Shown in pieces: positions 1-38,057 of a stretch of 38,057 nucleotides of DNA. This DNA is from Treponema sp. GTDB taxonomy: Bacteria; Spirochaetota; Spirochaetia; Treponematales; Treponemataceae. The stretch is taken from contig JAILEY010000064.1 in the NCBI GenBank assembly GCA_024687165.1, positions 1-38,057 of the forward strand. The letters run 5' to 3'. Made by a program: the position numbers and the translations under genes. The number at the start of each line of letters is the position of its first letter. Positions within the stretch are counted from its first letter, which is position 1. The notes beneath the pieces are model-generated. The model worked only from the letters and a program-made list of their open reading frames with translations. It searched no databases and was not told the origin of the DNA.

Positions 1-665
1 GATATTAAAATGTGTATAATCCGATTTTTTTTATTAATCAAATTACTTTTATTTTTTGATTCTTCATTCTCGATAAAATTTTTTATTAAAATTTCTGTAG
101 ATTTATTATAAGTATCCAATTTTTTATTATCTAAAAATACTTTATACGATAGATAAAGGATTCCATTATCTAATTTAGTATCATCCCGATTTATACGATC
201 CCACAATTGAACGAGCGAACATATATCCTTTGGCTCTGGTATTTTGTATTTGATTTTTTTATCATAAATATTGAATATTACTATTTCATCATAATACAGA
301 GACAAGACTAATTCATTTTTTATATCAAAGCATACCGGTAAATAAATTTTTTCTGAAAACTGATTTTTATTAAAATCAAATACATAACAGAAACAATCTG
401 GAGCGTAAAAGCTTCCTCCATAAACAGCAATATGATTATTATCTAATTTATCCAGCCATACACCAGTAGAACTAGATATATTATTTAATTGATTAATGAT
501 TTTCGAATTTTCATCATAGACTACAACACGGTAATTTATTCGATCTTCTATCTCCTCTACTACAATCTTATAATTTGATTCTCTATATTCTTGGACAATA
601 TCAATAGAAAACGAATTAAAAATAAAAAGGCATGTAAATATTATGTAAAATATATTTTTTTTCAT
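1..665 (-). CDS. Secreted protein of unknown function, 3' end beyond window
   Basis: An open frame runs from an ATG at 665 to the left edge without a stop, giving about 221 residues of an incomplete protein. It begins with a clear signal peptide (MKKN, then a hydrophobic stretch IFYIIFTCLFIFNSF), so export is likely. The rest is rich in Asn, Ile, Lys and Tyr, with phrases such as VVVYDENSKI and GGSFYAPDCF that suggest a beta-rich, possibly propeller-like fold, but I recognise no family. An AAGGAT Shine-Dalgarno sequence lies 6 nt before the start. Codon use is extremely AT-biased (many ATA, AAT, TTA), unlike the housekeeping genes that follow, which suggests transferred DNA. The reading frame is well supported by its length; the function is unknown. 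Confidence 0.8.
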   Translation of the reverse strand, partial: MKKNIFYIIFTCLFIFNSFSIDIVQEYRESNYKIVVEEIEDRINYRVVVYDENSKIINQLNNISSSTGVWLDKLDNNHIAVYGGSFYAPDCFCYVFDFNKNQFSEKIYLPVCFDIKNELVLSLYYDEIVIFNIYDKKIKYKIPEPKDICSLVQLWDRINRDDTKLDNGILYLSYKVFLDNKKLDTYNKSTEILIKNFIENEESKNKSNLINKKNRIIHILI

Positions 666-679
666 TTTAATATCCTTCA

Positions 680-892
680 TTACGGCCAATATCTTTTATT
701 TTTATTCCAAGAATCCTTTGTAAGAGAATAAAAATCACAAGTTTGTATTGTTTCTATTTTTTCATATATTGCATCATTTCTATTAATTCCATGAGACAAA
801 TAATATGGAGCCGAACTAATAACAGAAGCCTGGTCATCTGACTGGAACTGCGGATACGGCGCAGGCTTTGAAAACGGCAAAAGCTTTATCAC
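680..892 (-). CDS. Small hypothetical ORF spanning a DNA junction
   Basis: This 70-residue frame starts at a GTG (892) with no good Shine-Dalgarno sequence and stops 14 nt before the start of the secreted-protein gene. Its first 20-25 residues are antisense to what looks like the decayed end of a plus-strand gene, while its last 30 residues (about IYEKIETIQT to RYWP) are AT-rich like the gene downstream. It may therefore be a chimera: the true 3' end of an incoming gene read through into older DNA. No family is recognised. It may not be expressed as a protein. Confidence 0.3.
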   Translation of the reverse strand: MIKLLPFSKPAPYPQFQSDDQASVISSAPYYLSHGINRNDAIYEKIETIQTCDFYSLTKDSWNKNKRYWP

Positions 893-995
893 AGCAAACC
901 CGCCCTTTACACTTAAAGCACGCTACTGTATTTTCGGCTTCTGCACAGGTCTCTTCACCGCAGGAACCGCAACCTTATACTGGAAGCTTCGATAG
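804..995 (+). pseudogene. Decayed C-terminal remnant of an envelope-type gene
   Basis: A plus-strand frame follows an in-frame stop at 801-803 and encodes about 63 residues ending at TAG 993-995. The readable part (WSSDWNCGYGAGFENGKSF, then FTLKARYCIFGFCTGLFTAG and TLYWKLR) has the alternating small, aromatic and polar pattern of the last strands of an outer-membrane protein. It has no start codon or Shine-Dalgarno sequence. The base composition is much richer in G and C than the DNA to its left. I read it as the surviving 3' end of a gene whose front was lost when the AT-rich block arrived. The original function is unknown. Confidence 0.4.
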
Positions 996-1026
996 ATATA
1001 ATGTAGCAACATAATTTAAAAAAATC

Positions 1027-1569
1027 TCACATCTTATACGCAAAATAAAGTGCAGCTGCTGAAGCCATAAGGGCATGTGGATATTCACGGCTGCCTAATT
1101 TTTTTAGCACCTCTTTTTTAGGCAGTTCAAAATAATTCAAAAACTCATCATCATCAAGTTCCTGCTTTCCGCTAAAAGTCAGTCCTTCTGCGTAATAAAT
1201 ATACACATGATTTGAAAAAAGTGCCGGATTAGGATTCATTGAGCCCAGACAAATCAATTTTTCTGCAGTACATCCCGTTTCTTCTTTTAATTCCCTTGCC
1301 GCAGCTTCATCAGGAGTTTCTCCATCATCAATTACACCTCCAGGGAATTCAATGCTCAATGCTTTTTCTCCATGGCGCCACTGCTTTACCATAAGAAAAT
1401 TATCATCATGTTCTGCAATAACAATAACCCAGTCACGGCAGTTGTTTACAATATATTTTCCTTCTAAACCAGAAGAATTCCGGCTCAATCGTTCTGTAAC
1501 TGTAAAAACAGGAGTTTTAAGAAGCTCCCTGCTGGAAATTTCTTCCCACATAAGATCTTTTTCTTCCAT
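1027..1569 (-). CDS. Nudix hydrolase, ADP-ribose pyrophosphatase-like
   Basis: The 180-residue protein carries a complete Nudix box (G-x5-E-x7-R-E-x2-E-E-x-G) in GGVIDDGE, then ARELKEETGC, at about residues 79-102, so Mg-dependent hydrolysis of a nucleoside diphosphate linked to another group is expected. The order of elements (an N-terminal strand region, VKQWRHG before the box, then the PNPALFSNHVYIYYAEG stretch after it) resembles the ADP-ribose/sugar-nucleotide pyrophosphatase branch; the substrate is inferred. I chose the ATG at 1569 over an upstream in-frame TTG because a GGAGG sequence lies about 9 nt before that ATG, inside the longer frame. The gene is transcribed away from the cytidylate-kinase-like gene across a 110-nt gap. 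Confidence 0.88.
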   Translation of the reverse strand: MEEKDLMWEEISSRELLKTPVFTVTERLSRNSSGLEGKYIVNNCRDWVIVIAEHDDNFLMVKQWRHGEKALSIEFPGGVIDDGETPDEAAARELKEETGCTAEKLICLGSMNPNPALFSNHVYIYYAEGLTFSGKQELDDDEFLNYFELPKKEVLKKLGSREYPHALMASAAALYFAYKM

Positions 1570-1593
1570 AATACATCTTCCCTCCGTCAAAAT

Positions 1594-1621
1594 TTGACAA
1601 TTATTCTTAAAGACTTATAAT
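1594..1621 (+). promoter_or_regulatory. Sigma-70 type promoter for the kinase-like gene
   Basis: A perfect TTGACA (1594-1599) and a perfect TATAAT (1616-1621) are separated by 16 nt. Transcription would start near 1628 and read the 1680 gene and the membrane-protein gene behind it. Its strength and position in the divergent gap make it convincing. Confidence 0.75.
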
Positions 1622-1679
1622 TATTGTATCGGCAAGCAGAGATTTTTTAAAGGTTAAATGCCTTAAGGAGGGTTTTATC

Positions 1680-2507
1680 ATGGCAATAATTACAATTACA
1701 AGACAGGTTGCTGCTCTCGGAGATGAAATTGCAAAAGCAGCTGCAGAAAAACTCGGATACTCATTTTACACAAGAAAACAGATTGAAGACCGCATTGTTG
1801 AACTTGGATTTCCTGCAGAAAAGCTTGCTAAATATGATGAAAGAAAACCCGGATTCTTCGCAAGTCTTTCTAAAGGCCGTGACGAATATCTGAATTATCT
1901 TCAGTACGCAGTGATTGAAGCTGCACAAAAAGGCAACTGCATTCTCATCGGTCGAGGTGCTTTTGTTATTCTTGAAAATCTTCCAAACCTTATTCCGCTA
2001 AGATTTATTGCAAAAGAAGAAATCAGAATCGAAAGGCTGATGAAAGAATTCAACTGGAATGAAAAACAGGCAAAACAGAGAATTGATGAAAGTGCCGCAA
2101 ACAGATCGGGCTTCCACAAAAGTTTCTTTAATGTTGATGACCGGGATCCTGAACATTTCATGCTTACAATCAACACTGGAATTTTTTCTGTTGAAGATGC
2201 TGCAAATCAGATTGAAACTCTTGCAAAAAATGTTATAACTGCGGAAAAAGAAGACCTTGGAAAAAAGCGTCTTACAAATATGCTCAAAGCACAGGAGCTT
2301 GTGAACAGACTTTTGTTTGAATACAAAATCAATATTAATTTCCTTCACGCTTCCCTTGATGACGAAAGCAAAATCGTTACGCTTCAGGGTGTTGCAGATT
2401 CACAGGCAATTGTTGACAGGGCAGTAACTGTAGCATGCAAAATCATTCCAGACTATACAATAAAAAGTGCAATCAGTGTTGTGCAGGATTTTAAGACATA
2501 CCAGTGA
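1680..2507 (+). CDS. Cytidylate-kinase-like protein with C-terminal BON-like domain
   Basis: Residues 1 to about 195 resemble the cytidylate kinase-like family: an N-terminal ITITRQ strand, a helix with LAEKLG-like sequence (AAAEKLGYSFY), then CILIGRGAFVIL and a regulatory-looking RFIAKEEIRIERL segment. In typical members the sequence after ITISR is a glycine-rich P-loop of the GSGG kind; here it is QVAALGDE, so ATP binding is doubtful. Residues about 205-275 (LLFEYKININFLHASLD, then KIVTLQGVADSQAIVDRAVT) have the pattern of a BON domain, which usually binds lipids or membranes. The start has AAGGAGG 7 nt upstream. The stop overlaps the GTG start of the next gene by 4 nt, so the two are probably translated together. 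Function may be non-catalytic. Confidence 0.75.
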   Translation: MAIITITRQVAALGDEIAKAAAEKLGYSFYTRKQIEDRIVELGFPAEKLAKYDERKPGFFASLSKGRDEYLNYLQYAVIEAAQKGNCILIGRGAFVILENLPNLIPLRFIAKEEIRIERLMKEFNWNEKQAKQRIDESAANRSGFHKSFFNVDDRDPEHFMLTINTGIFSVEDAANQIETLAKNVITAEKEDLGKKRLTNMLKAQELVNRLLFEYKININFLHASLDDESKIVTLQGVADSQAIVDRAVTVACKIIPDYTIKSAISVVQDFKTYQ

Positions 2508-3679
2508 AAAAATGCTTCCTCGCCCTGCTGATTTTAAATTTTAGTTTTCTCTTTGCTTCTACAGTTGAAGATTTTCGCTCCCGACTTGAAATCATAGAAA
2601 ATTTCAAAAGAGATGTTATGGCTTCAAAATCAGGAGATGAAAGTTTTTCTCAGCTTGAAATCGACACTTTAAATCAGCTTTATTCGATTCTTGAAAATGA
2701 TGAATACACCGTTTCCAGCAGAATGGACCAGATGGAATTTTCTGTAAAGCCCTACGACATTGAAGGAGCATACTGGCCACTGGAAATGAATGCAGAAATT
2801 CTTAAAGACAATGTTTACTTCAGCAAAAAAATAAACATGGACTATTCTGTTCTTCTTGAAAAAAGATATGTAAAGCCTGAGGAAATGACAAGCTATCAGC
2901 GTGCCGATTACGAATATTATGTTAATGAATACGAAAACTTTTTTCTTTCAGGCAGACATCTGATTTTTGCAGAAATGACATTTAAAGTTAAACACTGGAA
3001 AGATGCCGGCGAATACCGCTTCAAGCCGACACACATCAAGCTTTATAAAATAACAAGAAACAACCGTCTCATAAAAACTTACGACCTTGATGAGTTTTCT
3101 TTTTTTACCGTTAGCCCTTCCGTTGAATACAGAAATGCTCAGCAGTATTTTGCGGATTCAGCTGCAATAGATGCTTTTGTTGAAAATGAAAATAAAAAAG
3201 AAGAACTTGCTCTTGCAGTGGAAAAAGAAAAACCGGTAATCAGATTTGAAAAAAGACGATCCTTTTATCTTGCGGCAGACATTGAAGATTTTAAACCGTC
3301 GGATATCAATATTTCAAATTTAAAAATCAATAACATAGAAGGATTTTTAACATGGGGTATAAACGATTATCTTTTTGGCGGAATCGGAATAACTTATGAT
3401 ATTGACTCCATGGAATCAGATGCAGTTTATGGCTTCAACGGAATTTTTGGAGCAAACATATGCATTACAGATTTTATACGGCCTTTTGCTAAAATTGGAC
3501 TTAATGCAAGAAGTGATGACCGCTGGATTTTAAAAGTCGGATGCGGGACAGATATTAAATTCGGCCACTTCATGCTTTTAACGTCTTTCGATTACAACTG
3601 GAACAGAAGAATGGGAGAATCAACAGATCCTAATACGCATTATTCTTCTGTTACTGCAGGCTTTGGAATTACCTGGTAA
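2504..3679 (+). CDS. Predicted outer-membrane beta-barrel protein
   Basis: The 391-residue protein starts at GTG 2504, overlapping the preceding stop in GTGA. A signal peptide is visible (MKKCFLALLILNFSFLFAS, probably cut after FAS). The middle, about residues 20-240, is soluble, charged and unrecognised. From about residue 265 the sequence turns into alternating strands (EGFLTWGINDYLFGGIGITY, NGIFGANICITDFI, then [13 protein letters not shown]) and ends in an aromatic Trp, typical of an outer-membrane barrel. Its job is unknown. It is translationally coupled to the kinase-like/BON protein, and BON domains often act at envelopes, so a shared envelope role is a reasonable inference. Its last 11 nt overlap the 3' end of nth on the opposite strand. 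Confidence 0.7.
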   Translation: MKKCFLALLILNFSFLFASTVEDFRSRLEIIENFKRDVMASKSGDESFSQLEIDTLNQLYSILENDEYTVSSRMDQMEFSVKPYDIEGAYWPLEMNAEILKDNVYFSKKINMDYSVLLEKRYVKPEEMTSYQRADYEYYVNEYENFFLSGRHLIFAEMTFKVKHWKDAGEYRFKPTHIKLYKITRNNRLIKTYDLDEFSFFTVSPSVEYRNAQQYFADSAAIDAFVENENKKEELALAVEKEKPVIRFEKRRSFYLAADIEDFKPSDINISNLKINNIEGFLTWGINDYLFGGIGITYDIDSMESDAVYGFNGIFGANICITDFIRPFAKIGLNARSDDRWILKVGCGTDIKFGHFMLLTSFDYNWNRRMGESTDPNTHYSSVTAGFGITW

Positions 3680-4304
3680 CCTCAGCATTTTTACAAAGCT
3701 TTTTTACGGGACACTCACCACATTTTGGATTTCTTGCGGTACAAATATATCTTCCTAAAAGCAAAAGCCAGTGATGAGCATTAAGCGCAAACTCATCAGG
3801 AATAACTTCAAGCAAATCTTTTTCAACTTTTTCAGGAGTATTTCCACAGCTTAAGCCAAGTCTGTTTGAAACACGAAAAACATGAGTATCAACAGGCATC
3901 GTTGGCTTTTTAAACCACACGTTAAGAACAACATTTGCAGTTTTTCTTCCGACGCCGGGAAGTTTCACAAGCGCTTCAAGTTCATCAGGCACTTTAGAAT
4001 CGTAATGTTCAATTAAAGCCCTGCTGAGTTCAAGTATATGTTTTGATTTATTTTTATAGAGACCAACAGGTTTGATGAATTCAATAAGCTTTTCTTCACC
4101 TAATGAAATCATCTTCTGTGGAGTGTCAGCCGCTGCAAAAAGATCTTTTGTAACGGCATTGACACCCTTATCTGTAGACTGAGCTGAAAGTACAACTGCA
4201 ACAAGCAGAGTGTATGCAGAAGTAAAATCAAGCTCAGGTTTGGGATTTTTATTCTGTTCCCGCAGTAAACTGAAAATCTCAGATATTCTTTTTGAGTTCT
4301 TCAA
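3669..4304 (-). CDS. nth: Endonuclease III, DNA glycosylase/AP lyase
   Basis: Endonuclease III removes oxidised pyrimidines and nicks the abasic site in base-excision repair. The helix-hairpin-helix with the catalytic lysine is plain ([14 protein letters not shown]), the catalytic aspartate follows in VDTHVFRV, and the C-terminal [4Fe-4S] motif C-x6-C-x2-C-x5-C is intact. I place the start at a TTG (4304) because the resulting [18 protein letters not shown] lines up with the E. coli N-terminus and gives 211 residues, the E. coli length. A longer in-frame TTG lies at 4343. The gene overlaps the end of metK by 26 nt, so it is probably co-transcribed with metK and may depend on metK translation. 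Confidence 0.93.
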
Positions 4305-5505
4305 TTTTATCTGTTTTTTCCCATGGGAATTCAGGACGACCAAAATGACCGTAAGCAGCTGTCTTTGAATAAATTGGCTGTTTAAGGTTCAAAGTCTTTA
4401 CGATTCCAGCAGGTGTACAGTCAAATACCTTTGAAACAGCAGTTTCAATCTTTGATTTTTCTACTTTTTCTGTTCCAAATGTTTCAACCATGATTGATAC
4501 AGGCTTTGCAACACCAATTGCATATGCAAGCTGAACTTCTGCACGATCTGCAAGTCCTGCTGCAACGATATTTTTTGCAATATAACGTGCCATATATGCT
4601 GCTGAGCGGTCAACCTTTGAAGGATCCTTTCCACTGAATGCACCACCACCATGACGTCCCATTCCGCCGTAAGTGTCAACAATAATCTTACGTCCTGTAA
4701 GTCCGCTGTCTCCATCAGGTCCACCAGTTACAAAGCGTCCTGTAGGATTAATATGGAACTTTGTATTTTCATCAAGAAGTCCTGTAGGTTCAAGAACAGG
4801 CTTAATCACTTCGTTGATAATTGTATTCTTCAGGATTTCATGAACTTTTGCTTCATCAGTTTCACCGTTAACTTCTGCATCATGCTGATGAGAAACAACT
4901 ACTGCATCAATTCTTACAGGCTTGTTTCCTTCATATTCAATAGTAACCTGAGATTTAGCATCCGGACGAAGCCACTTAATCTTTCCAGAATGTCTAAGTT
5001 CATGTGCCTTAAGCAGAATCTGGTGAGAATAATAAACCGGTGCCGGCATAAACTCAGGAGTTTCGTTACATGCAAAACCGAACATCATTCCCTGATCTCC
5101 GGCTCCCTGTTCACCCTTGTTTTCTACACCTTCACCTACAACACCCTGATTGATGTCTGCAGACTGAGCATGAAGTCTGTTCATAAATTCAAACTTTGCA
5201 CCGTCAAGACCAACTTCATCAGCATTATATCCGATAGAAAGTGCAACTTTTCTTGCAATTCCTTCAGCTTCTTTTGCAATTGTTTCCGGAAGTTTTGGAT
5301 CTGGATTCTGGAAACCGATTTCACCACCAATAAGAACAAAATTTGTTGTGGCAAATGTTTCGCAGGCAACATGTGCATTCGGGTCTAATTCAAGACAACG
5401 GTCAAGAATGGCATCAGAAATCTGGTCACAAAGCTTATCCGGGTGACCTTCGCTAACTGATTCAGATGTAAATAAATAGTGATTGTTAGATAAGATAGTA
5501 CTCAT
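4279..5505 (-). CDS. metK: S-adenosylmethionine synthetase
   Basis: MetK makes S-adenosylmethionine from methionine and ATP, with release of phosphate and diphosphate. Family blocks are all present: [20 protein letters not shown] near the N-terminus, [12 protein letters not shown] in the middle, and [15 protein letters not shown] plus [19 protein letters not shown] towards the C-terminus. At 408 residues it is slightly longer than most bacterial MetK proteins. I chose the ATG at 5505 because AGGAGG stands 6 nt before it; an upstream in-frame codon would put that sequence inside the gene. Directly upstream is a short leader with a SAM-II-like riboswitch core that contains this Shine-Dalgarno sequence, so product feedback at translation is expected. 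nth follows with an overlap. Confidence 0.97.
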
Positions 5506-5511
5506 AATGAG

Positions 5512-5580
5512 CCTCCTATTTAGCATTTCTTCAGAACAAACTGTCCTGTTCCGCCAGCAAGTTGGATAAATCAGCGGAAT
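5512..5580 (-). promoter_or_regulatory. SAM-II-like riboswitch in the metK leader
   Basis: Read on the minus strand, TTCCGC (5579-5574) pairs perfectly with GCGGAA (5554-5549) to form P1. The loop reads TGATTTATCCAACTTGCTG, matching the SAM-II consensus blocks GCUGAUUUA, CC and UUGC with the same spacings as I recall for the crystallised metX SAM-II aptamer. Downstream GCTAAA (5524-5519) is followed after 2 nt by GG, again as in SAM-II. Pseudoknot pairs GC(5558-5557)/GC(5524-5523) and CC(5565-5564)/GG(5516-5515) are possible. The second pair involves AGGAGG, the metK Shine-Dalgarno sequence, so bound SAM should block translation. A 7-bp hairpin with a 3-nt loop (5548-5532) is inserted before GCTAAA. 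Recognition is from memory, without a covariance-model search. Confidence 0.85.
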
Positions 5581-5595
5581 ATCGTAGATGAAAAG

Positions 5596-5624
5596 AATAT
5601 AACGCGCTCCCTAAAAAAAATCAA
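5596..5624 (-). promoter_or_regulatory. metK promoter
   Basis: On the minus strand TTGATT (5624-5619) and TATATT (5601-5596) are separated by 17 nt. The predicted start, near 5589, falls 10 nt before the P1 stem of the riboswitch-like leader, so the mRNA leader contains just the aptamer and the ribosome-binding site. Confidence 0.7.
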
Positions 5625-5706
5625 GTTCATTTTTTATAAATTCAATAAAATTGATGATACAAAGATTAAAATGCAGTGGCAAAAAAAAATGTGGGACGAA
5701 AATATT

Positions 5707-5777
5707 CTGTTTGTTGCAGTCGCGATAGCGACATAATAAATAGTTACTTTGCAACAAACAGTATATAGCTCTATATA
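5707..5777. repeat. Nested inverted repeats in the metK/CBM48 gap
   Basis: The gene-free stretch between the metK promoter and 5882 contains CTGTTTGTTGCA (5707-5718) and its perfect complement TGCAACAAACAG (5750-5761). Between them is GTCGC-GATA-GCGAC (5719-5732), a 5-bp hairpin. Right after follows TATATAG-CT-CTATATA (5762-5777), a third inverted repeat. Further on, 5778-5881 is AT-rich with several T runs and no recognisable gene. The block could be a small-RNA gene, an operator or a mobile-repeat remnant; I cannot choose among these. Confidence 0.6.
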
Positions 5778-5881
5778 GCGCGGTTTCTTTACACACAAGA
5801 CGACCGGAAGTCAATTTTTATATTTTTTTTCAATAAAGTATTTAATTCAAGCTAATATTTCTCAATTTTATTTTATTTCCC

Positions 5882-5910
5882 TTGTTTTTCATTTTTTTTT
5901 GTATTAAGAT
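5882..5910 (+). promoter_or_regulatory. Probable promoter of the CBM48 gene
   Basis: TTGTTT (5882-5887) and TAAGAT (5905-5910) are spaced by 17 nt, followed by an AT-rich leader and AGGAG 8 nt before the ATG at 5944. Both boxes depart from consensus at two positions or so, hence moderate confidence. Confidence 0.5.
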
Positions 5911-5943
5911 TATTTAAAAAGAAAATAATCAGGAGAAGAAAAA

Positions 5944-6252
5944 ATGGCACTTAAAAAAACTTATTCAAAAGACAAGAAAACTTGTAACGTTACATTCAAG
6001 CCTCGCCCAGAGCAGACAAACGGTGTAGAAAAGGTTACAATCGCAGGAGATTTCAACAGCTGGAGCAGCACTGAAACTCCACTTAAGCAGGGAAAAGATG
6101 GTACATGGTCTGTAAAGATCGCTCTTGAAGCTGGAAAAGAATACCAGTTCCGCTATCTTTTTGACGGTAAACACTGGGACAATGACTGGGAAGCAGACAA
6201 ATACATTCCTGCTCCATTCTCAAACACAGACAACAGTGTAGTTATCTGCTAA
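5944..6252 (+). CDS. Solo CBM48/isoamylase-N-like carbohydrate-binding protein
   Basis: The 102-residue protein is essentially one early-set beta domain of the CBM48/AMPK-beta glycogen-binding type: VTIAGDFNSWSSTETPLKQ, then DGTWSVKIALEAGKEYQFRYL and FDGKHWDNDWEADKY. The Trp after GDFNS and the conserved Y-x-F-R-Y and W-x-N-D patterns fit glucan binding. No signal peptide and no catalytic domain are present, so it probably acts in the cytoplasm, perhaps on glycogen or as a partner of a glycogen enzyme, by analogy with AMPK-beta. AGGAG stands 8 nt before the start. It is a single-gene unit with its own likely promoter and a strong terminator. Confidence 0.85.
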   Translation: MALKKTYSKDKKTCNVTFKPRPEQTNGVEKVTIAGDFNSWSSTETPLKQGKDGTWSVKIALEAGKEYQFRYLFDGKHWDNDWEADKYIPAPFSNTDNSVVIC

Positions 6253-6281
6253 ATTTTCTTCTGCCCTAATCTGATATAAGC

Positions 6282-6314
6282 AAAGCCTCCCGGGAGTCCG
6301 AGAGGCTTTTTTTT
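6282..6314 (+). terminator. Intrinsic terminator after the CBM48 gene
   Basis: AAAGCCTC (6282-6289) pairs with GAGGCTTT (6302-6309) over 8 bp, followed by a run of T to 6314. It lies directly beyond the stop of the convergent ModF-like gene, whose TAA overlaps the T run. Confidence 0.9.
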
Positions 6315-7902
6315 ACTTTCTGATTATCTCAAACATCGGGTCCTGCCCCGGATTTAACTCAAGGATGTTTCTCTCACATTCCAGCACTTCTGTCGGATCA
6401 TGCGTTACATGAAGCAAAGTTGTAGTTCCTGTAGAAGCAACTGTTTCAAGAAGATCCAGAACTTTCTCGCGGAAATTCTGATCAAGTCCGTGACAAGGCT
6501 CATCAAGAATAAGCAATGCAGGACTTTTTACTGCCGCACGGACAATTAAAATTGCACGCTGTTCTCCATAGCTTAAAGAACCAAAAGTTTCATGCTCACG
6601 GCCTTCAAATCCTGCAAGTTTTAGCCACGCTCTTGCCATTGCTTTTTCAAAATCAGAAGGAACTTCATAAAGCCCAATACTGTCCTTAAATCCGCTTATA
6701 ATCACATTTTCAAGTTCAGTTCCGCCGACCATTCTGTATTCAACATGGAGCCGGTAACTTACAATTCCAAGCTTTTTCTTTATATCCCAGATGCTTTCGC
6801 CTGTTCCACGCCTTTTTCCAAAAATGTAAATTTTCTCACGGAAAACCTGCATATTGTCACCGGTAATAAGCTCCATGATTGTTGTTTTTCCAGAACCATT
6901 AGGACCGCGAACAAGATGATGCTCTCCCTTTTTTATTTCCCAGTTCAAATTTACAAGAACCTTATGATCATCATAACCGACATTTACATCTTCAAATTTT
7001 ACAAGAGTTTCGTCACCAAAAGCTGCATCAAGTCCGTCTGTAAGAACTTTACTTTCACTGCGAATTTCTTCTATTGAATTAAGAAAATCCTCTTTTCTCT
7101 GCTGCCGGCTCTTTTCATTTTCAGCAATTCTCTTATCAAGAAGTTCCGCATATTGATCTTTTGTTCCGCAGAAGGAAACTTCATTCTTTTTAAATTCAAT
7201 GACACGATTTATGCTAACTGGAATTTCTGTAAACCTCTCCATGCAAAGAATAATCCGCGGGAAAGAACTTGAATCAGACTCCTGAGAAAGCTGCCTTTTT
7301 ACAATTGTGTCAAAAAAATCCAGAAGAATCTTGCGGCTTTCTTTATCAAGACCTGCAAAAGGGTCACTCAAAATCAAAAGCTTTGCACCGCTTAAAAGTG
7401 CACGACATAAAAGCAGACGCCTTATTTCACCCGTACTCATAAAATGAAGTCCGCGGTCAAGAATCTTTTCAACACCACAAAGTTTTACCTCAGGCAGTGT
7501 TTCAAGACGAGACGCAATTTCGGGGAGAGGCGCATTTTTCCTGCTTGAGCCGCCTAGAACCTCACAAATATATGCACGGCCTGTTCTTCCGATGTCCTGT
7601 TTATCCATATATTCGCTTTCATCACGGTCCCGCTCTTCCTGAATCAAAGCAGCGGCTTCTTCAAGGGAAACGATGCTAACTTTTTCTTTCAGCACAGATT
7701 CATAAACAGAATCTTTTCTTTCTGCGGAAATTTCAACTTTTCCTGCGAGGGCATTTACAAAATCAGCTTTTCCGCCGCCGTTTGGTCCTGTTATAAGATA
7801 AGCTTCACCAGTTTTAAATTCAAAATCCACTCTATTCATGCAGATTGAATTATTCTTTTTGAGTATGCAGTTTTTAATCTCAATTAATTTTCTTTCATTC
7901 AT
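6313..7902 (-). CDS. modF: ModF/PhrA-like tandem ABC ATPase
   Basis: The 529-residue protein has two ABC nucleotide-binding domains and no membrane segment. The second is complete: Walker A GPNGSGKTT, signature LSYGEQRA, Walker B LLILDEPCHGLD and switch VTHD. The block FGKRRGTGESIWDIKKKLG is highly typical of ModF (PhrA), a protein of unclear function linked to molybdate loci in proteobacteria. The first domain looks inactive: its Walker A is GPNGGGKA, with Ala in place of Ser/Thr, and its Walker B is LLILSDPFAGLD, with Ser-Asp in place of Asp-Glu. No molybdate genes are nearby. It follows the CDF exporter gene by 9 nt, so the pair may form an operon. ABC-F proteins are an alternative, but the ModF block argues against this. 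Confidence 0.85.
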   Translation of the reverse strand: MNERKLIEIKNCILKKNNSICMNRVDFEFKTGEAYLITGPNGGGKADFVNALAGKVEISAERKDSVYESVLKEKVSIVSLEEAAALIQEERDRDESEYMDKQDIGRTGRAYICEVLGGSSRKNAPLPEIASRLETLPEVKLCGVEKILDRGLHFMSTGEIRRLLLCRALLSGAKLLILSDPFAGLDKESRKILLDFFDTIVKRQLSQESDSSSFPRIILCMERFTEIPVSINRVIEFKKNEVSFCGTKDQYAELLDKRIAENEKSRQQRKEDFLNSIEEIRSESKVLTDGLDAAFGDETLVKFEDVNVGYDDHKVLVNLNWEIKKGEHHLVRGPNGSGKTTIMELITGDNMQVFREKIYIFGKRRGTGESIWDIKKKLGIVSYRLHVEYRMVGGTELENVIISGFKDSIGLYEVPSDFEKAMARAWLKLAGFEGREHETFGSLSYGEQRAILIVRAAVKSPALLILDEPCHGLDQNFREKVLDLLETVASTGTTTLLHVTHDPTEVLECERNILELNPGQDPMFEIIRK

Positions 7903-7911
7903 ATCAAACTC

Positions 7912-9084
7912 TTAAACATACGGGCAGTCAATTTTTACAACGCAGTAATAATCTTTGTGAACTTCCTGAACTGCATTAAAAAACTTCTCACGTATTTCAT
8001 CATCCGTAAATTTACACTCATAAGGCTTAACGGCATCAAAGAGAATATTTGTGTGCGTAACTCCAGGAACAACGCGAATATCGTGAACTGTCATTCCGTG
8101 GAAAATATTTTCTGCTGTTTCATGAAGAAGCTGATTCATTTCTTTTACAACCGGAGATTTTAAATCTATAGGATCCATGTGAATTACCGCGGTACAGTTG
8201 AATTTTTTCTCAAGCTCAGCCTCAACCAAATCTATTTCATCATGGATTTTAAAAATATCAGTATCACCCGGAACTTCTGCGTGAAGAATAATCATCTTTC
8301 TTCCAAGCCCGTAATCATGAGCAACAAAATCATGAATTCCTGAAACAAGCTTATGAGCCATAACTGTATTTTTTACATCTTCAATAAATTCTTTTTCAGG
8401 AGGAGTTCCCAAAAGCGGCTTGATTGTTTCTCCCATCGCTTCAATTCCACTTTTAAAAATAAAAATTGAAACAATGATTCCGGCAATTCCATCAACAGGG
8501 AGCTTTGTAAGGTTAAAGATGCTGACAAGTCCCGAAATAAGTACAACAAGAGTTGAAACTGTATCTCCAAGGCTGTCTGCGGCAGTTGCTTCCATTGCAG
8601 CAGATTTTATTTTTTTTGCAACACGATGATTAAAAAAGTACATGTAAGCTTTGACTAAAATTGAAAATCCAAGAATTGCAATTGCCAGCAAAGACATTTT
8701 GATTTTTGCAGGATGCATCACCGCACCGATTCCTGTTCTGAAAAGCTCAAAACTCATCAGCACGATTAAAAATGAAACAAACAGACCTGTAATATATTCA
8801 TAGCGTCCATGCCCGAACGGATGGTCTTTATCTGCTTTTTTCCCTGCAAGAATAAAACCTATGCATGTAATTATTGAAGATCCCGCATCAGAAAGGTTAT
8901 TCATAGCGTCTGCTGTTACTGCAAGGGATGATGTAAGAATTCCGATTATAAATTTCAGCGCAAACAGCACAAGGTTCAAAAAGATTCCAAATCCGCCGGA
9001 AAGAATCCCGTATTTTCTGCGCACATCAGGATTTGAATAGTTTTTATGGTCTTTTATAAAAATTTTTGCAAGAATTGAAAACAT
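7912..9084 (-). CDS. Cation diffusion facilitator, probably Mn-type exporter
   Basis: This 390-residue membrane protein has about six N-terminal transmembrane segments and a cytoplasmic C-terminal domain from about residue 220 with a second C-terminal extension, as in CDF metal/proton antiporters. Conserved phrases include HPFGHGRYEYITGL and LPVDGIAGI. The transport-site residues are Asn-x3-Asp in ADAMNNLSDAG (segment 2) and Asp-x3-Asp in ADSLGDTVST (segment 5). NDDD was reported for the manganese exporter MntE, whereas zinc exporters have HDHD, so Mn export is likely. I start at ATG 9084; an in-frame TTG at 9120 coincides with a -35 box. There is no Shine-Dalgarno sequence, and a -10 box ends 7 nt before the ATG, suggesting a leaderless mRNA. 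Confidence 0.9.
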   Translation of the reverse strand: MFSILAKIFIKDHKNYSNPDVRRKYGILSGGFGIFLNLVLFALKFIIGILTSSLAVTADAMNNLSDAGSSIITCIGFILAGKKADKDHPFGHGRYEYITGLFVSFLIVLMSFELFRTGIGAVMHPAKIKMSLLAIAILGFSILVKAYMYFFNHRVAKKIKSAAMEATAADSLGDTVSTLVVLISGLVSIFNLTKLPVDGIAGIIVSIFIFKSGIEAMGETIKPLLGTPPEKEFIEDVKNTVMAHKLVSGIHDFVAHDYGLGRKMIILHAEVPGDTDIFKIHDEIDLVEAELEKKFNCTAVIHMDPIDLKSPVVKEMNQLLHETAENIFHGMTVHDIRVVPGVTHTNILFDAVKPYECKFTDDEIREKFFNAVQEVHKDYYCVVKIDCPYV

Positions 9085-9091
9085 AAAATCA

Positions 9092-9120
9092 ACTATATAT
9101 ACAATTTTTGAAAAAATCAA
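9092..9120 (-). promoter_or_regulatory. Promoter for the CDF gene, predicted leaderless
   Basis: On the minus strand TTGATT (9120-9115) and TATAGT (9097-9092) are 17 nt apart. Only 7 nt separate the -10 box from the ATG, so transcription would begin at or next to the A of the start codon. Confidence 0.6.
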
Positions 9121-9121
9121 T

Positions 9122-9150
9122 TTTACAAAAGTCTTACAATATAGGATAAT
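9122..9150 (+). promoter_or_regulatory. Promoter for the YD-repeat-like secreted protein
   Basis: TTTACA (9122-9127) and GATAAT (9145-9150) are 17 nt apart, back to back with the divergent CDF promoter. A 55-60 nt leader would follow, ending in AGGAGG before the ATG at 9212. A second, weaker set near 9160-9190 is possible. Confidence 0.5.
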
Positions 9151-9211
9151 AGGAGCGGTACATTTTGTATTTATACTGCTAATATTTTCATAGAATCAAC
9201 AGGAGGAATCC

Positions 9212-10042
9212 ATGAAAAAAATCTTAACTTTAGTCTCAGCAGCAGTTGTTGCATTCTCAGCTTACGCACAGCCAAAAATCGTTACACCTGCAGAATCTCA
9301 CTCAATCACAGCTTACAGCGTTACTTCAAAATTCGGAGAATACTTCAGGACAATAGATGCAAAAACATCAAAGGGATTTGAAAACGGAAAACTGATTGCA
9401 TTTATTTCTTCAGACGCAAAAAATAATGAAATCCAGAAGCTCACATATTCTTACAACACATCAGGAAAGCTTAAATCAATTTCTACAAGCGTTGCAGGTG
9501 GAACTGAATTTGTTTCTGAAGAATATGAATACAACAAGGACGGCTCTTTAAAATCAATTTCTTTCCTTGGAACAAAAGGCAGCCTTAACATGAAGTACAT
9601 TTACAAAAATGAAGGCTCAAAAATTACAGAAAATATTTATGATCAGAACGGAAAACTGATTGCATGTAACATTACAGTAAACAATGCAGCGGGAAATCCT
9701 GAAACAATTAAAAATTACACAGCAAGCGGTTCAATCGCATACACAACAAAATTTACTTACACAGAAAGCGGAAAACTTTCTGTAGTTGAATGCATTTATG
9801 AAATTAAAAATGTTGAAGATGCAGTAATCAACCCGACAAAAACAATTTACAGATACGATTCAGATGATAATCTTACAGAAATCCAGAGCTATGTTTCAAA
9901 CGAACTTGTTGCAAGAGAAATCTACAAAAATGATGCAAAAGGACGTCCTGTAAGAATCAGCTATTACAAGGTTGCACAGAAATTCGACACAACAGTTAAT
10001 GAACTCGACTACATCTGTGATATTGCATACGACGCAAAATAA
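9212..10042 (+). CDS. Secreted protein with YD/RHS-like repeats
   Basis: A signal peptide is clear (MKKILTLVSAAVVAFSAYA, probably cut before QPK). The mature part contains repeated beta-hairpin units of the kind Y-x-Y-N-x-x-G-K-L: LTYSYNTSGKLKSIS, YEYNKDGSLKSIS, IYDQNGKLIA, FTYTESGKLSVVE, YRYDSDDNLTEIQ. These are similar to YD repeats of RHS-type proteins and to MORN-like toxin-antidote repeats. There is no toxin domain or long RHS core; at 276 residues it is only a repeat stack. A periplasmic or surface scaffold is the likely role, but no partner is known. AGGAGG lies 6 nt before the ATG. It is followed 44 nt later by the LysM membrane-protein gene. Confidence 0.7.
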   Translation: MKKILTLVSAAVVAFSAYAQPKIVTPAESHSITAYSVTSKFGEYFRTIDAKTSKGFENGKLIAFISSDAKNNEIQKLTYSYNTSGKLKSISTSVAGGTEFVSEEYEYNKDGSLKSISFLGTKGSLNMKYIYKNEGSKITENIYDQNGKLIACNITVNNAAGNPETIKNYTASGSIAYTTKFTYTESGKLSVVECIYEIKNVEDAVINPTKTIYRYDSDDNLTEIQSYVSNELVAREIYKNDAKGRPVRISYYKVAQKFDTTVNELDYICDIAYDAK

Positions 10043-10086
10043 TTAAAAATTAAATCGGATCCTGCCGATAATGTAATGGGGAAAGT

Positions 10087-11667
10087 ATGAAGTCAATTGG
10101 AATCAAATTAGCAGACGGAAGTTTCTATCCTTTGATTCAAGAAGGTAATCCTGAAAGAAAAAGTCTGGACCTTACAACAGTAATGGACAACCAGACAAAA
10201 GTTCAGGTAGAAGTTTACCGCACAGAAACGGGAACTCTCGATGGTGCAGAATACCTCGATACTCTTGAAATAAAGAATTTAAAACCTCATCAGAATGGTG
10301 AACCAACTTTACTTCTGGACATCAATATCGATGAGAACAATGAACTCTCTGCAGAAATTCGTGATCCTGAAACCGGTAAAAAAAGCGACATTCAGGTTAC
10401 GCTGATTTCAAAGACTCTCATAAAAGAAAAAGGACTTTCCCCTGAAAACACAGACGGTGAGGAAACAAAATTGGCTCCAAAACAAGATGAAGATTTTGCC
10501 TTTGACGATGTAAACGAAAGTCTCACACAAAATCAGGATGAAGATACAGAAACTGTTGCAGACTCCCCTGCTGAAGAGCCTTCTGCTGAAGGTTCAGAAT
10601 TGACTGCTGATTTACCAGATTTTGATGATGAATTTACAGACAATTCAGATACAGTGACGGATTCTGATATTTCTGACACAAACACAAACACAGAAACTGA
10701 AGCAACAGAAAATACAGAAGAAGATTTTAATTCTCCAATTCTGAATTTCGATGCTGCATTTGAAGAAAAAGAAGATGATCCTTTTGCAGATGACAGCACA
10801 ACTTTAGATATGGACACATTGGACAACATCGCCGCCGATGCAACAGAAAGCACAGAAGCAGATTCAGCTCCACTTCCTGATTTTGATGATCTGGATTCTG
10901 ATGCAGGAGATCTTTCTGACCCGTTTGCGCCGGAAGAATCAGTAGAAGATTCAGTTACTGAGTCTTCAGAAGATGATTTTTCTCTTCCTGATTTTGGAGA
11001 TGATCTTGAGAAAACTGAAAACAATGAAACTGAAAACAGCAGCTTCGATTACAGTTTCCCAAATCTCGATGATGACGATGATCCGTTTGCAGAAAAAGAA
11101 GAGCCTGTAAAAGATCCTACATTCCAGCCAAGTACAAATATGTTCAGTAATTTATATGATGATGATTCTTACCCGGAAAAAGAATCAAACAAAAAAACAA
11201 TTATTCCGATGTGCATCTGCATTCTTTGTGCAATTATTTGTGTTGCAGCTGTAATTCTTTTTGTTTTCAAAGGATTCGGTTTCAAGGGATTTAAGAAATC
11301 AGCAAAAGAAGCTGAAACTAAAAAAGAAGAAATTGTTTCTGTTATAGAAGAAGCCAAAGATTCTGAAGAAAAAGAAGCAGACTTCACTGAAGAAACTGTT
11401 GAAGAACCAAAAGAAGAAGTTCCTGCTGTTGAAAATACAATCGTTGTTGCAGAAACTCCAGCCCAGGTTGTTCCAGAAAAGCCGGCTCCTTCTACAGAAA
11501 AAATCCCTGATGTACACTACAAAATTAAATGGGGCGACACTCTCTGGGATATCTGCAAGGCTTACTACAAGAATCCATGGCGATATAAGTTCCTTGCACG
11601 ATACAACGGAATTAAAAATCCTGATAAAATCATTTCAGGAAGAACAATATACATTCCAGCAGAATAA
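10087..11667 (+). CDS. Hsp70 substrate-domain-like, acidic linker, TM, LysM protein
   Basis: Residues 1 to about 115 match the beta substrate-binding domain of DnaK in order: SIGIKLADGSFYPLI, TTVMDNQTKVQVEVYR, then LKPHQNGEPTLLLDINIDEN and DPETGKKSDIQVTL. No ATPase domain is present. Residues about 125-365 are very acidic and probably disordered, with recurring PDFDD- and DPFA-type motifs. Residues about 371-393 form one membrane helix. A charged spacer then leads to a C-terminal LysM domain (about 476-524, HYKIKWGDTLWDICKAYYKN to SGRTIYIP), which binds peptidoglycan. The arrangement predicts a cytoplasmic N-terminus and periplasmic C-terminus. A transglycosylase gene follows 21 nt later, suggesting a cell-wall role. 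The LysM call is firm; the Hsp70 relation is by visual comparison. Confidence 0.8.
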   Translation: MKSIGIKLADGSFYPLIQEGNPERKSLDLTTVMDNQTKVQVEVYRTETGTLDGAEYLDTLEIKNLKPHQNGEPTLLLDINIDENNELSAEIRDPETGKKSDIQVTLISKTLIKEKGLSPENTDGEETKLAPKQDEDFAFDDVNESLTQNQDEDTETVADSPAEEPSAEGSELTADLPDFDDEFTDNSDTVTDSDISDTNTNTETEATENTEEDFNSPILNFDAAFEEKEDDPFADDSTTLDMDTLDNIAADATESTEADSAPLPDFDDLDSDAGDLSDPFAPEESVEDSVTESSEDDFSLPDFGDDLEKTENNETENSSFDYSFPNLDDDDDPFAEKEEPVKDPTFQPSTNMFSNLYDDDSYPEKESNKKTIIPMCICILCAIICVAAVILFVFKGFGFKGFKKSAKEAETKKEEIVSVIEEAKDSEEKEADFTEETVEEPKEEVPAVENTIVVAETPAQVVPEKPAPSTEKIPDVHYKIKWGDTLWDICKAYYKNPWRYKFLARYNGIKNPDKIISGRTIYIPAE

Positions 11668-11688
11668 AATAATTAAACAGGAGTTTTT

Positions 11689-13710
11689 ATGCGCATAACT
11701 GCAGCTGCAATCGTCATCTTATCTTTTGTTGCAGGTACGGGATGCGCCCAAAAAGACTCCCTGCAGAAAAAATACGGCACTTCAGCCGGATATTACATGG
11801 CTTTGCAGGAAAAAGATCCTTCCAAAGCCATCGATTTTTTAAAGGAAGCAGAAAAATCTTCCAATCAGATTATTTCAGAAAAATCTTTTAAAATTCTTTC
11901 ACAAAAAGGAACTCCGGCCCAGAATGAAAAAAAAGTTCTTGAGCTCTACAAAAAATTTCCGACTGAAGAAAATCTGGAACTTGCCTGCTCAATTCTTCAC
12001 GGAAACCAGAATTACTCAAAGATAATTTCACTTACACAAAAAATTGATTATAAATCATGCAGAAACAAAATTGCATATTACAGACTTTCATCTCTGCTTG
12101 CATCAAAAAAATCTTCCTTTACAAAAGAAGCTTTTGAATGGAACACAAAGAGAGCGTATTCTGCAGATCATTACAATTTGTATCAGGAAATTTCAGAATT
12201 AAATGACTCAACGGAAAGCAAAATTTTTAAAATGCGTGCGAATGTATATTCAAAAAATTACACAAAAGTCAGAAGCATTGCAGACACAGTAAAAGAAAGC
12301 AAAGCCTTCTGTCCGCAGGTTTTAAGCGATGTAGGAAAAATCCTTTTATATTCACCTGCAAAAAATAAAGATGATGACAAAGCATTTCTTGAAGAGCTGC
12401 TGAAAAAATCCGATGACGAATGTTCATTCTATATTAATTTCTATCTTGGAAGAATTGCAGATAACGCTGAATATTTTTTAAATGCAGCAAAAAATGCAAA
12501 AGAAGATTCACAGTACGACAACGCTCTCTGGTATTATCTTTCTGCGCTTTCAAAAAAAGATCTTGAAAAATGTGTTGAAGAGCTCAATATTTACGCTTCA
12601 ACCTTTAAAGACAAAAGCTACTACGATGATTTTTTTGATTCACTTTCAATGCTTCTGCTTTCTCAGTCAGAATGGAATCTCTATCATAAGGCGACACTTC
12701 TTGCACAAAAATTTGCAACAAAAGAAACCTCTGCAAAATTCTCATATATTGCCGCACGACTGATTCAGGAAAATTTAATTAAACTTTTACCAAAAGAAGC
12801 TGAAAAAAAATGCAGCGAATATTTTAATCTTTCACTTTCAAGCGGAACAGATTTGTACTACCGTCTTAGTGCAGCAAAAGAACTTCAACTTGATGATGAA
12901 AAAATTAAAACCGAAATTTTCAAACTTGGTCAGACTGAAATCAGCAACACGTATGCAGTAAATAAAGATGCAGAAAATCTTCTGCTTGGATACATTGATT
13001 TTAATCTGCCTCAATATATCTACAGAGATTTTCAGAAATTTAAAAATCAAATCAGCACAGAATGTCTTACAAAAATTTCAGAATATCTTTTTGAATGCGG
13101 AAAGACAGACAGCAAATTTTTTGTACAGAGTATACGAATTGCTTCCTCAAGAATTTTCTATTGCGATGATGAACCTTCAGAAAAACTTTTTAAACTTGCA
13201 TTTCCTCAGCCTTACAAAAAAGAAATTTCTGAAAGCTGTAAAAAAGTTGAATTGAATCCATATTTATTTTACGGCCTTATAAGAAGTGAAAGTTTTTTTG
13301 ATGCAAATATTTCAAGTCATGCAGGCGCAATCGGTCTTACTCAGCTTATGCCGGACACAGCAAACGACATTGCTAAAAAATTAAAAATAAAAAATTTTGA
13401 TATTCAATCTCCTGCTACAAACATTGAATTCGGCTCGTATTATGTTGAAGAATTAAGAAGACGATGTGAAGACTCAACAATACTTGCACTTTTTGCTTAC
13501 AACGGCGGAATTTCAAGAGTAAGAAAATGGGCCAAAGAAGCAAAACAGCAATTTAAAAAAGATAATCTTCCATATGACATTTTTCTTGAAACCCTTCCAT
13601 ACGCAGAAACAAGAGAATACGGACGAAAGGTTTCATCTGCAGCAGCAATTTATGGATGGCTTTATTACAACAAATGTGCAGGCGATGTTATAGAAGAAAT
13701 ATTCAATTAA
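11689..13710 (+). CDS. Lytic transglycosylase, Slt70-like
   Basis: The enzyme should cleave the MurNAc-GlcNAc bond of peptidoglycan and form 1,6-anhydro ends. The C-terminal SLT domain (about residues 518-660) has the catalytic glutamate at residue 534 in IRSESFF, then GAIGLTQLMPDTA, ALFAYNGG and the ETREYGRKV block near the end. The large N-terminal part is alpha-helical and Lys/Glu-rich, as in the ring-shaped U domain of Slt70. It starts with a signal sequence (MRITAAAIVILSFVAGTGC); the Cys after GTG may be a relaxed spirochetal lipobox. Its length of 673 residues is near that of Slt70. CAGGAG lies 5 nt before the start. Its place after the LysM protein suggests joint action on the wall. 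Confidence 0.92.
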   Translation: MRITAAAIVILSFVAGTGCAQKDSLQKKYGTSAGYYMALQEKDPSKAIDFLKEAEKSSNQIISEKSFKILSQKGTPAQNEKKVLELYKKFPTEENLELACSILHGNQNYSKIISLTQKIDYKSCRNKIAYYRLSSLLASKKSSFTKEAFEWNTKRAYSADHYNLYQEISELNDSTESKIFKMRANVYSKNYTKVRSIADTVKESKAFCPQVLSDVGKILLYSPAKNKDDDKAFLEELLKKSDDECSFYINFYLGRIADNAEYFLNAAKNAKEDSQYDNALWYYLSALSKKDLEKCVEELNIYASTFKDKSYYDDFFDSLSMLLLSQSEWNLYHKATLLAQKFATKETSAKFSYIAARLIQENLIKLLPKEAEKKCSEYFNLSLSSGTDLYYRLSAAKELQLDDEKIKTEIFKLGQTEISNTYAVNKDAENLLLGYIDFNLPQYIYRDFQKFKNQISTECLTKISEYLFECGKTDSKFFVQSIRIASSRIFYCDDEPSEKLFKLAFPQPYKKEISESCKKVELNPYLFYGLIRSESFFDANISSHAGAIGLTQLMPDTANDIAKKLKIKNFDIQSPATNIEFGSYYVEELRRRCEDSTILALFAYNGGISRVRKWAKEAKQQFKKDNLPYDIFLETLPYAETREYGRKVSSAAAIYGWLYYNKCAGDVIEEIFN

Positions 13711-13713
13711 CAG

Positions 13714-13719
13714 TATAAT
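13714..13719 (+). promoter_or_regulatory. -10 box 7 nt before the antiporter start
   Basis: A perfect TATAAT ends 7 nt before the ATG at 13727, in a gap that has no Shine-Dalgarno sequence. The -35 region (around 13691-13696, inside the end of the transglycosylase gene) is poor, so either an activator or read-through may contribute. It fits the same leaderless pattern as several other genes here. Confidence 0.45.
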
Positions 13720-13726
13720 ACGCCAC

Positions 13727-15463
13727 ATGAATGATCCATTTGCAGACTTTTTGCCTAATATGATGCACTTTTCAAATTTACAGGGTGCACGTTTTGTTTT
13801 ACTGATAGGTATTATCATGTTCTTTGGTGCTTTTGGAGGAAGACTTTTCCAGAAGCTTAAAATTCCTCAGGTAGTTGGATATATCGTAATCGGAATTTTA
13901 ATCGGTTCTTCGGGATTCCAGATCATGCGTCCTGAGACAATTACAGCTCTTAATCCGGTTAACACAATCGCTTTAACATTGATTGGCTTTCTCATCGGTG
14001 CTGAACTTAAAATCGAAGTGATTAAAAAATACGGAAAGCAGTTTATGGGAATTCTTATCGGTGAATCAATTACACCTTTTTTTATTGTAGGCGGATTGAT
14101 CACTGCAGTCTCTTATATTTTTACAAGAGATTTTAAAATCTCAATTGCATACGGACTTCTTCTTGGCGCAATCTGTTCTGCTACAGCACCGGCTGCAACA
14201 ACTGATGTTCTTAAAGAATACAGAACACGTGGTCCTCTTACTACAACGATTCTAGGGATTGTTGCAATGGATGATGCAGTCGCATTAATTCTTTATGCAG
14301 TTGCTTCAACTCTTGTTTCCCCGCTTTTAGGAGGGCATACTGTTTCATTTGCAGTTCAGATGCTCAGCATAGCAAAAGACATTTTCGGTTCAATAATTCT
14401 TGGAAGCATCTTTGGATTTCTGATTTCTTTTGTAATCAAAAATCTTATGAACGATGAAGGAAGAGTTTTAAGCTTTGCATTAGGCGGTTTATTTCTTGCA
14501 ACAGGAAGCTGTGAACTCCTGCATCTTGATAACATTCTTGCCGCTATGTCGATTGGATTTTTTCTCGCAAACTTTTCACCGGCAAAAACAAGAAGCGTAT
14601 TCTCTTTTGTAGAAAAATTTACTCCGCCGATTTATGTACTTTTCTTTGTACTTGTCGGTGCAAAATTAAACATCTGGGTTGTAAAGCCTGTACTCGCAAT
14701 TCTTGCAATTACTTATGTTATCGGAAGAACAACAGGAAAAACTATCGGTGCAAGATTAGGTGCAAGAATTACAAAAGCTCCTGCAACAGTAAGAAAATAT
14801 CTTCCATGGTGTCTTTTAAGTCAGGCTGGTGTTGCAATCGGTTTGAGTATTGCCGCAAGCAACGATTTTGCAGATTCAATCGGACCGCAGATAATTCTCA
14901 TCATAACTGCCACAACTTTTATTGTTCAGCTTTTGGGACCGGTATGCGTAAGACACGGTGTAATCAAAGCTGGTGAAGTCGGACTTGATATTACAGAAGA
15001 AGATATTCTTAAGCAGACAAAAATTGCTGACGTTACCTGGGGAACAGAAAAAATCTGTTCTTGTGAAAGCAATGCAATCATCAAAGACACAGACACACTT
15101 GAGAAAGTACTTTTAAATTTTGAAAAGCATCACAATCAGTCTTTTTCAGTTGCATCATCTTCTGACGGAAAACTCATCGGCATAATTCGTCTTGAGCATC
15201 TGAAAGAAATTCTCATGCTTGGTGATTTTGCAGAGGGACTTTTGGCAAGCGACGTTATGGACATTCCAAAGACAACCTGTACAGCACAGGAAACGCTTCC
15301 TGAAGTTTATAAAAAATTCAACGACTTCGACATTGAAACTATGCCAATTATCGATGAAGACAACAAACCTCTTGGCGTTGCAGAAAAATTCTGTACAGAC
15401 CATTACATACACACAAGAATCTTTGAACTTAAAAGTAAACTTGCATCAATGGACAAAGATTAA
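13727..15463 (+). CDS. Kef/CPA2-type cation-proton antiporter with CBS pair
   Basis: Residues about 20-415 form a Na/H exchanger-type domain with about twelve membrane segments. Family features include KLKIPQVVGYIVIGILIG near the start, the discontinuous-helix-like GAICSATAPAATTDVL and the ion-site MDDAVALILYA with paired aspartates. The C-terminal third is cytoplasmic. Residues about 450-565 look like two CBS units (EKVLLNFEKHHNQSFSVAS with GKLIGIIRLEHLKE, and LASDVMDIPKTTC with FDIETMPIIDEDNKPLGV), which normally sense adenine nucleotides. K+ or Na+ against H+ is the likely exchange; the ion is not decided by sequence. No TrkA-N domain is present, unlike KefB/KefC. No Shine-Dalgarno sequence precedes the start. 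Confidence 0.9.
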   Translation: MNDPFADFLPNMMHFSNLQGARFVLLIGIIMFFGAFGGRLFQKLKIPQVVGYIVIGILIGSSGFQIMRPETITALNPVNTIALTLIGFLIGAELKIEVIKKYGKQFMGILIGESITPFFIVGGLITAVSYIFTRDFKISIAYGLLLGAICSATAPAATTDVLKEYRTRGPLTTTILGIVAMDDAVALILYAVASTLVSPLLGGHTVSFAVQMLSIAKDIFGSIILGSIFGFLISFVIKNLMNDEGRVLSFALGGLFLATGSCELLHLDNILAAMSIGFFLANFSPAKTRSVFSFVEKFTPPIYVLFFVLVGAKLNIWVVKPVLAILAITYVIGRTTGKTIGARLGARITKAPATVRKYLPWCLLSQAGVAIGLSIAASNDFADSIGPQIILIITATTFIVQLLGPVCVRHGVIKAGEVGLDITEEDILKQTKIADVTWGTEKICSCESNAIIKDTDTLEKVLLNFEKHHNQSFSVASSSDGKLIGIIRLEHLKEILMLGDFAEGLLASDVMDIPKTTCTAQETLPEVYKKFNDFDIETMPIIDEDNKPLGVAEKFCTDHYIHTRIFELKSKLASMDKD

Positions 15464-15478
15464 AGCATACTCTAAAAT
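15450..15478 (+). promoter_or_regulatory. Promoter for the Nfu-slyD unit
   Basis: TGGACA (15450-15455) and TAAAAT (15473-15478) are 17 nt apart; each differs from consensus at one position. The -35 box lies inside the last codons of the antiporter gene, so the Fe-S and SlyD genes can be transcribed on their own. Confidence 0.65.
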
Positions 15479-15514
15479 GTAGAGGCAGCCTCAAAAATAA
15501 ACATGGAGAAAAAA

Positions 15515-15775
15515 ATGTTAAGTGAAGAAACAATTACAAAAGTAAAAGAAACACTTGAAGCTTTTCGTCCGCAGCTTAATGCAGATGGCGGCGACATGGA
15601 ATTCATAAACATCGATGAAGAAAACAGAGTTCATCTTAAGCTCACCGGAGCATGCGGTTCATGCCCAATGGCAACAATGACTCTTAAAATGGGAATCGAA
15701 CGTTTCCTTAAAGAAACATGCCCTGAAATTTCAGAAGTAGTTCAGGACGAGGATAATAATGAAAGCAAAGAATAA
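15515..15775 (+). CDS. Nfu-type iron-sulfur scaffold protein
   Basis: The 86-residue protein is one NifU C-terminal (Nfu) domain: FRPQLNADGGDMEFINID, then VHLKLTGACGSCPMATMTLK with the Cys-x2-Cys that holds a shared [4Fe-4S] cluster between two subunits. Nfu proteins carry clusters to target enzymes. I prefer the ATG at 15515, which is 6 nt after GGAG and gives MLSEETITKVKE as in relatives; an in-frame ATG at 15503 would swallow that site. It has its own promoter. The end overlaps slyD by 17 nt, so the two are co-translated. Confidence 0.92.
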   Translation: MLSEETITKVKETLEAFRPQLNADGGDMEFINIDEENRVHLKLTGACGSCPMATMTLKMGIERFLKETCPEISEVVQDEDNNESKE

Positions 15776-16310
15776 CAAGTACGTAGCAATTCACTACACT
15801 CTTACAGATGATGAAGGTCAGGTAATCGACAAATCAAGAGAAGATAATCCGCTTGGATTCGTAATGGGAAAACAGGCTATTCTTCCAAAGCTTGAAGAAC
15901 AGATTTTTGGGAAAGAAGTCGGAGATAAATTCACAGCAGTTCTTGAAGCAAAAGACGGCTACGGTGAATACGATAAAAGTTTTGTAACTGAAGTTGACCG
16001 CAAGAATTTTGAAACAGAAAATCCGATTGAAATTGGAATGGCATTTCAGGCAATGACAGCAATGGGACCTCTCATTGTTCGCGTTACAAAAATTACTGAT
16101 GACAAAATTACTGTTGACGGAAACCATGAGCTTGCAGGTGTAAGACTTCACTTTGATGTTGAACTTGCAGAAGTACGTGACGCAACTGAAGAAGAACTCA
16201 ATCCTCCTTCAGGATGTTGTGGCGGTGGATGCGGAGGTTGTGGCGGCTGCGGTGATGACTGCGGAGAAGAAGGCTGCGGTGGTTGTGGCGGAAGCTGCGG
16301 CTGTAACTAA
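15759..16310 (+). CDS. slyD: SlyD, FKBP-type prolyl isomerase with Cys-rich tail
   Basis: Residues 1-150 are an SlyD-type FKBP domain: VAIHYTLTDDEGQVIDKS, PLGFVMGKQAILPKLEE, then an inserted chaperone flap after DGYGEYDKSFV and the return strand VRLHFDVELAEVRDA. SlyD helps proteins fold and in enterobacteria hands nickel to hydrogenase. The tail, about residues 150-183, holds ten cysteines and mostly Gly (GCCGGGCGGCGGCGDDCG and onwards) but no histidine, unlike the His/Cys/Asp tail of E. coli SlyD, so its metal preference may differ. The start lies inside the Nfu gene after GAGG. The coupling to an Fe-S carrier suggests metal delivery, as an inference. Confidence 0.93.
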   Translation: MKAKNNKYVAIHYTLTDDEGQVIDKSREDNPLGFVMGKQAILPKLEEQIFGKEVGDKFTAVLEAKDGYGEYDKSFVTEVDRKNFETENPIEIGMAFQAMTAMGPLIVRVTKITDDKITVDGNHELAGVRLHFDVELAEVRDATEEELNPPSGCCGGGCGGCGGCGDDCGEEGCGGCGGSCGCN

Positions 16311-16328
16311 ATAAAATTATATATAAAT

Positions 16329-16898
16329 TTATGAATGCAGCAGTTCAGAAAGGATTGCTGCATTTTTCTTTTTAGAATACGAAGCATTCACAGTAACATT
16401 TGAAATCTCTTTATAAATCTTACTTCTTTCATCAAAAAAATCAGAAAAAATTTTTCTTGCTTCTTTTATTGTGCGTGGATTTTTCTTAGCGATATATGCC
16501 GGCATGTTGCTCAGCGACCCGTCTTTTCCAACTTTAATTTCTCGTACTACACGATGAGTAACAACATTTTTTTTGACATTCAAATATACAAGAACACCTG
16601 CAGTTTTCAAAAGTTCAACAGCTTCTTTATTGTTACAGATTCCACCGCCTGTTGCAACAACTGCACATTTATCACTTAAAGCATTTATCTCATCAACAAC
16701 TTTTTGACAGGCATTTTTTTCTGCAGCATAAAAACTTTCTGCACCACCTTCGCTCATTATTTCCCTGGGAGACTTCCCGGTCATATCGCGCATCACATCA
16801 TCTGTGTCAAAAAACTTCAGCTTATTTTTTTCTGCAACAAGTCTCGCCAGAGTTGATTTTCCGCAGTGCTTCATTCCCATTAAAACAAGTGTTTTCAT
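16329..16898 (-). CDS. aroK: Shikimate kinase
   Basis: This enzyme phosphorylates shikimate at the 3-hydroxyl using ATP in the aromatic amino-acid pathway. The P-loop is GMKHCGKST (residues 8-16), followed by FDTDDVMRDMTGKSPREI with the shikimate-binding Asp, then VVATGGGI and, near the end, FFDERSKIYKE corresponding to the R-x-x-x-Y lid/adenine region. At 189 residues it is a little longer than usual (about 170). It follows the methylase-family gene by 12 nt and is probably co-transcribed with it. The final codons (LLHS and stop) are also the template for the slyD terminator on the other strand. Confidence 0.9.
   Translation of the reverse strand: MKTLVLMGMKHCGKSTLARLVAEKNKLKFFDTDDVMRDMTGKSPREIMSEGGAESFYAAEKNACQKVVDEINALSDKCAVVATGGGICNNKEAVELLKTAGVLVYLNVKKNVVTHRVVREIKVGKDGSLSNMPAYIAKKNPRTIKEARKIFSDFFDERSKIYKEISNVTVNASYSKKKNAAILSELLHS
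16334..16368 (+). terminator. slyD terminator inside the end of aroK
   Basis: AATGCAGCA (16334-16342) and TGCTGCATT (16356-16364) form a 9-bp stem with a 13-nt loop, followed by a T-rich tail. The stem is made from codons at the 3' end of the convergent aroK. Confidence 0.85.
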
Positions 16899-16910
16899 AT
16901 TTTTCCCGGA

Positions 16911-17630
16911 TTATCTGTAAATTAAAAAAATTGCAGGAACTTTATTAATCGGAATTTCTTGTATTTCCTTCCATTCTGCAACAGTGTGAGTATGAACATA
17001 TTCCTGCTCAGTTGTAAGCCCTGCTGCAACACAGACAAGAGTATCTTTTCTGCAGACAGACAAAATCGTTTCCATCATTTTTAAATTCCTGTAAGGAGCT
17101 TCTATAAAAAGCTGCGTCTGTTTTTCATTCTGTGCCCTGTTTTCAAGCTGACGAAGTTTACCCGCACGTTCATTCGGTTTAACAGGAAGATAACCGTTAA
17201 AAGCAAAAGACTGCCCGTTGAATCCGCTGCACATCACAGCCATAATCATTGATGAAGGACCAACTAAAGGAATTACTTTTAAATTTTTCTTCTGCGCAAT
17301 TTCAACAACAGCCGCACCAGGATCAGCAACTGCAGGACATCCCGCCTCACTGATTACACCCATCGGCAGCTTCTGTTTAATAAGAGGATCCAGATGATGC
17401 GCAATATTCTTTAATTCAGTATGCTCATTAAGTTCAACAAAAGACAAAGAATCAATATCAATATCTTTATCTGCAAGTTTTAAAAATCTTATAGCAGAGC
17501 GTTTATTTTCTACGATGAAATTTTTAATTCCGCGGATTATTGACCGGTTGTATTCAGGGAGTGCTCGTTCATAAGATGTTTCTCCAAGCGTAACAGGAAT
17601 CAAATAAAGAGCGCTTTCAATCTTTTCCAT
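16911..17630 (-). CDS. RsmI-related tetrapyrrole-methylase family protein
   Basis: The 239-residue protein belongs to the SAM-dependent tetrapyrrole (corrin/porphyrin) methylase superfamily and resembles RsmI, which 2'-O-methylates C1402 of 16S rRNA. Evidence is the order of motifs: an N-terminal strand ALYLIPVTLGE, then MGVISEAGCPAVADPGA, VIPLVGPSSMIMAVMCSGF and FIEAPYRNLKMMETIL. RsmI normally starts LYVVATPIGN; here that loop is PVTLGETSYE and an extra N-terminal region replaces part of it, so this is a divergent branch and the substrate is uncertain. It starts divergently from the AEC transporter. No Shine-Dalgarno sequence is visible, and TATAAT ends 8 nt before the ATG. Confidence 0.8.
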   Translation of the reverse strand: MEKIESALYLIPVTLGETSYERALPEYNRSIIRGIKNFIVENKRSAIRFLKLADKDIDIDSLSFVELNEHTELKNIAHHLDPLIKQKLPMGVISEAGCPAVADPGAAVVEIAQKKNLKVIPLVGPSSMIMAVMCSGFNGQSFAFNGYLPVKPNERAGKLRQLENRAQNEKQTQLFIEAPYRNLKMMETILSVCRKDTLVCVAAGLTTEQEYVHTHTVAEWKEIQEIPINKVPAIFLIYR

Positions 17631-17638
17631 ACTGCACG

Positions 17639-17671
17639 ATTATACAATAAAAGCATAAAATGTTGTATACT
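17639..17671. promoter_or_regulatory. Compact overlapping divergent promoters
   Basis: The 49-nt gap between 17630 and 17680 holds a minus-strand TATAAT (17644-17639) and a plus-strand TATACT (17666-17671). Each -10 box lies 8 nt from its ATG. At 17-nt spacing the -35 of one (TACAAT, 17643-17648) overlaps the -10 of the other (TACAAC, 17667-17662), so the two polymerases should exclude each other. Confidence 0.55.
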
Positions 17672-17679
17672 CGTTAATC

Positions 17680-18597
17680 ATGCTTAACAATCTTATTTCC
17701 GTTTCTTCACAAGTTGGAATTTTATTTATTTTGATTGCAACAGGTTTTATCTGTGCAAAGAAAAAAGTTTTTACCGATGAAAGTATAAAAAGCCTCACAG
17801 GATTTATTCTTTATCTTGTAACACCGTGCGTAATCATTGCAAGTTTTCACAGAGAGTTTGACAGTTCAATGCTGCACAAACTGATTCAATGTGCACTGCT
17901 TGCATTTGGAATTCATTTTATAAATATAATTATTGCTCATTCTGTAATTCGCTCAAAAGATGTTGATAAGAAAATCGTTCTTCAATACGGAACTGTTTTT
18001 TCTAACTGCGGATATATGGCACTTCCACTTCAAAATGCAATTCTTGGCTCTGAAGGAGTTTTTCTTGGAGCATCATTCATCTGCGTTTTCAATCTTCTTA
18101 CGTGGACATACGGTCTTGTTCTTATGAGCGGAGAAACAAAAAATCTATCTGCTAAAAAAATAATTTTAAATCCTGGAATACTCGGAGTTTTAATCGGGCT
18201 GATTTTTTTTGTTTCCCCTGTAAAACTTCCGCCTGTACTTCTTTCACCGGTAAATCATCTTGCAGCATTAAACACACCGCTTCCAATGATTGTAATCGGC
18301 TTTTATCTTTCAAAAATTTCTTCTCCTGAAATTTTAAAAGATTTTTCTTTCTGCATTGCAATTTTATTTCGTCTGATAATCTGTCCTTTAATTGCACTTT
18401 TCATTCTAAAACTTTTAAACGTAAATCCTTTTGTTTCAACGGTAGTTATAATTTCTGCGTCCGCACCTGGAGCTGCAAATACAACAATGTTCGCAGCAAT
18501 GTTTAACAGGAACACAAAAGTCGCGGGAGCATTCGTTGCGTTATCAACTCTCTTTTCAATCATAACAATGCCGCTGATCATAAGCATGACACTATAG
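17680..18597 (+). CDS. AEC (auxin efflux carrier) family transporter
   Basis: The 305-residue membrane protein has about ten hydrophobic segments in two groups of five around a short loop near residue 150-165, as in AEC permeases. Typical phrases are GFILYLVTPCVIIASF in the first half, GYMALPLQNAILG, and ISASAPGAANTTMFAAMF in the second, the last carrying the conserved small-residue crossover. Family members export organic acids or amino acids such as malate or cysteine precursors; the substrate is unknown. The gene starts at an ATG 8 nt after a TATACT box with no Shine-Dalgarno sequence. Confidence 0.88.
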   Translation: MLNNLISVSSQVGILFILIATGFICAKKKVFTDESIKSLTGFILYLVTPCVIIASFHREFDSSMLHKLIQCALLAFGIHFINIIIAHSVIRSKDVDKKIVLQYGTVFSNCGYMALPLQNAILGSEGVFLGASFICVFNLLTWTYGLVLMSGETKNLSAKKIILNPGILGVLIGLIFFVSPVKLPPVLLSPVNHLAALNTPLPMIVIGFYLSKISSPEILKDFSFCIAILFRLIICPLIALFILKLLNVNPFVSTVVIISASAPGAANTTMFAAMFNRNTKVAGAFVALSTLFSIITMPLIISMTL

Positions 18598-18614
18598 CGT
18601 AAATGAGGTAAAAT
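18586..18614 (+). promoter_or_regulatory. Strong promoter of the prenyl-synthase operon
   Basis: ATGACA (18586-18591) and TAAAAT (18609-18614) are 17 nt apart; each misses consensus at one position. Only 6 nt lie between the -10 box and the ATG at 18621, so the transcript should be leaderless or nearly so. A GAGG before the -10 box is too far away (12 nt) to act as a normal ribosome site. Confidence 0.65.
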
Positions 18615-18620
18615 TAAATC

Positions 18621-19709
18621 ATGAATGATTACTACTCAGAACTTTTAGCAAAAATTGAAGACAGAATTCAAAAGTCTCTTCCAAAAAAATCTGATGCATC
18701 CTGGCAGAAAAATTCTTTTGGTCTTCTTCCTGAATCTGTAAAAGCATCACACCTCACTCCTCTTCTTGAACCTACAAGATCTCTTGTTGATTTAGGCGGA
18801 AAAAGATGGCGTCCTTTGTTTTTAGTTCTCTGCGCACAAGCTGCAAGTTCCTGTGAAAAAAAAGATGAAGCAACCGAACTTGCACTTTCTCTTGCACCAC
18901 TCGTTGAATTCGTTCACACAGCAAGCCTCATTCATGACGACATTGAAGATTCATCAGAGAGCCGCCGCGGTCAACCTGCAGCATATTTAACTTACGGAAC
19001 AGATGTCGCAATTAATGCAGGAAGCTGGCTGTATTTTCACGCAGGAACATGTATTAAATCTTTAAACTGCAGTGATGAATTGAAAATCAGACTTTATGAA
19101 ATTTATCTTGAAGAATTAAGAAGACTTCATCTTGGACAGGCAATGGACATCGCATGGCACAAGGATAATGATAAATTTCCGCTCCCTGAAGAATACATTG
19201 CAATGGTAAAAAATAAAACCGGAACTCTCGCAAGCCTGGCTGCAAAAATCGGATGTCTTGCCGCAAATGCAGATGAAGAAACAGTTGCAAAATGCGGAGA
19301 GATTGCAAGCGATATCGGTGCAGGATTTCAAATCATCGATGACGTAATCAATCTTACTTCAGGCAATCCCGGAAAAAAACGAGGTGATGATATTGTTGAA
19401 GGAAAAAAATCCCTCATCACTTTAATCTTTGCTGCAGAAAATAAAAACAATCCTCAGAAAATAAAACAGCTCCAGGAATATTTTGTACAGGCTTCAAAAG
19501 AAGGAATTGAAAGTCCCGCTGTTGAAAAAGCAATTTCACTTTTAAATGAGAATGATTCAATTTTAAAAGCAAAAAAAGAAGGGATAAAATATATAAATGA
19601 AAGCTGTGAAAGAATCATGAAACTTTTTAATTCAAACAAAAATGAAAGTGAATTAATCTGCAGCCTTTTCAAAAAAATGATTCCATCAGATTTTAAGGAG
19701 AATGCTTGA
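18621..19709 (+). CDS. Polyprenyl diphosphate synthase (trans-type)
   Basis: The protein joins isopentenyl units onto an allylic diphosphate to make linear prenyl chains for quinones or lipid carriers. The first aspartate-rich motif is LIHDDIEDSSESRRGQPA, the substrate region GTDVAINAGSWL follows, and the second motif is GAGFQIIDDVINLTSGN, where the usual last Asp of DDxxD is Asn. KKRGDDIVEGKKSLITL completes the family pattern. At 362 residues it is longer than IspA (about 300), in the range of long-chain or geranylgeranyl synthases; product length cannot be read here. Its stop overlaps the next gene by one base. Confidence 0.93.
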   Translation: MNDYYSELLAKIEDRIQKSLPKKSDASWQKNSFGLLPESVKASHLTPLLEPTRSLVDLGGKRWRPLFLVLCAQAASSCEKKDEATELALSLAPLVEFVHTASLIHDDIEDSSESRRGQPAAYLTYGTDVAINAGSWLYFHAGTCIKSLNCSDELKIRLYEIYLEELRRLHLGQAMDIAWHKDNDKFPLPEEYIAMVKNKTGTLASLAAKIGCLAANADEETVAKCGEIASDIGAGFQIIDDVINLTSGNPGKKRGDDIVEGKKSLITLIFAAENKNNPQKIKQLQEYFVQASKEGIESPAVEKAISLLNENDSILKAKKEGIKYINESCERIMKLFNSNKNESELICSLFKKMIPSDFKENA

Positions 19710-20242
19710 TGCAGGAAAACAGCAAAAGCCTAAACAATCAAGCAATCGTCTTTGCTCAAAACGGTGAATATCAGGAAGCAATTGCCTGTCTTAAAAGAGC
19801 AATTACCGTTGAAAAAAGTAATACTCTTCTCTATTTCAATCTTGCAATAACATATCGTGACGCTGGTGATATCAACAGTGCAATCAATACGATGGAATAT
19901 GCATACCGTCTGAATCCAGAAGATGAAGAAATTATTGAATGTCTTGCAAACCTTCACTATGCAACCGGTAATAATGAAACTGCTTTAAATTACGCAATCA
20001 GCGGACTTGAAATTAACAGCATGAATCCTCATTTCTGGAATATGGCAGGTGTTGTTTATTTTTCAGTTTCAAGCTTTGATGATGCGGCAGAGTTTTTTGA
20101 ACATGCAGTTTTTCTCAGCCCGAATTATTATGATGCAATTTATAATTTAAGAGATACGTATATAGAACTGAACAACAAAGCTGGTGTAGAAGAATGCAGC
20201 CGTAAACTCAATGAACTTGAGCAGGGAGGATTAAATGACTAA
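19709..20242 (+). CDS. TPR-repeat protein
   Basis: The 177-residue protein consists of about four to five tetratricopeptide repeats, visible as AIVFAQNGEYQEAIACLKRA, YRDAGDINSAINTMEYAYRL, YATGNNETALNYAISGLEI and YFSVSSFDDAAEFFEHAVFL. It has no signal peptide and should be a cytoplasmic protein-protein adaptor. I use the ATG at 19709, which overlaps the previous stop as TGATG and is 8 nt after AAGGAG; an in-frame TTG sits at 19706. It overlaps the RseC-like gene by 8 nt. Its partner is unknown; the operon position points to envelope or lipid biogenesis. Confidence 0.88.
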   Translation: MQENSKSLNNQAIVFAQNGEYQEAIACLKRAITVEKSNTLLYFNLAITYRDAGDINSAINTMEYAYRLNPEDEEIIECLANLHYATGNNETALNYAISGLEINSMNPHFWNMAGVVYFSVSSFDDAAEFFEHAVFLSPNYYDAIYNLRDTYIELNNKAGVEECSRKLNELEQGGLND

Positions 20243-20642
20243 AAAAGCTTTTATCGTTTCAACAGAAAATAAAATTCTTGCCGCAGACTGCTCAAAGGAC
20301 GAATGTTCAACCTGTACAGCCGGATGCAATAAAAAGCATACTGTCTTTGAAGTTTCAAATCCAAAAGGCTATGAATTAAAAACAGGAATGACTGTAATTG
20401 TTTCAGTTTCAAAACTTACACAGGCAATTCAGGCTTTTATTTCTCTTTTCATTCCGTTCTTCTGTTCAATTTTAGGTTATGTGTTTGCTCCAGAAATTAT
20501 GAGTTTATTCGGAAAGAAAATTTCAGATGATGAGCGTGCAATTTTTGTAATTCTCTTTCTCTTCATTTCTTCACTAATAATTTTTATCATCGCAAGATTT
20601 TTTCCAATGCCGGGGAAGCTTCACATTCAGGAAACATTATAA
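20235..20642 (+). CDS. RseC/MucC-like membrane protein
   Basis: The 135-residue protein has a Cys-rich N-terminal part (CSKDECSTCTAGC, C-x4-C-x2-C-x3-C) and two membrane helices (about 60-85 and 100-120), the layout of RseC/MucC. RseC family members are linked to SoxR reduction and to Rnf electron-transfer complexes, and four such cysteines can hold an Fe-S cluster. No rnf genes are in this window, so its partner is probably elsewhere. It overlaps the TPR gene by 8 nt and precedes lptC by 5 nt, within one operon. Confidence 0.8.
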   Translation: MTKKAFIVSTENKILAADCSKDECSTCTAGCNKKHTVFEVSNPKGYELKTGMTVIVSVSKLTQAIQAFISLFIPFFCSILGYVFAPEIMSLFGKKISDDERAIFVILFLFISSLIIFIIARFFPMPGKLHIQETL

Positions 20643-20647
20643 AAAAA

Positions 20648-21184
20648 ATGAGCAAAACTAATTTCATTTCAGTAATTATTTTATTTTCTCTTTGCTCCTG
20701 CTCACTGAAATACAACAATTCAAAAAACAGTACATCCACAGTCCCTGAGCTTGAATTTAAAAATCCGAAATACACACACTACAACAACAAAATTAAGGAA
20801 ACTGCTTTTTCCGCTTCAAAGCTTGAGCAATACAAAGATGATAATTCCTCATATGCCAAAGATGCAGTTTTTACAACCTGGACAAAAGAAGGAAACCTTT
20901 TAACAGAAGGCTCCTGTTCACTGATTGAAATCGATTCAAAAAATAAAATTTACAAAATGTTTTCAAATATAAAAATTAAAAATCATGATCAGAATTTTTC
21001 TCTTTCTGCAGATTCATTAAAATATGATGAAAACAGCAGACAGCTTTCTTCGGGAAAAACGGATACAGTTTTTATTCAGCAGGATGACTGCGAAATTCAA
21101 GGGCAGGGATTTTCAGCAAGCAGTATAAGCAACATGTACACCTTTGATAGTGCAGTTCAGGGAACGCTAACTACAGATGAATAA
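20648..21184 (+). CDS. lptC: LptC-like lipoprotein of the Lpt bridge
   Basis: The 178-residue protein starts with a signal sequence that ends in LCSCSLKYNN, a likely lipobox with the Cys after CS anchored to lipid. The remainder is a beta-jellyroll-like series (YAKDAVFTTW, LLTEGSCSLIEID, SLSADSLKYDE, and CEIQGQGFSASS) typical of LptC/OstA folds. LptC links the inner-membrane ABC exporter to periplasmic LptA. Sequence conservation in LptC is low, so the call rests on the pattern and the following lptA and lptB. A clear Shine-Dalgarno is not seen; the start is 5 nt after the previous stop. Confidence 0.78.
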   Translation: MSKTNFISVIILFSLCSCSLKYNNSKNSTSTVPELEFKNPKYTHYNNKIKETAFSASKLEQYKDDNSSYAKDAVFTTWTKEGNLLTEGSCSLIEIDSKNKIYKMFSNIKIKNHDQNFSLSADSLKYDENSRQLSSGKTDTVFIQQDDCEIQGQGFSASSISNMYTFDSAVQGTLTTDE

Positions 21185-21845
21185 ATTTTTTATAAAAAGA
21201 TTTTTACTGATTTTTACAATCCTCATTCTTGTCGCAGAATTCTCTTTCGCAGAAAAAATTTCTTTCAATGCTGATAAAATGAGCGGAACTGCAGGCAATA
21301 AAAATAACACAACAGTTCTAAAAGGAAATGCAAAAGTAATCACAGAGACAATGGAAATTTTTGCAGACTACATTGAACTTTCAGGAAAAGATTTCAGATT
21401 TATAAAAGCATCAGGAAACGTAAATGGTGTAAATAAAGAATCTCAAATTTCATTCAAAGCTGAAAATCTTTCATATGACCGGCAGACAAAAATTGCAATT
21501 CTTGAAAACAAAGTTGAGCTGACAGATACAGAAAATGATGTTCACGCAAAAGCAGAAGTGATTGAATACAATCAGGAGCTTGAAACTGCCGTCATGCAGA
21601 TTGAAATCGAACTGAAACAAAAAGACAACGTCTGCTCATGCGCCTATGCAGTTTATTACAAAAAAGAACAGCGGCTCACAATGAACGGAAATCCGCAGAT
21701 AATTCAAAACACAGACACTTTTAAAGCACAGTCAATTACGCTTGATATGGAAACTCAAGAAATTACACTTTCTGGAAGAGTTAAAGGCTCTGTAACAACT
21801 GAAAAAAAGGAGACTGACAATGAGCAACCAGATGAACACAACTGA
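21177..21845 (+). CDS. lptA: LptA/OstA-like periplasmic protein
   Basis: The 222-residue protein has an N-terminal signal (about residues 1-25, ending near SFAEK) and repeated OstA-type strands: [55 protein letters not shown] and [19 protein letters not shown]. LptA forms the periplasmic bridge carrying a lipid across from LptC. The start lies inside the lptC stop region (8-nt overlap). The end overlaps lptB by 26 nt. In a treponeme, the cargo may be an envelope glycolipid or lipoprotein-like molecule rather than classical LPS. Confidence 0.88.
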
Positions 21846-22587
21846 TGAAATAAATGTTGAACAAAACATTCTGAGAGTCTCTTCACTGTATAAATCTTTC
21901 GGCAGAAAACAGGTTGTTAAGGGAATTGATTTTTCAATGCACACCGGTGAAATTGTCGGGCTTCTAGGTCCAAATGGAGCCGGAAAAACTACAACTTTCT
22001 ACATGATTGTTGGATTTTACAGACCAACTGCAGGCAATGTTTTTTTAGATGAAGAATGCATCACAAAGCTCCCTATGTACAAAAGGGCACGACTTGGAAT
22101 CTCATACCTTCCGCAGGAACCTTCTGTTTTTAAGAAACTTACTGTAGAAGAAAATATCTGGGCAATTCTGGAAACAAGAATAGATCTTACAGTTAAAGAA
22201 AAAAAACTTCAGCTTGAAGAATTGATTGATGAGTTTTCAATTGAAAAAATCAGAAAGCAGCCTGCATATACTCTGTCCGGTGGTGAGCGGCGCAGAACTG
22301 AAATTGCACGTTCGCTTGCCATTGAACCGAAATTTCTTCTTCTTGATGAACCTTTTGCAGGGATTGATCCTATTGCAGTTGCTGATATTAAAGAAGTAAT
22401 AAAACATCTTTCCAAAAAGAATATTGGAATTCTCATCACAGACCACAACGTTCGTGATACGCTTGAAATTACAGACAGAGCAATAATCATTTCTACAGGG
22501 CAGATTCTTGTAAACGGAACAAAAGACGATATTCTTCAGTCCCCTGATGCACGAAAAATCTATCTTGGTGAAAACTTCAGCATGTAA
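21820..22587 (+). CDS. lptB: LptB ABC ATPase
   Basis: LptB powers removal of lipid from the inner membrane. All ABC motifs are complete: Walker [12 protein letters not shown]-loop in [18 protein letters not shown], signature [13 protein letters not shown], Walker [16 protein letters not shown] and switch [10 protein letters not shown]. That last phrase and FAGIDPIAV are characteristic of LptB. At 255 residues it is close to E. coli LptB (241), with a short N-terminal extension. AAGGAG stands 7 nt before the ATG. The membrane partners LptF and LptG are not in this window. Confidence 0.95.
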
Positions 22588-22604
22588 AATCAAATTATCT
22601 GTTT

Positions 22605-22639
22605 AAAAAAATACAGCCGCCCTTGAATTAAGAGCGGCT
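22605..22639 (-). terminator. Terminator of the ribosomal superoperon
   Basis: Read on the minus strand, AGCCGC (22639-22634) pairs with GCGGCT (22620-22615), extended by CTT/AAG after one mismatch, followed by TAT and a T run (22610-22605). It ends the long minus-strand operon 23 nt after the zinc-ribbon gene and faces the end of lptB. Confidence 0.85.
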
Positions 22640-22661
22640 TCGAAGCATTCAGTTATTTTAA

Positions 22662-22910
22662 TTATGCTTCTGCAGGTGCTTCAGCTTCAGCAGCAGGTGC
22701 TTCAGTTGCAGCAGCTTTTTTAGCAAGTCTTGCTTCCTTCTGTGCCTTGTTCTTAAGAGCAGCTTTACAGAATTTGCAAATCTTTACTTTCTTTCCATCT
22801 ACATCCTGATCATAGAGAGTCTTGATCTGTTCTTTTCCACAGATTCCACAAGTTCCACGACCATGGTTAGATTCTTTACGGATACCAGTTCCGCGATGTG
22901 CTTTAGACAT
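22662..22910 (-). CDS. Small zinc-ribbon protein at the end of the ribosomal operon
   Basis: This 82-residue basic protein opens with SKAHRGTGIRKESNHGRGT, has two Cys-x2-Cys pairs (CGIC at about 21-24 and CKFC about 25 residues later) that should bind one zinc, and ends in an Ala/Glu tail. The look is that of a ribosomal or ribosome-associated protein, similar in build to small zinc ribosomal proteins, but it matches none I know. AAGGAG stands 6-7 nt before the ATG, and it follows rplQ by 10 nt within the same transcript. I think it binds the ribosome or RNA polymerase; this is inference from composition and place. Confidence 0.85.
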   Translation of the reverse strand: MSKAHRGTGIRKESNHGRGTCGICGKEQIKTLYDQDVDGKKVKICKFCKAALKNKAQKEARLAKKAAATEAPAAEAEAPAEA

Positions 22911-22920
22911 GATCTACTCC

Positions 22921-23322
22921 TTATGCTTCAGCTTTTGCAGCCTTTTCTTCAGATGCTTCAGGCAACTTATAGTCTACCAATTCAAAGATTACAGTATTAG
23001 CTGCGTCACCCTGGCGGAATCCCATCTTGAGAATACGAGTGTATCCACCATTGCGATCCTTCATGCGAGGGCCAATTTCTGTGAACAATTTGTTCAAGAT
23101 CTTTTCATCAGCAATAAACTTTGCAGCAATTCTTCTGTTGTGTACAGAATCTACTTTTGCGCGTGTAATCAACTTTTCTGCAGCTTTGCGTACTTCTTTT
23201 GCTTTAGCTTCTGTTGTTGTGATACGTTCATATCTAAAGAGAGAAGTTACCATGTTGCGTGACATTGCACGACGATGGGCTGTTGTACGCGAAAGCGGAT
23301 TAAATCCATTCATGTGGTTCAT
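22921..23322 (-). CDS. rplQ: Ribosomal protein bL17
   Basis: bL17 is a large-subunit protein near the exit tunnel. The family pattern [18 protein letters not shown] opens the protein, followed by [20 protein letters not shown] and the C-terminal [18 protein letters not shown]. At 133 residues it is slightly longer than E. coli, with an Ala/Glu/Lys tail. Its start overlaps the rpoA stop in ATGA, so translation is coupled. Confidence 0.97.
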
Positions 23323-24368
23323 TCGTTTTCTTCCTTATGTCTATTAACCAAGTCAACATCTTTTACATGGCTGTAATCAGTCATACCAAGAGTAAGTCCG
23401 TGTTCTTCGAGCTTTGCCTTAATTTCTTCAAGACTCTTCTTTCCGAAGTTACGTGTCTTAGAAAGTTCATCTTCTGTCTTCTTAGTTAATTCACCGATTG
23501 TTTTAATACCTGCATTCTTAAGGCAGTTTGAACTGCGTACAGAAAGCTCAAGTTCTTCTACGGAAGTATTAAGCAATTTACGGATCTGTTCATCACCTTC
23601 TTCCAATTCTTCACCACTAGAATATTCACTTTCATTAAAGTTAACAAAAATTGCAAAATAATCTTTAGCAATCTTTGCAGCTTCAGCAAGCGCATCTTCT
23701 GGAGTGATTGAACCGTCTGTCCAAATCTCAAGAATCAATTTATCATAATCGTTACGCTGTCCAACGCGGCAAGGTTCAATAGAATATTTAACCTTAGGTA
23801 CAGGTGTAAAGATACAGTCCATTGCAATTGTACAAGCAACTTCAATGTAATGTTCATTTACTTCAGCAGGAACATAACCTCGTCCAAGATCAACCTGATA
23901 TTCAATTTCAAGGTGAGCACCTTCCATCATAGTGAAGATTTCTACACCCTTAGTCATGATTTCAACCTGACCTTCTTTTTCAAGATCATCACTCTTTACA
24001 GTGCCTGGTCCAGTAAATTCACAAAGGATAGTTTCCTGTTCAACATCCCGCGGCAGACGCAAACGAATCTGTTTCAAGCTGTTCAAAACTTCCAATGTAT
24101 CTTCTGAAATATTTGGAATTGTTTCGAATTCGCTAGTAATTACGTGAGGAACACCGTCAGCATCATATGATGTAATGCGAACAGAAGAAATTGCGTATCC
24201 CTGAATAGATGAAAGAAGTACACGACGAAGTGTGTTACCAACTGTTGTACCAAATCCAGGTTCAAATGGATAAGCAGTGAATTTTCCGTAATTCGGATTA
24301 TCCTCTACATGTTCAAAAGTGATTCCCTTTGGTTTTTTGAAACCTTTAAGCAGATTTTTGCGAGCCAT
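23319..24368 (-). CDS. rpoA: RNA polymerase alpha subunit
   Basis: The N-terminal domain (about residues 1-240) dimerises and assembles polymerase; [20 protein letters not shown] and [15 protein letters not shown] are diagnostic. The C-terminal domain (about 275-335) has the helix-hairpin-helix [19 protein letters not shown] and [20 protein letters not shown] that bind UP elements and activators. The 349-residue length is normal, with a basic/acidic C-terminal extension. AAGGAG precedes the start. An 89-nt spacer with two hairpins separates it from rpsK, where many bacteria have rpsD. Confidence 0.98.
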
Positions 24369-24391
24369 CAGAACTCCTTATTTTTTCCCAA

Positions 24392-24450
24392 AATACCGTA
24401 GTATTCCAGGTTGCACTTATAATTAACCGGTAATTTTCAAATATCCGGTT
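24392..24450 (-). other. Two hairpins in the rpsK-rpoA spacer
   Basis: AACCGG and CCGGTT (24450-24445 with 24430-24425) form a 6-bp stem around a 14-nt loop. Nearer to rpoA, AATAC-TACG-GTATT (24405-24392) is a 5-bp stem capped by a stable C(UACG)G tetraloop. Neither is followed by a T run, so they are more likely an RNA control or processing site than terminators. Confidence 0.55.
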
Positions 24451-24457
24451 ATCGTTA

Positions 24458-24838
24458 TTACATGCGGCGTGTCTTGCGTGGACGACATCCGTTGTGTGGA
24501 ATTGGTGTAACATCAGAAATTGACTTTACCTTCAATCCCAAAGTTCCAAGAACGCGAATTGCATTTTCACGACCCATTCCTGGACCTTTTACAAATACGT
24601 GTACTTCACGCAAACCATAACTTGCTGCACGCTGAACAGCTGTTTCTGCTACAGTCTGTGCTGCAAATGGAGTTGATTTTTTTGCTCCGCGGAATCCAAG
24701 ACCACCAGAAGAAGCCCAAGAAATTGCGTTTCCTCTAAGATCTGTGATTGTAACAATAGTGTTGTTGAAAGTAGCCTGAATATAAACATTACCTTCAAAA
24801 ACGCTCTTCTTTTCCTTTCTCTTTTTTACGGTTGCCAT
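24458..24838 (-). CDS. rpsK: Ribosomal protein uS11
   Basis: uS11 lies on the platform of the small subunit and supports mRNA near the Shine-Dalgarno helix. It shows [39 protein letters not shown], and the end [12 protein letters not shown]. The 126-residue length is standard. It follows rpsM by 13 nt; the next gene is rpoA, without rpsD between. Confidence 0.98.
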
Positions 24839-24851
24839 CTTATGTTACCTC

Positions 24852-25220
24852 TTAAGCCTTCTTCTTGTTAGCAACGGTCTTCTTCTTACCCTTGCGTGTA
24901 CGAGAATTGGTACGTGTGCGCTGACCACGGCAAGGCAATCCTTTTCTGTGGCGAAGTCCACGATAGCTTCCAATATCCATAAGGCGCTTGATGTTAAGAC
25001 CAATTTCTGAACGAAGACGTCCTTCTGTCTTAAGATTTTCATCGATGTATTTGCGGAGCTTGTTCAAATCGTCTTCTGAAAGATCATTCAAAAGAGCATC
25101 TGGATTTACTTTTGTTTCTTCGCAAATTTTATTAGCTGATGAACGGCCAATACCATATACGTATGTCAATGCAATGTTGACATGTTTGTTTGGGAGGTCA
25201 ACTCCCGCAATACGTGCCAT
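24852..25220 (-). CDS. rpsM: Ribosomal protein uS13
   Basis: uS13 is in the head of the small subunit and touches P-site tRNA and the B1 bridges. [20 protein letters not shown] opens it, and [18 protein letters not shown] with [10 protein letters not shown] closes it. It has 122 residues and is preceded by a strong Shine-Dalgarno sequence (GGAG). Only 10 nt separate it from rpmJ upstream. Confidence 0.98.
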
Positions 25221-25230
25221 CAGTTACTCC

Positions 25231-25344
25231 TCAACCCTGTCTCTGTTTGTGTTTTGGGTTTTCACAGATAATGCGGACTACACCGTTTCTCTTGATTACC
25301 TTACACTTATCGCAGATGGGCTTTACGCTGGTTCGTACTTTCAT
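25231..25344 (-). CDS. rpmJ: Ribosomal protein bL36
   Basis: A 37-residue protein starts at ATG 25344: [20 protein letters not shown], then [16 protein letters not shown]. It is the zinc-binding form with C-x2-C, a third Cys and a His, so it was too short to be seen by length-limited gene searches but is unmistakable. AAGGGG stands 6 nt before the start. A 160-nt spacer with a long hairpin lies between it and secY. Confidence 0.96.
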
Positions 25345-25413
25345 AAAAGTCCCCTTAGAAAATATAACTACTCATTGAATCATGGCAGTTCGCTATGAAC
25401 TACAATCCAATGA

Positions 25414-25442
25414 CACTACTACCTAAAATTTAGATAGTAGTG
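25414..25442 (-). other. Long hairpin between secY and rpmJ
   Basis: CACTACTA (25414-25421) and TAGTAGTG (25435-25442) pair over 8 bp; after a single C-A mismatch CTAAA (25423-25427) and TTTAG (25429-25433) continue the stem over 5 bp around one base. A smaller AGTTC/GAACT hairpin lies nearby (around 25388-25402). No T run follows on the minus strand. A possible -10 box (TATACT) lies just upstream on the minus strand, near 25448-25453. The 160-nt gap shows no hidden infA, adk or map gene. Confidence 0.6.
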
Positions 25443-25504
25443 CACTAGTATACCTATTTTAACTAACTTAATCTAGTCCTAGATCACAGAATCTTCTATT
25501 TTTT

Positions 25505-26839
25505 CTAGAGATTGCGTGATTTTAATCCCTTCTTTGTAAGACCATCATGGTGATGCATCTTAAGAAGAGCTTCAACCTGTGACATTGTATCAATATCAAC
25601 ACCAACAAGAATCAGCAGCGAAGTACCACCCATCAACATTGAAATTGAAGGAGGGAAGTTAAACGCAAGCTGCATAATTGTAGGAATGATTGCAATTGCT
25701 GCAAGATACAAAGATCCAGGAAGAATCAGTCGGTTCAAAACCTTCTGAAGGTATTCTTCAGTTCTGTCTGTTCTGATTCCAGGAATAGAACCACCGTTTT
25801 CACGGATATTCTTTGAGATTTCAACAGGATTTAATGTTACCTGTGTATAGAAATATGCAAAGAACACAATCAGCAAAACCTGAATAAAATTATACCAAAA
25901 ACCAAGTGGATTCAAAGCTGCTGAAACCTTCATAAGCCATGTAGCTTTTGTTGCAAGGCTTGTAGCCATATGAAGCGGGAATGCCAAAAATGCCGAAGCA
26001 AAAATGATTGGGATTACTCCAGATGGATTAATCTTAAATGGAATATAAGTACTCTGACCACCATACATTTTGCGTCCAACAACGCGTTTTGCATAGTGTA
26101 CAGGAATCTTACGTTCACCAGACTGTTCAAAAACAACAAGCCCGATAATTGCAAGGAAAACAAAAATTGCTACTACAACGAATACAACGTTGATTTCGCC
26201 ATTCTGTACTTTTTTTACCAATTCCCAAACAGCACTTGGAAGACGTGCGACAATACCGGCAAAAATGAGCATTGAAATACCATTACCGATACCATGTGCA
26301 GTAATCTGATTACCAATCCAAACTGTAATCATAGAACCTGTTGTTACAGTAAGGATAGCAAGAAGATTAAAATAGACTTTATTCTCAAACACTATTGTTC
26401 CCGGCTGAGTCTGATTGATGCCTTCTGCATAAACAGTAATTGCCAGAGACTGAATGATACATACAAAAATAGTACCTACACGAGTCCATGTCTGTACTCT
26501 CTGCTGACCACCGTCTTCCTGAGCAATTCTCTTAAGACCAGGGAAAATAACGAGGGCGAGCTGAAGAATAATCTGTGTAGAAATGTATGGCATAACACCA
26601 AGCATGAATACAGAGAATTTTTCAAAAGCTCCACCCGCGAAAAAGTCCATGTAACTGGCAAACGCACTTTCTGCACTGCTTGCTGATTTTTTGAAATAAT
26701 CAAGAAGCAATGTGGCATTGATGCCTGGGATTGTAATAACACTACCCAAGCGGAAGATAGCAAGAATGAACAATGTAAAGAGAACGCGCATGCGGATTTC
26801 TTTTACTTTGAACATATTTACAATTGCATTGTTTGCCAT
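25505..26839 (-). CDS. secY: Protein translocase subunit SecY
   Basis: SecY is the channel of the general secretion pathway. The 444-residue protein shows ten membrane segments, an N-terminal IRMRVLFTLFILAIFRLGSVI, GVMPYISTQIILQLALVIFP in segment 2, and the cytoplasmic loop QSGERKIPVHYAKRVVG. The late segment NPVEISKNIRENGGSIPGIR is also typical. The gene has a Shine-Dalgarno sequence (GGAG) near the start. It is 20 nt behind rplO. Confidence 0.98.
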   Translation of the reverse strand: MANNAIVNMFKVKEIRMRVLFTLFILAIFRLGSVITIPGINATLLLDYFKKSASSAESAFASYMDFFAGGAFEKFSVFMLGVMPYISTQIILQLALVIFPGLKRIAQEDGGQQRVQTWTRVGTIFVCIIQSLAITVYAEGINQTQPGTIVFENKVYFNLLAILTVTTGSMITVWIGNQITAHGIGNGISMLIFAGIVARLPSAVWELVKKVQNGEINVVFVVVAIFVFLAIIGLVVFEQSGERKIPVHYAKRVVGRKMYGGQSTYIPFKINPSGVIPIIFASAFLAFPLHMATSLATKATWLMKVSAALNPLGFWYNFIQVLLIVFFAYFYTQVTLNPVEISKNIRENGGSIPGIRTDRTEEYLQKVLNRLILPGSLYLAAIAIIPTIMQLAFNFPPSISMLMGGTSLLILVGVDIDTMSQVEALLKMHHHDGLTKKGLKSRNL

Positions 26840-26859
26840 TTAGTCACTCCAACGATTTT

Positions 26860-27324
26860 TTATTTTTCTTCTGCAGAAAGAATCTTTACAGATCCACCAG
26901 CTTTTTCAATCTTAGCCTTTGCAGAAGCAGAAATCTTATCAACTTCAATAGTGAGTTTTTTTGTAACATCGCCGTTTCCGAGAACCTTAATTCCTTCAAC
27001 AACTTTGCCAATCATACCCTTTGCTTTCAAAGTTTCACGATTTACTGTTTCACCGTCAGCGAACTTTGCTTCAAGTTCAACAAGGTTAAAGCAAACATAT
27101 TCTTTCTTGAAAGGATAGTTTGAGAAACCACGCTGAGCGATACGACGATACAAAGGCATCTGTCCGCCTTCGAATCCAACATATGGACCTGGCTTACCAG
27201 AGCGTGACTGCTGACCCTTGTTACCTTTACCAGCTGTTGAACCGAGTCCTGATGAAGAACCACGACCAACACGCTTTGGCTTTCTATTTGCACCCTGTGG
27301 GGCATTTAAAGTAAAGTCTGACAT
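26860..27324 (-). CDS. rplO: Ribosomal protein uL15
   Basis: uL15 is a core large-subunit protein with a long basic N-terminal tail: NAPQGANRKPKRVGRGSSSG, then GKGNKGQQSRSG and FEGGQMPLYRRIAQRGF. The globular C-terminal part follows from about residue 75. Its length, 154 residues, is standard. It begins 2 nt after the rpmD stop. Confidence 0.97.
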   Translation of the reverse strand: MSDFTLNAPQGANRKPKRVGRGSSSGLGSTAGKGNKGQQSRSGKPGPYVGFEGGQMPLYRRIAQRGFSNYPFKKEYVCFNLVELEAKFADGETVNRETLKAKGMIGKVVEGIKVLGNGDVTKKLTIEVDKISASAKAKIEKAGGSVKILSAEEK

Positions 27325-27326
27325 TA

Positions 27327-27506
27327 TTAGATCTCCTCTACTTTAACCAAGTGAGAAACGCTTCTGATTTTACCATTAATAGCATCGTTAGCTTCTACTT
27401 CAACACTTGAGTTAATCTTCTTAAGACCAAGGCTACGAACAGTTGCCTTCTTTTCTGGTTTCTGTCCGATAACGCTTCTTGTGAGTGTAATACGTACTTT
27501 TGCCAT
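27327..27506 (-). CDS. rpmD: Ribosomal protein uL30
   Basis: A 59-residue protein starting [20 protein letters not shown], followed by [17 protein letters not shown], as expected of uL30. I place the start at ATG 27506; a longer frame from an upstream GTG runs into rpsE and has no relatives. It begins 2 nt after the rpsE stop, so re-initiation is probable. Confidence 0.96.
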
Positions 27507-27508
27507 GA

Positions 27509-28021
27509 TTAACCCCACATATCCTTGAGTGTCTTACCACGATTCTGAGCCACTGTGCGAGCATCCATAAGTTTGCTTACAGCGTCGAATGTTGCACGAA
27601 CAACGTTTACAGATGTGCGTGAACCCTGTGACTTAGAAATTACATCTGTGATTCCTGCTGCATCAAGTACAGCACGAACAGGACCACCTGCAATGATACC
27701 AGTACCAGGACAAGCAGGTTTGAGCAATACTTCTGAGCTCTTATACTTACCAATGATGTCATGTGGAATTGTTCCGTTCTTCATTGGAAGCTTAACAAGA
27801 CTTTCTCTTGCTTTTTCAAGACTCTTTCTGATTGCTTCAGTAACATCATTAGCCTTACCAAATCCGTAACCGATGCGTCCCTTTCTGTCACCTACTACAG
27901 TAAGTGCAGAGAAAGACATTCTGCGTCCACCTTTTACAGTTTTAGCTGTACGGTTAAGCTTTACAAGCTTTTCTACGAATTCTTCAGCAGGCTTTCTATC
28001 AAAATTCTTCTGGTGTTCCAT
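27509..28021 (-). CDS. rpsE: Ribosomal protein uS5
   Basis: uS5 is a decoding-fidelity protein. The double-stranded RNA-binding domain is seen in [19 protein letters not shown] and [19 protein letters not shown], and the C-terminal half in [20 protein letters not shown] and [19 protein letters not shown]. It has 170 residues and is followed immediately by rpmD. Confidence 0.98.
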
Positions 28022-28029
28022 AGCCTCTC

Positions 28030-28392
28030 CTAGAATACAATCCCGGCACTGCGGGTAGCGTCTGCAAGGGCCTTAACAACACCGTGGTAAAGGTAACCGT
28101 TACGGTCAAATACTACTTTAGTAATATTCTTTTCCTTAAGGCGTGAACCCAATGCTTCACCAAGTTTTGTTGCACTGTCGATATTAGCCTTGAGTGCAGC
28201 AAAATCCTTTTCGAGAGTTGAGATGGAAGCAAGAGTCTTGCCTTCATCATCATCAATTACCTGTGCATAGAGGTTTTTACCACTCTTGAATACAGTCAAG
28301 CGTGGACGTTCAGCTGTTCCGTAAACTGACTTACGAATATGAATCTTTCTATGCAAGCGCTTTCTATTTTTATCACTAAGTTTCTTGAACAT
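28030..28392 (-). CDS. rplR: Ribosomal protein uL18
   Basis: uL18 binds 5S rRNA with uL5. The basic N-terminus ([20 protein letters not shown]) and [20 protein letters not shown], then the end [16 protein letters not shown], are typical. It has 120 residues and follows rplF by 11 nt. Confidence 0.97.
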
Positions 28393-28403
28393 ATCAATTC
28401 ACC

Positions 28404-28958
28404 TTATTTTACACCAGTCTTTCCGACTTTGCGTCTGATAACTTCGTTGTCATAGCGAATACCCTTTCCCTTGTAAGGTTCTGGAGCACGCAATTTACGA
28501 ATCTGTGAGCTGAATTCACCAACCTGCTGCTTGCTAATACCAGAGATAGTGATCTTTCCATCCTTGTCTACTGTTACAGTAAGTCCTTCAGGGATGATTG
28601 CGATGAATTCTGATGAATAACCAAGATTCATTACAAGGTGCTTACCCTGAACTTCTGCGCGGTAACCAACACCAGTGATAACCAAAGATTTTGAGTAGCC
28701 TACGCTTACACCCTTAATCATATTGAAAATAAGGTTGCGGTACAAACCGTGAGCTGCGCTAGCTGCCTTCATTTCTCCCTTTGATACATTTGCTGGAGTA
28801 ACGGTTACTTCTGCACCCTTAACTTCAACAGTTACCAAATTGTTTACATCCTGCTTAAGTTCACCCTTTGGTCCTTTTACAGTAACCAAATTAGGAGCAA
28901 CTGTTACAGTTACACCAGCTGGAATAGCTACAGGAAGTTTTCCGATCTTAGATGCCAT
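28404..28958 (-). CDS. rplF: Ribosomal protein uL6
   Basis: uL6 has two related beta-alpha domains near the factor-binding site. [20 protein letters not shown] opens the first; [20 protein letters not shown] bridges to the second; and [20 protein letters not shown] is the conserved end. It is 184 residues long, the normal size. Confidence 0.98.
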
Positions 28959-28970
28959 TTCTTCCTCCTA

Positions 28971-29372
28971 TTACCATACTGTACAAATCAACTCGCCGCC
29001 AACCATCTTTTCAGATGCCTTCTTGCCAGTTGTAACACCACATGATGTTGAAACAATCAAAGTACCATATCCGTTATGAATACGTGGTAAATCCTTGTAT
29101 CCTGAGTAAACACGGCGACCTGGTGTTGAAATCTTTTTCATACCATGGATAACTGCCTTGTTTGCATCGTCATACTTCAAGAAAATGCGGATGATTGTAT
29201 GACCATTGTCATCCTGAATCTTCTTAAAGTTCTTAATAAATCCTTCTGTTTTGAGGATCTTCACAATTTCCAGTTTCATCTTAGAAGTAGGTACATCTAC
29301 TTTTTCATGACCGGCTTTTGCCGCATTCTGGACTTTTGCGAGCATGTCTGCTATTGGGTCTGAAGCTGCCAT
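28971..29372 (-). CDS. rpsH: Ribosomal protein uS8
   Basis: uS8 binds the central domain of 16S rRNA and in E. coli represses the spc operon. Family marks are [20 protein letters not shown] at the start and [20 protein letters not shown] near the end. It has 133 residues. I see no convincing copy of its rRNA binding site nearby in the mRNA. Confidence 0.97.
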
Positions 29373-29387
29373 TTTATTCTCCTGTCA

Positions 29388-29573
29388 CTACCAAGATGAT
29401 TTAGTAACGCCTGGTAAGAGGCCTTCACTAGCTAATTTGCGGAAGCAGATACGACAAATCTTGAACTTACGCAAATATCCATGTGGACGTCCACAAATCT
29501 TACAGCGGTTGTACTTACGTGTGCTGTATTTTGGTGTACGTTCTGCTTTGATAATCATTGATTTCTTAGCCAT
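29388..29573 (-). CDS. rpsN: Ribosomal protein uS14, zinc-binding type
   Basis: A 61-residue uS14 with four cysteines: C-K-I-C at about 24-27 and C-R-I-C at about 40-43 make a zinc ribbon. This is the short type found in many Gram-positives and spirochetes, and it needs zinc. It ends with [11 protein letters not shown]. It precedes rpsH and follows rplE, the usual place. Confidence 0.97.
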
Positions 29574-29583
29574 GAACTATTCC

Positions 29584-30135
29584 TTACTTTCTAAACGGCA
29601 TACCGAACTTGTCGAGCAAAGCACGAGCTTCACTGTCAGTTCTTGCACTAGTTACAATACTGATGTTCATACCGGCAATCTTAACAATTTTATCAAAGTC
29701 GATTTCCGGGAAGATAATCTGTTCTGTAATACCAAGAGAGAAATTTCCGTGTCCATCAAAGCCAGTTGCCTTGATACCGCGGAAATCCTTAACACGAGGA
29801 AGTGCTACGTTGATAAGACGATCGAGGAATTCATACATGATGTTTCCACGAAGTGTAACCATAGCACCTACTTCATTGCCTTCACGAAGTTTGAAGTTTG
29901 CAATACTTTTCTTTGCTCTTGTTTTAACAGCCTTCTGACCGGTAATCTGAGTGAGAGCTGTAACTGCAGCATCAAGAAGTTTCTTATTCGTGAGAGCTTC
30001 GCCAACACCCATGCTCACTACAATCTTTTTGATTGCTGGAATCTGCATTACAGAAGAGTAACCAAGTTCCTTGAAGAGCTCTGGTGCGATTGTTTCCTTA
30101 TAGACTTTCTTAAGCCGTGGTACGTAATTTTCCAT
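29584..30135 (-). CDS. rplE: Ribosomal protein uL5
   Basis: uL5 binds 5S rRNA and P-site t[23 protein letters not shown] is the standard start, [11 protein letters not shown] follows, and [20 protein letters not shown] is near the end. I place the start at ATG 30135, where it shares a base with the rplX stop (TAATG); this gives 183 residues, the normal length. Confidence 0.97.
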
Positions 30136-30455
30136 TACAGTTTTTCTCCACACTTGCGGCAAACACGAACTTTCTTGTCACCGTCAAGCTTGTAAGCTAT
30201 TCTTGTAGCACCGCACTTTTTACATACGATTGCTACATTTGATATATCAAGAGGAGCTTCAATTTCAGCGATTCCGCCTGCATCCTGCTGTGATCTTCTT
30301 TTCATTGCCTTTTTAACAATGTTGCAACCTGAAACAATTACACGTCCCTTGCCATTCTTTTCGAATACACGAACGATTGTTCCGCGCTTGCCCTTGTCTT
30401 TTCCAGCAATGATTTCTACGTTGTCATCCTTGCGGATCTTATATTTCTGCTGCAT
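30135..30455 (-). CDS. rplX: Ribosomal protein uL24
   Basis: uL24 starts 50S assembly. The KOW motif is [20 protein letters not shown]. The C-terminal part has two Cys-x2-Cys pairs (CKKCG and CRKCGEKL), a zinc knuckle found in many but not all bacterial uL24 proteins. It has 106 residues and overlaps rplE by one base. Confidence 0.97.
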
Positions 30456-30467
30456 TCTGACAACTCC

Positions 30468-30836
30468 TTAAAGTACTTCCGGAGCAAGTGAAATGATCTT
30501 CATATAGTCCATATCACGAAGCTCACGAGCTACTGGTCCAAAAATACGTTTTCCCTTTGGATTCTTTTCTGCATCAACAATAACACATGCGTTATCATCA
30601 AAGCGGATATAAGTTCCATCTGGGCGGCGGTATTCTTTTGCAACGCGAACGACTACTGCCTTCTGTACTGAACCTTCTTTGATTGTAGATGTTGGAATTG
30701 CTTCCTTAACAGCTACCACAATAATGTCACCAATACCTGCATAACGGCGGTGTGAACCACCCAAGACCTTAATGCACTGAACCAATTTAGCTCCGGAGTT
30801 ATCAGCAACAACCAGATTTGACTGCATCTGTACCAT
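30468..30836 (-). CDS. rplN: Ribosomal protein uL14
   Basis: uL14 is on the subunit interface and is the binding site for the silencing factor Rsf[21 protein letters not shown] opens it and [20 protein letters not shown] precedes the end. At 122 residues it has the family's exact size. Confidence 0.98.
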
Positions 30837-30851
30837 TTCTGTCTCCTTCGC

Positions 30852-31124
30852 TTATTTTGCTCTCTCGATTACAGAATCGAGACGCCAGCACTTGTCTTTG
30901 CTGATTGGACTACATTCAACGATGCGAACTGTGTCACCTTCATGTGCTTCGTTCTTTTCATCGTGAGCCTTACACTTCTTTGTACGTGTAACGTACTTCT
31001 TGTAAAGGCGATCCATCTTTTTTGTATCAATAGAAACAACGATAGTCTTGTCCATCTTGTCGCTAGTGACGATACCTACGAATGAACGTTTAGCAGCCTT
31101 TGACTGTACTTTCTGTTCTTCCAC
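30852..31124 (-). CDS. rpsQ: Ribosomal protein uS17
   Basis: uS17 binds the 5' domain of 16S rRNA early in assembly. The OB-fold is seen in FVGIVTSDKMDKTIVVSIDT and HDEKNEAHEGDTVRIVECSP; ISKDKCWRLDSVIERAK ends it. It has 90 residues with a short basic N-terminal extension. Confidence 0.97.
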   Translation of the reverse strand: MEEQKVQSKAAKRSFVGIVTSDKMDKTIVVSIDTKKMDRLYKKYVTRTKKCKAHDEKNEAHEGDTVRIVECSPISKDKCWRLDSVIERAK

Positions 31125-31134
31125 GGGTCAGCTC

Positions 31135-31377
31135 CTAGTTTTTTGCAGCGATTGCTTCAGCAGCAGCGGCTCTGAACTTTGCAAGGTCCTGCTGATGAAT
31201 AAGTGTATTCAAACGTGCGATATCGCGACGCATTGTACGCTTCTGCATTGGATTTTCTACATGGCTCATTACTGCCTGAAAGCGAAGATCCATGTAACTT
31301 TTCTTAAGTTCATTACGCTTTGCAACCATTTCGTCATAAGAAAGATTCTTAAAGTCGTTTTTCTTGTCTTTAGCCAT
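31135..31377 (-). CDS. rpmC: Ribosomal protein uL29
   Basis: uL29 lies at the tunnel exit next to uL23. The helical hairpin is seen in [20 protein letters not shown] and [20 protein letters not shown]. At 80 residues it is longer than the E. coli protein (63), with an Ala-rich C-terminal tail. Confidence 0.95.
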
Positions 31378-31387
31378 TTTCTTACTC

Positions 31388-31804
31388 CTACTCTACTGTT
31401 GGGCGGAATGCCACTTTAGTTTTAATTGGAAGTTTGCTTGCAGCAAGTGTAACAGCTTTTTCAGCAAGTTTCTTGTCTACTCCGCCAACTTCAAACAAAA
31501 TCATACCTGGTTTAATAACAGCTGCCCAGAAATCTGGAGCTCCCTTACCTTTACCCATACGAGTATCAGCAGGTTTCTTAGATACCGGCTTGTCTGGGAA
31601 CACGCGTGTCCAAACCTGGCCCTGACGGTTAATACAACGATTGATAGCAACACGAGCTGCTTCAATGTGCTTTGCATTTAACCAAACTGGTTCCATTGCT
31701 ACGAGAGCAACTTCACCGAAATCAACATGATTAATGCGTGTAGCGTTTCCAGTTGGGCGACCACGCTGAACCTTACGGTGTGCAACTCTTTTTGGACTAA
31801 GCAT
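31388..31804 (-). CDS. rplP: Ribosomal protein uL16
   Basis: uL16 helps place A-site tRNA. The start [20 protein letters not shown] and [20 protein letters not shown] with [20 protein letters not shown] are classic. It has 138 residues and its start overlaps the rpsC end by 8 nt, so the two are coupled. Confidence 0.98.
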
Positions 31805-32546
31805 TTTCTACTTTTCCTCCATCATTTTTAGGAGCACGAGCACCCTTACGGTCATTAGAACGATCGCGACGTGGCTTTCTTGGAGCTTCTGGAGCTTCTT
31901 CGATTGCTTCACGGCCGTAGTTCATTCCGTTATATACCCAAACCTTGATACCGATTTTACCATAAGTAGTAAGAGCTTCATAAGTTCCATAATCGATATC
32001 TGCACGAAGAGTGTGAAGTGGAACGCGTCCTTCCTTCATTTCTTCTGAACGAGTCATGTCTGCACCGCCGAGACGACCAGAGATACGGATCTTAATACCC
32101 TGTGCTCCGCCCTTCATAGCGCTTGCTGTAGACTGCTTGAGAGCCTTGCGGAAAGAACCGCGACCCTGAAGCTGGCGACCAATGTTCTGTGCGATAAGTG
32201 AAGCGTTGAGTTCAGCACGCTTAATTTCCTTAATCTTGATCTGAACTTTCTTTGTCAACTGCTTCTGGATATCAGTGCTGATCTTTTCGATTGTAGCACC
32301 TTTAACACCAATAATAACACCTGGGCGTGCTGTATGAATTACAATAGTAACACGCTGTGGGTGACGTACGATTTCAATTTCAGCAATGTCAGCGTTCTTG
32401 CATTCTGGAAGTGAAGAAACGAGCTTACGGATCTTCATATCTTCAAGGAACAAATCTGCATATTCGCGAGAATCTGCATACCAACGTGACTGCCATGTTT
32501 TGTTTACACCAAGGCGTAAACCGATAGGATTAACTTTCTGACCCAT
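31797..32546 (-). CDS. rpsC: Ribosomal protein uS3
   Basis: uS3 lines the mRNA entry channel and has helicase activity. [20 protein letters not shown] starts it; the KH domain is [20 protein letters not shown]; and the C-terminal domain shows [20 protein letters not shown]. At 249 residues it has a basic C-terminal extension. Its start overlaps the rplV stop (TAATG). Confidence 0.98.
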
Positions 32547-32902
32547 TATTTTCCCGCCTTTTCGTCAACTACAACAGTAATATGACACATACGTTTCAAG
32601 AGCTGATCAGCACGTCCGCGACCACGGAACCACACTCTCTTAAGTCTTGGACCTTCGTCAATACGAATTTCCTTTACGTAGAGCATATCTTCATCGAGCT
32701 TATTGTTCTTATTAAGAGCATTTGCTACAGCAGACTTTAATGTACCGCTGATCAAAACAGCTCCCTTCTGTGGCATTACATTAAGAATTGCCAAAGCTTC
32801 AGAACAAGACTTCTGCTTGATTACATTAGCTACAGGACGAACCTTTGTAGGTGATGCAATAAGGAATTTAGTTGTGGCAACATAACCTTTTTCTACTTTC
32901 AT
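32546..32902 (-). CDS. rplV: Ribosomal protein uL22
   Basis: uL22 forms part of the exit-tunnel wall. [20 protein letters not shown] near the start and [20 protein letters not shown] with ITVVV at the end are diagnostic, including the loop that reaches into the tunnel. It has 118 residues. Confidence 0.97.
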
Positions 32903-32917
32903 TATCTACCACTCCTC

Positions 32918-33199
32918 TTATTTCTTAGCGGCTTTATCGCCACCATGTCCCTTGAATGTTCTTGTTGCAGCAAACTCACCAAGCTTGTGGCCTACTAAGT
33001 TTTCTGTAACGTATACAGGAATCCATGATTTGCCGTTGTGAACTGAAATAGTATTTCCAACCATTTCAGGAATAATTGTCGAACAGCGAGAATAAGTTTT
33101 AATCATTTTCTTATCAGCTGCTGATGCTTTGTTCATTTCTGAAACCTTTTTGTAGAGTGATTTTTCTACGAAAGGTCCTTTTTTAACTGATCTTGACAC
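32918..33199 (-). CDS. rpsS: Ribosomal protein uS19
   Basis: uS19 is in the head of the 30S subunit with uS13. [20 protein letters not shown] opens it, and [20 protein letters not shown] is the conserved core before the basic end. It has 93 residues and follows rplB by 14 nt. Confidence 0.98.
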
Positions 33200-33213
33200 G
33201 ATTAACTCCTACC

Positions 33214-34038
33214 CTACTTCTTACGACGGCTGATGATAAAGCGATCAGAAGTCTTTCTCTTGTTGCGAGTCTTGTAACCACGACAAGGCTGTCCCCAAGG
33301 AGTAACTGGCTGATGTCCTTTTCCAGCACCTTCACCACCACCAAGAGGATGGTCAACAGGGTTCATAGCCATACCACGAACAGTTGGGCGGATACCACGC
33401 CATCTGTTGCGACCGGCTTTTCCTAATTTAGTATTCATGCGGTCTTCGTTACCAACAATACCGATTGTTGCATAACACTTTCCGAGTACACGGCGAAGTT
33501 CGCCTGAAGGCAATCTGATTGTTACATATTCGCCTTCTTTTGCTGCTACGAGAGCACCTGCACCTGCTGAGCGAACAAGCTGTCCACCACGACCAAGTGT
33601 AAGTTCAATGTTATGTACTGTAAAACCAACAGGAATTGCTTCGAGTGGGAGTGCATTTGCTACTGTAGGAGCAGCATTTTCGCCAGACATAATCTTCTGT
33701 CCAACAGTCAAACCTTTTGGAGCGATAATGTAGCGCTTTTCACCGTCTGCATAAGCAATAAGAGCGATGTCTGCACTGCGGAATGGATCGTATTCAATTG
33801 TCTTAACTGTTCCAGGAATACCGTGCTTATCTCTTCTGAAGTCAATTTCACGATACTTTCTCTTATGTCCGCCACCCTGATGACGTACAGAAATACGTCC
33901 ACCCTGACCACGACCACCATTTGATTTGTGACCAGAAGTCAAGCTTTTTTCGGGTTTGTCGGCTGTAATAGCTTCACGTACCAAATCAACACGGCCACGT
34001 GTACCTTTTGAATAAGGTTTGTATATTTTAAGAGCCAT
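33214..34038 (-). CDS. rplB: Ribosomal protein uL2
   Basis: uL2 is needed for subunit joining and peptide-bond formation. [20 protein letters not shown] near the N-terminus and [20 protein letters not shown] near the C-terminus are diagnostic; the second His of the common DHPHGGGEG block is Leu here, a variation known in some phyla. It has 274 residues. Confidence 0.98.
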
Positions 34039-34067
34039 ATGGTTCCCCTTACTTACTATTCAAAGGC

Positions 34068-34352
34068 TTAAACGCCTTCAAATACCTTAATTGTTTCGCC
34101 AGCTGCAAGTTTAACGATTGCTTTCTTGTAGCTTGCTGTTCTTCCCGGCTTACCGCGAAGTCTTTTCATTTTTCCCTGTACGTTCATTGTTGTGCAGTCT
34201 TCAACTTTAACGTTGAAAAGCTTACGTACAGCTTCCTTAATCTGAATCTTTGTAGCAGATGGAGCAACGATAAATGTATATTTATTCTGCTCACGGAGAG
34301 CTGTTGCTTTTTCTGAAAGAACAGGTCTAATAAGTACATCTTCGAATGTCAT
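34068..34352 (-). CDS. rplW: Ribosomal protein uL23
   Basis: uL23 docks trigger factor and SRP at the tunnel exit. VLIRPVLSEKATALREQNKY starts it; VRKLFNVKVEDCTTMNVQGK and RTASYKKAIVKLAAGETI follow. It has 94 residues. Its start shares a base with the rplD stop. Confidence 0.97.
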   Translation of the reverse strand: MTFEDVLIRPVLSEKATALREQNKYTFIVAPSATKIQIKEAVRKLFNVKVEDCTTMNVQGKMKRLRGKPGRTASYKKAIVKLAAGETIKVFEGV

Positions 34353-34990
34353 TATTTAGCCTCCTTTTCGTCTGCATAAAAGTCAGAAAGATTTTTTGCT
34401 GCTGTTTCGAGCATGATAACCTTTCTTCCGTAGAAGAGGTCATGTGCACGAAGGCGGTTGAATGAAAGGAAATAAACATTTGGAAGATTTTTTCCAGCCT
34501 GTTTAATCTTTGCATCATCATCCTTAAGAAGGACTACTGTGCGTTCACCTTTAGTAAAGTTGTTAAGAATCTTTACAAGGTCCTTTGTCTTTCCGCTTTC
34601 TACTGTGAAATCTTCAACAACAGTCAATCTATCACTCTGAGCCTGAAGACTCAAAATAGATTTCATTGCAAGACGCTTTGCTTTTTTAGGCATTGCATAG
34701 CTGAAATCGCGTGGTTTTGGTCCAAAAATTGTACCGCCACCTACACAAAGTGGAGACTTCTTGTCACCACGGCGAGCATTACCAGTACCCTTCTGCTTGT
34801 AAGGCTTGGCGTTGCTACCATGAACTTCAGAGCGAGTTTTTGTACATGCAGTACCTACACGTTTATTAGCTAATTCGTTTGTGATGGCATAGTAGATAAC
34901 ATCTTCATTAACTGGAAGTCCGAAAATTTTATCATCAAGATTGATTGTTCTGAGTTCCTTGCCATCGATTGAATAGACTTTCTTTTCCAT
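34352..34990 (-). CDS. rplD: Ribosomal protein uL4
   Basis: uL4 reaches into the tunnel wall. [20 protein letters not shown]-type basic loop sequence ([20 protein letters not shown]) and [20 protein letters not shown] are typical. In E. coli uL4 also represses the S10 operon; here no obvious copy of that leader is seen. It has 212 residues. Confidence 0.97.
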
Positions 34991-35004
34991 ACTATTCCTC
35001 GACC

Positions 35005-35625
35005 TTATTTCTTAACTGCAGCCTTAACGATAAGAGTGCAATTCTTTACACCAGGAACTGCGCCACGAACCATCAAAACCTTGAGCTCAGGATCTACTTT
35101 TACAACCTTGAGGTTCTGTACTGTTACGCGATCAAAACCCATACGTCCAGGCATCTTGATATTCTTAAGACAATGTCCTGGAGTTGTACAACATCCTGTA
35201 CCACCAGCTTCTCTGTGGAATTTAGAACCGTGAGTTGCACGTCCACCATGGAAGCCCCATCTCTTCATTACACCCTGGAAACCTTTACCCTTAGAGGTAG
35301 CAGTTACGTCGATGAAACGAACCTTGTCAAATAATTCAACACCAATCTGGTCGCCTACTTTTACTTCTCCGTCAAAATCACGGAATTCTTTCAACTGGCG
35401 TTTTGGTGTGATGTTCTCAGGAAACTGCTTTGCATATGGCTTTGATGCCTTGCCAGCTTTCATGTCATCGAGACCGAGAACAACTGCATCGTAACCACAC
35501 TTTTCCTGTGTTTTTGTAGCGACAACGGTATTTGGTTCAACGCGGATCACGGTTACTGGTGTCAGATTACCGTTTTCGTCGAATACCTGTGTCATTCCTA
35601 CCTTTTTTGCTATCAGACCTTTCAT
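35005..35625 (-). CDS. rplC: Ribosomal protein uL3
   Basis: uL3 lies close to the peptidyl-transferase centre. IAKKVGMTQVFDENGNLTPV starts it and FQGVMKRWGFHGGRATHGSK is the central block. In the usual loop (GSIG...P.RV.KG) this protein reads GGTGCCTTPGHCLKNIKMPG, with three cysteines and a His, which is unusual. It has 206 residues and stands 80 nt behind rpsJ. Confidence 0.97.
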   Translation of the reverse strand: MKGLIAKKVGMTQVFDENGNLTPVTVIRVEPNTVVATKTQEKCGYDAVVLGLDDMKAGKASKPYAKQFPENITPKRQLKEFRDFDGEVKVGDQIGVELFDKVRFIDVTATSKGKGFQGVMKRWGFHGGRATHGSKFHREAGGTGCCTTPGHCLKNIKMPGRMGFDRVTVQNLKVVKVDPELKVLMVRGAVPGVKNCTLIVKAAVKK

Positions 35626-35685
35626 CTGAATCTCCTAATTTGGCCGCCATCCCAGATCCCAGGGACCGTTACCATTTTTATTTTT

Positions 35686-35701
35686 GGAAACTTTCGCTTC
35701 C
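35686..35701 (-). other. GNRA-capped hairpin in the rpsJ-rplC spacer
   Basis: GGAAGC-GAAA-GTTTCC on the minus strand (35701-35686) forms a 6-bp stem, with one G-U pair, closed by a GAAA tetraloop, directly after the rpsJ stop. The remaining spacer has two copies of GGGAT-type sequence. It could be a protein-binding or RNA-processing site. Confidence 0.45.
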
Positions 35702-35705
35702 TAAA

Positions 35706-36014
35706 TTACTGTTTGATTTCTACATCTACACCTGCAGGAAGTTCAAGCTTCATCAATGAATCCATAACTTCTGAAGAAGGATTGAAGATGTCAATAAGGC
35801 GCTTGTGAGTTCTCATTTCGAACTGTTCACGTGACTTCTTGTTTACGAAAACTGAACGAAGTACTGTAACCTTGTTGATTCTTGTTGGAAGAGGAATTGG
35901 TCCTGAAACCTTTGCCCCAGCCTTCTGTACCTGCTGTACGATGTCTTTTGCACTCTGATCGATAAGAGCCACGTCAAATGCACGAAGTCTTACTCGAATC
36001 TTGCTATTTGCCAT
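35706..36014 (-). CDS. rpsJ: Ribosomal protein uS10 (NusE)
   Basis: uS10 is in the 30S head and, with NusB, also forms the antitermination complex on box[24 protein letters not shown] starts it; [20 protein letters not shown] and [14 protein letters not shown] follow. It has 102 residues. A TGGAG site precedes the start and a 13-bp hairpin abuts it. Confidence 0.98.
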
Positions 36015-36027
36015 TTTTTACTCCAGT

Positions 36028-36057
36028 TGAATGAAGAGGTCGTAACCTCTTCATTCA
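36028..36057 (-). other. Perfect 13-bp hairpin between tuf and rpsJ
   Basis: On the minus strand TGAATGAAGAGGT (36057-36045) pairs fully with ACCTCTTCATTCA (36040-36028) around a TACG loop. The stem begins 8 nt after the tuf stop and ends next to the rpsJ Shine-Dalgarno sequence. No T run follows, so it is not a standard terminator; it may protect tuf mRNA or lower read-through into the ribosomal genes. Confidence 0.7.
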
Positions 36058-36065
36058 TTCAATTA

Positions 36066-37253
36066 CTATTCGATAATCTTTGTTACCTGACCAGAAGCGA
36101 TTGTACGACCGCCTTCACGGATAGCAAGCTTAAGACCTTCGTCCATAGCGATTGGGTGGATAAGTTCACCGATGATCTTTACGTTGTCACCAGGTTTTAC
36201 CATGTCTGTACCAGCTTCGAGTTCAACTGTACCAGTGATATCAGTTGTTCTGAAGTAGAACTGTGGGCGGTAACCTGTGAAGAATGGTGAGTGACGTCCA
36301 CCTTCTTCCTTTGAAAGAACGTAAATCTGTGCTTCGAACTTTGTGTGTGGGTTGATTGTTTTTGGAGCTGCCAAAACCTGTCCACGGAGAACGTCCTTCT
36401 TTTCAACACCACGGAGGAGGATACCAGCGTTATCACCAGCCATACCTTCGTTAAGTGTCTTGTTGAACATTTCGATACCAGTAACTGTTGTATCCTGTGT
36501 TGGGCGGATACCAACGATCTGAACTGCATCACCAAGGTGTACTACACCACGTTCGATACGTCCAGTAACAACTGTACCACGACCTGTGATTGTGAAGATG
36601 TCTTCAATTGGCATCAAGAATGGCTTGTTTTCATCACGAACTGGATCATCGAACCATGTATCCATAGCTGTGAGGAGGTCTTCGATACATTTTGTATCTT
36701 CTGCAGGAGCATTTTCCTGGAGAGCCTTGAATGCTGAACCCTTAATGATTGGTGTATCTGCAGAGAATCCGTAAGATGTGATTGTATCTTTAACTTCTTC
36801 TTCAACGAGTTCAAGAAGATCTGGATCATCAACAAGGTCAACCTTGTTAAGGAATACGATGATCTTTGGTACACCTACCTGACGAGCGAGGAGGAGGTGT
36901 TCTTTTGTCTGTGGCATAACAGAGTCTGGAGCTGAAACAACGAGAATAGCACCATCCATCTGAGCAGCACCAGTGATCATGTTCTTGATGTAGTCAGCAT
37001 GACCTGGACAGTCGATGTGAGCATAGTGTCTCTTGTCTGACTGATATTCAAGGTGGCGTGAGTTAATTGTAATACCACGAGCTTTTTCCTCTGGAGCATT
37101 ATCAATTTCATCGTACTTAAGCTGCTTGTCACCATACTTTTTTGCACAGTATGAAGTGATAGCTGCAGATGTTGTTGTCTTACCATGGTCAACGTGACCG
37201 ATAGTACCAACGTTCATGTGAGGTTTTGTTCTATTGAACTCTTCCTTAGCCAT
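36066..37253 (-). CDS. tuf: Elongation factor Tu
   Basis: EF-Tu brings aminoacyl-tRNA to the ribosome. The GTP-binding motifs are all present: [14 protein letters not shown] and NKVD, with the effector sequence [10 protein letters not shown] between the first two. Domains 2 and 3 show [20 protein letters not shown] and [21 protein letters not shown] place the start at ATG 37253 ([20 protein letters not shown]) after AAGGAG; this gives 395 residues. It is the first gene of the superoperon and has a 414-nt leader. Confidence 0.98.
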
Positions 37254-37667
37254 GATTTTTCTCCTTGCCTTACAGTAATTAAACTGCGGCATATAAAAAT
37301 ATTTTTATGTGTTGCACTTTAAGCCAGAAAAGAACACTCTCAAAGAGCCGTGAACCTTTCGCAGACACATTTTTTACCAATGTAATTTATAAGATGATTT
37401 ATTCAGTACTTTAAGTTCTGATTCATCAATTCGAATTCAGTTGACCGGTACCACCTGCTCATCTTTAGACTTATTGAACGGTTTGGTGCCTATTAATTTC
37501 TAATCAGGAACTCCAAACCAGTCTGCTTGGGTGTAAAACTCTGAAAACAGCAAAAGCTGCTAACTTTACGACTTTTACCGGACAGTGATTTATTTCCGTC
37601 CGCCTGATTTCTCAAAGAACCCTTGCGCATTTTCTGCACAGACTTTCCCCACTAAGGGATAATAAGT
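37254..37667 (-). promoter_or_regulatory. Long structured leader of the tuf/S10 superoperon
   Basis: From the predicted start near 37667 to tuf there is no convincing gene. Two boxA-like motifs lie on the minus strand: GGTTCTTTGAGAAA (37621-37608) and GGCTCTTTGAGAGT (37349-37336); the first is close to the Bacillus rrn boxA. Between them are hairpins with stems CGGAC/GTCCG (37602-37579), CAGC-TTTT-GCTG (37559-37548) and GGTTTGG/CCAAACC (37519-37480). The second motif can itself fold, so it may be just a stem. This may be a leader for antitermination or autogenous control, or may include a separate RNA gene that I do not recognise. Confidence 0.6.
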
Positions 37668-37673
37668 TCTATA

Positions 37674-37702
37674 TTTATAATATTTTTTTATGATTTGTTC
37701 AA
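37674..37702 (-). promoter_or_regulatory. Promoter of the tuf/S10 superoperon
   Basis: On the minus strand TTGAAC (37702-37697) and TATAAA (37679-37674) are 17 nt apart in a strongly AT-rich stretch that can act as an UP element. It is the best promoter upstream of tuf and there is none closer to the gene. Confidence 0.65.
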
Positions 37703-37937
37703 TAGCTGAATATATTTTTTGAGATTTTTTATAAATTTTTATTAAAAAAAGTTTCAGCAAAATTAGAAATTTTGATTTTAATACACCCATCAATTGCTAT
37801 TTGTGGGAGAAACATCCAGCGAGTTCAGACTGACTGAAGACGCTGTGGGTAGCGGGATGACTTTGTTTTTTTTCAGATCATACCTTTAGCAATAAAAAAA
37901 TAAAGCTTTTTCCCCGAAAAATTCAATATCCTTTACA
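37703..37937. other. Gene-free stretch with two foldable sequences
   Basis: The 235 nt between the tuf promoter and the right-edge gene contain CAAAATT-AGA-AATTTTG (37758-37774), a 7-bp hairpin that may weakly terminate the right-edge gene, and a symmetric hairpin at 37817-37845: CAGCG, AG, TTCAG, loop ACTGA, CTGAA, GA, CGCTG. The facing AG and GA could form tandem sheared G-A pairs. On the plus strand an eight-T run follows at 37864-37871. I see no protein gene here. Confidence 0.55.
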
Positions 37938-38057
37938 TCAATGCAAACCAGGATATTTTGAAAGATCATGCGGCTTGTACCTGTTGGCGGGAACAACTTC
38001 AGAATCATTTTTTTCGAAATTGATTTTTGCATAATACTGCAGCCCGTCCGAATCAAC
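37938..38057 (-). CDS. 3' end of an unrecognised gene, start beyond window
   Basis: A minus-strand frame is open from the right edge to TGA at 37938-37940, giving 39 C-terminal residues (VDSDGLQYYAKINFEKNDSE, then VVPANRYKPHDLSKYPGLH). It uses codons like its neighbours and its stop is followed by AT-rich DNA. The composition looks like a real protein end. The fragment is too short to name a family. Confidence 0.6.
   Translation of the reverse strand, partial: VDSDGLQYYAKINFEKNDSEVVPANRYKPHDLSKYPGLH

Follow-up and report, generated by a model that had tools for sequence, protein, structure and literature searches.

A predicted SAM-II-type pseudoknot with an added hairpin precedes metK in Treponema and would act as a translational SAM riboswitch

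The window analysed here, a stretch of 38,057 nucleotides from a Treponema sp. assembly, carries metK on its minus strand, encoding a methionine adenosyltransferase of 408 aa (TIGR01034, 567.3 bits). Its leader, at about 5589-5505, contains a helix (P1) with a set of short loop blocks, a hairpin and GCUAAA, followed by the AGGAGG of metK. The first-pass annotation had described a SAM-II-like element here, with metK as the controlled gene, and every piece that it named (P1, the loop blocks, the 7-bp hairpin and GCTAAA-UA-GG reaching into AGGAGG) was located on the minus strand, with the ATG of metK after AGGAGG. A longer reading frame starting at 5526 was rejected as a mechanical start inside the leader, and the ATG is placed at 5505. 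The features of the leader are as follows.

5596..5624, minus strand: putative promoter, TTGATT (5624-5619), 17 nt, TATATT (5601-5596); weak, 9/12 matches
About 5589, minus strand: predicted RNA start, a guess from the promoter-like site
5574..5579 (5579-5574), minus strand: 5′ strand of the P1 helix, UUCCGC; P1 covaries in 5/5 modelled pairs
5567..5572, minus strand: GAUUUA, which would form the third strand of the P2 triplex, with the equivalents of SAM-V U8, U9 and U10; from conservation in 85 sequences
5564..5566, minus strand: UCC, 5′ strand of P2a, predicted to pair with GGA in AGGAGG; nearly invariant, with pairing in 99.2% of cells
5565-5564, minus strand: CC within the loop, read from the sequence
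5557..5561, minus strand: CUUGC, 5′ strand of P2 (UUGC at 5560-5557); from alignment to SAM_alpha and relatives
5549..5554 (5554-5549), minus strand: 3′ strand of the P1 helix, GCGGAA; from covariation
5532..5548, minus strand: P3, the added hairpin, CAGGACA-GUU-UGUUCUG, 7 bp; 8/8 modelled P3 pairs covary in relatives
5519..5531, minus strand: A-rich joint, then GCUAAA (5524-5519), 3′ strand of P2; GCUAAA invariant in 85/85
5512..5517, minus strand: AGGAGG, Shine-Dalgarno sequence of metK, with its first GGA as the 3′ strand of P2a and GG at 5516-5515; from the sequence
4279..5505, minus strand: metK, from ATG (5505-5503)

The P1 loop of the window reads GAUUUA-U-CC-AA-C-UUGC, the joint between the P3 hairpin and GCUAAA reads AAGAAAU, and UA separates GCUAAA from the GG of AGGAGG. 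GAUUU, UUGC and GCUAAA thus stand in SAM-II order, as the first-pass annotation had it. The 3′ end of the aptamer lies inside the Shine-Dalgarno sequence, 6 nt before the metK ATG, and no terminator-like site was found in 5490-5940. The consensus-like promoter claimed upstream stood only in part: TTGATT-17-TATATT is present, but the region holds four promoter-like sites against 2.3 expected from its shuffles, and across leaders a -10 element at a regular distance before P1 is only weakly enriched. Because the site barely exceeds what such shuffles yield, the mRNA start is uncertain, and the position of about 5589 is a guess. Next to metK, the plus strand at 5944-6252 encodes a protein of 102 aa that has a glycogen-binding domain of the CBM48/AMPK1 type; the start of a similar gene also lies beside metK in many Treponema without the element.

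We confirmed that the leader element is real and not a product of chance. The window contains the core pattern a single time, and 0/100 shuffles contain it. A covariance model (R1), built from the leaders of 22 relatives with the window left out, scored the window at 54.5 bits with an E-value of 7.6e-11 in its own genome, where the runner-up site reached an E-value of 0.08; the calibration was short, so these E-values are rough. R1 found no further convincing copy in the source genome, leaving a single one, before metK. No SAM-I riboswitch was found in that genome. The single-sequence folding energy of the leader is ordinary (z 0.30).

The structure was examined on an R1 alignment of 87 leaders, with covariation counted over 85 distinct sequences. 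P1, P3, P2 and P2a were written onto the alignment by hand, as a nested RNAalifold fold skipped both the pseudoknot and P3, and were tested with shuffled and slid controls and by folding the linker independently of the model. Over the 85 sequences pairing holds in 95.3% of pair cells. Double changes occupy 312 cells, where shuffles have 85 (0/500 reach the observed number), and the covariation score is 0.450 against 0.132 shuffled and 0.035-0.074 with slid partners. Changes on both sides occur in 5/5 pairs of P1 and in 8/8 pairs of P3, which bears out the inserted hairpin that the first-pass annotation had placed before GCTAAA. Since an alignment fitted to these two helices leans towards their pairing, the stretch from P1 to GCUAAA was also folded alone, and its mean z against shuffles is -3.0. 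P3 is 7-8 bp long in most members, and its loop reads CGUAYG in 42/85 leaders while its stem varies freely. Covariation in the pseudoknot had also been named as a check; P2 (UUGC with GC-U-AA) and P2a (UCC with GGA) are 98-99% paired and almost invariant, too conserved to covary within this clade, and we infer these pairs from conservation and analogy instead.

The element precedes metK in 81 of the 108 genus genomes with a readable main metK leader, one of them (L129) counted by its covariance model match, and is absent from about a quarter. Leaders were taken from the same genus and from named genomes, among them Treponema sp. JC4, whose leader carries the element, Candidatus Treponema caballi and Candidatus Treponema equi. 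It appears to have been lost, or never gained, in several Treponema lineages, T. lecithinolyticum included. Two metK leaders from outside the genus (L047 and L219) carry the element, also with P3. In L219 (1501-1690), from another family of the order, it lies ~100 nt before the ATG; its GGGAGG might pair with a CCTCCC further downstream, and this suggests an expression platform of another kind. Eight genomes of the genus have an additional metK that shares about 54-58% identity with the query; both of the second-copy leaders examined lack the element. Fourteen weaker R1 matches elsewhere in the phylum were mostly chance-like, and a search of viral contigs gave no match.

P3 is missing in only four element-bearing genomes (L138, L139, L140 and L187), whose leaders occupy two separate positions, with P3-bearing relatives around them, on a metK tree (row L263 of which is mis-framed and meaningless). 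P3 was therefore probably lost at least twice, as the simplest reading of these two places; this history is tentative, as metK may itself move between lineages.

A match to the Rfam SAM-II or SAM-V model had been proposed as a check on the assignment, and it did not materialize: at gathering level (36 bits for RF00521, SAM_alpha; 41 bits for RF01826, SAM_V) Rfam release 15 gave no match in the window, the leader or 20 relatives, and the matches returned by scans of the window and leader were chance only. The best metK leader was the P3-less L187, which aligns to the entire SAM_alpha model yet at 23.1 bits stays below the cut-off. Across 149 spirochaete genomes SAM_alpha matched two places, both sub-threshold and neither before metK, and in 59 genomes of the genus SAM_V had no match at metK; five of its weak matches elsewhere in the genus were inspected and are unlike the metK element. 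The SAM-II long loops model (RF01726) did not match the metK leaders. Judged from its sequence, the core is of the SAM-II type, because SAM_V is absent at metK and the P2 of its consensus (UUGUGC/GCAC) differs. As the features tested fail in both Rfam families, we file the element in neither, and it would work like both; it is best described as a SAM-II core with a SAM-V-like periphery.

The two SAM_alpha places, L191 (1501-1582; 29.6 bits) and L192 (1501-1575; 28.2 bits), are SAM-II-like elements in other spirochaete families with no obvious methionine gene downstream. L191 also matched RF01726 below its cut-off, and the possible P2a of L192, CAC/GUG, would be CC/GG in compensated form. In a distant spirochaete, L230 (1501-1546) holds a compact SAM-II-like sequence (GGCCGATTTGTTATCCGTATTGCAGGCC...GCTAAAAAGGAG; model score just 22.4 bits) directly 5′ of an ORF of 232 aa that may begin with a helix-turn-helix.

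In the SAM-V riboswitch the adenine of SAM pairs with U47, its sulfonium is placed by U9 and U20, and its amino acid end meets A50, itself paired with A18 (PMC6061858). We transferred this numbering by lining up the two blocks UUGC and GCUAAA. Seven of the resulting positions, equivalent to U9, U10, U20, U47 (5522 in the window), A48, A49 and A50, are invariant in 85/85 sequences, and that of U19 is kept in 83/85. The U8 equivalent is U in 80/85 and G in 5/85. At the A18 equivalent 77/85 sequences have A and eight, the window included, have C, which is the SAM_alpha consensus. The conservation of the GATTTA, TTGC and GCTAAA blocks in related metK leaders, which the first-pass annotation had called for, is thus very clear, and the conserved contact positions are strong, if indirect, pointers to SAM as the ligand.

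We infer that the metK leader is very probably a translational OFF riboswitch for SAM, belonging to the SAM-II/SAM-V pseudoknot group. SAM riboswitches commonly control metK (PMC2864571), and translational control has been proposed for SAM-V and for the metX SAM-II switch (PMC6061858). Without SAM, P1 and P3 would form and AGGAGG would be open to the ribosome. Abundant SAM would slot into the triple helix that GAUUUA, UUGC and GC-U-AA form in P2 and stabilize the pseudoknot; the loop UCC would then pair with GGA of AGGAGG (P2a), and production of SAM synthetase would stop. P3 probably stacks beside P1, in the position of the SAM-V P3. OFF control of translation is the direct reading of an aptamer that ends in the Shine-Dalgarno sequence so close to the start in a region where no terminator-like site was found. 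These same two features make it exceedingly improbable that the aptamer is real but acts mainly on transcription, even though most SAM-II switches, as in alphaproteobacteria, work in that way (PMC2258182, PMC6061858).

The remaining alternatives concern the ligand and the class. The leader could be a conserved structure that responds to a ligand different from SAM, such as SAH, or is bound by a protein, and the CGUAYG loop shared by 42/85 leaders, which might be a protein or tertiary contact, speaks for this; we consider it very unlikely, as the regulated gene makes SAM and the equivalents of U9 and U20, around the sulfonium in SAM-V, and of the adenine-pairing U47 do not vary. It is scarcely less improbable that the element is a true SAM-V riboswitch that arrived in spirochaetes from marine or Bacteroidetes lineages. 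Its P3 in the same place, its short P2a including the Shine-Dalgarno sequence and its translational control would fit, but the SAM_V consensus has a core of UAUUGUGC...GCACUAAA with a 4-bp lower P2, the leaders have UUGC...GCUAAA like SAM_alpha, the SAM_V model does not match them and its weak matches in the genus lie elsewhere, and P3 measures 7-8 bp instead of 3. A doubtful but somewhat better prospect is a distinct class that joins SAM-II and SAM-V, in which a SAM-II core would carry a long P3, the recurrent CGUAYG loop of P3 would be a functional tertiary or protein contact and metK would be set by SAM together with a second input.

With the translational OFF switch for SAM as the preferred reading, the host is a further point of interest. 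The literature assigns SAM-II to Bacteroidetes and three proteobacterial classes (alpha, beta and gamma), and SAM-V to marine bacteria (PMC1273637, PMC2704228, PMC2258182, PMC2864571), and riboswitches have been called rare in spirochaetes (PMC2258182). No published SAM-II or SAM-V switch in spirochaetes or Treponema was found in the freely readable papers searched, so that an earlier report may exist. The spirochaete host that had been suggested is upheld, and the SAM-II/SAM-V group would extend to a phylum described as poor in riboswitches (PMC2258182) and to host-associated bacteria instead of the sea. The predicted regulator is common before a gene central to metabolism, yet escapes the current Rfam models. 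Nature provides some 80 variants, P3-bearing and P3-less, as material for studying the effect of P3 on SAM affinity and switching. The pattern suggests that the SAM-II/SAM-V split is partly a matter of one peripheral hairpin, kept and lost within a single genus.

Compared with SAM-II (RF00521), the element has P1, the GAUUU third strand and the UUGC and GCUAAA strands in identical order, a loop C-strand that would pair just 3′ of GCUAAA (P2a), an association with methionine/SAM genes, and a P1 backed by covariation, with double changes in all five pairs. It differs in its spirochaete host, in a P2a of just 3 bp embedded in the Shine-Dalgarno sequence, in scores below gathering for all leaders tested, and in the P3 of 7-8 bp that most Treponema members add between P1 and the 3′ pseudoknot strand. 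With SAM-V (RF01826) it shares a P3 stem-loop in that place, A residues after P3, and a short P2a containing the Shine-Dalgarno sequence with translational control, here predicted from UCC/GGA within AGGAGG. In SAM-V, P3 is 3 bp long and the A residues after it stack against P1 (PMC6061858); the Treponema P2 lacks the UUGUGC/GCAC lower pairs and has UUGC/GCUAAA, its P3 is longer, and these Treponema are host-associated whereas SAM-V is known in marine bacteria. SAM-II long loops (RF01726) is also a SAM-II pseudoknot variant outside alphaproteobacteria, and its model is without P3. The suggestion that the insertion may define a new structural subtype holds in part: an extra hairpin at this place has a precedent in the SAM-V P3 (PMC6061858), and what appears new is the long P3 on a SAM-II-type core, with P3-less forms within the same genus.
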